NCBI RefSeq assembly: GCF_004116625.1
Contig: NZ_NXIE01000001.1
Coordinates: 62,001 to 126,000 of the forward strand
Direction: 5' to 3'
From: Halarcobacter mediterraneus
Lineage (GTDB): Bacteria; Campylobacterota; Campylobacteria; Campylobacterales; Arcobacteraceae
Length of the DNA: 64,000 nucleotides
Both the position numbers and the translations under genes were made by a program. Under the pieces are notes generated by a model, which made no database searches, was not told the DNA's origin, and saw only the letters and a list, made by a program, of their open reading frames with translations. Shown here in pieces: positions 1 to 64,000 of this stretch (the stretch's first letter is position 1; each line of letters begins with the position of its first letter).

Positions 1-1326
1 ATCTATTTTATTTAAATAATTATACTTTGAGAACTCTTCTAATACATCTAAAATATTTTCAATGTTTTTCTCAAAATTATTACCCATTTTATTTAATACA
101 TCTTTTAATTTATTTAAAGATGGATTTGAAACATTAGTAGTAATTCTTTGACATAAATCTCCTTGTTCAAACTCACTTAATACTTCTACTGTTTCTTGAA
201 TAATAGCTCTATCTTCATCAATAGATTTTTTTGTTTTTGTAATATTTTCATTTACAACTTTTGACATAATCCCTATTTCTGATTTTGTGTTATTTTTTAT
301 AGGTTCTGTATTTTCAATTTCTCTGTTAATATATTTAAAGAAGCTCATTAAACCTTTTTGAAATTCATTTATTTCTTCACTGATAGATTTTGGTATAAAT
401 ACTGATAATAAAATAATTAAAATAAGAATAACTAGTGAAATAAGTATAGTTATAGTTTTTAGGATATTATTATTTTCAGCAACTTCTGGTCCTATTGTGT
501 CTTGTTCTTTCTTTATAGAAATTTTAATTTTTTCTGCAATCTCTGCAATCTCTGGTCCAATAGCATTAACTATATTTATATTTAAATCTCTTTTTGAAAT
601 GGCTTCACTCATCATTTTTAGATTATTCATATATAAGTTAAGAAATTTTGTAGCTTTTTCGACTTCTATTTTTTCTTTATTATTTTTAATAATTATTCTA
701 ATTGAGTTTAAGCTCTTTTTTAAATTATCAAACTCTGCATAAGCTTTTTTTATATCATCTTTATTGCTATTGACATAGTATTTTGTAGTACTAAGTCTTA
801 TAAGTAATAATGTTCTAAGAGCTTTTGCAGTTTGTAGTGAAGTATAGTTTTCTTTATTTTTATATCTATCATTCATAATTGATGTAAGCGAATCTTCAAT
901 ATTATTACCGTGTGTTGCAAGTTTTGAAAAATAATCATTTTCTGATTTCATGTAAATAATTATTTCTTTAAACTTTTTATTATAATCAATGAGTTTTTTA
1001 TCTAATTCTTGAATAAACTTTACTCTAGTAGGTTTTTGAATATTCTTTTTAGCTTCTTTTAATAGCTGCAATGTTTTTTGATAATAGTGTGAATATTCTT
1101 CTATGTCTTTTTTTGATGAACTATTCAAATAATCTTTAACATTCATTCTTATCATTAACATATTTGATTGAATTTGACTTGCAAGAATATTGTCTCTTGC
1201 CATTTCTCTGTAGTGAGTAAATCCTTTTGATGATTTATTAATTCCTAATATACTATATACAGATACGATAGACAATAATATAATTATTGTTCCAAATGAA
1301 ATTAAAAGTTTATTTTTAATTGTCAT
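1..1326 (-). CDS. Methyl-accepting chemotaxis protein, N-terminal part (cut by window edge)
   Basis: The reading frame is open from an ATG at 1326 to base 1 (442 codons) with no stop, so the C-terminal signalling domain lies outside the window. The start follows an AAGGAT ribosome site. The protein has a first membrane helix at about residues 8-30, a large helical periplasmic region of roughly 250 residues, a second helix at about 288-312, and a HAMP-like linker ending in a segment with FEQGDL and NPSLNKLKDVL, typical of Campylobacterota chemoreceptors. The size and all-helical nature of the sensor region resemble a helical-bimodular or double four-helix-bundle ligand domain. The ligand is unknown. 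The class call is firm in architecture, but the diagnostic MCP signalling hairpin is not visible. Confidence 0.8.
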   Translation of the reverse strand, partial: MTIKNKLLISFGTIIILLSIVSVYSILGINKSSKGFTHYREMARDNILASQIQSNMLMIRMNVKDYLNSSSKKDIEEYSHYYQKTLQLLKEAKKNIQKPTRVKFIQELDKKLIDYNKKFKEIIIYMKSENDYFSKLATHGNNIEDSLTSIMNDRYKNKENYTSLQTAKALRTLLLIRLSTTKYYVNSNKDDIKKAYAEFDNLKKSLNSIRIIIKNNKEKIEVEKATKFLNLYMNNLKMMSEAISKRDLNINIVNAIGPEIAEIAEKIKISIKKEQDTIGPEVAENNNILKTITILISLVILILIILLSVFIPKSISEEINEFQKGLMSFFKYINREIENTEPIKNNTKSEIGIMSKVVNENITKTKKSIDEDRAIIQETVEVLSEFEQGDLCQRITTNVSNPSLNKLKDVLNKMGNNFEKNIENILDVLEEFSKYNYLNKID

Positions 1327-1559
1327 TTTAAATCCTTTTTCTATCAATGTAACATTGATAAATAATATTAATATTATAATAGTATTCCAACAAAATTTTA
1401 TTTAAGCTTAAATAAAAATATATAATATTATTTATTTATAAGAAAGAAAGATTTGTCTCAAAATTTATTAATACTTTAGTAAGAAGAAGAAAAATGTCAT
1501 ACTAATGTCACATAAAAATCATATTATTACTTTATTACAATATTTATGAAGGAGACGTT

Positions 1560-2969
1560 ATGTTAAGTAACAAAATGAAAATGTTACTACCTATTCTTGT
1601 AGCTATAGTTATTGCTCTTCTACCAACCCCAGAAGGTTTAAGTACAAATGCACACTATTTTTTTGCAGTATTTTTAGGTGTAATTGTAGGTTTGATTTTA
1701 GAACCAATTCCTGCTGCTTTAATAGGTTTAACAGGTGTAGCTTTTTGTGCAACTTTTGGTTTAGTAGGTGAGAGTGCAAAAGCTAGTAGAGATTGGGCAT
1801 TAAGTGGTTTTTCAAATGGAGTTATCTGGTTGATTTTTGCGGCATTTATGTTTGCCTTAGGTTATAAAAAATCAGGTTTAGGTAAACGTATCGCTTTATT
1901 ACTTGTAAAATATTTAGGAAAAACTTCATTAGGATTAGGTTATGCTGTGGCTTTTTCTGATGGTATTTTATCTCCTTTTATGCCTTCAAATACGGCAAGA
2001 AGTGCAGGTACAATTTTCCCAATAGCAATTAATATTCCTCAAATGTTTAATTCTACTCCTGAAAATGAACCAAGAAAATTGGGTGCATATATTTCTTGGG
2101 TTGCAATTGCAGCAACGTGCGTAACAAGTTCTATGTTTTTAACAGCACTTGCACCGAACTTACTTGCAGTTTCTTTAGTGGAAAAAAATGCAGGTATTGT
2201 AATTGAATGGGGACAATGGTTTTCAACTTTAGCAATAATAATGATTCCTTTATTTTTACTTATTCCTTATTTGTCATACTTAATTTATCCACCTGAACAA
2301 AAATATTCTCCTGAAGCACCAATTTGGGCAAAAGATGAATTAAAAAAAATGGGTTCAATTACAAAAAAAGAGTTACTAATGTTAGGTTTAGGTGTGCTTG
2401 CTCTTCTTATGTGGATTTTTGGAAAATCTATAGGTGTAAATAGTACAGTTGCTGCCTTAGCTGTATTATCTTTACTTGTATTAACAAATGTAATTTCATG
2501 GGAAGATGTTATTACTAATAAAGCTGCAATCAATGTATTCATTTGGTTTGCTACTTTAGTTGCAATGGCAAGTGGCTTGAAAAAAGTGGGATATTTAGAT
2601 TGGGCAGCAGGTTTAATTTCAAATTGGTTAGGAGGACTAACCCCAACTGTAGTTATAATAGTTTTAGTTGTATTATTCTTTTTATTTCATTATTTATTTG
2701 CTAGTGTTACAGCACATGTTGTTGCTTTATTACCACTATTTTTAGGAATAGGTATGAATTTAATTCCAGCAGATATGGTTCCTTCTTTAGCTTTATTATT
2801 AGTTGGTTCTTTAGGTCTAATGGGAATTTTAACTCCTTATGCAACAGGACCATCACCTATTTGGTATGGAGCAGGATATATTTCTCAAGCGACTTGGTGG
2901 CTATTAGGTGCAATATTTGGAATAATTTTCCTTTCTGCACTAGTTCTTCTTGCATTCTTCATTATTTAA
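1560..2969 (+). CDS. DASS/SLC13 family carrier, CitT-like
   Basis: This is an inner-membrane carrier for di- or tricarboxylates, of the divalent anion:sodium symporter family in its CitT/TtdT/2-oxoglutarate-malate branch. The 469 residues hold a dozen or so hydrophobic helices. Two family signatures are visible: SPFMPSNTARSAG near residues 138-150, containing the SNT substrate/sodium motif, and LTPYATGPSPIWYGAGYI near 422-439, which is its repeat-related partner. The ATG follows a strong AAGGAGA ribosome site. The gene stands alone between a divergent chemoreceptor and a terminator. The exact substrate (citrate, succinate, malate, tartrate) cannot be read from the sequence. Confidence 0.88.
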   Translation: MLSNKMKMLLPILVAIVIALLPTPEGLSTNAHYFFAVFLGVIVGLILEPIPAALIGLTGVAFCATFGLVGESAKASRDWALSGFSNGVIWLIFAAFMFALGYKKSGLGKRIALLLVKYLGKTSLGLGYAVAFSDGILSPFMPSNTARSAGTIFPIAINIPQMFNSTPENEPRKLGAYISWVAIAATCVTSSMFLTALAPNLLAVSLVEKNAGIVIEWGQWFSTLAIIMIPLFLLIPYLSYLIYPPEQKYSPEAPIWAKDELKKMGSITKKELLMLGLGVLALLMWIFGKSIGVNSTVAALAVLSLLVLTNVISWEDVITNKAAINVFIWFATLVAMASGLKKVGYLDWAAGLISNWLGGLTPTVVIIVLVVLFFLFHYLFASVTAHVVALLPLFLGIGMNLIPADMVPSLALLLVGSLGLMGILTPYATGPSPIWYGAGYISQATWWLLGAIFGIIFLSALVLLAFFII

Positions 2970-3001
2970 AAAGTAGCATCTTTTAAGATGCTACTTTTTA
3001 T
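2968..3001. terminator. Rho-independent terminator
   Basis: A 12-bp perfect inverted repeat (AAGTAGCATCTT with AAGATGCTACTT) is flanked by A and T runs directly after the CitT-like stop codon. It should end that transcript. Confidence 0.88.
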
Positions 3002-3029
3002 TTCTTTAATATTTTATGGAGATTCTTAA

Positions 3030-3683
3030 TTGAAGATTTTACTTTTACAATCTGATAAAAAAGTATCAAAAGATATAAGAGATGTCCTAGAAAAAGAAAA
3101 CTACAGTCTTGATGTTTTTTTTGATGGACAAGAAGCCTTAGAGTTTTTAAGTAATGGCTATAGTTGCTATATTTTAGATGCAGAAGCATCTTCTATAGAT
3201 GGTTTATATTTATTAGAATTGATTAGATTAACAAACAAAAGTATTCCTATTATAATCACTTCAAATAATGATTTTGTAAAAATAAAAAAGGCTTATGATT
3301 TAGGTTGTTGTGATTGTTTAAAAAAACCTTTTTATCTTATTGAGTTAGTAAGTAAAGTAAAAAAACTATGTTGTATTAAATGTAGGTTTTTAGAGTTTGA
3401 TGAAAACTTTAAATTTGATTTTATTAATTATGTTTTATATAAAGACAATAATGAAATTCAGTTAACAAAAAAAGAGATTTTATTTTTATCACTATTTTGT
3501 GAGAGACTTAATAAAGTAGCAACTTATGAAGAAATAACTGAGTATGTATGGGAAGGTGAACAAACAAACTTAACAAATATTAGAGCTATGATAAAAAGAC
3601 TTAGAAAAAAATTACCAAAAGATAGTATAGAAATTATAAAAGGTTTGGGATATTCTTTAAGTAAAAAAGTTAAACTAATATAG
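3030..3683 (+). CDS. OmpR/PhoB-type response regulator, orphan
   Basis: This is a cytoplasmic two-component regulator of 217 residues starting at TTG behind a GGAGA site. A receiver domain fills residues 1-115, with the probable phospho-acceptor D50 (in CYILDAE) and the conserved lysine in LKKPF. A winged-helix DNA-binding domain follows (about 130-215), with the typical recognition helix ending in IIKGLGYSL. The usual acidic pair near residues 8-9 is reduced to S8-D9, so metal binding may be altered. No histidine kinase is adjacent, so the partner is unknown. Confidence 0.85.
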   Translation: MKILLLQSDKKVSKDIRDVLEKENYSLDVFFDGQEALEFLSNGYSCYILDAEASSIDGLYLLELIRLTNKSIPIIITSNNDFVKIKKAYDLGCCDCLKKPFYLIELVSKVKKLCCIKCRFLEFDENFKFDFINYVLYKDNNEIQLTKKEILFLSLFCERLNKVATYEEITEYVWEGEQTNLTNIRAMIKRLRKKLPKDSIEIIKGLGYSLSKKVKLI

Positions 3684-3706
3684 ATGAAATCTCATCTATA
3701 TTAGTT
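3673..3706. terminator. Bidirectional terminator between convergent genes
   Basis: A perfect 15-bp stem (AACTAATATAGATGA and its complement, four-base loop) overlaps the stop codons of both the response regulator gene and the convergent DUF3817 gene, and has T-rich ends on both strands. Confidence 0.85.
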
Positions 3707-4000
3707 AATATTTCTAATAGGTTTTACTTTTTTCTCTATAAATATAGCCCCAAAAGGGATTAAAGATAAAATAAAAAGTTGTAAAGTTAAACTATTTTCC
3801 CATTCATGTCTAATTTTTGCTTCAAATAAAGAAAGCATAAAAATAATAAATAAAACACCATGAGCCATACCTATGATTTTTACAGGCTGAGGATCTCCTC
3901 CAATATATTTTATAGGCATAGCAATAAGTACTAAGACTAGAAAAGAAAGGCCTTCAATGGCAGAAATAACTCTAAAACGTCCTAAAGCAGAATTTAACAT
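3701..4000 (-). CDS. DUF3817 family small membrane protein
   Basis: A 99-residue inner-membrane protein with three predicted helices. The order FRVISAIEGLSFLVL, then IAMPIKYIGGDPQPVKIIGMAHGVLF, matches the DUF3817 (YdzA-like) family, including the conserved glutamate in the first helix and the GxxHG motif in the second. The function of the family is unknown. It starts at ATG after an AAGGAAAAAA ribosome site and ends inside the shared terminator. Confidence 0.82.
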   Translation of the reverse strand: MLNSALGRFRVISAIEGLSFLVLVLIAMPIKYIGGDPQPVKIIGMAHGVLFIIFMLSLFEAKIRHEWENSLTLQLFILSLIPFGAIFIEKKVKPIRNIN

Positions 4001-4052
4001 ATTTTTTCCTTCTTTTTTTATTAAATTATATTCTTTTAAAATTATAGCTACT

Positions 4053-4724
4053 TTAGAGTGTAAATTTAGTGTACTCTTTAAAATATAGGTTTTTTAAAAT
4101 TTTAATTTGTTCATTTTGTAGGTAATTAAATTTAAATTCACACTCTTTTAGGTAATAAAAGAAGTTTTCATCATCTATTCCTTTATATTTTCTAAGATTT
4201 TTTTCTAAATATTTCCAAAAAATATTTAGAGGAGTAGAATAGGAATCTTTAGAAAAAATTCTATGCCATTTTAAATAGTTTTCAAAGGTTTTATTATCGT
4301 CTTCATTATTATATAGGGGGAGTTTTGGCATTAAAAGAGTATAAATTCTTTTATTTGAATAAAAACCTATGATATTGATTGCTTCATATAAAGATTTTTT
4401 CTTTTCTTTTTTTTGTTTATCATTAAAATAATAAAACTCTTCATATGAACTATTATCTTTTGGTAAAGATTGATAAGTTTCTTCTAAATAGTTTGAAATA
4501 AGTTTTCTAAAAAGGTTGTATCTATTTTTTATAGTACGATAATTAACATTTAAAAGCTTTGCACATTTATTTGCGCTTATTTGATTACAGAAAAATTCAA
4601 TAACAGTAATATCTGTTTCAAATTTTTTTACAGAAAACTTTTTTTTACATGAAGAACATTTTTTATAATTGTTCTTTAAATGGTATAATTGTTTATTGTT
4701 ACAATATGGGCATTTTTTTATCAT
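4053..4724 (-). CDS. Degenerate ISXO2/IS1595-like transposase, possibly a domesticated DNA-binding protein
   Basis: The 223-residue frame keeps the layout of IS1595-group transposases: an N-terminal zinc ribbon (C5-x2-C8 and C23-x2-C26), a helix-turn-helix (about 48-76, ending NYRTIKNRYNLFRKL), a reduced ISXO2-like core and the family's C-terminal signature (NIFWKYLEKNLRKYKGI, then LKECEFKFN). The core is degraded. The first catalytic block, normally DETYFGG-like, reads EEFYYFN. The central stretch carrying the second aspartate is nearly gone, and the final catalytic-block N/H residues are replaced by STPLN. Full-length relatives have about 300 residues. No terminal inverted repeats were found around it. 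The open frame without stops suggests it is maintained, perhaps as a regulator of the divergent hyp operon; that role is inference. Confidence 0.65.
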   Translation of the reverse strand: MIKKCPYCNNKQLYHLKNNYKKCSSCKKKFSVKKFETDITVIEFFCNQISANKCAKLLNVNYRTIKNRYNLFRKLISNYLEETYQSLPKDNSSYEEFYYFNDKQKKEKKKSLYEAINIIGFYSNKRIYTLLMPKLPLYNNEDDNKTFENYLKWHRIFSKDSYSTPLNIFWKYLEKNLRKYKGIDDENFFYYLKECEFKFNYLQNEQIKILKNLYFKEYTKFTL

Positions 4725-4798
4725 ATTTTATTTTACTATTTTTGTCCTAAAAGTACATAAGTAGTATAAGCTATTAGCTTGCTTTCAGCTTCTAGAAA

Positions 4799-4831
4799 AT
4801 AAACTATAGTTTATATAAATGAACATTCATT
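4799..4831. promoter_or_regulatory. Two adjacent palindromes upstream of hypB
   Basis: A perfect 16-bp palindrome, ATAAACTATAGTTTAT (4799-4814), is followed at once by AATGAA-CA-TTCATT (4818-4831). They sit 17-50 bases before the hypB start in the divergent region shared with the transposase-like gene, where an operator would be expected. The binding protein is unknown. Confidence 0.45.
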
Positions 4832-4847
4832 AAATAAAGGAAAAACT

Positions 4848-5609
4848 ATGTGTCAAGATTGCGGATGCTCAATAACAGACCATCATCATGAACATCATGG
4901 AGATTCAGACTCTCATCAATCAGCTCATGAAACCTTACATCATAACCCACAATTAAATGATAGTAAGACAATTTCAGTCATTAAAAAAATTTTAGATAAA
5001 AATGACCATGAAGCAGCTCATAATAGAGCACACTTTGATAAACATAATGTTTTAGGAGTTAATTTAATGTCAAGTCCTGGAAGTGGGAAAACAACTCTTT
5101 TAGAGCATTTATCTGAACTTACAAATTTTAAATTTGGTGTTGTAGAAGGTGATTTAGAAACAAATAAAGATGCTGATAGGTTAAAAGAAAAAGATATAAA
5201 AGCTGTACAAATTCAAACAGGTAGTGCCTGTCATTTAGATGCTTTTATGGTTCATAAAGGTTTGCATGATATGCCTTTAGAAGAACTAGATGTATGTTTT
5301 GTAGAAAATGTAGGAAATCTTGTATGTCCAGCTTCTTATGATGTTGGTACTCATTTAAATATCGTTCTTGTTTCTATTCCAGAAGGAGAAGATAAAATTG
5401 CAAAATATCCTGTTATGTTTCGAACAGCTGATTTAATATTATTTACAAAAACAGATCTTCTTCCATATTTTGAATATGATTTAGAAAAAGAAAAAGAAGT
5501 TGCAAGAAAGCTAAAACCAAATGTAGATATTTTAGAAGTATCAATAAAAGATAAAGATAGTTTACAAGCAGTTGTTGAGTGGATTAATTTTAAAAGAAAA
5601 ATGAGATAA
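4848..5609 (+). CDS. hypB: Hydrogenase nickel incorporation GTPase HypB
   Basis: This cytoplasmic GTPase (253 residues) drives nickel insertion into [NiFe] hydrogenase. The N-terminal high-affinity metal motif CQDCGC is followed by a histidine-rich stretch (about residues 12-32), as in nickel-storing HypB proteins. The P-loop SSPGSGKTT lies at about 75-83, and the G-domain nickel/zinc motif SACHLDA near 126-132. The ATG follows AAAGGAAAAA. It is the first gene of a compact hypBCDEA operon, with only one base to hypC. Confidence 0.97.
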   Translation: MCQDCGCSITDHHHEHHGDSDSHQSAHETLHHNPQLNDSKTISVIKKILDKNDHEAAHNRAHFDKHNVLGVNLMSSPGSGKTTLLEHLSELTNFKFGVVEGDLETNKDADRLKEKDIKAVQIQTGSACHLDAFMVHKGLHDMPLEELDVCFVENVGNLVCPASYDVGTHLNIVLVSIPEGEDKIAKYPVMFRTADLILFTKTDLLPYFEYDLEKEKEVARKLKPNVDILEVSIKDKDSLQAVVEWINFKRKMR

Positions 5610-5610
5610 T

Positions 5611-5895
5611 ATGTGTTTATCAATACCATCAAAAATTACAAAAATAGATAAAGAAAATAATATAGCAACCGTTGATACAATGGGAGTAGAAAGACAAGCT
5701 TCTTTAGAACTAGTTGATCAGGCTGTGGAAGTTGGGGATTATGTACTTATTCATATTGGTTTTGCAATGAATAAAATAAATGAAGAAGATGCTTTAGCTT
5801 CTTTAGAGGTTTATAAAGAAATTATAGAAAAAATGGAAGAAGATGAACGTCGTCAGGCAATACTTGAAGATGAAGCCTGTCCCAATAAGGCTTAA
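5611..5895 (+). CDS. hypC: Hydrogenase assembly chaperone HypC
   Basis: A 94-residue member of the HypC/HupF/HypC-like family. It starts with MCLSIP, whose Cys2 (after removal of Met) binds the Fe(CN)2CO precursor between HypD and the large subunit. The body shows the expected small barrel motifs GVERQASLELV and VGDYVLIHIGFAMNKI. It starts one base after hypB and three bases before hypD, so the genes are translationally coupled. Confidence 0.97.
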   Translation: MCLSIPSKITKIDKENNIATVDTMGVERQASLELVDQAVEVGDYVLIHIGFAMNKINEEDALASLEVYKEIIEKMEEDERRQAILEDEACPNKA

Positions 5896-5898
5896 GTT

Positions 5899-7023
5899 AT
5901 GGAACAATTGAAGTTAAAAGACTTATATGATGGTTTTAGAAATCCTCAAACTATAAAGGCTTTAAAGAGACTACTTGACAAAGAAGCTAAAAAACTTAAT
6001 ACAAAAATAAATATTATGGAAGTTTGTGGGGGACATACCCATACTATTATGAAATATGGAATTAACCAATTGTTACCTGAGAATATTGAATTTATTCATG
6101 GTCCTGGTTGTCCTGTTTGTGTGATGCCAAAAGAAAGAATAGACCATGCTTATCTTTTAAGTTTACAAGAAAATGTAATTTTAGTAACATTAGGAGATAT
6201 GATAAAAGTTCCAGGTAGTCGTGGAAGTTTGCAAGATGCAAGAAGTAAAGGTGCTGATGTAAGATTTGTTTACTCTCCTTTAGATACTATAAAAATTGCA
6301 AATGAGAATAAAGATAAAAAGATAATCTTTTTTGCAATAGGTTTTGAAACAACAACTCCAATGACTGCTGCACTTTTAGAACACGTTATAAAAAATAAAA
6401 TAGACAATATCTATTTTCATATAAATCATATAACAGTTCCTGAACCTATGAGAGTATTATTAGATAATCAAGACTGTAAAATAGATGCTTTTATTGGACC
6501 TTCTCATGTTAGTGTAATTACAGGTTCAAAAATATATGAAGAGTTTGTAACAGAATACAATAAACCAGTAGTTGTAGCAGGTTTTGAACCAGTTGATGTG
6601 ATGCAATCAATTTTGAGTTTAGTAAAACAGTTTAATGAAAATAAATGTGAACTGGAAATTGAATACTCAAGAGCAGTTTCATATGATGGGAATCTAGCAG
6701 CTCAAAAATTAAATGATAAATATTTTATAAAAGCAGAACATTTTAGATGGAGAGGATTAGGAGATATTCCAAATTCAGCTTTAAAATTAAAAGATGAATA
6801 TGCTTTTTTAGATGCTGAATTAATCTATAAAGATATTTTACCAAATGAAGAAATAGATGATCATAAATTATGTATTTGTGGAGATATAATGCGTGGCGTT
6901 GCTAAACCAAATGATTGTAAGGTATTTGGGAAAGCCTGTAAACCAAGCTCACCTTTAGGCTCTTGTATGGTAAGTAGTGAAGGTGCTTGTAGTGCTTATT
7001 ATAAATATGGGAATTTGTTATGA
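5899..7023 (+). CDS. hypD: Hydrogenase iron-ligand scaffold HypD
   Basis: HypD (374 residues) is the [4Fe-4S] scaffold on which the Fe(CN)2CO centre is assembled with HypC and HypE. The three conserved cysteine blocks are present: EVCGGHTHT, HGPGCPVC, and the C-terminal cluster-binding run with CICGDIMRG, KACKPSSPLGSCMVSSEG and ACSAYYKYG. The length is typical. Its last four bases overlap hypE (ATGA), which indicates coupled translation. Confidence 0.97.
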   Translation: MEQLKLKDLYDGFRNPQTIKALKRLLDKEAKKLNTKINIMEVCGGHTHTIMKYGINQLLPENIEFIHGPGCPVCVMPKERIDHAYLLSLQENVILVTLGDMIKVPGSRGSLQDARSKGADVRFVYSPLDTIKIANENKDKKIIFFAIGFETTTPMTAALLEHVIKNKIDNIYFHINHITVPEPMRVLLDNQDCKIDAFIGPSHVSVITGSKIYEEFVTEYNKPVVVAGFEPVDVMQSILSLVKQFNENKCELEIEYSRAVSYDGNLAAQKLNDKYFIKAEHFRWRGLGDIPNSALKLKDEYAFLDAELIYKDILPNEEIDDHKLCICGDIMRGVAKPNDCKVFGKACKPSSPLGSCMVSSEGACSAYYKYGNLL

Positions 7024-8015
7024 AAACAATTACATTAGCTCATGGTAATGGTGGGCAAGAAAATAATGAACTTATTTCAAAGATTTTTTATAAAGCTTTT
7101 GAAAATGAGATTTTAGCAAAAAGTGAAGATGCAGCAATTATTCAAGATGGAACTTTAGCTTTTTCAACAGATTCTTTTACTGTAAGTCCTATAGAATTTC
7201 CTGGGGCAGATATTGGTAAGTTAGCTGTTTGTGGTACTTGTAATGATTTAGCTATGATGGGAGCTAAGCCTAAATATCTTACTTGCTCAGTTATTATTGA
7301 AGAAGGTTTTGAAGTTGAAACTTTAAAAAGAATTGTTGCAAGTATGAAAAAAGAGCTTGAAGTAAATGGAGCTATTGTAGTAAGTGGAGATACAAAAGTA
7401 GTACCAAGAGGAAGTGTAGATAAAATATTTATAAATACAACTGGAATAGGGCAAATACAACAAAAAGGAATATCTTCAAACAACATTCAAGAAGAAGATA
7501 TGATTTTAGTATCAAACTCAATAGGAAAACATGGGGCAACAATTTTTGCAAGCAGAGAAGGAATTGATTTTTCAACTTCTTTAAAATCTGATTGTGCGTC
7601 ATTATGGCCAGTTGTAAAAAAGCTTATTGATAGTGGTATAAAAATAAGAGCCTTAAGAGATGCAACAAGAGGTGGAGTTAGTGCTGTTTTGAACGAATGG
7701 GCAAAGCAATCAAATATTTGTATTGAAATTGAAGAAGAGAAAATCCCAGTTTGTGATGAGGTTAATGGGATTTGCGAACTTTTAGGTTTTGAGGCTTTAA
7801 GTTTAGCAAATGAAGGAACTTTTGTAATGGCAATATCAAAAGATGAAGTTCAAAAAGCTTTAAAAGTTTTAAAAGAAATTGATACTTCAAAAGAAGCTCA
7901 GATTATAGGAAAAGCAAGTACTTTACATCGAGAAAAAGTTGTATTAAATACTGCTTGGGGTACACAAAGATTTATTGATTTACCAACAGGTGAGTTATTG
8001 CCAAGGATTTGTTAA
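7020..8015 (+). CDS. hypE: Carbamoyl dehydratase HypE
   Basis: HypE (331 residues) converts the thiocarbamate on its C-terminal cysteine to thiocyanate and delivers cyanide to the HypCD iron. The N-terminus has AHGNGGQENNELI, the ATP-binding region has the PurM-like motifs (AVCGTCNDLAMMGA, DATRGGVSAVLNE), and the protein ends with the conserved PRIC, Cys being the final residue. HypF, which loads the carbamoyl group, is not encoded in this window. Confidence 0.97.
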   Translation: MKTITLAHGNGGQENNELISKIFYKAFENEILAKSEDAAIIQDGTLAFSTDSFTVSPIEFPGADIGKLAVCGTCNDLAMMGAKPKYLTCSVIIEEGFEVETLKRIVASMKKELEVNGAIVVSGDTKVVPRGSVDKIFINTTGIGQIQQKGISSNNIQEEDMILVSNSIGKHGATIFASREGIDFSTSLKSDCASLWPVVKKLIDSGIKIRALRDATRGGVSAVLNEWAKQSNICIEIEEEKIPVCDEVNGICELLGFEALSLANEGTFVMAISKDEVQKALKVLKEIDTSKEAQIIGKASTLHREKVVLNTAWGTQRFIDLPTGELLPRIC

Positions 8016-8016
8016 T

Positions 8017-8358
8017 ATGCATGAATATAGTATTGTACAGTCCCTTTTAGAGTCTTGCGAGGAACACGCTAGACAAAATGATTCAACAAATGTCACAAAA
8101 GTTGTAGTAAAAATTGGAGTTTTAAGTGGAGTAGAACCAGATTTACTTCAAACTGCATTTGATACTTTCAAAGAGAAAACTGTCTGTGAAAATGCTAAAT
8201 TTATAATAAATCATCAAAAAGTTGTAATAAGTTGCTTATCCTGTAATACAGACTCAACTTTAGAAAAAAATGAATTCTCTTGCCCTAAATGTAATTCAAC
8301 TCAAGTTAAGGTAATAGATGGGGAAGATATGTTTTTGATGAGTTTGGAAATGAATTAA
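8017..8358 (+). CDS. hypA: Hydrogenase nickel metallochaperone HypA
   Basis: The ATG at 8017, one base after the hypE stop, gives the family N-terminus MHEYSIV with the nickel ligand His2. An upstream in-frame start at 7975 would add 14 non-conserved residues inside hypE and is rejected. The 113-residue length is typical. The zinc site is formed by CLSC (about 74-77) and CPKC (about 91-94). HypA passes nickel to HypB and the hydrogenase large subunit. It is the last gene of the operon. Confidence 0.96.
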   Translation: MHEYSIVQSLLESCEEHARQNDSTNVTKVVVKIGVLSGVEPDLLQTAFDTFKEKTVCENAKFIINHQKVVISCLSCNTDSTLEKNEFSCPKCNSTQVKVIDGEDMFLMSLEMN

Positions 8359-8451
8359 TTAAAAATTATTTTTTTGTAATTTATATATAATTAAATTAGA
8401 ATTATTGCTAATTTATGATAATCTTTTAATCAAATTTTTTAAAGAGAGAAA

Positions 8452-9561
8452 ATGAAAAGGTTATTAGTCTTATTTTTTTTATTTGATTTTTATTTATTAT
8501 TTGCAGAAGAAATAAAAATTGGGGCAATAATGCCAATGTCAGGTCCTTTGTCAATCTATGGGAAGGATACAAACAAAGGTGTCTCATTAGCTTATAATTT
8601 ACAAAGTACTTTAAAAAATGGAAATAAAATAAAACTAATTTTAATTGATAATAAAGGTTTTAAAGAGGAGACAAGAAAAGCTGCTTTAAAACTTATAAAA
8701 GATGAAAAAGTTGTTGCTATATTAGGGGCATTAACTTCAACAAATAGTGAAGAAACCATAAAAATAGCTAACAAATATAAAACCCCAGTTATAATCCCTG
8801 TTGCAACAAATGATAATCTAATAAATTTAAGTGAATATGCAAGTAGGGTATGCTTTTCTGATTCTTTTCAAGGAGAAGTTATTGCTAATTATGCAATAAG
8901 ACAAAATTATAAAACAGCTATTGTTGTAGTAGATAAAGCACAGGTTTATTCTTTTGGTTTATCAAATTCTTTTAAAAAAATTTTTGAAAAAAAAGAAGGG
9001 AAATTATTAAAAAAAATAGAAATTGAATCAGGAAATAAAGATTTTAATAAACTTATAACAGATATAAAAAAATTAAGTCCCGATTTTATTTTTTTACCTC
9101 TATATCATCCAGAAGCTTCAATCATTGCAAGAGAATTAAAAAAAGAGAATATTCAAATACCTCTTTTTTCAGGAGATGGAGTGGCAAATGAAACTTTTAT
9201 AAAATTAGGTAAAGATGCTGTTGAAGGATATATGTTCACTGATTTTTTTGATTATAAACATCCTACTTCTAAAAAGGCAAAGGATTTTATTTCATATTAT
9301 CAAGAAACTACAAAAAAAGAAGAAGTTAATTCTTTTACTGTTTTAGGAGCTGATGCATATAATATTCTTATTAATGCAATAAATAAATGTTTAAATCCTA
9401 AAGATAAAGCCTGTATTAATAGAGAAATAAAAAATACAATAAACTTTGATGGTTTCTCAGGTCAAATTACTATTGATTCTTCTGGAAATGCTAACAGATC
9501 GGCAGTAATTAAACAGATTAAAGATAAAAAAATGATTTATAAGGATATTGTAAATCCCTAG
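8452..9561 (+). CDS. Periplasmic ABC-type binding protein, Leu/Ile/Val-like family
   Basis: A 369-residue secreted protein with a signal peptide (about residues 1-18, ending LLFAEE) and a type I periplasmic binding fold of the LivJ/AmiC type (Peripla_BP_6). Typical motifs are IKIGAIMPMSGPLSIYG at the N-terminus, AILGALTSTNSEE and VIIPVATND. No permease or ATPase genes are next to it, so it either works with a distant transporter or acts in sensing. The ATG follows AAAGAGAGAAA. The ligand cannot be predicted. Confidence 0.88.
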   Translation: MKRLLVLFFLFDFYLLFAEEIKIGAIMPMSGPLSIYGKDTNKGVSLAYNLQSTLKNGNKIKLILIDNKGFKEETRKAALKLIKDEKVVAILGALTSTNSEETIKIANKYKTPVIIPVATNDNLINLSEYASRVCFSDSFQGEVIANYAIRQNYKTAIVVVDKAQVYSFGLSNSFKKIFEKKEGKLLKKIEIESGNKDFNKLITDIKKLSPDFIFLPLYHPEASIIARELKKENIQIPLFSGDGVANETFIKLGKDAVEGYMFTDFFDYKHPTSKKAKDFISYYQETTKKEEVNSFTVLGADAYNILINAINKCLNPKDKACINREIKNTINFDGFSGQITIDSSGNANRSAVIKQIKDKKMIYKDIVNP

Positions 9562-9653
9562 ATTTGAAAATTCACATTAAGTACACAAAGTATTTAATTA
9601 TTATTAACCTTAGTTGATTAAAATTATAAAATATATTAAAAAATAGGATAGAA

Positions 9654-10061
9654 ATGCTTTTAATGAAATTAGAACCAAGAGAAAAATTTTCATTTTTACA
9701 ATTAGCACATTATTTAGCAAGAGTTGATAATGATTATGGAAAGAAAGAACAAGAAGTTATTTTAGAATATTGTGCAGAAATGGGTATTGAAAATGATGAT
9801 ACTTTTATTTTAGAAGATTTTGATTTAGAAAAAACTTTAAGTGATTTTAGAAGTAATAAGAGTAAAAAAATAGTTTTATTAGAGTTGATGATTCTTATTC
9901 ATGCTGATGATAAATTTGATTTTGAAGAGAGAAATTTAATATTAAAAATAAATAAGCTTTTTAATTTTTCTCAAAAAGATTTAGAGTTTTATTCTCAATG
10001 GGGGAAAGCAGTAGCTGCTTTATATACCCAAGGGAAGCTTTTTATAGATGATATAAATTAA
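9654..10061 (+). CDS. TerB-like helical protein
   Basis: A 135-residue soluble protein that looks like a single TerB/DjlA-type domain: all-helical, with acidic segments such as ARVDNDYGKKEQEVI and IHADDKFDFEERNLI placed in symmetric halves. These acidic patches bind metals in TerB relatives. The first ATG (9654) has an AGGATAGAA ribosome site and is preferred over the ATG three codons later. The role is unknown; it is probably not tellurite resistance, since no other ter genes are near. Confidence 0.65.
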   Translation: MLLMKLEPREKFSFLQLAHYLARVDNDYGKKEQEVILEYCAEMGIENDDTFILEDFDLEKTLSDFRSNKSKKIVLLELMILIHADDKFDFEERNLILKINKLFNFSQKDLEFYSQWGKAVAALYTQGKLFIDDIN

Positions 10062-10101
10062 TTTAAATAAATTAATTGGAAAAATAGGATAAAATATTTT
10101 C

Positions 10102-10305
10102 ATGGAAATCATCAATATATTAAATAAAAAAATTGAAAAGCTTGTGCATGAGTATGAGCTTATTAAAAAAGAAAATGAATTATTAAAAAGAGACCTTGAT
10201 GATTTAAAGAATAAAAATGATGCCTTGGAAAGAAATAATCAAGACATGCTTTTAAAAATTGATAGTACTTTAACATTTGTTGAGGCAAAGAGTGGTGGAA
10301 AATAA
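10102..10305 (+). CDS. Small coiled-coil protein, ZapB-like
   Basis: A 67-residue, highly charged protein that is almost entirely one predicted coiled coil (about residues 5-60), with heptads rich in Leu, Ile, Lys, Glu and Asn. Its end overlaps the start of a ZapA-like gene, so the two are probably made together. Small coiled-coil partners of ZapA (ZapB) stabilise the cell-division ring. The similarity is in form and context only, and coiled coils are weak evidence of homology. Confidence 0.6.
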   Translation: MEIINILNKKIEKLVHEYELIKKENELLKRDLDDLKNKNDALERNNQDMLLKIDSTLTFVEAKSGGK

Positions 10306-10504
10306 AGTGACTTTTCATATAAATAATATGGCATATACTATAAATATAGATGATAAATTAAAAGATGAAATAACAAGATATTTATCAACAGATAAAAACT
10401 TAGATACAAAAGAGTTGTTAGCAGCATATATTAGGATTTCTCAAGAACATATAAAACTAAAAGATGACATTGAAACTATTTCTAATAAGCTTCCTAATCT
10501 TTAA
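10295..10504 (+). CDS. ZapA-like cell division protein
   Basis: A short protein (about 69 residues) with a ZapA-like N-terminal strand pattern, VTFHINNMAYTINIDD, followed by a helix and coiled coil (ELLAAYIRISQEHIKLKDDIETI). ZapA-family proteins bind FtsZ and promote Z-ring bundling. The start is uncertain. GTG at 10292 or 10295 has a GAGG site six to ten bases upstream, GTG at 10307 would give an N-terminus of VTFHI, and an upstream TTG at 10277 is less likely. The gene overlaps the preceding coiled-coil gene and lies three bases before the pseudopilin gene. Confidence 0.6.
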   Translation: MENKVTFHINNMAYTINIDDKLKDEITRYLSTDKNLDTKELLAAYIRISQEHIKLKDDIETISNKLPNL

Positions 10505-10507
10505 ATT

Positions 10508-10939
10508 ATGAGTAAAGCTTTTTCTTTATTAGAAATAATTTTTGTTTTATTAATCATTTCAATTATTCTTTCTTTTTTTATGGGTAAATTTGATGATTCT
10601 TTGAATAGTGCTTATAAAACTAGTATAAAAGCAGAAATTTCTTTAATAAGAAACTCAATAAATAAAATAAACTCAAAAAAAATATTGCTAAATCAAAATA
10701 TACTTACCAAGTTAGATGAAGCATTAGTTGAAAAAGAAAAAGTATTGTTATTTGAAAATATTTTACAAATACCTTTACTTTCAACAAATAGTATAAGAAA
10801 AGATTTAGGGAAATGGATAAAAATATCTTCTAATAAATATAAGATATATTTTACGTCAAATAAATATTTAGAATTTGAATATAAAAATAATGCTTTTTCT
10901 TGTTTAAGTGAAATAAATCTTTGTAAAGAGTTTGAATAA
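10508..10939 (+). CDS. Prepilin-like protein with N-terminal methylation site
   Basis: A 143-residue protein with a classic type IV prepilin/pseudopilin N-terminus. A short basic leader (MSKA) is followed by FSLLEIIFVLLIISIIL, with the glutamate at mature position 5 and a long hydrophobic helix. The residue before the cleavage site is Ala, not the usual Gly. The C-terminal part has two Cys that may form a disulfide (SCLSEINLC). No secretion or pilus genes are adjacent; it is co-transcribed with priA, with which it overlaps by one base (TAATG). Confidence 0.78.
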   Translation: MSKAFSLLEIIFVLLIISIILSFFMGKFDDSLNSAYKTSIKAEISLIRNSINKINSKKILLNQNILTKLDEALVEKEKVLLFENILQIPLLSTNSIRKDLGKWIKISSNKYKIYFTSNKYLEFEYKNNAFSCLSEINLCKEFE

Positions 10940-12786
10940 TGAATTACTATGAATTATCTTTGTTAAAGTCACCTTTAGAACCTTTAACTTTTCAAACAGA
11001 AGAAGAACTTGAATTAGGAGTTAAAGTAGAAGTTTCATTAAGAAATAGAAAAAATCTTTCTGAAGCTGTAGTTATAAAAAAAGTTGATAAACCTAAGTTT
11101 ACTTGCAGTGATATAGTAAGTATTACAGATTATTTTTTTGATAAAAAAATGCTTGAAATTGCAAAATTTATTTCTCAATATTATGTCTGTTCTTTAGGAG
11201 AAGCCTTATCTATTTTTTCTCCTTTTAACAAAAGTATTTCTTTGGAAATTGATAATGAAAAGTTTGATTCAAATATTCAGTTATCAAAAAAACAAGAAGA
11301 GGCATTTTCTTTTTGTGAAGAAAAAAAGCAAGCTTTACTTTTTGCAAATACTGGAAGTGGTAAAACAGAAGTTTATATTAAAACTATAGAAAAAATATTA
11401 AATGAAGGTTCACAAGCTGTTCTTCTTATGCCCGAAATTTCATTAACTCCTCAAATGCAAAAAAGACTAGATAAAGTATTTTCCTCTTCAGTTGCAATTT
11501 GGCATTCTAAAATCACAAAAAAGAAAAAACAAACTATCTTACAAGATTTACAAGAAGGAAAAATAAAATTAATTGCAGGTGCTAGGTCTGCACTTTTTTT
11601 ACCTTACAAAAACTTAAAACTTATAGTAGTAGATGAAGAACATGATGATTCATACAAAAGTGATTCAAAACCAAGATATCAAGCAAAAGATTTAAGTATA
11701 TACATTGCTAAAAAATATGATATTAGACTTATTTTAGGAAGTGCTACAGCTTCTATCTCTTCTTTTTTAAAACTACCTTTTTATAGGTTAAAAGAGACTT
11801 TTTTTGATACTAGAAAAAGAGTGGAATTTGATGATTCTTCACAAGATTTGTCACCAAGAATTTTAAATAAAATAAAACAAACAATAGCAAATGAAAATCA
11901 AGTAATAGTTTTTTTACCAACACGAGCAAATTATAAATATCAAATTTGTACTTCATGTGGAAAATCAGTTGAATGTCCTTATTGTTCTGTTTCTATGAGC
12001 TTACATAAAAATGATTTAGCTCTTAAATGCCATTATTGTGGATATACTCAAAAAATACCTGAAGTTTGTCCTTCATGTAATAATGGTGTTATACATAACT
12101 TAAGAGTTGGTACAGCACAAATAGAAGAAAAACTAAATGAAGAGTTCCCTGATAAAATTATTAAACGTTTTGATAGAGATGAAATAAAAACTGATAGTAA
12201 ATTGAAAACTGTTTTAAATGACTTTAACAATAATAAAATTGATATTTTAGTTGGAACTCAAATGTTATCAAAGGGGCATGATTATCATAATGTAAAACTA
12301 GCAGTTGTCCTTGGAATAGACTCTATTTTAAATATGAATTCATATAAAGCAAGGGAAAAAGCATTATCTTTACTAATCCAAATAGCAGGACGAAGTGGAA
12401 GAAAAGGTGATGGAGAAGTTATTGTTCAAACTCAAAATTCTGAATTTTTTTCTGATTATTTACAAAATAATGATTATCAAGAGTTTTTAGAAGAAGAGTT
12501 AGAGTTTAGGCAAGAGCTTTATCCCCCTTATTTAAAAATGGCAAAAGTCATATTTGCTCATACAAATGGCTTAAAAGTAAAAGATGAATTAGATAAATAT
12601 GTAAAAATCTTAAAACAAAAAGAGAATATTCAGGTAGTTGGTTTTGGGCAGTCTCCTATTTTTAAAATGGCAAATAAATATAGATATGAAATTATTTTAC
12701 GTTCTTCAAATGTCAAAGCCTTACTTCAAGCTTTGCACTCAATTACATCTTCTATGGCAATAATTGACATGGATACTGTTTATTAA
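10939..12786 (+). CDS. priA: Primosomal protein N', replication restart helicase PriA
   Basis: PriA (615 residues) recognises abandoned forks and reloads the replicative helicase. It has an N-terminal DNA-binding domain (about 1-105), the Walker A motif ANTGSGKTEVY, the DEEH box in VVDEEHDDSYKSD, helicase motif GSATAS, the zinc-binding insertion with paired CxxC motifs (CTSCGKSVECPYC, then CHYCGYTQ and CPSCNNG) and motif VI QIAGRSGRKG. The length is slightly short, as in other Campylobacterota. It is the last gene of the run starting at the ZapB-like gene. Confidence 0.96.
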   Translation: MNYYELSLLKSPLEPLTFQTEEELELGVKVEVSLRNRKNLSEAVVIKKVDKPKFTCSDIVSITDYFFDKKMLEIAKFISQYYVCSLGEALSIFSPFNKSISLEIDNEKFDSNIQLSKKQEEAFSFCEEKKQALLFANTGSGKTEVYIKTIEKILNEGSQAVLLMPEISLTPQMQKRLDKVFSSSVAIWHSKITKKKKQTILQDLQEGKIKLIAGARSALFLPYKNLKLIVVDEEHDDSYKSDSKPRYQAKDLSIYIAKKYDIRLILGSATASISSFLKLPFYRLKETFFDTRKRVEFDDSSQDLSPRILNKIKQTIANENQVIVFLPTRANYKYQICTSCGKSVECPYCSVSMSLHKNDLALKCHYCGYTQKIPEVCPSCNNGVIHNLRVGTAQIEEKLNEEFPDKIIKRFDRDEIKTDSKLKTVLNDFNNNKIDILVGTQMLSKGHDYHNVKLAVVLGIDSILNMNSYKAREKALSLLIQIAGRSGRKGDGEVIVQTQNSEFFSDYLQNNDYQEFLEEELEFRQELYPPYLKMAKVIFAHTNGLKVKDELDKYVKILKQKENIQVVGFGQSPIFKMANKYRYEIILRSSNVKALLQALHSITSSMAIIDMDTVY

Positions 12787-12808
12787 TTAATCTTTAGTCT
12801 CTTTATTG

Positions 12809-12814
12809 TATAAT
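12809..12814 (+). promoter_or_regulatory. -10 element of dapD promoter
   Basis: A TATAAT box preceded by TTG lies 26 bases before the dapD ATG, with an AAGGAAAA ribosome site between them. Confidence 0.6.
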
Positions 12815-12839
12815 CCACAAAAAATTATAAGGAAAATTA

Positions 12840-14027
12840 ATGGCTTTTACAAAAGATGATTTTAAAGAATTAGTAGCAAATATTCAATCTCAAGACTGGT
12901 ATAAAAATCCAATTGGTTTTGGTATTGCAAAAGTTGATAGAGGACAATTAAACAAAGAAAAAATTTTACAAGCTTCATATCCTGTAGTAAACTGGGAAGA
13001 AAATTATGGAAGTGCAGCAGTTTTTTTAAATGCATTAAAAGAAGCTGGTGAAAATATTGATACTTCTAAATCTGAGTTAGTATTTAGTATTAGTGATAAA
13101 TTTTTAACAACTTGTATTGAGTCTTTTAGACCATACATTCCAGAAGCAAAAGGACAAGAGCACAAAAATGTTCAAGTTATTTCTACATTAGCTTCTTTAC
13201 CAATTGATTCAGGACTTACTGCTGATGATTATAGAGTTGTTTTTATTTTTGAAGATACAAATCCAGTAAGTGCAGAGTCTGTATATTTAAAACTTTATGC
13301 TTTATCAACTGGAAAAGCAGCACTTAGAAGTTTAAATCTTGATGGTGCATTTGGTCAATTACACAATAGTGCTTGGGTTGGAAATCAACCAATTGAATTA
13401 GATTGGCTAAGAGAAAATGAAATTACATTAAAATTATCTGGTAAATTTCCTAGTATTACAAAAGTTGATAAATTCCCACAATTTTTAGACCATGTAATTC
13501 CTGCTGATAATACAAGAATTTTAGATACAAATAAAGTAAGATTTGGTGCTCAATTAGCAGCTGGAACTACTGTAATGCCAGGTGCTGCATATATTAACTT
13601 TAATGCAGGTACTGAAGGTGCTGTTATGGTTGAAGGTAGAATTTCTTCAAGTGCAAAAGTTGGTGCTGGTTCTGATGTTGGTGGAGGAGCTTCAATTCTT
13701 GGTGTTCTTTCTGGAACAGATGGTGTTCCTGTAACTATTGGAGATAACACATTATTAGGTGCTAATTCTTGTACTGGTACTGCTATTGGTGATTCTTGTA
13801 TCTTAGATGCAGGTGTAACAATTTTACCAGGTACTAAAATCACTCTTTCTGAAAAAGCTGTTGAGCAATTAAAAGAGATTAACCCAGGTAAAGAGATTTC
13901 TACTGTTATGAAAGGTATGGATTTCCAAGGTGTTAATGGAGTACACTTTAGAGTTAATTCTCAAACTGGTCAAACAATTGCTATGAGATCAACTAGAGAA
14001 GTTAAATTAAACGCTGATTTACACTAA
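12840..14027 (+). CDS. dapD: Tetrahydrodipicolinate N-succinyltransferase, long form
   Basis: This enzyme succinylates 2,3,4,5-tetrahydropyridine-2,6-dicarboxylate in the succinylase branch of diaminopimelate/lysine synthesis. The 395-residue protein has a large N-terminal alpha/beta part and a left-handed parallel beta-helix made of hexapeptide repeats in the C-terminal third (for example VMVEGRISSSAKVGAGSDVG, then VTIGDNTLLGANS). It is the longer DapD type of epsilonproteobacteria, not the 275-residue E. coli type. dapA, which supplies the pathway, lies at 61.3 kb. Confidence 0.92.
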   Translation: MAFTKDDFKELVANIQSQDWYKNPIGFGIAKVDRGQLNKEKILQASYPVVNWEENYGSAAVFLNALKEAGENIDTSKSELVFSISDKFLTTCIESFRPYIPEAKGQEHKNVQVISTLASLPIDSGLTADDYRVVFIFEDTNPVSAESVYLKLYALSTGKAALRSLNLDGAFGQLHNSAWVGNQPIELDWLRENEITLKLSGKFPSITKVDKFPQFLDHVIPADNTRILDTNKVRFGAQLAAGTTVMPGAAYINFNAGTEGAVMVEGRISSSAKVGAGSDVGGGASILGVLSGTDGVPVTIGDNTLLGANSCTGTAIGDSCILDAGVTILPGTKITLSEKAVEQLKEINPGKEISTVMKGMDFQGVNGVHFRVNSQTGQTIAMRSTREVKLNADLH

Positions 14028-14037
14028 AACTTTAAAT

Positions 14038-14061
14038 AAAAGAGAAATTTTTTTCTCTTTT
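14038..14061 (+). terminator. Terminator of dapD
   Basis: A 10-bp stem, AAAAGAGAAA with TTTCTCTTTT, has a T4 loop and a T-rich 3' arm, 11 bases after the dapD stop. Confidence 0.75.
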
Positions 14062-14104
14062 GTTAAACTAAGATAAAAAATTTGCAATTAATTTTTTATT
14101 TAGT

Positions 14105-14250
14105 TATAATATCTCTCATAAAGAAAATTAGTACTTTTTCTTTGTCTGCTTTTTATTAAGACTTTTAATATTTAACTTTCAAATTGAAAAATCAAATTTA
14201 TACTTTAACAAAAACGCTTCAAATGAAGTAATACAAAAACAAGGATTTTT
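14105..14250 (+). promoter_or_regulatory. Promoter and long 5' leader of the cold-shock gene
   Basis: A TATAAT box at 14105-14110 predicts a transcript start near 14117 and hence an untranslated leader of about 130 bases before the ATG. Long structured leaders are characteristic of cspA-type genes and act as cold-responsive RNA switches. The folding here was not computed. Confidence 0.55.
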
Positions 14251-14472
14251 ATGTCAACAAAATATAATGGAACTGTAAAATGGTTCAATAGTGAAAAAGG
14301 TTTTGGATTTATCCAATTAGAAGATGGAAGTAAAGACTTATTTGTTCATTATAGTGAAGTTTCTCAAAACAATGGTTATGGAAGAGTTTCTTTAGATGAT
14401 GGTCAAAAAGTTACTTTCGAAATTGGTCAAAATGAAAAAGGTGAGCACGCAAAAAGCGTTGAACTTTCATAA
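14251..14472 (+). CDS. Cold-shock domain protein, CspA family
   Basis: A 73-residue single cold-shock (OB-fold) domain that binds single-stranded RNA/DNA. Both nucleic-acid motifs are intact: RNP1 as KGFGFIQ and RNP2 as LFVHYSEV, with the N-terminal [14 protein letters not shown] block. The ATG follows ACAAGGATTTTT. It is a single gene with its own promoter, leader and terminator. Confidence 0.95.
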
Positions 14473-14480
14473 TTTAGCAA

Positions 14481-14515
14481 ATAAAAGAATTTAAGAAATA
14501 CTTAAATTCTTTTAT
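14481..14515. terminator. Bidirectional terminator, csp / aat
   Basis: A perfect 15-bp stem (ATAAAAGAATTTAAG and its complement, five-base loop) lies between the convergent csp and aat genes and covers the aat stop codon. Confidence 0.85.
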
Positions 14516-15177
14516 GACTTTAATAGCTTGAAATATTCTTCTCTAGGTATTTCTTTTGCACCTAAACTTGTAAGATGATTATTATGAACTTGACAGTCAA
14601 TAAGTTTAATATCGTTTTCTTCAGCTTGTTTACAAAGATAATAAAAAGCGACTTTAGAAGCATCTTTTTCTTTTGCAAACATACTTTCTCCACAAAAAAC
14701 ATTATCAATTAAAACGCCGTATAAACCACCTACTAATTTATCATTTAAATAAGTTTCAATAGAATAAGCATAGCCTAAGTTATGAAGATTTGTATATGCT
14801 TGAATAAAGTTTTTATCAATCCAAGTTTCATCTTCGTGTTTTCTTTTTATACTTGCACAGTTTTTCATAACCTCTTGAAAGTTTTCATTTGTCTTTACAA
14901 TATAACCTTTATTATTAATTGTTCTTCTTAAACTTTTTGATACTTTAAATTCATGGGGATATAAAATCATTCTTTTCTGGGGACTGAACCAATGGATATG
15001 ATTATACTCATCAATAAACCAAGGAAATAAACCATTTTCATAAGCATTAATCAATCTTTGGGGGTGAAAATCCCCGCCAATTGCAACTAAATCATTATTC
15101 ATCATATCTAAAGTTGGAAAATCAAAACTGTTTTCTTCAAGTAAATAAATTTTTTCTATAGGCTCTAAAAGTTTCAT
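14512..15177 (-). CDS. aat: Leucyl/phenylalanyl-tRNA-protein transferase
   Basis: Aat (221 residues) adds Leu or Phe to proteins with N-terminal Lys or Arg, making them ClpS/ClpAP degradation substrates. The family hallmarks are the segments LVAIGGDFHPQRLINAYENG, the active-site block GLFPWF, WFSPQKRMIL, and VGGLYGVLIDNVFCGESMF. The length is normal. It is monocistronic, convergent to csp. Confidence 0.95.
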   Translation of the reverse strand: MKLLEPIEKIYLLEENSFDFPTLDMMNNDLVAIGGDFHPQRLINAYENGLFPWFIDEYNHIHWFSPQKRMILYPHEFKVSKSLRRTINNKGYIVKTNENFQEVMKNCASIKRKHEDETWIDKNFIQAYTNLHNLGYAYSIETYLNDKLVGGLYGVLIDNVFCGESMFAKEKDASKVAFYYLCKQAEENDIKLIDCQVHNNHLTSLGAKEIPREEYFKLLKS

Positions 15178-15212
15178 AAAAGAATAGTATCTAAATATGA
15201 TTAAATGAAATA

Positions 15213-16070
15213 TTAGTATATGACTTTTATAGGTAGATAGAAATCTAAAATAAAGTGTTTATTTTCATCTAAAAAGTGATTTTTTTCATAAATAGAATAA
15301 GGAGGGAAAGTCTTTGCTTCATAGCCTGAATTTGGAAGCCATTCGTTATAAATATAAGACATGAATTTTAAAACATCTCCATATTTCCCTTTTAGTTTGA
15401 AAATAGCACAAATACTGCTAGGTATTTCTAATATTGGAAGATTTTTATACTCTTTTTCTACTTTTATACAAGCAACATAAGAAGCTTTATCTTTGGGTGT
15501 TATTGTTGGATTGTCATGTTGAATACCAATTTGTAAAGGGTTTTTAATATCTAGCTCATAAGCTAAAGACCTTAATCTTTGCCAAGTGTTTTCTATATCT
15601 TCTCCATATCCTTTATGTCTAAGATAAATACATTTAATACTATCACAAGGTTTAATTATAGGTTCTATTTTTTCAATTTCTTTTATACTGTCATAATCTT
15701 TTAATATTTGTTCAGAAAATTTTTTATAACCATCTATTCTCCACTGTTTTGGAGTATAATTAAATACTTTTTTAAAAGCTTTAATAAAAGAAGAATGGGA
15801 AGAAAAACCACATACATTTGCCACTTCACTTATGGTAGAATATTTATTTACAATAAGTAAATTTGCAGCTTTTTGTAGTCTTATAGAAGTAATCATTTCA
15901 AAAATGTTATTTCCTGTTTCTTCTTTAAATATTCTATGAAAGTGATATTTACTTACAGAGACATTCTTTGCAAGTTCATCTAAAGTGATATTTGTTGAAA
16001 TATGTGTATAGATATAAAAGATTGAATCATTAACAACTTTTGATCTAAACATTTTTGTATCTTTTTTCAT
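15213..16070 (-). CDS. AraC-family regulator with GyrI-like effector domain
   Basis: The N-terminal double helix-turn-helix (about residues 10-110; ITLDELAKNVSVSKYHFHRIF and ISEVANVCGFSSHSSFIKAF) is followed by a GyrI-like/SOUL-fold ligand domain to the end (about 145-285). This is the layout of Rob/BmrR-type multidrug sensors. An upstream in-frame ATG at 16097 exists, but a TATAAT element lies between it and the Met at 16070, and residues before 16070 (LFFCYNSF) are not family-like, so 16070 (or Met at 16052) is preferred. A divergent aminotransferase gene starts 107 bases away. Confidence 0.8.
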   Translation of the reverse strand: MKKDTKMFRSKVVNDSIFYIYTHISTNITLDELAKNVSVSKYHFHRIFKEETGNNIFEMITSIRLQKAANLLIVNKYSTISEVANVCGFSSHSSFIKAFKKVFNYTPKQWRIDGYKKFSEQILKDYDSIKEIEKIEPIIKPCDSIKCIYLRHKGYGEDIENTWQRLRSLAYELDIKNPLQIGIQHDNPTITPKDKASYVACIKVEKEYKNLPILEIPSSICAIFKLKGKYGDVLKFMSYIYNEWLPNSGYEAKTFPPYSIYEKNHFLDENKHFILDFYLPIKVIY

Positions 16071-16176
16071 AAAACTATTATAACAAAAAAATAGCAATAT
16101 AGAACAAAAAAAATGAAATTTAGGATAAAGAATAAAAAAACTATTTGTATTATACTTAAATAAAAAAAGGCAAATT

Positions 16177-17277
16177 ATGAAAAAAGAGTTGAAAAGGTCT
16201 TATATTAGGGAAATATTAGATGCAATAAATGAGCAGACAATCTCCTTTGCTGGAGGATTACCTGATGATAGTCTTTTCCCTTTAGAACAATTAAAAGAAG
16301 CTAGTAATAAAGTTTTCGAAACTTCTAAATGTTTACAATATAGTAAATCTATTGGAGATGATAATTTAAGAGAAAAAATTGCAGAAATTTATACAAAATA
16401 TTTATCTTTTCCTACAACAAAAGATGAAATTTTAATAACTTCAGGTTCACAACAAGCTTTTGATATTATTAGTAAAACATTTATTGATAAAAGTTTATTT
16501 GTTCAAAGTCCAACTTATATTGGGGCATTAGGAAGTTTTAAGATCCTTGATAAGGAAATTTATGAATATAAAAATTTAAGTTCTTTAAAAAAGAGTTTAG
16601 AAAAAAATGATTGTGTTTATATTATGAGTGATTTCTCAAATCCAACAACAAAATCTATTTCTGCAAAAAAAAGAGAAGATTATGCAAAAGTTATAAATGA
16701 GAAAAAAGCTTTTTTAATAGAAGATGGTGCTTATTCTTTATTGTCATTTGATGGTAAGTTAAAAATACCATTAGCTTCAAAAGTTAAAAATAGTTTCCAT
16801 TTAGGTTCTTTTTCAAAAATAGTTGCACCAGGACTTAGAGTAGGTTGGATTAGAACTTCAAAGGAAAATATTTCAAAACTTTTAGTTGCAAAAGAGTCTT
16901 TGGATTTACATACTTCAATTTTAAGCCAAATGATTTTAAATCAATATTTAGAAGACAATAAACTATTTGAACATATTGCAATTATTAGAAAAGAGTATGA
17001 AAAAAAGATGAAATTTATGGCTAAATGCTTAAAAAGATATCTTCCTTCATTTACTTTTAAAAGACCAAAAGGAGGAATGTTTATTTATGGCGAATTTGAG
17101 GAAGATAGTTTTGCTCTAGCAAAAAAAGCTTTAGAAAATAATGTTGCATTTGTTCCTGCAAAGGTTTTTTTTAAAGATGAAAAAGAATCAAATTTTGCAA
17201 GATTTAATTATACAAACTCTACTTTTGAAGAAATAGAAAGGGGAATTAAAATCATTAGTTCAAATATTAATAAATAA
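16177..17277 (+). CDS. PLP-dependent aminotransferase, MocR/LysN-like class I/II
   Basis: A 366-residue fold-type I aminotransferase. The start ISFAGGLPDDSLFP and the segment ITSGSQQAFDII are typical of the 2-aminoadipate/aromatic aminotransferase (LysN, MocR C-domain) branch. The Schiff-base lysine lies in LGSFSKIVAPGLRVGWI, and FSNPTTKSIS is the conserved Asn-Pro loop. No GntR DNA-binding domain is fused. The specific amino donor is unknown. It is divergent from the AraC/GyrI gene, which may control it. Confidence 0.85.
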   Translation: MKKELKRSYIREILDAINEQTISFAGGLPDDSLFPLEQLKEASNKVFETSKCLQYSKSIGDDNLREKIAEIYTKYLSFPTTKDEILITSGSQQAFDIISKTFIDKSLFVQSPTYIGALGSFKILDKEIYEYKNLSSLKKSLEKNDCVYIMSDFSNPTTKSISAKKREDYAKVINEKKAFLIEDGAYSLLSFDGKLKIPLASKVKNSFHLGSFSKIVAPGLRVGWIRTSKENISKLLVAKESLDLHTSILSQMILNQYLEDNKLFEHIAIIRKEYEKKMKFMAKCLKRYLPSFTFKRPKGGMFIYGEFEEDSFALAKKALENNVAFVPAKVFFKDEKESNFARFNYTNSTFEEIERGIKIISSNINK

Positions 17278-17347
17278 TAAAATTATTTAATGCTAAAAAG
17301 TTGTATATTTTATACATTTTTTTAGTAGAAATAGAGTTGTTTTTTTG

Positions 17348-17353
17348 TATAAT
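17348..17353 (+). promoter_or_regulatory. -10 element of purine permease promoter
   Basis: TATAAT preceded by TTTTTTG lies 34 bases before the ATG at 17387. It supports the shorter start, since the upstream ATG at 17345 would lie ahead of this box. Confidence 0.55.
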
Positions 17354-17386
17354 TTTTCCTTAATTTTTAATTTTAAGGACAAATTT

Positions 17387-18673
17387 ATGTTTAAGCTAAA
17401 AGAACATAAAACAGATGTTTTCACAGAGTTGTCTGCTGGGTTTACAACATTTTTAACAATGATGTATATTGTCCCTGTAAATGGTTTTATTTTAGCTGAT
17501 GCAGGGCTTCCTATGGAAGCTGTTATTACTGCAACAGCTTTAATTACTATTCTAGCCACTTTATTTAGTGGAATATGGTCAAATACTCCTATTGCAATGT
17601 CTGTAGGAATGGGATTAAATGCCTATTTTTCATATGGTTTAGTATTAGGAATGAAAATACCATGGCAAACTGCTTTAGGAATAGTTTTTATTTCAGGGAT
17701 TTTATTTGTGATTTTATCTTTTACAAATTTTAGAGTTTGGATAATGACTTCAATACCTATGAATTTAAGGCGTGCTATTTCTGCAGGTATTGGTACTTTT
17801 ATTGCATTTATTGGATTAAAGCAAATGGGAATGATTGTTGATAATCCTGCAACTTTGGTTTCTTTAGGAGATTTTTCTAAACCAAATGTATTATTAGGTG
17901 TATTAGGTCTAGTTTTAGCTTTTGCTTTTTATTCTTATAGAGTAAAAGGAGCTTTTGTCCTTTCTATTGCTTTAACTTCAATTGTTGCCTGGATATCAGG
18001 ACTTGGCGATATTCCAAAAGAGCTATTTAGTGCACCAGCTTCGATTACTCCTATTGCTTTAGAACTTGATATTGCTAGTGCTTTGACATTATCTTTACTT
18101 CCTGTGATTATTACTTTTTTAATTACAGATATGTTTGATACTTTGGGTACTTTGACAGGAGTTGGAACAAGAGCAAAACTATTTCAAGAAAATAATAAAA
18201 ATGATAAATCTTTACAAAAAACATTAGAAGCAGATGCCATGGCGACTACAGCTGGTTCCTTATTAGGTGTTTCTACAACTACTGCTTTTATTGAAAGTGC
18301 AGCAGGAGTAGAAGATGGGGGAAGAACAGGTTTAACTGCTGTTTTTACTGCTTTATTTTTTGTTTGCACACTGTTTATGTTACCTTTATTTAAATCAATT
18401 CCAGGAAATGCAATTTATCCAGTTCTTGTAGTTGTTGGGGTATTGATGTTTACAGAACTTGGAAAAATTAACTTTGAAGATACTGATTTAGCAACAAGTG
18501 CAGGGGCATTTTTTATAGTAGTTTTAATGCCTTTAACCTTTTCTATTACAAATGGTATTGCTGCAGGTTTTTTAGTTTATACAATTATTAAATTAACTAA
18601 AAATCAGTATAAAGATTTGAATTTAGGTATTTTAGCAATTACATTTATTAGTTTATTAGCATTTATTTTATAA
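17387..18673 (+). CDS. NCS2 permease, AzgA/PbuG-type (hypoxanthine/guanine/adenine)
   Basis: A 428-residue inner-membrane nucleobase:proton symporter. It shows the signature of the AzgA-like branch: TDVFTELSAGFTTFLTMMYI at the N-terminus, GMGLNAYFSYG, and the QxxEA-like block LGVSTTTAFIESAAGVEDGGRTG. The ATG at 17387 has an AAGGAC site; the upstream alternative at 17345 is poor. The next gene, ten bases on, is a phosphoribosyltransferase, so uptake is coupled to nucleotide formation. This supports a purine-base substrate. Confidence 0.92.
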   Translation: MFKLKEHKTDVFTELSAGFTTFLTMMYIVPVNGFILADAGLPMEAVITATALITILATLFSGIWSNTPIAMSVGMGLNAYFSYGLVLGMKIPWQTALGIVFISGILFVILSFTNFRVWIMTSIPMNLRRAISAGIGTFIAFIGLKQMGMIVDNPATLVSLGDFSKPNVLLGVLGLVLAFAFYSYRVKGAFVLSIALTSIVAWISGLGDIPKELFSAPASITPIALELDIASALTLSLLPVIITFLITDMFDTLGTLTGVGTRAKLFQENNKNDKSLQKTLEADAMATTAGSLLGVSTTTAFIESAAGVEDGGRTGLTAVFTALFFVCTLFMLPLFKSIPGNAIYPVLVVVGVLMFTELGKINFEDTDLATSAGAFFIVVLMPLTFSITNGIAAGFLVYTIIKLTKNQYKDLNLGILAITFISLLAFIL

Positions 18674-18682
18674 GGAATTTTT

Positions 18683-19129
18683 TTGGAAAAATATTATTAT
18701 GGTTATGAAGAGTTTAGAGATGACACTCAAGTTTTAGTTAATAAATGTAGGGATTTTGAACCAGATATTTTATTAGCAGTAGCAAGAGGTGGTTTAACTT
18801 TAGCACATTTAATGGCACAAGCAATGGATATGAGAAATCTGTATGCTTTAAATTCTATACATTATGAAGGGGAATTAAAATTAGATTCTTTTAATATTTT
18901 TAATATCCCTGATGTTTCACATGCAAAGAGAGTTTTGATTATTGATGATATTGTTGACTCAGGTGAGACTATGAGAGAGATTTTAAAAGTATTACATGAA
19001 AAATTTCCAAAAGTTGAGTTTAAGTTAGCAACAATCTTTAGAAAAAAAACAGCTGTTTTACAACCAGATTATTCTGTAAAAGAAGCTGATAAATGGATAG
19101 ATTTTTTCTGGGAAGTTGATGTAAAGTAA
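18683..19129 (+). CDS. Phosphoribosyltransferase (purine salvage, Gpt/XprT-like)
   Basis: A 148-residue type I phosphoribosyltransferase starting at TTG after TAAGGAATTTT. The PRPP-binding loop is VLIIDDIVDSGET (about residues 93-105) and the PPi loop VARGGL lies near 33-38. The short length and the hood region WIDFFWEVD resemble bacterial xanthine/guanine or hypoxanthine phosphoribosyltransferases. It is in an operon with a purine-type NCS2 permease and ends in its own terminator. Confidence 0.88.
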   Translation: MEKYYYGYEEFRDDTQVLVNKCRDFEPDILLAVARGGLTLAHLMAQAMDMRNLYALNSIHYEGELKLDSFNIFNIPDVSHAKRVLIIDDIVDSGETMREILKVLHEKFPKVEFKLATIFRKKTAVLQPDYSVKEADKWIDFFWEVDVK

Positions 19130-19157
19130 GTAGTTTATTCTTTTAAACTACTTACTT
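19124..19157 (+). terminator. Terminator of the purine salvage operon
   Basis: A 14-bp perfect stem, AAGTAAGTAGTTTA with TAAACTACTTACTT and a six-base T-rich loop, overlaps the stop codon of the phosphoribosyltransferase gene. Confidence 0.75.
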
Positions 19158-19224
19158 CTCTATAAATTATATACTTTATATATAATTATTTACTATTTTA
19201 GAGTAATTTCAAGTGAATTTGTAG

Positions 19225-19230
19225 TATAAT
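19225..19230 (+). promoter_or_regulatory. -10 element upstream of small HTH gene
   Basis: A TATAAT box stands 34 bases before the ATG at 19265, followed by an AGGACATT ribosome site. Confidence 0.55.
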
Positions 19231-19264
19231 GTTTTCACAAATTTAAATTATGGAATAGGACATT

Positions 19265-19531
19265 ATGACTTTTATTGAATTTAAAAAACTTTTATTAGAT
19301 GCAGAACTTACAATACCAAAGTTTACAGCTTTGATTAAGGTTAGTGAAAAAAATATCCAATCATATAAGAAAAAAGAGCAGGTTCCTAATGCAATTGCTG
19401 CTGTAGCAGCTTGTTTTGCAAAGATGAATCAAGAAGGCATTGATTATAAAACTTTAATTGGTGAATTAGATTTAACTAAGAAAGAGAAAAAAGGTGCAGG
19501 TTTTTCTTCTAAAAAGAAAGAAAAAAAATAA
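19265..19531 (+). CDS. Small helix-turn-helix-like protein
   Basis: An 88-residue basic protein. Residues 3-50 look like an XRE-type helix-turn-helix in which IPKFTALIKVSEKNIQSYKKKEQ forms the turn and recognition helix. The C-terminus is a lysine-rich tail (KKEKKGAGFSSKKKEKK) that may contact nucleic acid or be disordered. I do not recognise a named family. It is single, with its own promoter. Confidence 0.6.
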   Translation: MTFIEFKKLLLDAELTIPKFTALIKVSEKNIQSYKKKEQVPNAIAAVAACFAKMNQEGIDYKTLIGELDLTKKEKKGAGFSSKKKEKK

Positions 19532-19585
19532 AGAAAACGATTAATCTTTTTTAGCTATACTTCCCAAAAAAATTTAGGGAAAAAA

Positions 19586-19975
19586 ATGGCTATAAATAAA
19601 AATGTTAGATTATTTCTAACAATATCTTCAATTATGATGGCTCTTGCCATTGCAATCGGTGCTTTTGGTGCACATGGTCTAAAAGCGATTGTTTCACCAC
19701 AGTTATTAGTTATATATAATACTGGTGTAGAATATCATTTTTATAATACATTAGGGCTTTTTGCAGCTTGTTTTATGATGTATTTAAAGCCAGACTCAAA
19801 ACTATTAAGAGTTGCAGCTTGGCTTATTTTAGTAGGAATGATAATTTTTTCATTTTCATTATATGCTTTAGTTATATTGAATATGCCTATTTTAGGAGCT
19901 ATTACTCCAATTGGAGGAACACTTTTAATTATTGCATGGATTTTACTAGCAATTTCATTTTATAAGGATAAATAA
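19586..19975 (+). CDS. DUF423 family membrane protein
   Basis: A 129-residue inner-membrane protein with four predicted helices. The conserved block IAIGAFGAHGLKAIV, the motif GVEYHFYNTLGLF, and the C-terminal ITPIGGTLLIIAWI are diagnostic of DUF423 (YgdD/YwdK). The function is unknown. It lies four bases before the ion channel gene, so the two are co-transcribed. Confidence 0.9.
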   Translation: MAINKNVRLFLTISSIMMALAIAIGAFGAHGLKAIVSPQLLVIYNTGVEYHFYNTLGLFAACFMMYLKPDSKLLRVAAWLILVGMIIFSFSLYALVILNMPILGAITPIGGTLLIIAWILLAISFYKDK

Positions 19976-19979
19976 ATAA

Positions 19980-20780
19980 ATGAATGTAATTGAAAGGATT
20001 GAACAAATTAGAGATGCCAAATGGTTTTCTAATTTAACAACTTTTATTATTTTAGCTTATGCTTCTGTTTTAGGTTTTAAAACTATTGATGAAGTAGAAA
20101 CAAATTATGCAATTTTTTTACAACTTGCAGATATTTTTGTAACTATATATTTTATTTTTGAAATAGCAATTAAAATGGTTGCAGAAAAAAAGTTTATTAA
20201 TTTTTTTAAATCTGGATGGAATGTTTTTGACTTTACTATTGTTGTAATTACTTTATTACCTTTAGAACAATCAGGTTTTGCAGCAATTGCAAGGATGCTT
20301 AGAGTCTTTAGAGTTTTAAGACTATTTACTGCTAGACCAGAACTTAAAGCAATTATTGATATGTTAATTAAAGCAATTCCTTCAATAATTGATATTGTAA
20401 TTTTAATGTTTATAATTTTCTATATATATGCAATTATAGGAAATTTTTATTTCCAAGAATTACCATCAGGTTTATGGAAAGACTTTTTAGTATCAATGCT
20501 TACACTTTTTAGAGTTTTAACTTTTGAAGATTGGACAGATGTTATGTATGAAGCAATGGAAGTTTATCCTCTAGCTTGGATTTATTTTGTATCCTTTGTT
20601 ATTATCGCAGCTTTTGTATTTTTTAATTTATTTGTTGCAGTTATCATTGGAGAAATGCAAAAAATACAAGAATCTGATTTTCATGATGAAGTACATGAAG
20701 ATAGTAAAAAAATAGATATACTATTAGAAGAACTTCAATCATTAAGACAAGAAGTTAAAGAATTAAAAAAGAAAGAATAA
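19980..20780 (+). CDS. Voltage-gated cation channel, bacterial Nav/Cav-like
   Basis: A 266-residue single-repeat, six-helix ion channel that should form a homotetramer. S1-S4 span about residues 18-120, with S4 carrying arginines every third position (R105, R108, R111, R114). The pore loop holds the filter TFEDWTD (181-187) after TLFRVL, then S6 (about 197-224) and an acidic C-terminal coiled coil (about 228-266). It is a relative of NavAb and NaChBac, but their filters read TLESWS or similar. Two extra acidic residues here (D184, D187) suggest a different, perhaps calcium-leaning, selectivity; this is inference. Confidence 0.9.
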   Translation: MNVIERIEQIRDAKWFSNLTTFIILAYASVLGFKTIDEVETNYAIFLQLADIFVTIYFIFEIAIKMVAEKKFINFFKSGWNVFDFTIVVITLLPLEQSGFAAIARMLRVFRVLRLFTARPELKAIIDMLIKAIPSIIDIVILMFIIFYIYAIIGNFYFQELPSGLWKDFLVSMLTLFRVLTFEDWTDVMYEAMEVYPLAWIYFVSFVIIAAFVFFNLFVAVIIGEMQKIQESDFHDEVHEDSKKIDILLEELQSLRQEVKELKKKE

Positions 20781-21550
20781 TGAAAAAAACAATTTCTATT
20801 TTGGGCACAGGGTGGCTTGGTCACCCTTTAGCTCTTAAATTATTAGATAAGTATAAGGTGAAAGTTTCCCTTAGAACACTTGATAAAAAACAGCAATTCC
20901 AAAATGAAGGCTTAATACCTTTTATTTTAAATGAAGACTCACTTGAAAATTTAGATGAATTATTAGAAACAGATTACCTTTTTATAAATTTTCCTCCATC
21001 AAAGTTTGATAATTTTTCTTCTTTTCTTGAAAAAATATATTCTCACCAAAAAATACAAAAGATAGAAAAAATCATTTTTATAAGTTCTACTTCAATTTAT
21101 CCAGATGAAGCAAAAATTTTTGATGAAAATGAAGTTTTTGATAATCCTAAATCAAGTAAAATATTTAAAATAGAAGAGGCTATTAAAGATAAAACACATC
21201 TTATTTTTAGGTGTGCTGGTCTAATGGGTGCAAATAGAATTTCTGGTAAATATTTTGCAGGAAAAGAACTTGATAGTGAAGATGTAAAAGTAAATTATGT
21301 TCATTTAGAAGATATTATAAGAGCAACTATCTTTGCACTTGATAATGACTTAAAAGGTATTTATAATTTATGTAGTTGTGAACACCCAACTAGAAAAGAG
21401 ATATATTTTAAAAATGCTTTAAATTTTGGTTTTGAAAAACCCATTTTTAAAAACAAAAAAGTTTATAAAGAACGTTTAATAGATGGAAGTAAGATAGAAA
21501 AAGAGGGATTTAAATATAAATATCCAAATCCTTTATTTTACAAATATTAA
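20780..21550 (+). CDS. NAD(P)-dependent epimerase/dehydratase-like protein, YeeZ-type
   Basis: A 256-residue Rossmann-fold protein of the extended SDR superfamily. The dinucleotide motif is atypical, ISILGTGWLGHPLALKLL (GxGWLG), as in the YeeZ/YbjT-like group. SSTSIYPD carries the serine and tyrosine positions, but the usual YxxxK lysine is not clear, so catalytic activity is doubtful. It overlaps the channel gene by one base (TAATG) and ends tail-to-tail with upp. Confidence 0.75.
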   Translation: MKKTISILGTGWLGHPLALKLLDKYKVKVSLRTLDKKQQFQNEGLIPFILNEDSLENLDELLETDYLFINFPPSKFDNFSSFLEKIYSHQKIQKIEKIIFISSTSIYPDEAKIFDENEVFDNPKSSKIFKIEEAIKDKTHLIFRCAGLMGANRISGKYFAGKELDSEDVKVNYVHLEDIIRATIFALDNDLKGIYNLCSCEHPTRKEIYFKNALNFGFEKPIFKNKKVYKERLIDGSKIEKEGFKYKYPNPLFYKY

Positions 21551-22170
21551 GAATTTGTATTAAAAGCTCTATCCCCAGCATCTCCTAGACCTGGTCTAAT
21601 ATATTTATTATCATCAAGTCTTTCATCTATTTGAGCAATATAAATATCAACATCCTTATGAGCTTCTTGTACCGCTTTAATCCCTTCTGGTGCACCTAAA
21701 ATATTTAAAGAAATAATTCTTTTTGCTCCTTTTTCTTTTAAATAAGTAATTGCATCAATTAATGACCCACCAGTTGCAATCATAGGATCTAAAAGTAAAA
21801 CTGTTTTATCTTCTAAAGGGGGAATATTTTCATAAAAAAGTTTTGATAAGGCAGTTTTTTCATCTCTTTTCATTGCTAAAAAACCACTTCTTGCATAAGG
21901 AAGAGTTTTTAAAATACCTGTAAGCATAGGTTCTCCTGCTCTTAAAATTGGAACTAAAACTAATTTTTGTACTTCAAGCATTTCTACATCTAAAGAACCT
22001 TGCCAAGTATTTATATTTTGTGTAACTGTTTCAAAATCACTTAAAGCTTCTGACGCAATAATTCTTGATAATTCTTCAATTGTAAGTCTAAATTCATTAG
22101 AGGCAGTTCTTACATCTCTTAGTCTATTTACTAGATGTTTTACAACTACATTTGTACTTTCTTTATACAT
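21547..22170 (-). CDS. upp: Uracil phosphoribosyltransferase
   Basis: Upp (207 residues) makes UMP from uracil and PRPP. The PRPP loop is LLDPMIATGGSL (about residues 125-136), the uracil-binding C-terminal motif is RPGLGDAGDRAFNT, and VPILRAGEPML is the conserved N-terminal block. It is divergent from the uracil permease gene, giving a compact salvage unit. The stop overlaps the end of the convergent dehydrogenase-like gene by four bases. Confidence 0.97.
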   Translation of the reverse strand: MYKESTNVVVKHLVNRLRDVRTASNEFRLTIEELSRIIASEALSDFETVTQNINTWQGSLDVEMLEVQKLVLVPILRAGEPMLTGILKTLPYARSGFLAMKRDEKTALSKLFYENIPPLEDKTVLLLDPMIATGGSLIDAITYLKEKGAKRIISLNILGAPEGIKAVQEAHKDVDIYIAQIDERLDDNKYIRPGLGDAGDRAFNTNS

Positions 22171-22192
22171 ATAAAATTCCTAATTATTTAAT

Positions 22193-22281
22193 TTTTAAGC
22201 TTTAATAATAGCTTAAAATTGCTTATAAATTATACTAAAATTTACTAAAAATTAACCCAGTCTTAGTTAAAATAATTAACT
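22193..22281. promoter_or_regulatory. Inverted repeats in the upp/uraA divergent region
   Basis: Two inverted repeats lie between the divergent starts. TTTTAAGC / GCTTAAAA (22193-22218) is close to upp, and AGTTAA / TTAACT (22265-22281) is close to uraA. They could be operators or short RNA hairpins in the leaders. A regulator is not identified. Confidence 0.4.
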
Positions 22282-22303
22282 TATTTCTACTTGAAGAGGA
22301 CTT

Positions 22304-23554
22304 ATGAAACCCACAGATTATAATTTTAAAGTTAAGGATTCTATTTTAGGTATACAATTTCTTTTTGTTGCCTTTGGTGCTTTGGTACTGGTTCCTATTT
22401 TAACAGGACTTGACTCAAATGTTGCATTATTTACAGCAGGAGTTGGTACTTTAGTTTTTCAATTTATTAATAAAGGAGCTATTCCTCCTATTTTTTTAGC
22501 TTCATCTTTTGCTTTTATTGCTCCTATAGCACATGGAGTTAAAACTTGGGGTATTGCAGCAACTATGTCAGGACTTATTGCTGCTGGTTTATTGTATGTA
22601 TTATTAAGTTTCTTAATTAGACTAAAAGGAGACGCTTTTTTACATAGACTACTTCCTCCTGTTGTTGTTGGTCCTGTAATTGTTTCTATAGGTCTTATTC
22701 TTTCTCCTGTTGCAGTTAATATGGCAATGGGAAAAACAGGTGATGGAGCTTTAGAATTAGTACCTTTTGATAAAGCAATTGTTATTTCTATGGTAGCTTT
22801 ATTTACAATGGTTTTTATATCTTTATTAGGGAAAGGAATTTTTAAATTGGTTCCTATTTTAGGTGGGATTATTGCAGGATATATTACAGCACTTTTTTAT
22901 GGTGTAATTGATTTTTCAACTATTCACAAAGCTGCATGGTTTGCTATTCCTAATTTTACAGCACCAGAATTTAATTGGCAAGCAATTATTTTTATTTTAC
23001 CAATTGCAATAGCTCCAGCAATTGAACATATTGGAGATATGTTAGCAATTTCAAATGTTACAAAAAATGATTATCTTAAAAAACCAGGATTAAAAAATAC
23101 ACTTTTAGGTGATGGTTTAGCTACTTCAGTTGCTTCTTTATTTGGTGGACCACCAAACACAACTTATTCTGAAGTTACAGGTGCAGTAACTGTGACAAAA
23201 GCTTATAATCCTGCTATTATGACTTGGGCTGCTATTTTTGCAATTTTATTAGCTTTTGTTGGAAAACTTGGTGGTTTATTAGCAACAATTCCAGTTCCTG
23301 TTATGGGTGGAATTATGCTTTTATTATTTGGTATTATAGCAAGTATTGGTATTTCAACTTTAGTTAGAGCTAATATAGATTTTAATTGTCCAAGAAATTT
23401 AGTTATTGTATCAATGATTTTAGTATTTTCTATTGGAGGAATGACATTTAATTTTGGTGGAGTTCCTTTTTCAGGAATTGGACTTGGAGCAATCACAGGT
23501 ATTTTATTAAACTTACTTTTACCACAGCCTCGAAAAGATGATCATATTATATAG
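22304..23554 (+). CDS. uraA: Uracil permease, NCS2 family
   Basis: A 416-residue inner-membrane uracil:proton symporter with about 14 helices. Diagnostic segments are FLFVAFGALVLVPILTGL, the TM8 block AIAPAIEHIGDMLAISN (with the substrate-contacting glutamate), and GGPPNTTYSEVTGAV in TM10. The last two define the UraA branch and separate it from the AzgA-type permease at 17.4 kb. It is divergent from upp. Confidence 0.94.
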   Translation: MKPTDYNFKVKDSILGIQFLFVAFGALVLVPILTGLDSNVALFTAGVGTLVFQFINKGAIPPIFLASSFAFIAPIAHGVKTWGIAATMSGLIAAGLLYVLLSFLIRLKGDAFLHRLLPPVVVGPVIVSIGLILSPVAVNMAMGKTGDGALELVPFDKAIVISMVALFTMVFISLLGKGIFKLVPILGGIIAGYITALFYGVIDFSTIHKAAWFAIPNFTAPEFNWQAIIFILPIAIAPAIEHIGDMLAISNVTKNDYLKKPGLKNTLLGDGLATSVASLFGGPPNTTYSEVTGAVTVTKAYNPAIMTWAAIFAILLAFVGKLGGLLATIPVPVMGGIMLLLFGIIASIGISTLVRANIDFNCPRNLVIVSMILVFSIGGMTFNFGGVPFSGIGLGAITGILLNLLLPQPRKDDHII

Positions 23555-23573
23555 TTAGTTTACTAACTATATA
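23548..23573 (+). terminator. Hairpin after uraA
   Basis: An 11-bp perfect stem, TATATAGTTAG with CTAACTATATA and a TTTA loop, covers the uraA stop codon. No T-run follows, so termination may be weak or Rho-aided. Confidence 0.5.
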
Positions 23574-23646
23574 ATTGACTTTAATAACTTATATATCAAA
23601 AATTTCTTATAATAAATTGTAAAATTAAAGAATAGGAGTTCTTAAT

Positions 23647-24144
23647 ATGGCAAAAGAACATAGTTTTGATATTTCTGCAAAACTTGATATGAGTGAAATG
23701 AAAAATGCAGTAATACAAGCACAAAAAGAGATAGATAATAGATATGATTTTAAAGGTATTGCTAAAGAAATAGAGTTTAATCAAGGTGCAAAAACTTTAA
23801 CTCTAGTTAGTTCTAGTGATAACAAAGTTGAGGCTATGTATGATATTTTAATCTCAAAAATGAATAAAAGAGGTTTATCAATTAATTCTTTAGAAGAATT
23901 GAAAAAAGAGGATAGCTCTGGTGCAAATAGAAGATATGTATATTCTATTGTTGATTCAATAAAAGCTGATGAAGCTAAACAAATACAAGTTGAGATTAAA
24001 AATTTGAAATTAAAGATAAAAGCAGTAAATCAAGGTGATGAAATTAGAGTTACTGGAAAAAATATTGATGATTTACAAACAATAATGAAACATCTGAAAT
24101 CGTTAGATTTGAAATCTCCTTTAGTTTTTGATAACTTTAAATAG
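23647..24144 (+). CDS. YajQ family nucleotide-binding protein
   Basis: A 165-residue soluble protein of the YajQ family, with two ferredoxin-like halves. Conserved motifs are SFDISAKLDMSEMKNAV, IDNRYDFKGI, and the C-terminal VTGKNIDDLQTIM. Members bind cyclic di-GMP in Xanthomonas and nucleotides or tRNA elsewhere. Here the ligand is not known, though an HD-GYP protein is encoded just downstream. Single gene with an AATAGGAGTT ribosome site. Confidence 0.93.
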   Translation: MAKEHSFDISAKLDMSEMKNAVIQAQKEIDNRYDFKGIAKEIEFNQGAKTLTLVSSSDNKVEAMYDILISKMNKRGLSINSLEELKKEDSSGANRRYVYSIVDSIKADEAKQIQVEIKNLKLKIKAVNQGDEIRVTGKNIDDLQTIMKHLKSLDLKSPLVFDNFK

Positions 24145-24292
24145 TACTCTTTTGAGTGCTATTAATAAATAATAACTTTTTAAATGCTACTTTAAAGCTA
24201 TTTCTTTAGAAAAAAAACTTTTAAAAACTAACAAATCTTAACTAAAGTATATAAAATATTTAAAAATTTTGTTACAATTATTATAAAAAGTA

Positions 24293-26110
24293 ATGGTGTG
24301 TGTAGTGGATGAAATTAATAAAAAGTGTTTGAAAAAAATTACAATACTTTATGTGGAAGATGATTTACTTATTCAATCTCAGACTAAAGAAATTTTAGAA
24401 AAAGTTGTAAAAAAAGTTTTTACTGCAACTAATGGAAAAGAAGCTTTATCTCTTTTTGAAAATAATAATATTGATATTATTATTACTGATATTACTATGC
24501 CTGTAATGGATGGAATAATTCTTTCAAAAAAAATTAGAGAAGAAAACCAAGAAGTACCTATTATTATAACAAGTGCTCATAATAATAGTGATACTTTTAT
24601 TAAAGCTATTGAAATAGGAATTAGTAGATTTATTTTAAAACCTTTAAATATAATGGATTTAATTAAAATAATAGATGAGTTTAGTGAAAATATTTGTAAT
24701 AAAAAAGAAAAAGATAATATTAGCAATCTTCTAGAACAATATAAAAGTATTGTAGATGTAAATTCGATTGTTTCAAAAACAAATAAAAATGGTTTTATTA
24801 CTTATGTGAATCAACCTTTTATAGATATTTCAGGGTATTCAAAAGAAGAATTAATTGGTTCTAGTCATAATATTATTAGGCATCCAGATAATTCAAAAGA
24901 GATATTTGTAAAAATGTGGGATACTATCTTGACTAAGAAAGAAGTCTGGCAAGGAGTTCTTAAAAATTTAGCAAAAAATGGTAAGTCCTATTATGTTCGA
25001 TCTACAATAAAACCTATATTAGATGTTGATGGTAATATTATAGAATTTATTGCAATTAGACAAGATATTACTCCTCAAGAAAAAACAAGAAAGTTTTTAC
25101 AAAAACAAAATTTTGAAAAGATATCAAATTTAAATGATGCTTTAAAAAATCAAGAACAATATGAAAATGTAATTAATCAAATAAATATCGTTTCAAGATT
25201 TAATCTTCAAGGAAAAATTACTTATGTAAATAAAAGATTTTGTAAATTGATAGAGTATAAAAAAGAAGAACTTATTGGTCAGACTTTCAAAATGATTAGA
25301 CATGAAGATACTAATATAGAAATATCAAGGCAAATGTGGAAAACTATTAAAAGTGGTAAATCTTGGAGTGGAAAACTTATAAATAAATCTAAAACAGGGA
25401 AAACTTTCCATTTAGACGCTGTAATATCTCCTATTTTTAATCAAAATAATGAAATTTATGAATTTATTTCTGTTTGTCATAATATAACACCTATAATAGA
25501 ACTTCATAAAGAGTTAGAAGATACCCAAAGAGAGATTATATATAGAATGGGAGAAATAGGAGAAACTCGTTCAAAAGAGACTGGTAATCACGTAAAAAGA
25601 GTAGCTGAATATTCAAAATTATTAGCTAAATTATATGGTTTAGAAAATTCTGATATAGAAATTCTTTTTATGGCTTCTCCTATGCATGATATAGGAAAAG
25701 TTGGTATTCCAGATGAAGTACTTAATAAGCCTGGAAAATTAAATGAACAAGAATGGGAGGTAATGAAAGAACACAGTGCTTTAGGTTATAATATTTTAAA
25801 AAATTCAAAAAGAGAAATATTAAAAGCAGCTGCAATTATCTCTTATCATCATCATGAAAAATGGGATGGAAGTGGATATCCCCAAAGATTAAAAGAAGAA
25901 GAGATTCATATATTTGGAAGAATAACAGCCGTTGCTGATGTTTTTGATGCCTTAGGTAGTGATAGATGTTATAAACAAGCTTGGGAGTTAGATAGAATTT
26001 TAGAATTGTTTAAAGAACAAAGAGCCAAGCATTTTGAACCAAAATTAGTAGATTTATTTTTTGAAAATTTAAATGACTTTTTAGAAATTAGAGATAAATA
26101 TGTGGATTAA
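24293..26110 (+). CDS. Response regulator with two PAS domains and HD-GYP phosphodiesterase
   Basis: A 605-residue cytoplasmic signalling enzyme. Receiver domain at about residues 15-130, with D66 in IIITDITMPVMDG. Two Aer-like PAS domains at about 145-265 and 295-405; both carry the tract seen in aerotaxis PAS domains, GSSHNIIRHPD and GQTFKMIRHED. HD-GYP domain at about 415-590, with HDIGK near 465 and GSGYP near 527, both intact, which predicts cyclic di-GMP hydrolysis. The start is uncertain: ATG at 24293 lacks a clear ribosome site. The PAS pair suggests a redox or oxygen input. Confidence 0.9.
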   Translation: MVCVVDEINKKCLKKITILYVEDDLLIQSQTKEILEKVVKKVFTATNGKEALSLFENNNIDIIITDITMPVMDGIILSKKIREENQEVPIIITSAHNNSDTFIKAIEIGISRFILKPLNIMDLIKIIDEFSENICNKKEKDNISNLLEQYKSIVDVNSIVSKTNKNGFITYVNQPFIDISGYSKEELIGSSHNIIRHPDNSKEIFVKMWDTILTKKEVWQGVLKNLAKNGKSYYVRSTIKPILDVDGNIIEFIAIRQDITPQEKTRKFLQKQNFEKISNLNDALKNQEQYENVINQINIVSRFNLQGKITYVNKRFCKLIEYKKEELIGQTFKMIRHEDTNIEISRQMWKTIKSGKSWSGKLINKSKTGKTFHLDAVISPIFNQNNEIYEFISVCHNITPIIELHKELEDTQREIIYRMGEIGETRSKETGNHVKRVAEYSKLLAKLYGLENSDIEILFMASPMHDIGKVGIPDEVLNKPGKLNEQEWEVMKEHSALGYNILKNSKREILKAAAIISYHHHEKWDGSGYPQRLKEEEIHIFGRITAVADVFDALGSDRCYKQAWELDRILELFKEQRAKHFEPKLVDLFFENLNDFLEIRDKYVD

Positions 26111-26173
26111 TATGATACACACAGAATAAACAAATTTAGTGTACAATTTTTTAATTTCTAAAAAGGATATTAT

Positions 26174-26833
26174 TTGAAAGTTTTACTTCTTGAAGATGAT
26201 TTAGCATTAAATGATTTATTAAATGACCATCTAAATGACCAAGGTTTTGATGTTACTCTCACAACAAATGGTCAAGAAGCTTTAGAGTATCTAATTGATG
26301 AAGTTTATGATTTAGCAATTTTAGATATTAATACACCAATAATAAGTGGAATTGAAGTTTTAAAAACAATAAGAAATGATTATAAAAACCAAACACCAGT
26401 AATCGTACTAACAGCTTATCAAGATATGAAACATTTAAGAGAGTCTTTTGAAAATGGGGTTGATGATTATATTCGAAAACCTTTTGATTTAGAGGAATTA
26501 GATCAAAGAATAAAAAAACTTTGTAAACAGTTTAATATTGAGCAAAACAGTGAACTTTTTATTAGTGAGGATATAAAATTTTTACCTCAATCTTGTGAAT
26601 TAATTTTTAAGAATGAAATAAAACAAATAGCACAAAAAGAAAGAGATATCTTAAACTATTTTTGTAGTCATAGAAATAGGGTTATTTCTAGTGAAGAGCT
26701 TTTACAAAATATTTGGGCTTATGAAGAGATGCCAACAGAAGCTACAATTAGAGTTTATATTAAAAACTTAAGAGAAATTTTAGGAAAAGATAAGATTAAA
26801 ACAATAAGAGGTATAGGGTATAAATTTGAATAA
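26174..26833 (+). CDS. OmpR/PhoB-type response regulator
   Basis: A 219-residue regulator starting at TTG after AAAAGGATATTA. Receiver domain (1-118) with the acidic pair E7-D8-D9, phospho-acceptor D51 in LAILDINTP, and lysine in YIRKPFD. A winged-helix DNA-binding domain follows, ending IKTIRGIGYKFE. The stop lies inside the start of the sensor kinase gene (8-base overlap), so the two form a pair. Targets are unknown. Confidence 0.92.
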   Translation: MKVLLLEDDLALNDLLNDHLNDQGFDVTLTTNGQEALEYLIDEVYDLAILDINTPIISGIEVLKTIRNDYKNQTPVIVLTAYQDMKHLRESFENGVDDYIRKPFDLEELDQRIKKLCKQFNIEQNSELFISEDIKFLPQSCELIFKNEIKQIAQKERDILNYFCSHRNRVISSEELLQNIWAYEEMPTEATIRVYIKNLREILGKDKIKTIRGIGYKFE

Positions 26834-27995
26834 AGCAGAAAGAAAAGCATTAATTAGTTTTTTATCAATTTATATTGGTTCTGCAATGTTACTTCTAGGG
26901 ATATTATTTTATTTTTATTACCAAGAAGAGATTAAATCTTTAAAAACAAGTTGTAGTATGGAGTTGAAAAATGCTTCAATGAAAATAAGAACAGATATTT
27001 TAAATGCTTATATGCACGATAAAGAATATATTCCAAAAGAGTTTAATAGTGCAATTTTAAGGTTTGCTCTTTATGATAAGGATAAAAAACTGCTTTTTTC
27101 AAATTTAGATGAACAAGATGCTGTTGATTTAAAAAAAGTTTTTTATGAACAAGCAAAACAACATTTTTTAATAGAAACTATAAATGAAGCAAAAATACCA
27201 ATTCATTATATTGTAATGCAAACTTGTCAAGGTGTTAGAAATATGGATAATCTAAAAATCTATATGAGTATTGCATTTATTTTAAGTTCACTTTTTATAG
27301 GATTAATTGCTTTTCTTCTAGCAAAATTATTATTAAAACCCGTAAGAGAAAAAGTAATTCATATGGATAATTTTATAAAAGATTCTGCCCATGAATTAAA
27401 CACACCAATTTCTGTTTTAATGACTTCAGTTCATATGTTAAAAAATGGTAAAAACTCTGAAAAAATGATGAGATATATTTTAAGTAGTTCTAAACAAATC
27501 TCACAAATATATAATGATATTCATTTCTCAGCCTTTAATGATATTGATGAAAGTATAGATGAGATTCTTTTTTTAGATGAACAAATAGCTGATAGTGTAG
27601 AGTTTTTTTCTGATATTGCCGTTACAAAAAAAATACAAATTGAGTCAAATTTAGAAAAAATAAAAGTAAAAATGGATAGAACAAAAGCCCAAAAATTAGT
27701 AAATAATATAATTTCAAATGCTATAAAATATAGTCCTTTAAACTCAAAAATCAAAGTAGTTTTAAAAGATAATATTTTTACTGTACAAGATTTTGGAATA
27801 GGAATAAGTGAAGAGGAACGTAAAGAAATTTTCAAACGTTATAAAAGAGGAAAAAATATTGAAGGTGGCTTTGGTATAGGTTTAGATATTGTTAACAGAA
27901 TTTGCAATTTTTATAGTTTGAAGTTAGATTTAAAATCAAAAGTAGACGAAGGGTCTACTTTTTCTGTAGATTTTTCCTCTATTATTTTCCAATAG
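26826..27995 (+). CDS. Sensor histidine kinase paired with the upstream regulator
   Basis: A 389-residue inner-membrane kinase starting at TTG within the upstream gene. Helices at about 11-32 and 144-168 flank a periplasmic sensor of about 110 residues without a recognised domain. The phospho-histidine is H189 in DSAHELNTP. The ATPase has the N box NNIISNAIKYSP, G1 VQDFGIGIS and G2 GGFGIGLDIV. The last 14 bases overlap the convergent unknown gene, and a perfect hairpin lies within its 3' coding end. Confidence 0.92.
   Translation: MNKAERKALISFLSIYIGSAMLLLGILFYFYYQEEIKSLKTSCSMELKNASMKIRTDILNAYMHDKEYIPKEFNSAILRFALYDKDKKLLFSNLDEQDAVDLKKVFYEQAKQHFLIETINEAKIPIHYIVMQTCQGVRNMDNLKIYMSIAFILSSLFIGLIAFLLAKLLLKPVREKVIHMDNFIKDSAHELNTPISVLMTSVHMLKNGKNSEKMMRYILSSSKQISQIYNDIHFSAFNDIDESIDEILFLDEQIADSVEFFSDIAVTKKIQIESNLEKIKVKMDRTKAQKLVNNIISNAIKYSPLNSKIKVVLKDNIFTVQDFGIGISEEERKEIFKRYKRGKNIEGGFGIGLDIVNRICNFYSLKLDLKSKVDEGSTFSVDFSSIIFQ
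27938..27962 (-). terminator. Probable terminator of the minus-strand unknown gene, inside kinase coding sequence
   Basis: A perfect 10-bp stem, AAAAGTAGAC with GTCTACTTTT and a five-base loop, lies 20 bases past the minus-strand stop at 27982. On the minus strand it is followed by a T-rich run. It is embedded in the last codons of the kinase gene. Confidence 0.6.
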
Positions 27996-28587
27996 AGTCT
28001 ATTTTTAATATCAAAACAACAGGTTCTGTTTCACTTGTAACAAGTTCAGAACCAATTGATCTATGATTGTGATTAGAAAGTTCACCTTGAATAGAGTGCA
28101 ATATATGCCAAAACTTTTCATTTACTGGTGTACTAATTTGTTTTAATTTGTGTTTTAATATTTCATCAACAATAATTTCAATAAGATGTTGATATATTAT
28201 TTTATTAGTCTGTCTTTGAATTCTATAGTTCTTCATAATAATTAAATTGTTTTTATAAGCAAGTTGTTCTTCTGGAACTAGTTCAGTATGTTCTTTTACT
28301 TCTTCAATTTCTTTATCTAATTCTTTTTCTAATTTTTCTATTTCTTCTTTACATTTATCTTCTAATTTTGGATTCAATTCTAAAATTTTTGATAAAATAT
28401 TATCATCTTCTAAATACTCTTTTTCAATACTATGAGTATAAATTCTATTTTTTTCATAATCATGGTGAATAGCATAAAAAATTTCTATAGCAGGAGCTAC
28501 ATATACATATTTGTCTTCTTTCCCATCTTTAAAATCAACTCCATGAGGAGAGATAATTTCTTTAGGACCAGTATATTTTAATTGCAT
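27982..28587 (-). CDS. Uncharacterised protein with acidic coiled coil
   Basis: A 201-residue soluble protein that I do not recognise. The N-terminus (about 1-40) is rich in beta strands (KYTGPKEIISPHGVDFKDG and KYVYVAPAIEIFYAIHH). The middle (about 65-110) is a Glu/Lys-rich coiled coil, and the C-terminal part (about 115-200) is mixed helical with the strand VVLILKIDSIGK at the very end. No signal peptide or membrane helix. It faces convergently into the sensor kinase gene with a 14-base overlap. The frame uses the same codon bias as its neighbours and looks genuine. Confidence 0.65.
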   Translation of the reverse strand: MQLKYTGPKEIISPHGVDFKDGKEDKYVYVAPAIEIFYAIHHDYEKNRIYTHSIEKEYLEDDNILSKILELNPKLEDKCKEEIEKLEKELDKEIEEVKEHTELVPEEQLAYKNNLIIMKNYRIQRQTNKIIYQHLIEIIVDEILKHKLKQISTPVNEKFWHILHSIQGELSNHNHRSIGSELVTSETEPVVLILKIDSIGK

Positions 28588-28657
28588 TTATTTATAACCT
28601 TTTTATAATTCCAGTATATATAATTTAATTTACTCATATTTTATTTAAATGTTTATA

Positions 28658-28669
28658 AAATTCTACAAA
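28658..28669 (-). promoter_or_regulatory. Isolated match to the TTTGTAGAATTT box
   Basis: The minus strand reads TTTGTAGAATTT, a 12-base identity with the direct repeats upstream of the alcohol dehydrogenase. It ends nine bases before the NUDIX start and abuts its ribosome site. It could block expression if bound, or be chance. Confidence 0.3.
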
Positions 28670-28677
28670 GGTTATCA

Positions 28678-29253
28678 ATGAATAATAAAATAGAAGAGTT
28701 TAAAACTCAAAAATTAGAAAATCCGAAATTTGTTTATCCCTTAAGAATAAATTATATTCAAAATGGAAAAAGAAAAACTTGGGAAGTTGTAAAAAATTTT
28801 GATTCTGTTGCAATTTTACTTTATCATGAAGAAAAAAAATCTTTTTTATTAGTTAAACAATTTCGTCCTGCTGTTTATTTAAATGATGATAGTAAAAAGT
28901 GTACCTATGAATTATGTGCAGGAATTGTTGATAAAGAACTAAGCTTAGCACAAATAGCAAAAGAAGAGATTGATGAAGAGTGTGGTTTTGATGTTCCTTT
29001 ATCAAGTATAGAAAAGATAACCTCATTTTATACAAATGTTGGGGTTAGTGGTGGCTGTCAGCATCTTTACTTTGCAAAAATAGATGAGAGTATGAAAATT
29101 CATGAAGGTGGAGGAATACATGATGAACAAATTGAACTTATGTATTTACCTATTGAACAGTATAAGGAGTTTATTTTTGATGAATCAAAAGCAAAAACAC
29201 CTGGCTTGATGTTTGCTTTTATGTGGTATATGGAAAAGTTGATAAAAAATTAA
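28678..29253 (+). CDS. NUDIX hydrolase, nucleotide-sugar/ADP-ribose type
   Basis: A 191-residue NUDIX protein. The box is GIVDKELSLAQIAKEEIDEECGF (abridged: the AKEEIDEECGF half carries the catalytic glutamates, with Lys for the usual Arg). The surrounding LLVKQFRPAVY and YELCAGIVDKE resemble the NUDT14/UDP-sugar diphosphatase group rather than MutT. Substrate remains uncertain. The ATG follows CAAAGGTTATCA. Confidence 0.88.
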   Translation: MNNKIEEFKTQKLENPKFVYPLRINYIQNGKRKTWEVVKNFDSVAILLYHEEKKSFLLVKQFRPAVYLNDDSKKCTYELCAGIVDKELSLAQIAKEEIDEECGFDVPLSSIEKITSFYTNVGVSGGCQHLYFAKIDESMKIHEGGGIHDEQIELMYLPIEQYKEFIFDESKAKTPGLMFAFMWYMEKLIKN

Positions 29254-29257
29254 TTTT

Positions 29258-29294
29258 ATTTGTAGAATTTGGTATATGATTTGTAGAATTTGGT
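29258..29294 (+). promoter_or_regulatory. Tandem operator: two exact ATTTGTAGAATTTGGT repeats
   Basis: Two identical 16-base copies start at 29258 and 29279, exactly 21 bases (two helical turns) apart. With the predicted start near 29331, their centres lie at about -64 and -43, the classic placement for an AraC-family activator touching RNA polymerase. Related boxes occur at 32447-32503. Confidence 0.75.
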
Positions 29295-29318
29295 CTTTAA
29301 AGTTTGAGGGTTTCTTTT

Positions 29319-29324
29319 TATAAT
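29319..29324 (+). promoter_or_regulatory. -10 element of the alcohol dehydrogenase promoter
   Basis: TATAAT 33 bases before the ATG. There is no good -35 element in the region just after the tandem boxes (TCTTTAAAG), which fits an activator-dependent promoter. Confidence 0.65.
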
Positions 29325-29357
29325 ACTTTTGCGAATTTAAATTAAAAGGATAAATAA

Positions 29358-30497
29358 ATGGAATTTTCTTTTCATAACCCTACAGGAATAGAATTTGGAA
29401 AAGGCAAAATAAAAGAGATTGCGAACTTAATTCCAAAAGATAATAAAGTATTAGTAGTTTATGGTGGTGGTTCAATTAAAAACAATGGTGCATATGAACA
29501 AGTAGTTGAAGCATTAAAAGATCATAAATGGTTAGAATTTGGTGGAGTTGAAGTTAACCCTACAGTTGAAACTATGAATAAAGCAGTTGAACTTGTAAAA
29601 GCTGAAGGTGTAGATTTTATTTTAGCTGTTGGTGGTGGTTCTGTTATTGATGGTTCTAAATATTTAGCAGCTGCATCATTATATGATGGAGATGGTTGGG
29701 ATTTCTTAGATGGTTCTAAAGAAGTTGAGAAAGCACTTCCTCTTGGAGTTGTTTTAACTCTTGCTGCAACTGGTTCTGAATCAAATAATTTAACAGTTGT
29801 ATCTAGAAAAACTACTGATGAAAAAAGAATGTATTTTTCAGATCACTCTTACCCAAGATTTGCTGTACTTGACCCATCATTTATGGGAACATTAAGTGAT
29901 AGACAACTTGGAAATGGTTTAGTTGATGCCTTCGTTCACATCTCTGAGCAATACTTAACAAAAACAAATGATTTATTAGTAAATGATGGTTATGCTGAAA
30001 CTTTATATAAAGGTTTAGTAACTCTTGCTGATAGATGGGATGAAAGAAGAACATTATGGTGGCAAGAAAATTTAATGCATATCTGTAATCAAGCATTAAA
30101 CTTCCAATTAGCAAATGGTGTTTGTCAAGACTGGTCAACTCATATTATTGGACATGAATTAACAGCATTCTATGGACTTGATCACGCAAGATCACTTGCA
30201 GTTATCTTACCTCACTTAATTAGAGAAATGATTGATGAAAAACAAGATAAATTAGCACAATTTGGTAAAAATGTATTTGGAATTGAAAATGATAATGAAG
30301 CAGTAATTCAAAAAATGGAAAATATATTTGAATCTGTTGGATTACCAACTAAATTAAATGCTTATGATATTGATGATAAAGTAGTTGAAAATGTTCATAA
30401 TGCATTTAAATCTCATGGTTATTTAGAAATTGGAGAAAATGGAACTGTTACTTTAGATAAAGTTGAAAAAATTATAAACAGATCTATTGCAGCGTAA
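29358..30497 (+). CDS. Iron-type alcohol dehydrogenase / NADPH aldehyde reductase, YqhD/BDH-like
   Basis: A 379-residue group III (iron-containing) alcohol dehydrogenase. The dinucleotide motif is VLVVYGGGSIKNNG, with GGGSVIDGSK following, and metal-binding residues in DAFVHISEQYL, GHELTAFYGLDHARSLAV. The butanol-dehydrogenase/YqhD features (start MEFSFHNPTGIEFGKGKI, NADP preference loop) suggest an aldehyde-detoxifying NADPH reductase. In E. coli yqhD is activated by the AraC-type YqhC; here two AraC_N regulators lie just downstream and a tandem operator upstream. Confidence 0.9.
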   Translation: MEFSFHNPTGIEFGKGKIKEIANLIPKDNKVLVVYGGGSIKNNGAYEQVVEALKDHKWLEFGGVEVNPTVETMNKAVELVKAEGVDFILAVGGGSVIDGSKYLAAASLYDGDGWDFLDGSKEVEKALPLGVVLTLAATGSESNNLTVVSRKTTDEKRMYFSDHSYPRFAVLDPSFMGTLSDRQLGNGLVDAFVHISEQYLTKTNDLLVNDGYAETLYKGLVTLADRWDERRTLWWQENLMHICNQALNFQLANGVCQDWSTHIIGHELTAFYGLDHARSLAVILPHLIREMIDEKQDKLAQFGKNVFGIENDNEAVIQKMENIFESVGLPTKLNAYDIDDKVVENVHNAFKSHGYLEIGENGTVTLDKVEKIINRSIAA

Positions 30498-30515
30498 GTT
30501 TTAATTTACACTACA

Positions 30516-31382
30516 CTAAGAAGAGGCTTTTGCCTCTTTTGGTGAATATCCAAAATAACTTTTAAAATCTCTACTAAAGTGTGAAGGATTATCATAACCT
30601 AACTCATTTGCTACAGCTACAACTTTGTAATCATATTTTGTCAAAAACTCTTTTGCTTTAGAAAGTCTAATTTTTTTTATATATTGTAAAGGAGTATGAG
30701 AAGTTATTTTTTTAAAATGATTATGAAAAGATGAAACACTCATATCACAAACTCTAGCAAGAGTTTCCATATCATGGTTCTCTTTATAATTATCATGGAT
30801 TATTTTTAAAGCTTTTGCAATTTTTGATTCACTATTTTCCTCTAAAAACATTTTATGAAGCATTTTTGCATTTTTACCTATGGCTATTCTATAAAATAAT
30901 TCTGTTAAAACACCATTTGCCAAAATATTTGATTCTTCTTTTGATTCTAAAATATCTAAAAGTTTTGAAGTAATATTTTCTATTTCATTTGTAACTTTAT
31001 CTGAAAAAATACCAAAACTACTCTTATTTTCACTGTTAAATTCTCTTGTACATAATTTTTCTATAATATCATACATAATTTCTCTATCAAGTGATACTAA
31101 AAGACAAATAAATGGGTCTTCTTTAGTAGCATAAGTTTCACACTCTAAAGGAAGTGTCGTAGGAACAACAAGATAATTGTCACAATCAAATGTAAAACTG
31201 TTATTTGCTAGATTTGCAATTTTTTTACCTTGTAATACAAGGATAAGACAAACATCATAAATTAGGGGACTTTTAGGTTCATAAGTTTCTGTTTTAAAGA
31301 TTTTAATACTTGGTAAATTTGTATCATGAACACCATCTGGCATATTTAATATTTCTCTATTTTCTATAATACTTTTTTTCAT
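30516..31382 (-). CDS. AraC_N/YqhC-type transcription regulator 1
   Basis: A 288-residue regulator with an AraC_N cupin-like sensor domain (about 20-180; the strand run VCLILVLQGKKIANLANNSF is typical) and a C-terminal double helix-turn-helix (about 190-285; HDMETLARVCDMSVSSFHNHFKK and VAVANELGYDNPSHFSRDFK). It is convergent with the aldehyde-reductase gene and in tandem with a second regulator of the same type. The family includes YqhC, which responds to aldehydes. It likely binds the TTGTAGAATT boxes nearby; this is inference. Confidence 0.87.
   Translation of the reverse strand: MKKSIIENREILNMPDGVHDTNLPSIKIFKTETYEPKSPLIYDVCLILVLQGKKIANLANNSFTFDCDNYLVVPTTLPLECETYATKEDPFICLLVSLDREIMYDIIEKLCTREFNSENKSSFGIFSDKVTNEIENITSKLLDILESKEESNILANGVLTELFYRIAIGKNAKMLHKMFLEENSESKIAKALKIIHDNYKENHDMETLARVCDMSVSSFHNHFKKITSHTPLQYIKKIRLSKAKEFLTKYDYKVVAVANELGYDNPSHFSRDFKSYFGYSPKEAKASS
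30521..30540. terminator. Bidirectional terminator after the dehydrogenase
   Basis: AAGAGGC-TTTT-GCCTCTTTT: a stem with G+C-rich base and a T tail, 24 bases after the dehydrogenase stop. It falls within the last codons of the convergent AraC gene. Confidence 0.8.
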
Positions 31383-31446
31383 TATTTACTTTATGTCTAA
31401 TATGATTTTTGTAATTTTATTATATTAAAACCATATTTAAAATAAA

Positions 31447-32367
31447 TTAGTCATTATTCTTTGTTCTTAAGTATTTTGCGTGGGCTTTTGGTGGCATACC
31501 ATACATTCTTGAATATTCTCTACTAAATTGTGAAGGACTTTCATATCCAACTGCAAAAGCAATTTCTGAAGCTTCAATATTTTGATTTAAAAGCATTAGT
31601 TTTGCTTCTTCTAATCTAATCTTTTTTTGAAATTGAATAGGAGACATTGAAGTAATGGTTTTGAAGTTTTGATATAATGAAGCTTCACTCATATTAATAA
31701 AGTTTGCAAGTTCTTTTACATTTAATTTTTCATTAAAATTATCTTTTATTTCAGAAATCACTTTTACAATTTTATTTGATACTGTACCTTCTATGGCAAA
31801 CTTATTTAAAAAATAGCCACTTTTATCATTTATTAAAATAAATAAAATTTCTTTTATAATTAAAGGTGCAAGGTAATCAATTTCATTTTTTTCTTTATCA
31901 AGTAATTTTATTAATCGAGAAATAGGTCCATATAGTTTTTCTTTCATTTCATCAAAAAATAAAGCTTTTTCCAACTTTTTGTTTATTATAAGCTTTTTAG
32001 GATTTATATTTTTTATAACATCATATATATCTTTTAATTCAAATCTTAGTCGAAAAGAAACAAAAGGTTTTTCTTCTGTTGCTTCAATTATTTTTACTTT
32101 TGCATGAATATGCGTTGAAGAAAGGAGATATCCTTTCCCTCCATATGTATACATATCTTCTCCAAAGATTACAGTTTTTTCCCCTTGTAAAATAATACAA
32201 AGTGATGGTTCATACATAATTGCATGAAACTCTGTTGTTTTATTTGCAAAATAAAAATCTAAATTTGGGATTTCGCTTTGTATTTCAGCATTAGTATCTG
32301 ATAAAGAATATTTCTTATTTATAAATTCAAGTAAATCTTTTTGAAATTCTTGTATTGTACTTTCCAT
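31447..32367 (-). CDS. AraC_N/YqhC-type transcription regulator 2
   Basis: A 306-residue paralogue of the neighbouring regulator. AraC_N sensor at about 35-200 (YEPSLCIILQGEKTVIFGE, then YLLSSTHIHAKVKI) and a C-terminal double helix-turn-helix (about 205-300; LNVKELANFINMSEASLYQNF, abridged here, and ASEIAFAVGYESPSQFSREY). It starts 221 bases from, and divergently to, the molybdenum-enzyme operon, with two operator-like boxes between them. Probable activator of that operon or of the aldehyde reductase, inferred from position. Confidence 0.88.
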   Translation of the reverse strand: MESTIQEFQKDLLEFINKKYSLSDTNAEIQSEIPNLDFYFANKTTEFHAIMYEPSLCIILQGEKTVIFGEDMYTYGGKGYLLSSTHIHAKVKIIEATEEKPFVSFRLRFELKDIYDVIKNINPKKLIINKKLEKALFFDEMKEKLYGPISRLIKLLDKEKNEIDYLAPLIIKEILFILINDKSGYFLNKFAIEGTVSNKIVKVISEIKDNFNEKLNVKELANFINMSEASLYQNFKTITSMSPIQFQKKIRLEEAKLMLLNQNIEASEIAFAVGYESPSQFSREYSRMYGMPPKAHAKYLRTKNND

Positions 32368-32446
32368 TGTTTCCTCGAGTAAAATAGCTAATTGATTTAT
32401 TATATTTAATATTTTTGTAATTCAATATAAATATTCTCTATTAGTA

Positions 32447-32503
32447 TTGCTTAATTCTACAAGGAACTTGAAATAATTTTTCTAAATTTAGAGAATTAGG
32501 CAA
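32447..32503. promoter_or_regulatory. Inverted operator-like boxes upstream of the molybdenum enzyme operon
   Basis: TTGCTTAATTCTACAAGG (32447-32464) and, facing it, ATTTAGAGAATTAGGCA (32486-32502). The arms TTGCTTAATTCT and AGAATTAGGCAA match in 11 of 12 positions. The minus-strand reading of the first contains TTGTAGAATT, identical to ten bases of the tandem box before the alcohol dehydrogenase. The second box centres near -63 from the predicted start. Confidence 0.6.
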
Positions 32504-32545
32504 TTTATTTATAAAATTGTTCTATTGAATATCTTATTTTTCTTT

Positions 32546-32551
32546 TATAAT
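32546..32551 (+). promoter_or_regulatory. -10 element of the molybdenum enzyme operon
   Basis: TATAAT 37 bases before the ATG at 32589, with the ATGGAGATAAA ribosome site downstream. Confidence 0.6.
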
Positions 32552-32588
32552 AAACTGTAAGTCAATTAAATATTTAAATGGAGATAAA

Positions 32589-33044
32589 ATGAAAAATATT
32601 ATAATAAATAGTAAACAATTTGACATTAGTAATATTCCTGAAGATACACCATTATTATGGGCTATGAGAGATTACTTAAATCTTACAGGAACAAAGTTTG
32701 GCTGTGGTGTTTCTATGTGTGGAGCCTGTACTATTTTACTTGAAGGAAAGGCTATAAGAAGTTGCCAGACTCCATTAAGTGAAGTTATTGGAAAGAGTGT
32801 TATAACTATTGAGAATAAAGAAGATAAAGAGGTAAATACTCTTAGAAAATATTGGAAAGAAGAAGATGTTGCTCAATGTGGATACTGTCAACCCGGTCAA
32901 ATCATGAATGCAGCTGGACTTTTAAAATCAAATACTAAACCAACTGAAAATCAAATAATAGAAGCGATGAATGGAAATGTTTGTAGATGTGGTACATATA
33001 ATAAAATAAAAACAGCTATTTACAATGCTTCAAAGGAGATATAA
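32589..33044 (+). CDS. 2Fe-2S subunit of molybdenum hydroxylase, IorA/PaoA-like
   Basis: A 151-residue electron-transfer subunit with two [2Fe-2S] clusters. The plant-ferredoxin-type cluster uses the cysteines in GCGVSMCGACTI plus a later Cys (RSCQTP). The second cluster uses CGYCQPGQIM and NVCRCGTYNKI. This is the isoquinoline 1-oxidoreductase alpha / aldehyde oxidase small-subunit family. It lacks its own signal peptide, so if periplasmic it must be carried by the Tat signal of its partner. One base separates its stop from the large-subunit ATG. Confidence 0.92.
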   Translation: MKNIIINSKQFDISNIPEDTPLLWAMRDYLNLTGTKFGCGVSMCGACTILLEGKAIRSCQTPLSEVIGKSVITIENKEDKEVNTLRKYWKEEDVAQCGYCQPGQIMNAAGLLKSNTKPTENQIIEAMNGNVCRCGTYNKIKTAIYNASKEI

Positions 33045-33045
33045 A

Positions 33046-35187
33046 ATGGGTGTAAATAGAAGAGAATTTATCAAAGGAACTACAGCTTTAGGTACTGCTT
33101 TTATAGTAGGTTTTCATCTTCAAACAAAAGGTATGGCAGCCAAATTAGAAAAAAATGACCCCTTGGAACCAAATGCTTTTATTAAAATAGATAAAGATAA
33201 TACTATCACTTTTATTTTAGGTCAAGTTGAAATGGGACAAGGTACATACTCAACTATTGCAATGTGTATAGCTGATGAGTTAGATGCTCATTGGGAAAAT
33301 ATTATTTTTGAGCCTGCGCCAGTAAAAGAAGTATATAATATGCCAGGAATGGGGATGATGCTAACTGGTGGTTCATATAGTATTAGAAATCAACAAAATA
33401 GAGTAAGAAAAGTTGGTGCAACATTAAGATATATGCTAAAACAAGCAGCAGCTAAAAAATGGCAAGTAAGAGTTTATGATATTGATACAAAAGATTCTTA
33501 TGTTATAAATAAAAGAACAAAAGAAAAATTAACTTATGGTTCTTTAATTGAAGATATAAAAAATATGAAATTACCAAATGATATTGCACTTAAAAAAGAG
33601 AGTGAATATACTCTTATTGGTAAACCAATGAAAAGACACCCTATAGAAGTAGAAGAAAAACTTACGGGAAAAGGTATCTTTGGAATAGATGTTAGGCTTC
33701 CTAATATGAAGTATGCTTCACTTATATTTCCAAAAGTTTATGGTGCAAAAATAAAAAGTTTTGATGCTAGTCAAGCAGAAAAACTAGATGGTATAGTAAA
33801 AATAAAACAACTTCCTAATAATAAAATAGCAGTTATAGCAAATCATTGGTGGCAAGCTAAAAATGCTAGAGATCTAGTAAAAGTACAATGGGATAATGGT
33901 GAGTTTGAGAAAGTCAGTACGGCTAATCTTATAAAAGAGTATAAAGAGTATTTTGATACAGATATTCCAGTAATGAGAAAAGATGGAGATACGAATAATG
34001 CTTTTAAAACAGCTCATAAAATAGTTGAAGCTGAGTATAGTTTTCCCTTTTTAGCCCATGCTCCAATGGAGCCTTTAAATTGTACTATCTCTCATACTGG
34101 TGATAGTGCATATATGTCAGTGGGTGGACAACTTCAAACTCTTTATAGAGGTACAGCTGCTAAGATTTTAGGTATTGAAGCAGATAGTATTGAATATTAT
34201 ACAAATTATTTAGGTGGAAGTTTTGGTAGACGTTCAACTCCTAATAGTGACTTTATTATAGATGCTGCTTTCGTGTCTAAAGATGAGGGCTATCCTATTA
34301 TGACTTTATATAGTAGAGAAGATGAAATACAATCTGGTGGAAGTTATAGACCTATGACTTTAGCAAATGCAAAATTATCAATTGATGAGAAGGGAAATAT
34401 TACAGCACTTAAAACAAACCTTGTAAATCAGTCTCTTACAAGAGGAACACCTTTTGAAGCATTTATGTTAAAAGATGGTGTTGATGCTTTACAAAGGGAA
34501 GGATTAGATGACCATCCTTACACAGTAGCTAGTCATGATATGAAGTCGTTTTGTCCTCAATCTCCTGTAACTGTTGATTGGCTTCGTTCTGTAGGGCATA
34601 CTGTTTCAGCTCCAATTATAGAAAATATTATGGATGAAGCAGCTTTTGCAGCAGATATTGACCCACTTGATTTTAGAGTAAAAAATATTAAAAATCCTAG
34701 ATTTATAAAACTTTTAAAAAATGTAGCTAAACAATCAGATTGGTATAACAGAAAAAAAGGTAGTGGTTATGGAGTTGCAATTGCAGAATCTTTTGGAAGT
34801 ATTGTAGCTTTTGTTATTAAAGTTAATGTAAAAGATAAGGATTATAAAGTAGAAAAAGTATGGGGTGCAGTAGATTGTGGATTTGCATTTAATCCATATA
34901 ATGTAGAAAATCAAATGATAAGTGCTATAAATTTTACTATAGGACTTACAAAATATAGTGAAATTACTATTACAAGTGGTAAGGTTGATCAAAGTAACTT
35001 TTACGACTATATAGTTTCAAGACAAGAAGATGCTCCAAGCTTAATAGATATAGATATTATAAATTCAGAGGAAAAAATAGGAGGTATTGGAGAACCAGGA
35101 GTTCCTCCAATGTTTGCAGCTATTATAAATGCATTATATGATGCAACAGGAAAAAGATATACAGATTTTCCTATTAAAATAGGATAA
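33046..35187 (+). CDS. Molybdopterin-binding subunit of aldehyde oxidoreductase, IorB-like, Tat-exported
   Basis: A 713-residue large subunit of the xanthine-oxidase superfamily. The ATG at 33046 follows AAAGGAGATATAAA and gives a Tat signal (NRREFIKGTTALGTAFIVG); the frame could start earlier at 33025, but that has no ribosome site. Domains: two molybdopterin-binding halves with GQVEMGQGTYSTIA, GGSFGRRSTPNSDF and the catalytic glutamate in GGIGEPGVPPMFAA. The IorB/PaoC-like layout, with no FAD subunit encoded nearby, implies transfer to a cytochrome or quinone. Substrate probably an aldehyde or N-heterocycle. Confidence 0.9.
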   Translation: MGVNRREFIKGTTALGTAFIVGFHLQTKGMAAKLEKNDPLEPNAFIKIDKDNTITFILGQVEMGQGTYSTIAMCIADELDAHWENIIFEPAPVKEVYNMPGMGMMLTGGSYSIRNQQNRVRKVGATLRYMLKQAAAKKWQVRVYDIDTKDSYVINKRTKEKLTYGSLIEDIKNMKLPNDIALKKESEYTLIGKPMKRHPIEVEEKLTGKGIFGIDVRLPNMKYASLIFPKVYGAKIKSFDASQAEKLDGIVKIKQLPNNKIAVIANHWWQAKNARDLVKVQWDNGEFEKVSTANLIKEYKEYFDTDIPVMRKDGDTNNAFKTAHKIVEAEYSFPFLAHAPMEPLNCTISHTGDSAYMSVGGQLQTLYRGTAAKILGIEADSIEYYTNYLGGSFGRRSTPNSDFIIDAAFVSKDEGYPIMTLYSREDEIQSGGSYRPMTLANAKLSIDEKGNITALKTNLVNQSLTRGTPFEAFMLKDGVDALQREGLDDHPYTVASHDMKSFCPQSPVTVDWLRSVGHTVSAPIIENIMDEAAFAADIDPLDFRVKNIKNPRFIKLLKNVAKQSDWYNRKKGSGYGVAIAESFGSIVAFVIKVNVKDKDYKVEKVWGAVDCGFAFNPYNVENQMISAINFTIGLTKYSEITITSGKVDQSNFYDYIVSRQEDAPSLIDIDIINSEEKIGGIGEPGVPPMFAAIINALYDATGKRYTDFPIKIG

Positions 35188-35191
35188 TTTA

Positions 35192-36082
35192 ATGTTTACA
35201 AATAAAGAGGTTTTAAAATTTGTAAATAGTAGTATTGAAAAAAAATTAGATATTGTAGTGACAAGTGTTATAAAAACACTTGGCTCTACATATACAAAAG
35301 CAGGAAATCTTTTAGTTATAAATTCAAATGGTCAGTTTGTAGGTGTATTAGGTAGTTCATATCTTCATAATAAAATTTTTGAATCTTCAAAAGAAGCTTT
35401 AAAAACAAAGCAGATACAAATTTTTAAGTCAATACCACAAGATGAATCATCAGGACATGGTGAAAGTGAATTTCTAGTACAGCCATTTTTTTATAGTGAA
35501 AAATACGGAGCTTTAGGTATAGCTTTAAAGAATTTTGGAAAAACACTTGTAAGAGATATAAAAGATGCTAGTTATAAAATACTTGATGAGGTACAAGAAA
35601 CAAAACTAGAAGCTGGGAAGTTTTATCAAACTATAAAAGCCCCTTATTCAGTCTTGATTTTTGGCTTAGCTGCCCATGTAATACCTATGATTTCAATGGC
35701 AAACCTTATGGGATGGAAAACTACAGTAGTTGATTTAAGGATAAAAAAATCATATAAAAATAAAGCAGATAAATTTATAGAATTAGAGACTCTTGAAGAT
35801 ATATTAAAGATAGATCTGGATTCATATGATGCTTCAGTTATTTTAAGTCATAATCCAAAAACTGATGATACTTATTTGAAAGCTTTACTTGATTCTAACA
35901 TTAGCTATATAGGTATGATGGGAAATAAACAAAATATGAAAAGGATAACAAAACTTTTTAATTTAGAAGATGATGATAGATTTTATGCTCCTGTTGGTTT
36001 AGATATTGGAAGTAATACTTCCCAAGCAATAGCTTTATCAATTTGTGCTCAAATAGAAGCAAAAAAAAATGAAAAACTCTAA
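35192..36082 (+). CDS. XdhC-family molybdenum cofactor maturation protein
   Basis: A 296-residue protein of the XdhC/CoxI family, which holds and sulfurates the molybdenum cofactor and inserts it into xanthine-oxidase-type enzymes. The N-terminal half has the XdhC motif VLGSSYLHNKIFE (usually GCVE; here the cysteine is replaced by Ser). The C-terminal Rossmann half has YIGMMGNKQNMKRI and APVGLDIGSNTSQAIALSI. It lies four bases after the enzyme gene and overlaps the next gene by 14 bases. Confidence 0.92.
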   Translation: MFTNKEVLKFVNSSIEKKLDIVVTSVIKTLGSTYTKAGNLLVINSNGQFVGVLGSSYLHNKIFESSKEALKTKQIQIFKSIPQDESSGHGESEFLVQPFFYSEKYGALGIALKNFGKTLVRDIKDASYKILDEVQETKLEAGKFYQTIKAPYSVLIFGLAAHVIPMISMANLMGWKTTVVDLRIKKSYKNKADKFIELETLEDILKIDLDSYDASVILSHNPKTDDTYLKALLDSNISYIGMMGNKQNMKRITKLFNLEDDDRFYAPVGLDIGSNTSQAIALSICAQIEAKKNEKL

Positions 36083-36647
36083 TGATTTAGCAGTTATTAT
36101 CTTAGCTGCTGGAATGTCAAAAAGATTAGGTTCTTGTAAACAATTATTAAATTATGAAGGTAAGACTTTATTAAAAAGAGCTGTCAAAAAAGCACTTAAG
36201 CTTTCAGATGATGTATTTGTTGTTTTAGGATATGAAAAAGATAAATGTGAAAAAGAATTAAAAGCCTTTAATATAACAACTATTTTTAATGAAAACTATG
36301 AAAAAGGTATGGGAACATCTATTTCTTGTGGAATACAACATACACAAAATTTTAAAAATACAATGATTCTTTTATGTGATCAACCTTTTATCCCTCTTTC
36401 TCATTTAAAAACTCTTAGTAAAGAAATAGATAATAAAAGTATTATTACATCTTTGTATAGTAATAATTTAAAGAAGTCTGTTCCTGCAATTTTTCCAAAT
36501 ATCTTTTATAATTCTTTATTAAAACTTGATGGAGATTTTGGTGCAAAGTATTTGTTAAAAGATGAAAATACAATAGATATTAAACTAGAAAAAGAGTTTA
36601 CAATAGATATTGATACTAAAGAAGATAAAAAACTTTTTCTAAAGTAA
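36069..36647 (+). CDS. MocA-like molybdenum cofactor cytidylyltransferase
   Basis: A 192-residue nucleotidyltransferase with the GT-A-like N-terminus VIILAAGMSKRLGSCKQLL, the acidic metal motif LLCDQPF, and the product-side motif GDFGAKYLL. MocA makes molybdopterin cytosine dinucleotide, the cofactor form used by bacterial aldehyde and isoquinoline oxidoreductases. Its place at the end of this operon supports that reading. A related reaction on another substrate is possible. Confidence 0.88.
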   Translation: MKNSNDLAVIILAAGMSKRLGSCKQLLNYEGKTLLKRAVKKALKLSDDVFVVLGYEKDKCEKELKAFNITTIFNENYEKGMGTSISCGIQHTQNFKNTMILLCDQPFIPLSHLKTLSKEIDNKSIITSLYSNNLKKSVPAIFPNIFYNSLLKLDGDFGAKYLLKDENTIDIKLEKEFTIDIDTKEDKKLFLK

Positions 36648-36664
36648 TAGTTTTATCAGATTTT

Positions 36665-37654
36665 TTACCTTGATAAGGATATTCCAAAGTTTATCCTTGT
36701 AATATCTTTGTCATAATCAATTAAACTATCTCCATATCCATTGGAAATTTGAATATGCCCAAAGGTATTTTTTGAACCAAAAAATGGAAAAGTCCAATCA
36801 AATTGTACAAAACCTCTATTATCTTTTGATTTTAGATTATTTCTAAGCATAAGTTTAAAATTATTTTCTTTATATGGATACATGAAAGTTAAGTCTCCAT
36901 ATCCTAAGTAATCTTCTATATCTGGATTGTCATCATCTTTTTCTTCAATTCTATACCAAACCCTTGGTATGATAAAAAGACTTTTATATTGAAAATAACT
37001 TTCTAAATATATTCTATTCCAAGACCTTGATTCTTCTTCGCCTTGACCATTTGATTCATGTAAAAAACCAGTTTTAAAACCTTTTAAAGCAGTTTTATCT
37101 CTTTTCCCATAAGGTACAGTTACAAAAAATTCAGGTTTATAATTTGTTTCTCTAAAAGGAGAAGAATCACTATATAACTGCCAATAAGAAACTTGTGTAT
37201 ATCCAAAATAAAATGTTTCTTCAAAACCAAAAAAGTTATGAGAAATAGGTTTTTTTAAACTCAATTGAAATTTTGTTTCATTTCTTTTTCTATCATTTCT
37301 TTTTTTTGTATCATAAGAAATAGGAAAAAAATAATTTTCTTTATAAGGATATAAGTTAAAAGAAGAAGCAAGCATTTGTTCTATAGTTGTCATTGTTTCT
37401 TGATCTTCTATTGTATTTACATTTTGGGCTAAAACTTTTACTTCTTCAGGCATTTCTTTTATTTTTATTTCTTCAAAACTATTTTTTTCTAAGGTTTTTT
37501 CCAAGTAAGTATTATTTGCAATTTCTTTATAGATTAGCATTGCTTCTTTATATTTGCCATCTTTTTCTAATTTAGAAGCTTCTTTCAGTAAACTGTTTTT
37601 ATCATAAGATAAAAGAAAATTAAATAATAAAATCAATATAATAAATATCCTCAT
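36665..37654 (-). CDS. pldA: Outer membrane phospholipase A
   Basis: A 329-residue outer-membrane beta-barrel enzyme. The Met at 37654 has an AGGAAGTAAA ribosome site and starts the signal peptide (MRIFIILILLFNFLLSYD); an upstream Met at 37693 is rejected. The catalytic motif HESNGQ (in GFLHESNGQGEEESRSWNR) carries the His-Ser pair. Residues about 20-105 form an extra helical segment with a TPR-like repeat (ASKLEKDGKYKEAMLIYKEI) before the barrel that is not in E. coli PldA. It is convergent to the mocA-like gene. Confidence 0.88.
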   Translation of the reverse strand: MRIFIILILLFNFLLSYDKNSLLKEASKLEKDGKYKEAMLIYKEIANNTYLEKTLEKNSFEEIKIKEMPEEVKVLAQNVNTIEDQETMTTIEQMLASSFNLYPYKENYFFPISYDTKKRNDRKRNETKFQLSLKKPISHNFFGFEETFYFGYTQVSYWQLYSDSSPFRETNYKPEFFVTVPYGKRDKTALKGFKTGFLHESNGQGEEESRSWNRIYLESYFQYKSLFIIPRVWYRIEEKDDDNPDIEDYLGYGDLTFMYPYKENNFKLMLRNNLKSKDNRGFVQFDWTFPFFGSKNTFGHIQISNGYGDSLIDYDKDITRINFGISLSR

Positions 37655-37736
37655 TTTACTTCCTAATTGTAAAAATAATATGATAAGATACACAAAAAAA
37701 GATTAAAAGTTTCAACTTCACTTATATAAAAAATGG

Positions 37737-37742
37737 TATAAT
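37737..37742 (+). promoter_or_regulatory. -10 element of the rpe operon
   Basis: TATAAT 30 bases before the rpe ATG, with TGG upstream and an AAAGG ribosome site downstream. Confidence 0.6.
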
Positions 37743-37771
37743 CGCCCCAATATTAAAAAAAAGGTTATTTA

Positions 37772-38413
37772 ATGCTTGTAGCACCTTCAATTCTATCAGC
37801 AGATTTTGGTAAGCTAAATGAAGAAATAAAAGCCATTTGTGATGGTGGTTGTGATTATGTACATGTTGATGTGATGGATGGACACTTTGTCCCTAATATG
37901 ACACTTGGACCTGTTGTTGTTAATCCTGTTGCAAAAGTTGCAACTAAACCTTTAGATGTACATTTAATGGTTGAAAATAATACATTTTTTGTAGAACTGT
38001 TTGCTCCTTTAAAACCAGAGTTCATATCTTTTCATATAGAGAGTGAAACTCATCCACATAGACTTATTCAAAAAATTAAATCATATGGTATAAGACCTGC
38101 AATAGTTCTAAATCCACATACTCCACCTGAAGCAATAGAGTATTTAATTGAAGATTTAGATATGGTTTTATTAATGTCTGTAAACCCTGGATTTGGTGGT
38201 CAAAAATTTATATCAAGTGTTATTGAAAAAACAAAAAAACTTAAAGAAATGATAAATAGAAGAAACAAAGCCTGTTTAATTCAAGTTGATGGTGGAGTTA
38301 ACGATAAAAATATTTATGAACTAAAAGAAGCTGGTGTTGATATGGTTGTTGCTGGTTCATATGTTTTTGGAAATGAAAATTACTCAAAAGCAATAAAGAG
38401 TCTACAGGTTTAA
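37772..38413 (+). CDS. rpe: Ribulose-phosphate 3-epimerase
   Basis: Rpe (213 residues) interconverts ribulose 5-phosphate and xylulose 5-phosphate. Motifs include APSILSADFGKL (with the acidic residue), VDVMDGHFVPNMT, LMSVNPGFGGQKF and VDGGV with phosphate-binding residues. Zinc/iron ligands H, D and E sit in these blocks. It is followed after three bases by trpF, both TIM-barrel genes. Confidence 0.96.
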   Translation: MLVAPSILSADFGKLNEEIKAICDGGCDYVHVDVMDGHFVPNMTLGPVVVNPVAKVATKPLDVHLMVENNTFFVELFAPLKPEFISFHIESETHPHRLIQKIKSYGIRPAIVLNPHTPPEAIEYLIEDLDMVLLMSVNPGFGGQKFISSVIEKTKKLKEMINRRNKACLIQVDGGVNDKNIYELKEAGVDMVVAGSYVFGNENYSKAIKSLQV

Positions 38414-38416
38414 TTT

Positions 38417-39010
38417 ATGAAAATAAAAATTTGTGGAATAACAAATCTAGATGATGCACTTGCAGCAGCTGAAGCAGGAGCAGATGCTTTAGGTTTTGTT
38501 TTTTATGATAAGAGTCCAAGATACATTGAACCTTTTGAAGCTAGAAAAATTGTAGATGCCCTTCCTCCTTTTATTCAAACTGTAGGTTTATTTGTAAATG
38601 AAAATAGTGGTTATATTAATCAAGTTTGTACAAATGCAAAGATGCAATTAGCACAAGTAATTGATGATGATAGTTTTACTGATTTTGATGTTTTAAAATT
38701 TAAGTATATCAAAGTTATTCGAGCTAAAAGTGAAAAAGATATTATTGAAAATATCAATAATTATGTTTTAGTTGACGCCTTTGTTGAAGAGTTTGGAGGA
38801 GCTGGAAAAAGAGTTGCTTTAGAATGGTTTAATAAAGTAGATTGCTCGAAAATAGTTCTTGCTGGTGGTTTAAATCAAAATAATATTTCTGAAATAAAAG
38901 ATTACTCTTTTTATGGTGTTGATGTAAGTTCAGGTGTTGAGGCTAGTAAGGGAAAAAAAGATAAACAAAAAATGGTTAATTTCGTAAAAGCAGTAAATGA
39001 CATACAATAG
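38417..39010 (+). CDS. trpF: Phosphoribosylanthranilate isomerase
   Basis: TrpF (197 residues) performs the Amadori rearrangement of phosphoribosylanthranilate in tryptophan synthesis. KICGITNLDDAL carries the catalytic cysteine, the phosphate loop is LAGGLNQNNI and GVDVSSGVEASKGKKD ends the barrel with the catalytic aspartate. Not fused to trpC, which lies at 55.8 kb. It overlaps the next gene by 14 bases. Confidence 0.96.
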   Translation: MKIKICGITNLDDALAAAEAGADALGFVFYDKSPRYIEPFEARKIVDALPPFIQTVGLFVNENSGYINQVCTNAKMQLAQVIDDDSFTDFDVLKFKYIKVIRAKSEKDIIENINNYVLVDAFVEEFGGAGKRVALEWFNKVDCSKIVLAGGLNQNNISEIKDYSFYGVDVSSGVEASKGKKDKQKMVNFVKAVNDIQ

Positions 39011-39839
39011 AAATTTTTATAATAATCTTACAAATAAGTTAAAAAAAGCTCCAATTGATTTTGATGAATTCTTAGAAATCTTGAAAAAAAATAAAGAGAA
39101 GTTTTTTGACAATCCTGAATTAGAGTTTGAATTATTACTTTCAAATGGCTTTCCTTTAGAAATTGAAGATAATAAAGTTTTTTTAAAAACTTCTCAAACA
39201 AAAATTGAGGAACAGACTTTTTGTATTGTTGATATAGAAACAAATGGTGGACATGTTAATAAAGGACACCAAATAATTGAAATCGGTGCAGTAAAATATA
39301 AAAATGATGAAATAATAGATTCTTTTGAGTCTTTAGTTTATGCAAAAGATATTCCTGAGTATATTCAAGGAGTTACAAATATTACCCCTAAAATGCTTGT
39401 AAATGCACCATGTTTAAAAAAAGTCTTAGAAGATTTTAAAGTGTTTTTAGAAGATGATGTATTTGTAGCACATGATATTAAATTTGACTATAATTTTATA
39501 TCTAATTCTTTAGAAAAATATAATTTAGGTAAACTTCATAATAGAAAGCTTTGTACTATTGATTTAGCAAGAAGAACAATAAAAGCTGAAAAGTATGGTT
39601 TAAAATCACTAAAAGAGGTTCTTCATATTAAAATTGATAATCACCATAGAGCTTATAGTGATGCATTAAGTACTACATATATTTTACAAGAGTCTTTAAA
39701 ACATATTAGTAAAGAGGTTTCGACTGTGGAAGAATTAATTGATTTTTCAAAAAATGCAAAACCTATAATGCCTAAAATACAAGTTAATCAAAGAAGAAAT
39801 CAAAATAGTAAAAAAGAAGAAAATAAGGAAGAAAAATAA
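38997..39839 (+). CDS. DnaQ-like 3'-5' exonuclease
   Basis: A 280-residue protein with a DEDDh exonuclease domain (about residues 75-235): FCIVDIETNGG (Exo I), HDIKFDYNF (Exo II) and HHRAYSDALS (Exo III with His and Asp). It resembles the epsilon subunit of polymerase III or a polymerase-associated nuclease. The first 70 residues are a helical extension of unknown role, and the tail (about 250-280) is basic. It starts within trpF and ends overlapping the following HD gene by one base (TAATG). Confidence 0.9.
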   Translation: MTYNRNFYNNLTNKLKKAPIDFDEFLEILKKNKEKFFDNPELEFELLLSNGFPLEIEDNKVFLKTSQTKIEEQTFCIVDIETNGGHVNKGHQIIEIGAVKYKNDEIIDSFESLVYAKDIPEYIQGVTNITPKMLVNAPCLKKVLEDFKVFLEDDVFVAHDIKFDYNFISNSLEKYNLGKLHNRKLCTIDLARRTIKAEKYGLKSLKEVLHIKIDNHHRAYSDALSTTYILQESLKHISKEVSTVEELIDFSKNAKPIMPKIQVNQRRNQNSKKEENKEEK

Positions 39840-40381
39840 TGTTTACACAAGAAAAATATTTAAAAGCTTTAAATTTTGCAGCACAAGCCCATGGTGAACA
39901 AAAAACACCAAAAGGTGTTCCTTATATTACACATTTAGTTTCAGTTGCAATGGAAATAATCCATGCTTGTGAACAAAGTGAGTTAAAACTTGAGCAAACT
40001 GATTTTGCAATAACTGTATCTCTTTTACATGATACTTTAGAAGATACAGATGTAACATATGATGATATCTATAAAGAATTTGGACCAGAAGTAGCTGAAG
40101 CTGTTGATGCTTTAACGAAAGACGAAACACTTGAATCTAAAAAAGAACAAATGGCTTCGAGTATTAATAAATTAATGAGTCAACCTTATGAAATTCAAAT
40201 GGTAAAACTTGCAGATAGAATATCAAATATGCAAAAACCACCAGAATCTTGGGATAGTTTAAAAAAATTAAGTTATCAAAAAGAAGCTAAATTTATTTTA
40301 TCTTGTTTAAAAAATTGTAATATTCATCTTTCAAAAAGATTAGAAGATAAAATAAATGAATATACTACATATATTAATTAA
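39839..40381 (+). CDS. HD-domain hydrolase, stand-alone (p)ppGpp hydrolase-like (MESH1/SAH type)
   Basis: A 180-residue metal-dependent phosphohydrolase. Conserved elements: AAQAHGEQKTPKGVPYITHL, SLLHDTLEDTDVTYDDI and MVKLADRISNM, which match the SpoT hydrolase domain order (H, HD-x-ED, and the lysine/aspartate block). There is no synthetase, TGS or ACT domain. This suggests a small alarmone or related nucleotide hydrolase; other guanosine or NADPH phosphate substrates are possible. Confidence 0.85.
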   Translation: MFTQEKYLKALNFAAQAHGEQKTPKGVPYITHLVSVAMEIIHACEQSELKLEQTDFAITVSLLHDTLEDTDVTYDDIYKEFGPEVAEAVDALTKDETLESKKEQMASSINKLMSQPYEIQMVKLADRISNMQKPPESWDSLKKLSYQKEAKFILSCLKNCNIHLSKRLEDKINEYTTYIN

Positions 40382-40408
40382 AAGTTTTTGCTCTTATAAA
40401 GGATATAA

Positions 40409-40729
40409 ATGACTGCATGGATGTATTTAATTTTAGCAGGGCTTTTAGAAATTGGCTTTGCTTCAATGTTAAAACTTACAGATAATTTTACAAGAGTATT
40501 TCCCACAATAATATTTTTACTATTTGCAACTGGAAGCTTTTATTTTCTTACAAAAGCAATAGAACATATACCAATAGGAACAGCTTATGCTGTTTGGACT
40601 GGAATAGGTGCTTTTGGAACAATTCTTATTGGAATACTTTTTTATAAAGAGCCTGCAAGTGCTTTAAGACTATTTTTTTTATTCACACTTATTGTTTCAA
40701 TAGTAGGTTTAAAATTAGTTAGTAATTGA
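40409..40729 (+). CDS. SMR-family transporter, Gdx/SugE type (guanidinium exporter)
   Basis: A 106-residue inner-membrane small multidrug resistance protein with four helices. The first helix has AGLLEIGFASMLK with the essential glutamate (residue 15), and the IPIGTAYAVWTGIGAFGT block is that of the SugE/Gdx branch rather than EmrE. Gdx proteins exchange guanidinium for protons. The stop is 46 bases before the promoter of the riboswitch-controlled guanidine operon, which fits this function. It probably belongs to the upstream transcript and is not itself under the switch. Confidence 0.85.
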   Translation: MTAWMYLILAGLLEIGFASMLKLTDNFTRVFPTIIFLLFATGSFYFLTKAIEHIPIGTAYAVWTGIGAFGTILIGILFYKEPASALRLFFLFTLIVSIVGLKLVSN

Positions 40730-40775
40730 ATATTTTATATACAGCCTATCTCTTTTTTTCTTAAAAAAAACTTCT

Positions 40776-40781
40776 TATAAT
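40776..40781 (+). promoter_or_regulatory. -10 element for the riboswitch transcript
   Basis: TATAAT 20-25 bases before the first stem of the riboswitch, putting the transcript start near 40788. Confidence 0.6.
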
Positions 40782-40801
40782 AGTTCTATCAAAACATATT
40801 A

Positions 40802-40931
40802 GAGAGGCAAAGGCCTCAGTTAATAAAAGGAAGCTAGGGTTCCGATCTTAAAAGATGACTGGTCCGAGAGCTACCGACTCTTAAATAGAGTTACACGGAG
40901 GGACAAAAGCCCGGGAGGTTTTATGCCTCCT
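40802..40931 (+). ncRNA. Guanidine-I (ykkC) riboswitch
   Basis: The class I ykkC consensus can be read directly: GGAAGCTAGGGTTCCG (40830-40845), CTGGTCCGAGAGCTACCG (40859-40876), ACACGGAGGGACAAAAGCCC (40893-40912), then GGGAG. It is G+C-rich against an AT-rich background. P1-type pairing of ATAAAA (40823-40828) with TTTTAT (40919-40924) competes with the hairpin GGAGG-TTTTATG-CCTCC (40915-40931) that precedes a short T-rich stretch, so ligand binding should favour read-through. It controls the guanidine operon. Confidence 0.94.
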
Positions 40932-40965
40932 AGTGTGTTTTAAATTCTATTTAGGAGAAATCAGG

Positions 40966-42045
40966 ATGAAAACATCTACCTTTACAAAATCGTTTAGATT
41001 ACTGTCATTAATAGTTTTATTTTTAGGACTTTTTTCAACTTCACTTTTTGCACAATCAAAAAAAGATTTCAAAGTTGCATGGAGTATTTATGTTGGTTGG
41101 ATGCCTTGGGATGTTATTGCCTCACAAAAAATCATGGATAAATGGGCAAATAAATATGGTATTAATGTAGAAATAGTACAAATTAATGATTATATTGAAT
41201 CAATTAATCAATATAGCTCAGGAGAATTTGACGGCTGTGTTATGGCAAATACTGATGCTTTAGGTATTCCTGCTGCTGGTGGTGTTGATTCTACAGCTCT
41301 AATCATTGGAGACTTCTCAAACGGTAATGATGTTGTTATCTCAAAAAATGCAAATTCTATTAAAGACTTAAAAGGCACAAACGTTAACTTAGTTGAGTTA
41401 TCTATCTCACATTATTTATTAGCAAGAGGATTAGAAAAAAATGGTATGTCTGAAAAAGATATTACAGTTGTAAATACAAGTGATGCTGATATGGTTTCTG
41501 CTTATACTACACCACAAGTTACATCAGTTGTAACATGGAAACCACAAGTTAGTGAAATCTTAGCAATGCCAAAAGCAAATAACTTATTTGATAGTTCAAA
41601 AATTCCTGGTGAAATTATTGATTTAATGGTTGTAAATACACAAACTTTAAAAGAAAACCCTGCACTTGGAAAAGCTTTAGTTGGTGCTTGGTATGAAATG
41701 ATGAGTTTAATGAATACTGACACACAAAAAGCAAAAGAGTTAAAATCACTTATGGCAAAAGCTTCAGGGACAGATTTAGCTGGTTTTGAAGATCAATTAA
41801 AAACGACAAATATGTATTATACAGCAGCATCAGCAGTAGAGTTTAATAATAGTAAAGAGATTATTAAAAATATGGAGTTTGTTGCAAAATTTTCATTTGA
41901 CCAAGGACTTTATGGTGAGGGAGCAAGTGATTATACCTTTGTTGGTATTGAATTTCCTAAAGGAAAAGTTATAGGAGATAAAGAAAATATTAAATTAAGA
42001 TTTGATGATACATATATGAAAATGGCAGCAGACGGAAAGCTGTAG
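40966..42045 (+). CDS. ABC transporter substrate-binding protein for guanidine
   Basis: A 359-residue periplasmic protein of the NMT1/SsuA-like type. The ATG at 40966 follows TTTAGGAGAAATCAGG and starts a signal peptide (about 1-30, ending LFAQS); an ATG further upstream at 40933 falls inside the riboswitch 3' region. WSIYVGWMPWDVIASQKIM and YIESINQYSSGEFDGCVMAN are typical of this group, which is found in urea-carboxylase/guanidine clusters. First gene behind the guanidine-I riboswitch. Confidence 0.92.
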   Translation: MKTSTFTKSFRLLSLIVLFLGLFSTSLFAQSKKDFKVAWSIYVGWMPWDVIASQKIMDKWANKYGINVEIVQINDYIESINQYSSGEFDGCVMANTDALGIPAAGGVDSTALIIGDFSNGNDVVISKNANSIKDLKGTNVNLVELSISHYLLARGLEKNGMSEKDITVVNTSDADMVSAYTTPQVTSVVTWKPQVSEILAMPKANNLFDSSKIPGEIIDLMVVNTQTLKENPALGKALVGAWYEMMSLMNTDTQKAKELKSLMAKASGTDLAGFEDQLKTTNMYYTAASAVEFNNSKEIIKNMEFVAKFSFDQGLYGEGASDYTFVGIEFPKGKVIGDKENIKLRFDDTYMKMAADGKL

Positions 42046-42057
42046 TTAGGATAACTA

Positions 42058-42870
42058 ATGAAAAGATTAATAAACCAAGTCCCTTCAAAGACAACTAACT
42101 TGTTTTTAGGGCTATTACCTTTTTTATTGATAGCGATAGTTTATATAAGTTCTTCAAATGCGAGATTGGCTGAGAACCCAAATGATAAATTATTACCCTC
42201 AATAGAAAAGAGTATAAACTCTATGAGTAAGTTGGCTTTTGAAAAGAGTAAAAGAAGTGGAGAATATGTGTTATTGAATGATACTCTTTCTAGTTTAAAA
42301 AGATTAGCTATGGGAGTAGGAATTAGTGCTTTATTTGCTCTTTTAGTTGGGGTTACTATAGGGATTATTCCTTATGTGACTTCAACTGTTTCACCTTTAA
42401 TTTGGTTCTTTTCATTAGTTCCAACTATGGCTTTATTGCCTATTTTATTTATAGTATTTGGTCTAGGAGAGGTTTCTAAAGTGGTGTTAATCATTTTAGG
42501 AATTGCTCCAATTATGACAAGAGAAATTTACCAAAGGGTAAAAGAAATACCAAGTGAACAAATCATAAAGGTTCAAACACTTGGTGCTAATACTTGGCAG
42601 ATTATCATAAGAGTTATAACTCCTCAGATTTTACCAAGATTAATTGATGCAATAAGATTGACTTTAGGAACTGCATGGATTTTTTTAATTTCAGCAGAAG
42701 CAATTGCAGCAACTGAAGGTTTAGGATATAGAATCTTTTTGGTTAGAAGATATTTAGCTATGGATGTAATTTTACCTTATGTTCTTTGGATCACATTGTT
42801 GGCTTTCTTAATAGATTTTATTTTAAGAATTTTTAACCAAAGATTGTTTCCTTGGTTTGGTAAGGAATAA
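42058..42870 (+). CDS. ABC transporter permease for guanidine
   Basis: A 270-residue inner-membrane protein with about six helices. The EAA loop that docks to the ATPase is visible as VQTLGANTWQIIIRVITPQIL (abridged), followed by AEAIAATEGLGYRIFLVRRYL. It belongs to the SsuC/TauC/NrtB-like permeases. It sits 12 bases after the binding-protein gene and two bases before the ATPase gene. Confidence 0.93.
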   Translation: MKRLINQVPSKTTNLFLGLLPFLLIAIVYISSSNARLAENPNDKLLPSIEKSINSMSKLAFEKSKRSGEYVLLNDTLSSLKRLAMGVGISALFALLVGVTIGIIPYVTSTVSPLIWFFSLVPTMALLPILFIVFGLGEVSKVVLIILGIAPIMTREIYQRVKEIPSEQIIKVQTLGANTWQIIIRVITPQILPRLIDAIRLTLGTAWIFLISAEAIAATEGLGYRIFLVRRYLAMDVILPYVLWITLLAFLIDFILRIFNQRLFPWFGKE

Positions 42871-42872
42871 CT

Positions 42873-43613
42873 ATGAATCTAGTAGAAGCAAAAAATATAT
42901 GGAAAATATATGGTGATAGTATAGTTTTGGAAAATTTGAATTTTTCTATGAAAGAGGGTGAATTTTGTACTTTAGTTGGACCTTCAGGGTGTGGAAAAAC
43001 AACATTTTTAAGAATGCTTTTAGGAGTAGAGAATCCAACAAAAGGGAAACTGTTTTTTGAAGGAAATGATTACCCTCAAGAACCTAGTGATGAAAGGGGT
43101 ATCGTTTTTCAACGATATTCTACTTTAAGTCATTTAAATGTAATTGATAATGTAATTATTGGTTTAGAGTTTGAATCTTCTAAGTTTTTTGGAAAACTTT
43201 TTGGAAGCAAAAAGAAAGAAGCTTATGAAAAAGCCGAAGAAATTTTAAAAGCAGTAGGTCTGCAAGATGCAAGAAATAAATTTCCCCATGAATTAAGTGG
43301 AGGAATGAAACAAAGGTTATCAATAGCTCAGTCTTTAGTTAAAAAACCAAAGCTTTTACTTCTAGATGAACCTTTTGGAGCATTAGATCCAGGTATAAGT
43401 TTAGATATGCATGAATTACTTTTAGATATACACTCAAAGTTAAACTTTGGAGTTGTGATGGTAACCCATGATATAAGTGAAGCTTTTAAATTAGGAACAA
43501 GAGTTTTAGTATTTGATAAAGTGAAAGTTGATGAAAAATATCCAAATAGATATGGGTCAACAATAGTTAATGATATAGATTCTAGTAAGGAAAGAAAGAA
43601 TGTTAAGAAGTGA
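42873..43613 (+). CDS. ABC transporter ATPase for guanidine
   Basis: A 246-residue ABC ATPase of the SsuB/TauB/NrtD type. Walker A is GPSGCGKTT, the Q loop VFQRYSTL, the signature LSGGMKQRLSIAQ, Walker B LLLDEPFGALD, and the switch VTHDISEA. Its last 14 bases overlap the next gene, which has its ribosome site inside this frame. Confidence 0.96.
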   Translation: MNLVEAKNIWKIYGDSIVLENLNFSMKEGEFCTLVGPSGCGKTTFLRMLLGVENPTKGKLFFEGNDYPQEPSDERGIVFQRYSTLSHLNVIDNVIIGLEFESSKFFGKLFGSKKKEAYEKAEEILKAVGLQDARNKFPHELSGGMKQRLSIAQSLVKKPKLLLLDEPFGALDPGISLDMHELLLDIHSKLNFGVVMVTHDISEAFKLGTRVLVFDKVKVDEKYPNRYGSTIVNDIDSSKERKNVKK

Positions 43614-44322
43614 TAAAGTTGTATTAAGTGAGACCTTACCTTCAAGTGTAAAATGGTCAAAAATTATAAAAAGAGGTCAAACAGTAAGATTAAAAGCCTT
43701 AGGTGAAAATGCCAGTTTAAGTGCAATGTTTTATAACGCTTTTAATACAGCAGAGAGATTTAATAGTGCTGATACAGTTAAGGTTCAATGGAACGCTTTT
43801 TTAGGTAAAGGAAAAGTTCTTTTATCTGAAATGGGAAGAGTTCTTTTTGCAGTTACTGATGATACAACTGATGGATTATTAGATGTATTAGGTGGTATTA
43901 GTAATGAAAGAGTTATTAAAGAAAATTTTGGTGGAGAAGCAACTTATCAAAGTTGTAGAAATGGATATCATAAATCAGATAAAGAGAATTTTTTAATTGA
44001 ACTTGGAAAATATGGAATGACAAAAAAAGATTTAATAGAAGCTCTTAATCTGTTTAGAAAAGTTGATGTAAAAGATGGTTCAAAATTGGTTTTAAATGAA
44101 AGAACTGCAAAAGAGGGTGAATATATTGAGTTAACTGCTCATATGGATATTTTACTTATTTTATCAAATACCCCACATGCAATGGATAAAAGTGGAGTTT
44201 ATAATTCAAGTGATGTTGAAATTACTATTTTTGAAAGTGTTGAAATCAAAGATGACGATTATCTTGATTATTCAGAAGAGGCTAAAAGAGGCTTTATTAA
44301 TACTAATAGATATTTTGTATAA
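43600..44322 (+). CDS. Urea-carboxylase-associated protein 1, carboxyguanidine deiminase subunit (DUF1989)
   Basis: A 240-residue DUF1989 protein that starts inside the ATPase gene behind AAGGAAAGAAAG. In characterised guanidine operons this family forms, with its paralogue next door, the heteromeric CgdAB carboxyguanidine deiminase, which yields allophanate and ammonia. Shared residues with the neighbour include KIIKRGQTVRL, DVLGGISNE and YQSCRNGYHK, where the Cys is the conserved metal ligand. Assignment to the first subunit is by length and order. Confidence 0.88.
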   Translation: MLRSDKVVLSETLPSSVKWSKIIKRGQTVRLKALGENASLSAMFYNAFNTAERFNSADTVKVQWNAFLGKGKVLLSEMGRVLFAVTDDTTDGLLDVLGGISNERVIKENFGGEATYQSCRNGYHKSDKENFLIELGKYGMTKKDLIEALNLFRKVDVKDGSKLVLNERTAKEGEYIELTAHMDILLILSNTPHAMDKSGVYNSSDVEITIFESVEIKDDDYLDYSEEAKRGFINTNRYFV

Positions 44323-44331
44323 GGATTTAAG

Positions 44332-44952
44332 ATGTCAAAAAATATAGAAAATGCAATTTATAATGAAAAACTACCATCAGGACTTCCTTGGGGAAAAGTT
44401 ATAAAAAAAGGTCAAACATTTAGAATAGTTGATTTAGAAGGTTGTCAAGCGGTTGATACACTTTTTTATAATGCTAATAATGTAAATGATAGATATAGTG
44501 CAACAGATACAATTAGAGAGCAAGGTAGTATTTTTATAACAACTGGAACAAAACTTTTAAGTAGTGATGATAATGTTTTAATGGAAATTGTTGAAGATAC
44601 TTGTGGAAATCATGATACTTTAGGTGGACATTGTAGTGCTGAAAGTAACTCTGTTAGGTTTGGACTTGATAAAAAATATATGCATTCTTGTAGAGATAAC
44701 TATTTAACTATTGTTTCACAGCTTGAGATGAATCCAAAAGATATTACAAATAATATAAACTTTTTTATGAATGTTCCAGTAGAGGAAGATGGTCATTTAG
44801 CAATTGTTGATGGTATTTCAAAACCAGGAGATTATATTGAGATGGAAGCACAAATGGATACATTAGTTTTAATTTCAAATTGTCCTCAATTAAATAATCC
44901 TTGTAATGGATATAACCCAACACCTATTCAATTAATTATTTGGGATAAATAG
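44332..44952 (+). CDS. Urea-carboxylase-associated protein 2, carboxyguanidine deiminase subunit (DUF1989)
   Basis: A 206-residue paralogue of the preceding protein. Motifs: GKVIKKGQTFRIVDLEGCQA, GNHDTLGGHCSAESN, YMHSCRDNYL and GDYIEMEAQMD. The extra histidine and cysteine in the GGHCSAE region are typical of the second, likely catalytic, subunit. It follows nine bases after subunit 1. A weak terminator-like hairpin lies between it and the carboxylase gene. Confidence 0.88.
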   Translation: MSKNIENAIYNEKLPSGLPWGKVIKKGQTFRIVDLEGCQAVDTLFYNANNVNDRYSATDTIREQGSIFITTGTKLLSSDDNVLMEIVEDTCGNHDTLGGHCSAESNSVRFGLDKKYMHSCRDNYLTIVSQLEMNPKDITNNINFFMNVPVEEDGHLAIVDGISKPGDYIEMEAQMDTLVLISNCPQLNNPCNGYNPTPIQLIIWDK

Positions 44953-45003
44953 TTTGTATATTTTTTATATAAGAACTATTTATTAAATAATAAAAAACAA
45001 CAC

Positions 45004-45023
45004 AAAAACAACACTGTTTTTTT
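45004..45023 (+). terminator. Weak hairpin with T-run between deiminase and carboxylase genes
   Basis: AAAAACA-ACAC-TGTTTTT followed by more T. It is mostly A:T pairs, so it may only lower read-through into the carboxylase gene. The 102-base gap here is the largest within the operon. Confidence 0.35.
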
Positions 45024-45054
45024 ATACTTAATAAAAATTATGAAAAGAGGAAAA

Positions 45055-48000
45055 ATGTTTAAAAGAGTATTGATTGCAAATAGAGCAGAAATTGCAAATA
45101 GAGTTATTAAGACATTAAAAAATATGGGAATTGAATCTGTAGTTATTTATAGTGAAGCAGATAAACATGCCTCATTTGTAATGAATTCAGATATAGCCGT
45201 ACCATTACATGGAATATCTTTGAATGAAACCTACCTAGATTTTAAAAAGATTATTAATATTTGTAAAGAGTATGAAGTAGATGCAATACATCCAGGGTAT
45301 GGATTTTTAAGTGAAAATGTAGAGTTTGTAAAAGAGTGTGAAAAAAACGGCATTGTTTTTATAGGACCAGATTCTAAGCATATTGAAGATTTTGGTTTAA
45401 AACATACTGCAAGAAAAATTGCCAAAGATAATGGTGTACCATTGTTAGAAGGAAGTGAACTATTAAGCAGTTTAGATGAAGCCAAAACAACAGCTAATAC
45501 GATTGGATATCCTGTGATGTTAAAAAGTACTGCTGGAGGTGGTGGTATTGGTATGAAACTTTGTTTCGATGAAGAAGAGCTTGTTTCTGCCTTTGATAGT
45601 GTAATAAAACTTGCAGGTTCCAACTTTAGTAATAGTGGTGTCTTCTTAGAAAAATATATTCAAACTGCACGACACATTGAGGTACAAATCTTTGGTGATG
45701 GACAAAGAAATGTAAAAACATTAGGTGAAAGAGATTGTTCTATTCAAAGAAGAAATCAAAAAGTTATTGAAGAGACACCAGCCCCAAACTTAAGTGATGA
45801 TTTAAGAGAGCAACTTTTTGAAGCTTCAAGAAAACTAGCCCTTGCCGTAAACTATAAAAGTGCAGGAACAGTTGAGTATATCTATGATACCCAAACACAA
45901 AAGTTTTACTTCTTAGAAGTAAATACAAGACTGCAAGTTGAACATGGTATTACTGAAGAAGTTTGCGAGGTTGATTTAGTTGAGTGGATGGTACGAATTG
46001 CAGCAGGTGATAATACACCATTGCTTGAGTATAATCACAATCCCAAAGGTCATGCTATTGAAGTTAGGGTATATGCTGAGGATGCCAGCAAAAACTTTCA
46101 ACCTAGTACTGGACTTATTACAAAAGTGGAGTTTCCAAGTGATATTAGGTGTGATTCATGGATAGAGGACGGATGTGAAGTAAGCCCTTTTTATGATCCC
46201 TTATTAGCAAAACTGATTGTTGTAAGTGAAACTAGAGAAGAGAATATCTCAAAACTACAAGAGGTTTTAAAACAAAGTAGAATTTATGGGATTGAATCAA
46301 ACTTAACGTACTTAGAGCACATCTCAAAAGAGCAGTTTTTTACAAATACTTCATTTTATACAAAAGTCTTAGATAGTTTTGAATACAAGCCTTGTAAAGT
46401 GGATGTCTTAAAATCGGGTACTTTAACGACTATTCAAGATTATCCTGCACGTCAAGGGTATTGGGCTGTTGGTATTCCACCATCAGGTGCAATGGACAGT
46501 TTGACACCAAGACTTTTAAATAAGCTTCTTAACAATGATGAGAATGCATCATTTATTGAGATGACATTTATGGGTGCAACTTATAATTTCAGACAAGCAA
46601 CTACCATTGCTATTGGTGGAGCAAATATGCAAGCAAAACTAAATGGCGAAGAGATAAATATGTATGAGCCAATTAGTGTAAATGAAAATGATATTTTAGA
46701 GTTTAAAAAAGTTATTGGAAATGGAAATAGAACTTACTTAGCAATCACAGGTGGATTTGATGTAGCAAAATATTTAGGAAGTGCTTCAACTTTTACTCTT
46801 GGAGAGTTTGGTGGACATGGTGGAAGAGCTTTAAAAGCAGGAGATGTATTAAGCTTTAATGCAACAAAACAAAAAGAGTTTACACCACTTCAAGATCAAA
46901 CACAACTTACTGATGAATGGGAAATAGGTGTGGTATATGGACCACATGGAAGTCCAGATTTTTTTACTCATGAAGATATTAAAATGTTTTTTGAAAGCTC
47001 TTGGGAAGTACACTTTAATTCAAGTAGGACAGGTGTAAGACTTATTGGTCCAACTCCATCTTGGGCTAGAAAAGATGGTGGAGAAGCTGGATTACACCCT
47101 TCAAATATCCATGATAATGCCTATGCCTTTGGAAGTATAGATTTTACAGGAGATATTCCAATCATTTTGGGACCTGATGGTCCAAGTCTTGGGGGTTTTG
47201 TATGCCCTGTAACAATTGTCTCATGTGAATTATATAAAATTGGACAAGTTAAAGCAGGAGATAAAATCAAGTTTAAACCAATAAGTTTAGAAAATGCAGA
47301 TAAAATGGTTAAAGCTTATGAAGAAGCTATTACTTTAAATAAAAATTTACCTAAATTGGATGATTATATTATAGACTTTGATGAAAAGGTAGAGAGTCCT
47401 ATTGTAGAAAAACTTAACTATAATGAATTAAATATGGATATTATAATAAGAGCTGCAGGGAATGAATTTTTATTGGTTGAAGCAGGAGAACTTAAACTAG
47501 ATATCGAGCTTAGATTATTTATTCATGCTTTAATGGGCTATATTGAAGAAAAAAATTTAACTGGAATAATTGATTTAACTCCTGGTATTAGAAGTTTACA
47601 AATCCATTTTAATTCTCAAGTTATTAGTAGAAAGTTAGTTATAAAAACAATAATATCTGGAATTAGTTCTTTAAGAGATATTGAAAATTTAGAGGTAGAT
47701 TCTAGAACAGTTTGGCTTCCACTATCTTGGAATGACCCTTCAATTCAACTAGCTATTAATAAATATCAACAAGTGGTACGCCCTGATGCACCTTGGTGTC
47801 CTTCAAATATTGAGTTTATAAGAAGAATAAATGGACTTAAAGAGCAAGAAGAAGTTAAAGATATAATATTAAGTGCAGATTATTTGGTTATGGGATTGGG
47901 CGATGTGTATTTAGGTGCACCAGTTGCAACACCACTAGATCCTGCACAAAGATTAGTTACTACTAAATATAACCCAGCAAGGACTTGGACAGCACAAAAT

Positions 48001-48651
48001 TCTGTGGGTATTGGTGGTGCATATATGTGTGTGTATGGAATGGAAAGTCCTGGAGGATATCAACTTTTTGGAAGAACCTTACAAATGTGGAATACTTATA
48101 GACAAACTAAAGAATTTAGTAAACCTTGGTTACTTAGATTTTTTGACCAAGTTAAGTTTTATCTTGTTTCTAGCGAAGAATTACACGAAATTAGAGAAAA
48201 ATTTTTATATGGGAAATATCCTTTAACTATAGAACATAAAAGTTTCAAATTAAAAGAACATAAAGAGTTTTTAGTTAAAAATAAAACTAGACAAAAAAAT
48301 TTCCAAACAATAAGGGGAAAAGCCTTTGAAGATGAAAGGTTAATGTGGAAAGAGAAAGGTTTAGATAAATTTACTCCTAAAGCTGAAACCATAGAAGAGA
48401 AAGAACAATTAATTTTAGCAGCTGATGAAGAAGTTGTTGAATCAATCATGTCTGGAAATATCTGGAAAATTGAAGTAAAAGCTGGAGATAAGGTAGAAGC
48501 AGGTGAAGTTTTAGTGGTACTTGAATCTATGAAAATGGAAGTAGATATAGAAGCAGAAGTTTCTGGAACTATTACTAAAATATTATATAAAGAGGGTGAT
48601 AATATAGAAAGTGGAGATATTTTAGTAGTTATAAAAAAGGATGAAAAATGA
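45055..48651 (+). CDS. Biotin-dependent guanidine/urea carboxylase
   Basis: A 1198-residue multi-domain carboxylase. The ATG at 45055 follows AAAAGAGGAAAA; an ATG five codons earlier is less well placed. Order: biotin carboxylase (about 1-450; GERDCSIQRRNQKVIEE), KipA/AHS2-like and KipI/AHS1-like carboxyltransferase domains (about 460-750 and 790-1080; GYWAVGIPPSGAMDSL and LTPGIRSLQIHF), then the biotinyl domain with VLESMKMEVD near residue 1160. It makes carboxyguanidine or allophanate from guanidine or urea. The riboswitch and the DUF1989 genes point to guanidine as the physiological substrate. Confidence 0.95.
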   Translation: MFKRVLIANRAEIANRVIKTLKNMGIESVVIYSEADKHASFVMNSDIAVPLHGISLNETYLDFKKIINICKEYEVDAIHPGYGFLSENVEFVKECEKNGIVFIGPDSKHIEDFGLKHTARKIAKDNGVPLLEGSELLSSLDEAKTTANTIGYPVMLKSTAGGGGIGMKLCFDEEELVSAFDSVIKLAGSNFSNSGVFLEKYIQTARHIEVQIFGDGQRNVKTLGERDCSIQRRNQKVIEETPAPNLSDDLREQLFEASRKLALAVNYKSAGTVEYIYDTQTQKFYFLEVNTRLQVEHGITEEVCEVDLVEWMVRIAAGDNTPLLEYNHNPKGHAIEVRVYAEDASKNFQPSTGLITKVEFPSDIRCDSWIEDGCEVSPFYDPLLAKLIVVSETREENISKLQEVLKQSRIYGIESNLTYLEHISKEQFFTNTSFYTKVLDSFEYKPCKVDVLKSGTLTTIQDYPARQGYWAVGIPPSGAMDSLTPRLLNKLLNNDENASFIEMTFMGATYNFRQATTIAIGGANMQAKLNGEEINMYEPISVNENDILEFKKVIGNGNRTYLAITGGFDVAKYLGSASTFTLGEFGGHGGRALKAGDVLSFNATKQKEFTPLQDQTQLTDEWEIGVVYGPHGSPDFFTHEDIKMFFESSWEVHFNSSRTGVRLIGPTPSWARKDGGEAGLHPSNIHDNAYAFGSIDFTGDIPIILGPDGPSLGGFVCPVTIVSCELYKIGQVKAGDKIKFKPISLENADKMVKAYEEAITLNKNLPKLDDYIIDFDEKVESPIVEKLNYNELNMDIIIRAAGNEFLLVEAGELKLDIELRLFIHALMGYIEEKNLTGIIDLTPGIRSLQIHFNSQVISRKLVIKTIISGISSLRDIENLEVDSRTVWLPLSWNDPSIQLAINKYQQVVRPDAPWCPSNIEFIRRINGLKEQEEVKDIILSADYLVMGLGDVYLGAPVATPLDPAQRLVTTKYNPARTWTAQNSVGIGGAYMCVYGMESPGGYQLFGRTLQMWNTYRQTKEFSKPWLLRFFDQVKFYLVSSEELHEIREKFLYGKYPLTIEHKSFKLKEHKEFLVKNKTRQKNFQTIRGKAFEDERLMWKEKGLDKFTPKAETIEEKEQLILAADEEVVESIMSGNIWKIEVKAGDKVEAGEVLVVLESMKMEVDIEAEVSGTITKILYKEGDNIESGDILVVIKKDEK

Positions 48652-49979
48652 ATTTAAATATCGAACTTCTAAGAGAAAAATATCTAAGTGGTGAGCTTAA
48701 AGTAGAAAAAGTAATCTCTTCTATTTTTGAAAAAATAGAGCAAACAAAAAATTATAATATTTGGATTTATACTTTAAATAAGCAGGAGTTAGAGCCATAT
48801 TTAAAAAATTTAAAAACTAAAAAAATTGAAGATTTGCCATTATATGGAATCCCTTTTGCCATAAAAGATAATATAAACTTAGAAAATATTCCTACAACAG
48901 CTGCTTGTAAAGAGTATAAATATATTCCAAAACAATCTGCTTTTGTAGTAAAACAATTAATTGAAGCTGGTGCAATTCCAATAGGAAAAACAAATTTGGA
49001 TCAATTTGCAACAGGACTTGTTGGAACAAGGAGTGATTATGGTGAGTGTAAAAACTCTATAAATCCTGAGTATATTTCAGGTGGCTCAAGTTCTGGAAGT
49101 GCGGTAAGTGTTGCTTTAGAAATGGCAAGTTTTTCTTTAGGAACTGATACAGCAGGTTCAGGAAGAGTTCCAGCTGCTTTTAATAACTTAATTGGAGTAA
49201 AAGCAACTAAAGGAGTTATTAGTACATCAGGAGTTGTTCCTGCTTGTAGAAGTTTGGATTGTGTTACTATTTTTGCAAAGACATTAAGTGAGGCAAAAAC
49301 TGTTTTTAATGTGGCAAATAAATATGACAAAGAAGATATTTATAGTAGAGTTTATACTCCTTCAATTAAAAAAGCAAAAAAAGAGTTTACTTTTGCAATA
49401 CCCAAAAAAGAGAATTTAGAATTTTTTGGTGATGAAAAAGCAAAAGATTTATATATAAAAGCAGTTGAAAAGTTTGAGTCTTTAGGTGCAACAGCAGTTG
49501 AAATAGATTTTGAACCATTTATTGAAAGTGCAAATTTACTTTATAGTGGACCTTGGGTAACTGAAAGATATATTGCAATAAAAGATATGATTACAAATCA
49601 TGAGGAAACTGTAAATAAAACAGTTGGAACTATTGTTAAAAGTGGTGAAAAAATAGATGCTATAAACTATTTTGAATCAGAGTATATTTTGAAAAAAAAT
49701 AGAAAATATGTTGATGAGGTATTAGAAAAGTTTGATTTTATATTAACTCCTACAACTGGAACAATATATAAAATTGCTGAGGTAAATGCAAATCCAATAC
49801 AACTTAATACAAATCTTGGATATTACACAAACTTTATGAATTTACTTGATTTAAGTGCTATTGCACTTCCAGCTGGATTTAGAAAAAATAAACTTCCTTT
49901 TGGTGTAACAATAGTTGGTGATAATTTTGATGAAGAACTACTATTTGAATATTCTTCAAGATATTTATCAAAGGATTAA
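48648..49979 (+). CDS. Allophanate hydrolase, amidase-domain protein
   Basis: A 443-residue amidase-signature enzyme overlapping the carboxylase gene by four bases. The catalytic triad elements are visible: Lys in FAIKDNINL and the serines in ISGGSSSGSAVSVA with GTDTAGSGRVPAAF. It hydrolyses allophanate towards ammonia and CO2. Full-length AtzF/TrzF-type hydrolases have about 600 residues with a C-terminal domain; here the protein ends after the amidase domain and that C-domain is a separate gene. Confidence 0.92.
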   Translation: MNLNIELLREKYLSGELKVEKVISSIFEKIEQTKNYNIWIYTLNKQELEPYLKNLKTKKIEDLPLYGIPFAIKDNINLENIPTTAACKEYKYIPKQSAFVVKQLIEAGAIPIGKTNLDQFATGLVGTRSDYGECKNSINPEYISGGSSSGSAVSVALEMASFSLGTDTAGSGRVPAAFNNLIGVKATKGVISTSGVVPACRSLDCVTIFAKTLSEAKTVFNVANKYDKEDIYSRVYTPSIKKAKKEFTFAIPKKENLEFFGDEKAKDLYIKAVEKFESLGATAVEIDFEPFIESANLLYSGPWVTERYIAIKDMITNHEETVNKTVGTIVKSGEKIDAINYFESEYILKKNRKYVDEVLEKFDFILTPTTGTIYKIAEVNANPIQLNTNLGYYTNFMNLLDLSAIALPAGFRKNKLPFGVTIVGDNFDEELLFEYSSRYLSKD

Positions 49980-49981
49980 TT

Positions 49982-50371
49982 ATGCAAGAAGATGAAATTT
50001 TAGTAGGTGTTTGTGGTGCTCATATGAGTGGCTTAGCATTAAACTGGCAATTAGTTGAACTTGATGCAAAATTTGTTAAAAAAACACAAACAAAAAAAGG
50101 TTATAGACTTTTTGTATTAGAAAATAAAGACCCTATAAGACCAGGTATGATTTATGACAGCTCAAGTAGTTCTCAAATAGAGCTTGAAGTGTGGTCAATT
50201 AAGGTTGAAAACTTTGGAAAATTTATGAAGCAAATTGCTTCTCCTCTTTGTATAGGAAGTGTTTTTTTAGAAGATGACTCTTATGTTTATGGATTTTTAT
50301 GTGAGGCAGATTTTTTAAAAGATGCCAAAGAGATAAGTGAGTTAAAGAGTTGGAGAAATTTTTTAAAGTAA
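49982..50371 (+). CDS. Stand-alone allophanate hydrolase C-terminal domain
   Basis: A 129-residue protein matching the C-terminal domain of allophanate hydrolases: VGVCGAHMSGLALNWQLVEL, YRLFVLENKDPIRPGMI, and GFLCEADFL. It has its own ATG behind AAGGATTAAT, two bases after the amidase stop, with intact frames on both sides, so it looks like a true gene split rather than a frameshift. In AtzF the equivalent domain performs a decarboxylation-type step on N-carboxycarbamate. Last gene of the guanidine operon. Confidence 0.87.
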   Translation: MQEDEILVGVCGAHMSGLALNWQLVELDAKFVKKTQTKKGYRLFVLENKDPIRPGMIYDSSSSSQIELEVWSIKVENFGKFMKQIASPLCIGSVFLEDDSYVYGFLCEADFLKDAKEISELKSWRNFLK

Positions 50372-50400
50372 AATAAAAACTCATTAAGAGTTTTTATTTT
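50370..50400. terminator. Bidirectional terminator, guanidine operon / oor operon
   Basis: A 13-bp perfect stem (AAAATAAAAACTC with GAGTTTTTATTTT, five-base loop) lies between the allophanate hydrolase C-domain gene and the convergent oorC stop codon. Confidence 0.85.
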
Positions 50401-50951
50401 GTTATTTCTTTAGCGTATTTTAATCCCAAATCAAAAGCTTTATTATTTATATCATGAACTTTTGCAGGAACTTTAGAAAGCATTGTTTTTCTTAAAATAT
50501 CATTGTCTACTGTATATCCTGTCATATGGTTTGCAATTGATAGGGCAAGTACTGATTGTGTAATTACATTTCCCACTTCTTCTTTTGCTATAGTAATAAT
50601 TGGAATTTCATATATTTTCCATTTTTCTCTATCTTCTTGTGTTGGTTTTACCAAGTTTGGTTCTATTACAATAGTTCCACCAATTTTTACACCACTTTTA
50701 AATTGGTCGTATGAAATTTGTGCTACTGAAAGCATAAAGTCTATTTCTCCATCATTTGCATATGGATATAAAATTTCTTCATCTTCTAAGGTAATATCAA
50801 CAACAGTTGGACCACCTCTTACTTGAGAGGTGTAAGTAGCTGTTTTTAATCCATACCCTCCAGCCTTTATTTTAGCAGCTGCAAAAATCTCACCAGCAAG
50901 AAGTACACCTTGTCCACCAACACCAGTAAATCTCATCAATGTTTTAGCCAT
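50394..50951 (-). CDS. oorC: 2-Oxoglutarate:acceptor oxidoreductase, gamma subunit
   Basis: A 185-residue gamma subunit of the 2-oxoacid oxidoreductase family. GVGGQGVLLAGEIFAAA at the N-terminus, QVRGGPTVVDI, and VALSIANHMTGYTVDN-like downstream segments fit OorC. With OorA, OorB and OorD it converts 2-oxoglutarate and CoA to succinyl-CoA with transfer of electrons to ferredoxin/flavodoxin or quinone, the reductive link in the epsilonproteobacterial TCA cycle. It is the last gene of oorDABC. Confidence 0.95.
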   Translation of the reverse strand: MAKTLMRFTGVGGQGVLLAGEIFAAAKIKAGGYGLKTATYTSQVRGGPTVVDITLEDEEILYPYANDGEIDFMLSVAQISYDQFKSGVKIGGTIVIEPNLVKPTQEDREKWKIYEIPIITIAKEEVGNVITQSVLALSIANHMTGYTVDNDILRKTMLSKVPAKVHDINNKAFDLGLKYAKEITK

Positions 50952-50959
50952 AACTTCTC

Positions 50960-51796
50960 CTACATTTCTACTTTTGTATTATTTTGATGTGCTTCTTGAA
51001 CCAATTTATACATTTGTGTATATTCATTAGCTTCTTTATCTTGCTTTAAAATTCCAGTTGGAAAAAGTTTTGCTTTTTCTTCACTTTCTTCTAATTTATC
51101 ATATTTCATTTTAGCCATTGTAATTTCATCAATCCATTGAAGGTTTTCCATAGCTGTACCCATTTTATTTTTTCTTCCAAGGTTTACATGGCAATTAGAA
51201 AAAATATCAAAAAATGAGTATCCTTTGTGTTCTAAACCTTTTACAAAAATTCTTTCAAGTTTTTTAGGGTCTAACATTGTTTCTCTTGCAACAAAACTTG
51301 CTCCTGCTGCTATAGCTAAATCACACGCATTAAAAGTAGGGTCTATATTTCCTCTTTTCATAGTAACAGTCCACATTCCTTGTGGAGTTGTAGGACTTGT
51401 TTGTGAGTTTGTTAATCCATAAATAAAATTATTTATAACAATTTGGTTAATATCAATATTTCTTCTACATCCATGAATTGTATGGTTTCCTCCAATTGCT
51501 AAACCATCGCCATCCCCTGTGATACAGATTACTTTTTTTTCAGGATTTGCTAGTTTTATTCCAGTTGCATAGGCAATAGTTCTACCATGGGTTGTATGTA
51601 CAGTGTTACAATTAATATATGAAGAGAACCTTCCTGAACAACCAATCCCAGACACAACACAAACATCATCCATATTCCAACCAAGTTTATCAATTGCACG
51701 GATTAATGCTTTTAATATTACACCATCTCCACAGCCCCAACACCATAAAGTTGGCATTTTATTTGTTCTTAAATATTCATCATAATTAAATGCCAT
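50960..51796 (-). CDS. oorB: 2-Oxoglutarate:acceptor oxidoreductase, beta subunit
   Basis: A 278-residue TPP-binding subunit. The cluster-ligand block TLWCWGCGDGV and the TPP/Mg motif GDGDGLAIGGNHTIHGCRRN are visible, with NNFIYGLTNSQTSPTTP as the family signature. It lies eight bases upstream of oorC and one base after oorA. Confidence 0.95.
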   Translation of the reverse strand: MAFNYDEYLRTNKMPTLWCWGCGDGVILKALIRAIDKLGWNMDDVCVVSGIGCSGRFSSYINCNTVHTTHGRTIAYATGIKLANPEKKVICITGDGDGLAIGGNHTIHGCRRNIDINQIVINNFIYGLTNSQTSPTTPQGMWTVTMKRGNIDPTFNACDLAIAAGASFVARETMLDPKKLERIFVKGLEHKGYSFFDIFSNCHVNLGRKNKMGTAMENLQWIDEITMAKMKYDKLEESEEKAKLFPTGILKQDKEANEYTQMYKLVQEAHQNNTKVEM

Positions 51797-51797
51797 T

Positions 51798-52928
51798 TTA
51801 TAATCCTTTTACTTTTTCAATTATTTCTAAAGGAGCAATTGGTCTACCATTTGATTTAAATAAGGTTGCTAAATCTCTTCTTCCACTTGCTCTTTGTATT
51901 TCTTGAATATATTGACCCATATTTAATTCTATAACTAAAGTTTTTTCAATCTTATCACACCACTCTTTGATTTTATTTTCTGGACTTGGCCAAAGTGTAA
52001 TAGGTCTAAATAATCCTATTTTAATACCTTCTTTTCTTAATCTACTTATAGCTTCTCTTACAGATAAAGCAACTGATCCATAAGCTATTATCATAATATC
52101 TGCATCATCTAACATATATTCTTCATAAGCTTCCACTTCATCAAGGTGGGCGTCTATTTTATTAAATAGCCTATTCATAAGATTTTGACAGGTATTTGCA
52201 TCTTCTGTTGGATGACCTGTTTCATCATGATGTAAACCAGTAAAGTGATATCTATAGCCTTGAAACATTGGATTTAATATAGCAGGTTCATCTTCTTTTA
52301 CCCCATAAGGTTTATAATCTTTAGGTGCTCCTTCAAAAACTCTTCTAGGGATAATACTATTTTTTATTTCTTCTAAATCAGGGATTATAGCTTTTCCACT
52401 CATATGTCCAATTGTTTCATCAAGTAGTAAAAAAACAGGTTGCATAAATCTATCTGCTAAGTTAAAGGCTCTTATTGTTTGAGTGTAACACTCTTCTAAA
52501 GTAGATGCACAAAGAGTAATTGATTTAAAGTCTCCATGTGTTGGAGCTTTTACTTGATTTATATCTCCTTGTTGTACTCTAGTAGGAAGTCCTGTTGATG
52601 GTCCACCTCTCATTACATCGATTATAACCAAAGGTACTTCTGCAATATAACCTAAACCAATATTTTCAGCTTTTAATGAAATTCCTGGTCCAGAAGTTGC
52701 TGTTAAGGCTCTTTTCCCACTCATTGCTGCTCCTAAAGCAGCACAAATTCCTGCAATTTCATCTTCCATTTGGATTGCAGCTCCACCATTTTTTGGTAAT
52801 AAGTCTGATAATGTATGCATAATTTCACTTGATGGAGTAATAGGATAACCTCCAAAGAATTTACAGCCAGCATCAACAGCTGCAAGTGCTGCTAATTCAT
52901 TACCTGTTGATATTAATTCTCTTGCCAT
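51798..52928 (-). CDS. oorA: 2-Oxoglutarate:acceptor oxidoreductase, alpha subunit
   Basis: A 376-residue alpha subunit. GNELAALAAVDAGCKFFGGYPITPSSE (abridged here to GGYPITPSSEI), QMEDEIAGICAALGAAMSG and SGPGISLKAENIG are typical of the pyrimidine-binding domain I of 2-oxoacid oxidoreductases, and the C-terminal half carries IIAYGSVALSVREAI. It follows oorD by nine bases in the operon order DABC seen in Campylobacter. Confidence 0.95.
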   Translation of the reverse strand: MARELISTGNELAALAAVDAGCKFFGGYPITPSSEIMHTLSDLLPKNGGAAIQMEDEIAGICAALGAAMSGKRALTATSGPGISLKAENIGLGYIAEVPLVIIDVMRGGPSTGLPTRVQQGDINQVKAPTHGDFKSITLCASTLEECYTQTIRAFNLADRFMQPVFLLLDETIGHMSGKAIIPDLEEIKNSIIPRRVFEGAPKDYKPYGVKEDEPAILNPMFQGYRYHFTGLHHDETGHPTEDANTCQNLMNRLFNKIDAHLDEVEAYEEYMLDDADIMIIAYGSVALSVREAISRLRKEGIKIGLFRPITLWPSPENKIKEWCDKIEKTLVIELNMGQYIQEIQRASGRRDLATLFKSNGRPIAPLEIIEKVKGL

Positions 52929-52937
52929 TTTTACTCC

Positions 52938-53255
52938 TTAAGGCTCAAGTTTTCTATAATTGTTTTTTTTGATAGCTTCAGATCTTTGTTTTGCTTCTTC
53001 TGTAAGTTTTGCAAATTTAAACTCTTTTTTATCTGCTACATATATTGCAAAATCAGGACATGATAATTCACATTCCATACAGCCTATACATGAGTCTTTT
53101 TCTATAACTTCCACCATTGCCCCTAATGTTGAATGGGGTTCTTGTCTCATAGCAAGAACTCCAGCTGGACAAACTGATACACATACATCACATGCTTTAC
53201 ATCTATCTTCATTTACCCATACAGGAGTATTTGCAGGAGCATTCATTATTGACAT
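52938..53255 (-). CDS. oorD: 2-Oxoglutarate:acceptor oxidoreductase, ferredoxin-like delta subunit
   Basis: A 105-residue two-[4Fe-4S] ferredoxin subunit. The two cluster motifs are CKACDVCVSVCPAG and CIGCMECELSCPDF. It is the first gene of oorDABC. About 220 bases separate it from the divergent methyltransferase gene, where the oor promoter must lie. Confidence 0.95.
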   Translation of the reverse strand: MSIMNAPANTPVWVNEDRCKACDVCVSVCPAGVLAMRQEPHSTLGAMVEVIEKDSCIGCMECELSCPDFAIYVADKKEFKFAKLTEEAKQRSEAIKKNNYRKLEP

Positions 53256-53447
53256 ATGTTCTCCTTTTCATTTTTTTTATAAATATATATACTTATTCTA
53301 AACTATTATTAAAGAATATTAACTAAATATTATATATAAAATATAATTAAAATATTCTGTCAAACACTTATTTTAAGGGAAGTTCAAAATCTTTGTAATA
53401 TTGATAATTTATTCTTTTCTCTCACTAAATTTAAATATATTATTAGA

Positions 53448-53453
53448 TATAAT
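53448..53453 (+). promoter_or_regulatory. -10 element of the methyltransferase gene
   Basis: TATAAT preceded by TAGA, with a predicted start near 53460. This lies inside the longest possible frame for the downstream gene and argues for the later start at 53479. Confidence 0.5.
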
Positions 53454-53478
53454 TGGAAAAATTTATTTAGGGGAAACT

Positions 53479-54189
53479 TTGCTTTTATATCAACCAAGTA
53501 ATGGGTATTGTTACAATAGTGATACTCACTTTTTACATAATTTTATTTCTGAAAATTTAAAAAAATTTAAAAATATAAAAGGTAATTTACTTGATATTGG
53601 AAGTGGAAGCGGTATCTTAGGTTTATTAGTAGCAAGGGATTATGATAGATTAAAGCTTAACCAATGTGAAATTCAAGATGCTTTTCAAGAACTTTCTTAT
53701 AAAAATGCACAGTGCAATAAAATAGAAACTTTCTTATATAAAGGGTCTTTTTTAGATTTAGAATTTGATAAGTTTTTTGATATATGTGTATCAAATCCAC
53801 CTTTTTATCATAGTAGTGTTATAAAAAGTGAAAATGAAAATATTAAAATAGCAAGATATAATGATAGCTTGCCTTTAAAGCAATTTATAAAAAAAGTTTC
53901 AAATATTTTAAAAGATGGAGGCAAATTCTTTTTCTGTTATGATGTAAAACAATTAGATGATATAATAGTTTATTTAAAAGAGTATAAATTAAATATTGAA
54001 TCATTACAATTTGTTCATCCAAAAAAGCATAAAGATGCTACTTTAGTTTTGGTTTATGCTAGAAAAAATTCTAAATCTCTATTAAATGTTTTAAAACCTT
54101 TAGTTGTTTTTGAAAATGAAGATTTTACACAAGAGGTTCAAGAAATATATAAAAAATCTTCAACACATAGTATAAAAGTAGAAATATGA
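53479..54189 (+). CDS. TrmN6/YfiC-like adenine N6-methyltransferase
   Basis: A SAM-dependent methyltransferase of about 236 residues, resembling the tRNA1(Val) A37 N6-methyltransferase group. The N-terminal motif LYQPSNGYCYNSDTHFL, SAM loop LLDIGSGSGILGL and the catalytic NPPF in CVSNPPFYHS are present. The frame is open back to TTG at 53401, but a TATAAT box and AGGGG ribosome site favour TTG at 53479. It overlaps the next gene by four bases. Confidence 0.82.
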   Translation: MLLYQPSNGYCYNSDTHFLHNFISENLKKFKNIKGNLLDIGSGSGILGLLVARDYDRLKLNQCEIQDAFQELSYKNAQCNKIETFLYKGSFLDLEFDKFFDICVSNPPFYHSSVIKSENENIKIARYNDSLPLKQFIKKVSNILKDGGKFFFCYDVKQLDDIIVYLKEYKLNIESLQFVHPKKHKDATLVLVYARKNSKSLLNVLKPLVVFENEDFTQEVQEIYKKSSTHSIKVEI

Positions 54190-54566
54190 GTTTAGTTAGA
54201 AAAGATGGGTATGATTTTGCTTTTAATCCAAAAGGTTGCGAAACTTGTGAGGGAAATTGTTGCATAGGAGAAAGTGGCAATATTTGGGTTAATAAGCAAG
54301 AAATAGAAAATTTAAAAAATCATTTAAATATATCATTAGAAGAATTATCTAAAAGTTATATAGAAAAAAGAGGGTATAGATATAGTATAAAAGAGAGAAA
54401 ATTAGCAGAAGACAATTTTGCCTGTATCTTTTTTGATTTAGAAAAAAAACAATGTGGTATTTATGAAGCTAGACCTACTCAATGTAGAACATTCCCATTT
54501 TGGGACTATTTTAAAAAGAATAAAGAAGAGGTTATAAAAGAGTGCCCAGCTATAAAAGAATTTTAA
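54186..54566 (+). CDS. YkgJ-family cysteine-cluster protein
   Basis: A 126-residue soluble protein of the YkgJ/zinc- or iron-chelating family. The cysteines in GCETCEGNCCIG, FACIFFDLEKKQCGIYEARPTQCRTFPFW (abridged: QCGIYEARPTQCRTFPFW) form the family's metal-binding pattern; a final Cys lies in KECPAIKEF. Function is unknown. It overlaps the preceding gene by ATGA and the following lipoprotein gene by 25 bases. Confidence 0.9.
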   Translation: MSLVRKDGYDFAFNPKGCETCEGNCCIGESGNIWVNKQEIENLKNHLNISLEELSKSYIEKRGYRYSIKERKLAEDNFACIFFDLEKKQCGIYEARPTQCRTFPFWDYFKKNKEEVIKECPAIKEF

Positions 54567-55834
54567 TATTATTATTTACAGTATTTATTGTATTTGGTTG
54601 TAGTAAATCAAATAGTAACTTGATTAGTAAAGATTTTAAGTATGAACAAAATCAAGAAGAGAATCAATCAATTTTATTTGCTTTAGAATATATCAAACAA
54701 GGAAATAAACAAGAAGCGAGTCAATTATTTTATAACCTATACCAAACTACTTTAAATGATGAATATTTACTAGAATATGTAAGGCTTAATTTCTCAATGA
54801 GAGAATATAAAGAGGTTATTTCTATTGTTGATAAGAATTTAGAGAATATTAAAAATAGTGAAGATAAGATTTTAAAAATTTATGCTTTAGCTTTGATACA
54901 AACTAAGAATTTTGATAAAGCAGAGATGATTTTGAATAAATTACTTAAAAAGTACAATACTGATTCAAATAAAGAGTTATTAGCAAATATATATTTGCTT
55001 AAAAAAGATTATGTAAAAGCTAAAGAAATTTTTAAACAAATTTATACAAACTCATTAACTTCAAGCTCTTTACTTAATCTTGTAGATATTATGTATTCTT
55101 ATTTAAATGAAAAACAAGAAGCTATAAATTATTTAGAATCACATTTAAAACTTTATGGTTGTACAAATCTTATTTGTTCAAAACTATTAGGTTTTTATCA
55201 AGAACAAAATGATATTGATGGTGTAATTTCTGTTTTAAAAAAGACTTATAATAGTTTTAAAGAGACAGGGAATGATTATACTTTACAAAAGGTATATAAA
55301 CTACTTATATATTACTTAGAAAAAAAAGATATTAATGAAGCAATAAGTTTTTTAGAAGAAAGTCAAGCAGATGATGAAAAGTTATTATCTTTATATCAAA
55401 CAGCAAGAAAAACAGACAAAGCTTTATTTTTAGTAAAAAAACTTTATGAAGAAACAGGAAATATTGATTATCTTGCACAAATTGCAATGTTAGAGTTTGA
55501 AGTTGCAAAAGATAAGAAAAAAGTATTAAAAGATGTAATTAAAAAATTTGAAGATGTTTTAGCTGTATTAGATAATCATATTTATCAAAACTATTTAGGA
55601 TATCTTTTAATAGATTTTGATATTGATGTTAAAAAAGGTTTAACTTTAGTAAAAAAAGCTTTAGAAAAAGCACCGAATAACTTTGCATATATAGATTCTC
55701 TTGCTTGGGCTCAATACAAATTAGGGGATTGTGAAAATGCAAAAATCAATATGAAAAAAGTTGTTGATGGTGTTGGATTAAATGATGAAGAAATAATAAA
55801 TCATTGGGAAAAAATTAAGGAGTGTAGTAAGTGA
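54542..55834 (+). CDS. TPR-repeat lipoprotein
   Basis: A 430-residue protein starting at GTG within the preceding gene. The N-terminal signal [13 protein letters not shown] has a lipobox with the lipidated Cys near residue 20. The rest is a chain of TPR-like helical pairs (for example [48 protein letters not shown]). Probably an outer- or inner-membrane-anchored periplasmic scaffold. The last four bases overlap trpC. Confidence 0.85.
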
Positions 55835-56622
55835 TATTAGATGAAATAAATAAAAGAACATTAGAAGACGTCGAAAGAAGAAAAAAAGAGTATTCTTTAG
55901 ATTGGTTGGGAAGAAGTTTAAGTGCAAACCCTTATCCTCCAAGAGATGTTAAACCTTATTTAACTTCTACAAAAGAAGAGCCAATAAGAATAATTGCGGA
56001 AGTAAAAAAAGCAAGTCCTAGTAAAGGTGTTATAAAAGAAGACTTTGATCCTTTGAAAATAGCTCAAGAGTATTCAGAAAATGGAGCAAATGCCATTTCA
56101 GTTCTAACTGAACCTCACTACTTTCAAGGTAATTTAGAGTATCTAACTCAAATAAGAAGATATGTTCCAACACCTTTACTTAGAAAAGATTTTATTCTTG
56201 ATAAATACCAAATAGTTGAAGCCTTAGTATATGGAGCTGATTTTATTTTACTTATTGCAAAAAGTTTAAGTACCAAACAATTAAAAGAGCTTTATGAGTA
56301 TGCTTTACATTTAGGTTTAGAAGTATTAGTAGAAATTCATGATAAAGAAGACTTAAAAAAAGCTATGCACTGTGGAGCAAATATAATTGGTATAAATCAT
56401 AGAAATCTTGAAACCTTTGAAATGGATATGAATCTTTGTGATGAATTAATTCCTATGATTCCAAATGGAAAGATTATAGTTGCTGAAAGTGGAGTAAGTA
56501 ACATAGAAACTATAAAAAGATTAAGTTCAATAGGAGCAGATGCTTTCTTAATAGGAGAACATTTTATGAGAGTTCCATCTATTGAAGAAGAACTTAAAAA
56601 ATTTAAGAGTGCTTTAGCATAA
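55831..56622 (+). CDS. trpC: Indole-3-glycerol phosphate synthase
   Basis: TrpC (263 residues) closes the indole ring in tryptophan synthesis. It starts at GTG overlapping the lipoprotein stop (GTGA). The residues [13 protein letters not shown] (catalytic Lys), [25 protein letters not shown] and [13 protein letters not shown] are conserved. It is isolated from trpF at 38.4 kb and from other trp genes. Confidence 0.96.
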
Positions 56623-56640
56623 AATAACGCTAAAGCTCTT
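56605..56640. terminator. Bidirectional terminator, trpC / LRR protein
   Basis: AAGAG(T)GCTTTAGC pairs with GCTAAAGCTCTT, with one bulged T and a ten-base loop. It spans the ends of both convergent genes. Confidence 0.7.
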
Positions 56641-58129
56641 CATCAAATACTTTACTTAGAATTTCACTTTCACTTAATTCTTTTTTTGCTTGTGTTTTTG
56701 GTGGATTCTTTATGAGTAATACCATCTCTTTTAAATCATCTAGATTATATTTTGTAAGGTTATTAAGTAAAGTATCATTAATCATTTCTTTTTTTAGTGT
56801 ATCATTATTGATCATTTTACCTATTACTGTTTGAAGATTTTTTCTTGTTCTTTCAAATACTTTTTCTTCTTTTGTAAGAACTTTACACTCTTTTTCCAAG
56901 TAAGTAATTAAACTATCACCTTTGTATTTATATGTTTTTACTGAATTATATACAAACTCTTGAGATTTAACATCTTCTAAATATACATTAGTAAATACAT
57001 ATCCTCCAACTTCAACTAGTCCAACTAAAGATCTAACTGGATTATGAGAACAGATGAAATCTTCTTTTACTCTTACAGGAGCATATTCTAAAGAAGTAAT
57101 ATTATTTCTTAAAACAATAAAGTTTTTATTTACTTCAATTGGTCCACCTTTTAAAGATACTAATTCATTTTTGAAAGCTAAAAAGTCTCCACCGACTCTT
57201 TTAGGACTTCCTTCTAAGGTAGTTAGTTCATTATCACTAATATCGAAATCCCCTTCTACTTCATGAAATCTAAGAGGAAGTTTTGAAAGATTTTCTAATT
57301 TTCCTGAAAGTCTAACATCTCCGTGAACTCTTACTGAGTTGTCTGGAAGTACATTATACTTTTTGATTCCATTTCTATGAAGCCATCTTTCAACTTCATC
57401 TTTCGTAGTAAGTGCTAATAAAGGTTTGTAGATATGTCCAATTACCTCTTCACCTTTATATTTCCACATTTTCTTTTCATCATCAAAGTTTCTCGAAATA
57501 TGATTTAAAGAAATATCAGTAAAAAGGTTCCATGAAATCTCATCGGCTATATCATTAAGATTTTTTAATTGATTCCAGTAGCAAGCATAATCTTGTCCAA
57601 CTGTAATAGGTCCACCCCTAAGTAATTCTAATCTATTTTTAGAACAGTCAAAAGTTCCTTCTACATATTTTGGACCACCTTCTAAAGTTGTTAGTACATT
57701 ATTAGAGCAATTAAAAAAACCAGTAATACTTCTAGGCGCACCCTCAATTGATTCAAGTCTATTATTTGAACAATTATAGTAACCATTAACTTCTTTTGGT
57801 CCATAAGATAGATTGTTTTTTAATTCATTATTTGAGCAGTCAAAATCTCCGACTTCATTTGGTGCACCAAAAAGTGAAGTTAATTGATTATAAGAACAAT
57901 TGAAGTCCCTTACTACTTTTTTTGGCGAGCCTTTTAAAGAAGTAAGATTATTATTTGAGATGTTAAAATATCCATCAATTACATCAAACTTTATAGGTAG
58001 TTCATTTTCGTCAATTTTCCCTTCTAAGTTAACACTTCCATGAACAGTTATGTATAAATCTTCAGATATAGTGAAGTTTTCAACTCCTTTTTTTGTAAGC
58101 CATTTTTTAACATCATTTACATCATTCAT
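56630..58129 (-). CDS. Leucine-rich-repeat-like protein with two duplicated modules
   Basis: A 499-residue protein with no signal peptide. Two related modules, about residues 6-235 and 245-412, each begin with a head (VKKWLTKKGVENF / VERWLHRNGIKKY, then a VHGSVNLEGK / VHGDVRLSGK strand) and continue with repeats of about 20 residues of the form VxGxFxCSNNxLTxLEGxP. Each ends in a KYKGEEVI / KYKGDSLI tail. A helical, charged C-terminal part follows (415-499). Similar repeat proteins occur in tailed-phage genomes and in some bacteria; function unknown. It stands apart in repeat architecture from its metabolic neighbours. Confidence 0.75.
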   Translation of the reverse strand: MNDVNDVKKWLTKKGVENFTISEDLYITVHGSVNLEGKIDENELPIKFDVIDGYFNISNNNLTSLKGSPKKVVRDFNCSYNQLTSLFGAPNEVGDFDCSNNELKNNLSYGPKEVNGYYNCSNNRLESIEGAPRSITGFFNCSNNVLTTLEGGPKYVEGTFDCSKNRLELLRGGPITVGQDYACYWNQLKNLNDIADEISWNLFTDISLNHISRNFDDEKKMWKYKGEEVIGHIYKPLLALTTKDEVERWLHRNGIKKYNVLPDNSVRVHGDVRLSGKLENLSKLPLRFHEVEGDFDISDNELTTLEGSPKRVGGDFLAFKNELVSLKGGPIEVNKNFIVLRNNITSLEYAPVRVKEDFICSHNPVRSLVGLVEVGGYVFTNVYLEDVKSQEFVYNSVKTYKYKGDSLITYLEKECKVLTKEEKVFERTRKNLQTVIGKMINNDTLKKEMINDTLLNNLTKYNLDDLKEMVLLIKNPPKTQAKKELSESEILSKVFDEEL

Positions 58130-58215
58130 CTAAGACCTTTAAAAAATATGAGAAAATATTTTTTTTAAATTATTTTCTATTATATCATAGTTTAATTTAT
58201 ACTTTATTCAATAAA

Positions 58216-58893
58216 TTATTTAAATAAAGTAGAGCCAACTCTAATCATATTAGAGCCACAAGCAATGGCTAATTCAAAGTCAGAACTCATTCCCATTGAA
58301 CAGTATTTTGGATTATATTCTTTTAATTCATCAAAAATAGATTTTGTTATTTTAAATGAATTAGTTATTATTTCCCTATCTTCTACATGTGCTCCAATAC
58401 TCATAATACCTTTTAATTTTATATTTGAACACTCTTTTGATATTTTTTCATAAACTTCTTTTGCTTCTTCTGGAAGCACACCTGCTTTACTGTCTTCTTT
58501 TGCAGAGTTTATTTGAAGAAGACAAGACATTGTTTTATTTTTTGTTTTTAGTTTTTTATTTAATTCATATGCTAATTCAAGAGAATCTAATGATTGCATT
58601 AAAGTAGGGTTTAAATCAATTAAATTGTTAATCTTATTTTTCTGTAATCTTCCTACAAAGTGCCATTCAAGTGGTAGTTCATCAAGTTCTTGTGATTTTT
58701 GTTTTAAATCTTGAACTTTATTTTCTCCAAAAGCTCTTTGACCTGCGTTATATAACATTGCAACATCTTCAGCATTAGAGTATTTAGAAATACCAATTAT
58801 TTTAACAATATGATGTTCTGAAACTCTAAGTCTTGCTGCTTCTACTTTTGAAATAACTTTATCTAAATTTTTAACAGCTTTATTTTTATCCAT
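58216..58893 (-). CDS. YggS/PLPBP-family PLP homeostasis protein
   Basis: A 225-residue single-domain, alanine-racemase-like PLP-binding protein. The PLP lysine lies in IIGISKYSNAEDV, and the family motifs FGENKVQDLKQK, WHFVGRLQKNKI and LKGIMSIGAHVED follow, ending with the phosphate-contacting RVGSTLF. It controls PLP pools and amino-acid homeostasis. It lies three bases after rseP in a minus-strand run. Confidence 0.95.
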   Translation of the reverse strand: MDKNKAVKNLDKVISKVEAARLRVSEHHIVKIIGISKYSNAEDVAMLYNAGQRAFGENKVQDLKQKSQELDELPLEWHFVGRLQKNKINNLIDLNPTLMQSLDSLELAYELNKKLKTKNKTMSCLLQINSAKEDSKAGVLPEEAKEVYEKISKECSNIKLKGIMSIGAHVEDREIITNSFKITKSIFDELKEYNPKYCSMGMSSDFELAIACGSNMIRVGSTLFK

Positions 58894-58896
58894 TTT

Positions 58897-59949
58897 TTAT
58901 CCTAATAATCTATTTAAATCATTGTATATTCCAAGTAGCATTAAGGAAGCTAAAATTACCCAACCAGTAATTGTTAAATAAACAAATACTTTATCACTTG
59001 GTTTTTTTCTTGCAATAATCTCATAAAGGTTAAACATAATATGCCCACCATCTAAAGCAGGAATAGGAAGAAGGTTTAGAACACCTAAATTAACAGAAAT
59101 TAGTGCTGTAATTGCAAGTAAAGCTATAATTGAAGATTCACTTGCATCAGAAATCACCTTTCCTATTGTAATAACTCCACCAATTTCACTACTTGGAATA
59201 ATTCCTTGAATTAATTTTTGTACACCTAAAAATATCATTTTAGAAGATTCTATAGTTTTATCCCATGCATAAGATAGTGCTTCAATTGGGTTGTGATAAA
59301 TAGTTACAAGTTTTGGAGCAGGAGATATTCCAATCATTCTTTTTTTAATATTTTCTTTAAACATATTTTGTGTATCTGAAATATGTGGTCTTATGATTTT
59401 TGAGATAAGTTCTCCATCTCTTTTTAGGTAAAATTGTAAAGCACCTTCTGTTGAAATTATAGTTTTACCAATATCTTCCCAAGTTTTAATTTCAGTGTTA
59501 TTTATTCTAATAATTTCATCGCCAGATTTTATTCCAGCTTTAAGAGCAGGAGAGTTTTCTTGAACTTTACCTACTGTAGGGCTTAGTGTATTTGCTCCTG
59601 CAAGGGCAATTATAAAATATAAAATTGCTGCAAGTACAAAGTTTGCAAAAGGTCCTGCAAAAAGAATAACTATCCTTTGCCAAGGTTTTTTATTATTATA
59701 AGAGTCTGTTCCTTCTTCATAAAGACCAGGTTTAGTGTCATCTTGCCCTTTCATCTTTACATAACCACCAAGGGGAATTAATGCTATTTGCCATTTTGTT
59801 CCTCTATACATTTTAGAAAAAATTTGTTTCCCAAAACCAATTGAAAAAACTTCAACTTTTACTCCAAAATATCTTGCAGCTAAAAAGTGACCTAATTCAT
59901 GAAAAAACACTAAAAAAGAAAGAACAAGTAAAAAAGTTATAGTACCCAA
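58897..59949 (-). CDS. rseP: Site-2 protease RseP (RIP metalloprotease)
   Basis: A 350-residue inner-membrane zinc metalloprotease. The first helix carries FFHELGHFLAARYFG (HExxH), a PDZ domain follows (about 125-195; NSPALKAGIKSGDEIIRI), and the second active-site block is PIPALDGGHIMFNL with the third zinc ligand (Asp). It cleaves membrane-spanning anti-sigma or signal-peptide substrates. Length slightly short with one PDZ domain. Confidence 0.95.
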   Translation of the reverse strand: MGTITFLLVLSFLVFFHELGHFLAARYFGVKVEVFSIGFGKQIFSKMYRGTKWQIALIPLGGYVKMKGQDDTKPGLYEEGTDSYNNKKPWQRIVILFAGPFANFVLAAILYFIIALAGANTLSPTVGKVQENSPALKAGIKSGDEIIRINNTEIKTWEDIGKTIISTEGALQFYLKRDGELISKIIRPHISDTQNMFKENIKKRMIGISPAPKLVTIYHNPIEALSYAWDKTIESSKMIFLGVQKLIQGIIPSSEIGGVITIGKVISDASESSIIALLAITALISVNLGVLNLLPIPALDGGHIMFNLYEIIARKKPSDKVFVYLTITGWVILASLMLLGIYNDLNRLLG

Positions 59950-59963
59950 TTGAAAAACTCCAT

Positions 59964-60506
59964 TTAAACTTTAAAATAATCTCTTGTGTACTCATATCCT
60001 GAATACATAGTTAGAACAACAGCAATCCACAATAGTGTAGTTGCAAAAGGCCAATTCATAATTAAAAAACCTATAGCAATCATTTGAAATACAGTTTTAA
60101 TTTTTCCTGCCATAGTAGAAGCTACATTTTTACCTTCACTTACGGCAACAACTCTGAGTCCTGTTATAAAAAACTCCCTTGAAAGTATTAAAAATACTGC
60201 CCAAGCAGAAGCTCTATCTATAATCATTAGACCAATAAATCCTGCAAGTATTAGCATTTTATCTGCAAGAGGATCTAAAATAGCACCTAACTTTGTCATT
60301 TGGTTCCATTTTCTTGCAATAAAACCGTCAAAAAAATCAGTAACTGAGGCAATAACAAAAATTAAACCTGCAAAATAATCAAGCCAAGAAGGATGCCATG
60401 AAGCGAAGATTGTAGAATCTCTTTCAACTAAAAACCATAGCATTAGCGGAGCTAATACTATTCTAAAAAGGGCTAGTGTGTTTGGTAGATTTAAGGTTTT
60501 TGGCAT
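59964..60506 (-). CDS. pgsA: CDP-diacylglycerol-glycerol-3-phosphate 3-phosphatidyltransferase
   Basis: PgsA (180 residues) makes phosphatidylglycerophosphate. The CDP-alcohol phosphotransferase motif D-x2-DG-x2-AR-x8-G-x3-D-x3-D is present as TDFFDGFIARKWNQM and GAILDPLADKML. Four to six helices; LPNTLALFRIVLAP is the usual start. It overlaps the stop of the upstream reductase gene by one base. Confidence 0.95.
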   Translation of the reverse strand: MPKTLNLPNTLALFRIVLAPLMLWFLVERDSTIFASWHPSWLDYFAGLIFVIASVTDFFDGFIARKWNQMTKLGAILDPLADKMLILAGFIGLMIIDRASAWAVFLILSREFFITGLRVVAVSEGKNVASTMAGKIKTVFQMIAIGFLIMNWPFATTLLWIAVVLTMYSGYEYTRDYFKV

Positions 60507-61285
60507 TATTTAAATGTTGTCCCACCATCAACAATTAGAGTATGTCCTGTAACCCATGATGCTTCTTTTGTACATAAGAAGTAGCAAGATTGTGCTAAGT
60601 CTTCAGGTTGGCCAATTCTATTTAAAGGAGAGTATTCAGCAGTTTTTGCTTTAACTTCTTCATAATTTGTAAATGCTTTAAGAGCATCTGTATCAATAGG
60701 ACCACCTGATACTGCATTTACTCTAATATTCATTTCTCCAAGTTCCGTTGCAGCATATCTAACCATAGCCTCTACAGCTGCTTTATTTGTTCCATGACCT
60801 GCATAATTTTCAATATATACTAAGTTCCCTGTTGAAGATAAAGAAACAATAGCTCCTCCTCCAACTTTTTCCATTCTTTTAGCTGCTTGTTGCGAACCAC
60901 ATACAAAGGCATTTACTGTTGCTGTATAGATATTATTTAATCCTCTTGGTTTTAGTTTCATAAACTTACCATAACCACCAACTACTGCTCTACCATAAAT
61001 CATAGCATTTGAAATAAAGAAATCAACTCTATCAAAATCTTTGTCAATTTCTAAAAATAGTTCTTTATATTTTTCTGGTTCAAGTATATTAAAAGGATAT
61101 GCCTTGCATTTTACTGCATACTTTTCTTCAATATCCTTACAAATATTTTCAGCAATTTCAGCATTTGAGTTATAAGTAAATGCTACATTAACACCATTAC
61201 TTGCAAATTTATAAACACACTCTTTTCCAATACCTTTTGTACCACCAGAAATTACTAAAGTTTTCCCCTTCATTTCATTACTCAT
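60506..61285 (-). CDS. SDR-family reductase, FabL-like enoyl-ACP reductase candidate
   Basis: A 259-residue short-chain dehydrogenase. The cofactor motif is SGGTKGIGKE. The active-site tyrosine and lysine are spaced YAGHGTNK (Tyr-x6-Lys), the spacing of FabL/FabI enoyl-ACP reductases instead of the usual Tyr-x3-Lys. The C-terminus GHTLIVDGGTTF is typical. Orthologues sit next to dapA in Campylobacter (the Cj0807 position). The substrate is not proven. Confidence 0.88.
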   Translation of the reverse strand: MSNEMKGKTLVISGGTKGIGKECVYKFASNGVNVAFTYNSNAEIAENICKDIEEKYAVKCKAYPFNILEPEKYKELFLEIDKDFDRVDFFISNAMIYGRAVVGGYGKFMKLKPRGLNNIYTATVNAFVCGSQQAAKRMEKVGGGAIVSLSSTGNLVYIENYAGHGTNKAAVEAMVRYAATELGEMNIRVNAVSGGPIDTDALKAFTNYEEVKAKTAEYSPLNRIGQPEDLAQSCYFLCTKEASWVTGHTLIVDGGTTFK

Positions 61286-62172
61286 TATTTAATTACCTCA
61301 TATTTTTCTAACGTTTTTTCTAATTTTTTCAAGTTTTCTGCACTTGGAGCAGTTAAAGGAAGTCTATATTCTAATGTATCTAATAATCCTGCAATATACA
61401 TAACTGCTTTAATTGGAATAGGATTACTTTCACAGAAAAGTACAGAATTTAAAGAGTACAATTCTTCATTTATTTTTTTTGCATTTGCAAAATCACCTTC
61501 TAAACAAGAATGAACAAGTTTTGATTTTAAATTAGGTAAAATATTTGCCGTAACTGAAATATTTCCTTTCCCTCCACTTGCTAGAATAGGGAAGTCAATG
61601 GCATCTTCTCCTGAAATAATAACTAATTCTTCTCTTTTTGATTGTAGTTCTACAATTTTTTCAATAGAACCACTTGCTTCTTTTACTGCATAAATATTTG
61701 CAACATCATCATAAAGTCTAATAATTGTATCTGTTTCAATTGCAACTGCTGTTCTTCCTGGAACATTATAAAGCATAAAAGGTATTTCAACTGATTGAGC
61801 AATTGCTTTATAATGTTGATATAAACCTTCTTGTGTAGGTTTATTATAATATGGTGTTACTGATAAAATCCCATTAGCTCCTACTGACTGAGCATGTTTT
61901 GCAATATCACAAGCTTCATGTGTAGCGTTTGAACCTGCACCTGCAATTACTTTTGCATTTGTACCTTTACATGTTGCAACAGCAACTTCTATACAATCTT
62001 TGTGTTCTTTATGAGATAAAGTTGCACTCTCTCCAGTTGTTCCCACAGGTACAACTACGTCTATACCTTGTTCTATTTGTCTTTTTATAAGTGCTTCATA
62101 TTTTTCTAAATCAACTTTTCCATTTTTAAATGGTGTAATTAATGCTGTCATTGCACCTGTCATAATATCCAT
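61285..62172 (-). CDS. dapA: 4-Hydroxy-tetrahydrodipicolinate synthase
   Basis: DapA (295 residues) condenses pyruvate and aspartate semialdehyde in the lysine/diaminopimelate pathway. The TIM-barrel motifs are [28 protein letters not shown], and the Schiff-base lysine in [12 protein letters not shown] (about residue 162), with SGEDAID following. It overlaps the reductase gene by one base. Confidence 0.97.
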
Positions 62173-62187
62173 ATAGTTTTCCCTTCT

Positions 62188-63450
62188 TTAATTTTTTTCT
62201 TTTTTTAATATTACTGTTGTAGAATTTTTTTTATTTAAATATTTCTTTGCAACTTTTCCAATATCTTCTTTTTTTAGTTTTTCGATATTTTTTTCATATT
62301 CAAAAAGAGGTTTAATATTTCCTCTTACAAAATAATTTCCATATAAAGATGCTACAGAACTTGAATTTTCAAGTGAAAAAATAAAATCAGCTTTTGTATT
62401 GATTTTTATTTTTTCAACTTCTTTTTTTGTAATCTTACCATTTTTTATATTTTTTATGATTTTATCAAATTCACTTTTCACATCTTTTGCTTTAATTCCC
62501 TCATTACAAACTGCAACAAATAAGAAAAGCCCTGGATCTGTAAGTTCTAAATTATATGCATAAACAGAGTTAACCATTCTTTTTTCATCTACTAATATTT
62601 TTTGTAGATATGAACTTTTTCCTGAGCTTAATAATTCACTTAATGCACTTAATGCCACTTGATCTTTATGTTCATAATTTGGAATATGGTATGCAACAGC
62701 TAACATCTCAACTTCACTATCTTTATAAATAGTAATATTCTTTTCACCATCTTGTTCTGGTTCAATTGTATGTATTGTTTGAGGTATCTCTTTTTTATTT
62801 GCTATTTTTGCAAAATATTTTTCACTTGCTTTAAAAACTTCTTCTTTTGATATATCTCCAGCAACTACAATAACTGCATTTTTTGGTTGATAATATGTAG
62901 AGTGAAAATCTCTTATATCCTCTATTGTCCAGTTTTTGATGTCTTGTGTAAATCCAATTGGAGTCCAGTGGTATGGATGATAAATATAAGCATTATTAAA
63001 TAATCTATATTGTAAATATCCCATTGGGTTATTATCTGTTCTCCATCTTCTTTCTTCTGCAACTACATCTCTTTCTGGTTGGAATTCTTCATCTTTTAAA
63101 GTTAAGTTTTCCATTAATTCTGCAAAAAGTTCTAAAGACTTTTCCATATTTTTAGAACTTGACTTAATAAAATATTTTGTGTAGTCAAAAGATGTTGAAG
63201 CATTATTAACTCCTCCAAATCCTTTAACTATTTCATCAAATTCTCCTGCTTTTAAACTTTTTGTAGATTTAAAGTTTAAATGTTCTAGCATATGGGCAAT
63301 ACCACTTTTACCCATAATTTCATTTCTACTTCCTACATTATAAAAAATATTTGTCGAGACAACATTAGAACCATTATCCATAGGAATAGCTACTATTTGT
63401 AAACCATTTTCTAATGTTTTTGTATGATATTTTAATAAACTATTAGCCAT
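62188..63450 (-). CDS. M16-family zinc peptidase
   Basis: A peptidase of about 420 residues. The inverted zinc motif GIAHMLEHLNFKS (HxxEH) with a distant glutamate in the AEERRWRTD block is typical of pitrilysin-like/PqqL-type peptidases. The second half is a catalytically inactive M16 domain. The frame is open to an ATG at 63522, but GGGAGATTT before the Met at 63450 (MANSLLKYH) is a far better ribosome site. Orthologue of the Campylobacter peptidase between pyrD and dapA. Confidence 0.9.
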   Translation of the reverse strand: MANSLLKYHTKTLENGLQIVAIPMDNGSNVVSTNIFYNVGSRNEIMGKSGIAHMLEHLNFKSTKSLKAGEFDEIVKGFGGVNNASTSFDYTKYFIKSSSKNMEKSLELFAELMENLTLKDEEFQPERDVVAEERRWRTDNNPMGYLQYRLFNNAYIYHPYHWTPIGFTQDIKNWTIEDIRDFHSTYYQPKNAVIVVAGDISKEEVFKASEKYFAKIANKKEIPQTIHTIEPEQDGEKNITIYKDSEVEMLAVAYHIPNYEHKDQVALSALSELLSSGKSSYLQKILVDEKRMVNSVYAYNLELTDPGLFLFVAVCNEGIKAKDVKSEFDKIIKNIKNGKITKKEVEKIKINTKADFIFSLENSSSVASLYGNYFVRGNIKPLFEYEKNIEKLKKEDIGKVAKKYLNKKNSTTVILKKEKN

Positions 63451-63536
63451 TAAATCTCCCATAAAAATTGTAAATAGTGAAAAATGAAAAATAAATATTT
63501 TTATAATTCTAGTTTTTGTCATTTTTCAAACCTTAA

Positions 63537-64000
63537 TTATTTTAAATCTGAACCTATTACTTCAGAAATATGATTATATCCATCTTTCTGCATAAGTTCT
63601 AAAATTTCTTCATTAATTTTCCTAATCATTGATGGACCTTCAAAAACAAGTCCTGAATAAGATTGAACTAATGAAGCACCAGCTTTTAACCTTCTATATG
63701 CTTCTTCTCCTGTTGAGATTCCTCCAACAGAAATAAGTGTTGTTTTACCATATAATTCTTTTGCAATTTCTTTAAATAGTTCATAAGATTTTTCAGTTAA
63801 ACAAGCTCCACTTAATCCTCCAAAATCTTGTGCATTTGGAACAAGAGAATAATCAATTGTTGTATTTGTCGCAATTATTCCAGCAGCTCCTGCATTTACT
63901 GCCGTTTTACAAAGCTCAATCGCAACATCTACTTCCATATCTGGAGCAATCTTAAGAAAAATTGGTTTATCAGTAAGTTCTTTTGCCATTGAAAATAGCT
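63537..64000 (-). CDS. pyrD: Dihydroorotate dehydrogenase (quinone), C-terminal part, cut by window edge
   Basis: The C-terminal part of class 2 PyrD, which oxidises dihydroorotate to orotate with quinone. The frame runs through the window edge and the Met near 63989 is internal. Conserved blocks are KPIFLKIAPDMEVD, AAGIIATNTTIDYS, GGLSGACLTEKSYELFKEI and LISVGGISTGEEAYRRLKAGASLVQ (abridged), containing the FMN phosphate-binding loop. Order pyrD-M16-SDR-dapA is as in Campylobacter. Confidence 0.93.
   Translation of the reverse strand, partial: LFSMAKELTDKPIFLKIAPDMEVDVAIELCKTAVNAGAAGIIATNTTIDYSLVPNAQDFGGLSGACLTEKSYELFKEIAKELYGKTTLISVGGISTGEEAYRRLKAGASLVQSYSGLVFEGPSMIRKINEEILELMQKDGYNHISEVIGSDLK

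Follow-up and report, generated by a model that had tools for sequence, protein, structure and literature searches.

The window, that is, the whole 64,000-nucleotide stretch of Halarcobacter mediterraneus DNA analysed here, contains the hydrogenase maturation operon hypBCDEA and, divergent from it across a spacer at 4725-4847, a gene for a transposase-derived protein that probably acts as a transcription factor and is hereafter called the regulator. The locus comprises the following features:

4053-4724, minus strand: regulator gene, encoding a 223-aa catalytically dead IS1595/ISXO2-derived protein with a zinc ribbon, a helix-turn-helix (HTH) and an eroded, putatively RNase H-like core
4730-4735, minus strand: candidate -10 element (TAAAAT) of the regulator's own promoter, starting 5 nt past the operator when read on the minus strand
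4741-4762, plus strand: candidate operator, a 22-nt asymmetric conserved site, TTTGTCCTAAAAGTACATAAGT, scoring 27.6 bits and the sole zero-mismatch match in the window
4800-4805, plus strand: candidate -10 element of the hypB promoter, TAAACT, located 37 nt past the operator; several relatives have an identical hexamer at this position
4820-4829, strandless: short palindrome, TGAACATTCA, near the transcription start, a 10-nt form of a 14-nt ArsR/SmtB-type palindrome
4848-5609, plus strand: hypB, opening the divergent operon that is presumably under the regulator's control
5611-5895, plus strand: hypC
5899-7023, plus strand: hypD
7020-8015, plus strand: hypE
8017-8358, plus strand: hypA, with the start set at the MHEYS methionine

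The reading frame at 4053-4724 (minus strand) is intact over 223 codons, in agreement with the initial annotation, which had described a gene free of acquired stops. Its product matches the NCBIfam IS1595 profile at 1.2e-6, far under the profile cut-off, disclosing a weak but real homology. Three elements of the ISXO2 group, all of them recognized in the initial annotation, are preserved: (i) the zinc ribbon, formed by C5, C8, C23 and C26, with the CxxC-CxxC pattern kept in 89 of 91 homologs; (ii) the HTH, located in the model within helices 32-86; and (iii) the C-terminal signature, which aligns as K(Y/F)xGI..F..(Y)LKECEF(K/R)FN. A zinc ribbon is common to most IS1595 groups (PMC8101967). The alignment of the 91 homologs against nine catalytic IS1595 transposases discloses, in addition, that catalytic block 2 (Y-[ST]-D) is missing from every homolog, that about 24 residues are deleted between blocks 1 and 3, and that the catalytic glutamate is gone in 86 of 91. 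The first catalytic aspartate is a glutamate in 45 homologs, including the window protein, and an aspartate in 42, E96 is invariant beside this D/E95 position, and the lysine of the catalytic signature is changed to E174 in 78 of 91. The previous claim that the catalytic blocks had been lost is borne out for block 2, the deleted segment and the glutamate, but block 1 is, as judged from the alignment, altered rather than lost.

The AlphaFold model of the regulator (pLDDT 86, pTM 0.82) comprises the zinc ribbon, the HTH helices, and a three-strand sheet accompanied by helices. Structural comparison of residues 88-201 returned weak RNase H-type matches, including Hermes (Z 5.4), retroviral integrases (~4) and Mos1 (~2.6). 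Foldseek searches with the model gave nothing below 0.001, and the fold searches yielded weak RNase H-type and HTH matches and no close solved relative.

Strong homologs of the regulator occur in 126 of 397 Campylobacterota genomes, about a third, distributed over families f1, f4, f5, f7, f8, f10, f11 and f12, plus one member of f3; the regulator is spread through members of the phylum other than Campylobacter and Helicobacter. The homologs fall into one clade, separate from genuine IS1595 transposases (100/100). Their tree clusters by host family, with 22 changes compared to 67 in shuffles, which points to mostly vertical descent with some transfers. Within the family of the window, the gene and hypD co-occur (both in 71 genomes, gene only in 2, hypD only in 12, neither in 19; p=7e-11). 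In 69 of the 71 genomes carrying both, the regulator lies 1.2-9.6 kb from hypD and is always divergent, the remaining two having them on different contigs. The divergent arrangement is also found in other families, where a NicO-like nickel permease is often the first gene of the operon, so that the orientation reported for the window holds across relatives, within 10 kb in the 69 family genomes and beyond the family. Four family genomes carry a second paralog away from hyp, and further unlinked loci were found in G456, G403 and G344; every one of these copies is divergently oriented relative to a nickel ECF operon (nikKMLQO) composed of DUF4198/NikK-CbiM/NikM-NikL-CbiQ-ATPase or closely resembling this form. 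What the gene contexts of the regulator have in common is nickel.

Several variations of this arrangement were observed. In some congeners (L033, L034, L235, L236), a DUF808-type gene stands between hypB and the regulator, accompanied in G005/G012 by an MFS transporter; in such loci the operator is located on the side of hypB, and in some of them at the regulator too. Whole hyp-regulator clusters reside on Sulfurimonas and Sulfurovum plasmids (L047, L048), which indicates that the regulon can travel.

The most conserved element of the spacer is the non-palindromic 22-mer at 4741-4762. Unsupervised motif finding in the 75 nt preceding the 91 homologs yielded TTaGTCCyAAAAaTAnATAAGA with a log-likelihood of 654, compared to 67-78 in shuffles; first EM runs on 200-nt upstream regions had returned coding-sequence repeats of hypB and the nickel permease, and the 75-nt limit gave the operator. 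The 22-mer precedes (i) hypB, also where the regulator is kilobases distant; (ii) the NiFe-hydrogenase small subunit, in the genome of the window at G000:C1:46536-46557; (iii) NicO-like nickel permeases, CbiM/NikM-type transporters and DUF4198/NikK in relatives; (iv) NikA (TIGR02294, 589.7 bits, cut-off 393); and (v) a TonB receptor and two substrate-binding proteins in congeners and other relatives. Scans across the genome of the window used patterns rather than a weight matrix, and four of the five other one-mismatch matches read there lie inside ORFs. A second motif-like match in the window (57627-57648, minus strand) falls inside a 499-aa ORF and was set aside as a chance occurrence.

The occurrence of the site follows that of the gene. 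A match of at least 12 bits was found at 50 of 84 gene-plus hyp promoters, all in the same orientation, versus 2 of 30 gene-minus ones (p=3e-7, an optimistic value given that the sequences share descent). The two gene-minus exceptions are G012, whose contig ends inside the DUF808 gene that precedes the regulator in congeners, and G112, a genome in which no regulator was found and where the usual place carries a weak match of 13.4 bits. About 40% of the gene-plus hyp promoters are devoid of a site at the 12-bit threshold, some of them displaying a T-rich variant or carrying the site at a more upstream position in the operon. At loci L103, L108, L109, L123, L125, L128 and L138, the central AAAA of the operator is replaced by a TTTT-rich segment with the outer GTCC and TATAAGA halves kept, a variant useful for studying protein-operator co-variation.

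A TATAAT-like box starts 36-37 nt after the motif at 66 of 104 sites, the maximum at any one offset in 200 shuffles being 9; the fraction is 44 of 62 beside the regulator and 22 of 42 elsewhere, the latter sites not having been used in motif building. If the box is taken as -12 to -7, the site would span approximately -70 to -49, as is classic for a class-I activator. Activators are typically placed at such a fixed distance, near -60, where the site does not overlap RNA polymerase. Toward the regulator, a -10 element lies 5-7 nt after the site in 28 of 62 cases, at gene-adjacent sites only, so that the site would cover approximately -39 to -18, a repressing position. The operator-to-(-10) spacing therefore suggests an activator of the divergent operon that represses its own gene. 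In the genus of the window, the site preceding the hydrogenase structural genes is reversed and located 134-169 nt from the start codon, an arrangement that does not fit simple class-I geometry, and regulation there may differ.

The initial annotation had emphasized two strong palindromes in the spacer. Both are present, but the 16-bp one, ATAAACTATAGTTTAT (about 4799-4814), shows no conservation and overlaps the probable -10 element of hypB, and the palindromes were discarded as the main operator; the most conserved element, the asymmetric 22-mer, had passed unnoticed. The 14-nt ArsR/SmtB-type palindrome TGAAY-N4-RTTCA is conserved in relatives, where it precedes hypB or the nickel permease at 36 loci with the regulator and 4 without it, and starts 43-54 nt after most of the sites that carry it, around the predicted start point. 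This element points to a second, probably metal-responsive regulator, and the genome of the window encodes at least two ArsR-type genes.

The explanation that we favour, and consider likely, is that an IS1595-type transposase has been exapted in Campylobacterota into a transcription factor that recognizes a specific sequence and controls nickel and NiFe-hydrogenase genes as a regulon, acting as an activator with autorepression. According to this model, the protein would contact the asymmetric 22-nt site through its zinc ribbon and HTH; bound there, it would activate the hyp and nickel-transporter promoters, and many hydrogenase ones, from the class-I position, whereas binding at its own promoter should shut the regulator gene off. 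The ArsR-type palindrome at the start site would probably add a second, repressing input. The nature of the targets suggests that the protein may respond to nickel status, the state of hydrogenase assembly being the other candidate signal. A more tentative proposal is that the protein is itself the nickel sensor, with the eroded active site (E96, D/E95 and E174) or the zinc ribbon binding nickel and setting the affinity for DNA; if true, it would be the first metalloregulator built from a DDE transposase. The former suggestion of a transposase-derived regulator of hydrogenase assembly gains support from the linkage, the dN/dS values given below and the lack of an active copy, but proved too narrow, the predicted regulon extending over nickel uptake, maturation and hydrogenase structure.

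The overlap of the own-promoter site with the -10/-35 region, a repressing position, would also suit a protein that represses throughout, binding upstream of the hyp and nik promoters and blocking them by looping or oligomerising, and a NikR-like logic would indeed repress uptake in nickel excess. We regard this as rather unlikely, because the hyp/nik site stands at a fixed -60, clear of RNA polymerase, and a repressor would presumably not need fixed helical phasing.

Linkage alone cannot identify the binder, and the conserved ArsR-type palindrome at the same promoters, together with the ArsR-family proteins encoded in the genome, raises the prospect that another regulator (ArsR-type, a response regulator or another factor) binds the 22-mer, the transposase-like protein being a regulon member with a different job. 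This seems improbable on four grounds: (i) the site lacks the symmetry of ArsR or NikR operators; (ii) it accompanies the regulator's promoter at every location to which the gene has moved, hyp and nik alike; (iii) it is missing at hyp promoters of gene-minus genomes, within the same families too; and (iv) no other gene is common to all these contexts. None of the listed members of the window's family, the genome of the window itself included, carries NikR (PF08753), and a Pfam and NCBIfam profile search of the 223-aa protein found no NikR_C domain. NikR is present in Campylobacter/Helicobacter-type families, whose sampled hyp promoters are devoid of the 22-mer; the site is therefore not explained by NikR. 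The two genes display a largely complementary distribution, with the regulator in 126 genomes, NikR in 147 and both in 21.

Sulfurospirillum-like genomes (L111-L120 and L139; G409) carry both genes, nikR adjoining the regulator gene in convergent orientation, which again indicates nickel. Expression of the membrane-bound hydrogenase (MBH) of Sulfurospirillum multivorans has been reported as constitutive (PMC5357620). The presence of nikR in these genomes and the constitutive MBH expression count against the favoured model, as do the gene-plus hyp promoters devoid of a site, the reversed site at the structural hydrogenase genes and the weakness of the fold matches.

The view that the gene is a decaying or still mobile IS1595 element lying beside hyp by chance, suggested by the homology itself and by the transposase annotation of homologs on two plasmids, can be dismissed given the loss of block 2 in all 91 homologs, the fixed divergent position and the evidence of copy number, termini and selection that follows. 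The gene is single-copy in its genome, with no active full-length copy of which it could be a recent remnant, and a single copy, 66-100% identical, is present in 15 of the 16 genomes of the genus. A search for terminal inverted repeats around the gene gave AT-rich chance repeats only, in line with the initial annotation, which had seen no such repeats, and the dN/dS analysis that it had proposed gave 0.03-0.07 among close congeners, denoting strong purifying selection rather than relaxation. A search of phage records for an origin of the regulator gave nothing matching, and a defence system was discarded on the basis of PADLOC, which returned no match.

The transcription factor proposed here resembles several known systems in part. 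IS1595 transposases with the ISXO2 domain, including ISAba36 and ISEc69, share the HTH and a C-terminal KxxGI..F...KECEFRFN, and probably the RNase H-like remains, but the regulator lacks block 2 and the glutamate, is about 24 residues shorter, and is encoded by a syntenic, single-copy gene without terminal repeats. As for NikR, both would control nickel uptake and hydrogenase genes, and the two genes adjoin in Sulfurospirillum-like genomes; the regulator, however, shows an unrelated fold, an asymmetric operator and a predicted activating role. Transposon-derived transcription factors are known from plants, namely FHY3/FAR1. The known nickel regulators RcnR, InrS, NmtR, KmtR, Nur and NimR, and the families NikR, RcnR/CsoR, ArsR, MerR and Fur (PMC7055735), comprise proteins that govern nickel, as the regulator probably does for nickel uptake, but the regulator belongs to none of these families, and its putative nickel sensing is suggested by its targets. 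TldR, derived from TnpB, is likewise a mobile-element protein exapted as a transcription factor (PMC13418256), but is RNA-guided and nuclease-derived, whereas the regulator would derive from a bacterial DDE transposase, recognize an operator encoded in DNA and control a metabolic regulon spread across the phylum.

Of hydrogenase gene regulation in Campylobacterota, 'nearly nothing is known' (PMC5357620). In the parts consulted, a review of respiratory control in the phylum names NikR control of hydrogenase for Helicobacter pylori only (PMC6682613). For this poorly understood regulation, the present analysis supplies a specific gene with a candidate operator, a set of targets and a promoter geometry. 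A review of exapted prokaryotic mobile elements lists phage- and antitoxin-derived regulators, no DDE-transposase-derived one being present among its regulator passages and the term DDE appearing nowhere in it (PMC8987985). Our literature search found no paper linking IS1595 to nickel or hydrogenase control, and no bacterial DDE transposase turned phylum-wide metabolic transcription factor; if the proposed role is correct, the regulator would be a clear case of such a conversion.

Two further observations concern other proteins. A 451-aa NiFe large-subunit-like protein (PF00374; L231:3122-4477) is encoded in the genome of the window directly upstream of the membrane hydrogenase operon and is kept in the genus. 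In Arcobacteraceae, a second, separate family of dead IS1595-derived proteins of approximately 185-212 aa (L251:619-1173, L252:620-1252, and L253-L256) comprises members without the zinc ribbon or a catalytic block, ending in RLKKFRG(I/L)xxEN..hhKES.FRFN.
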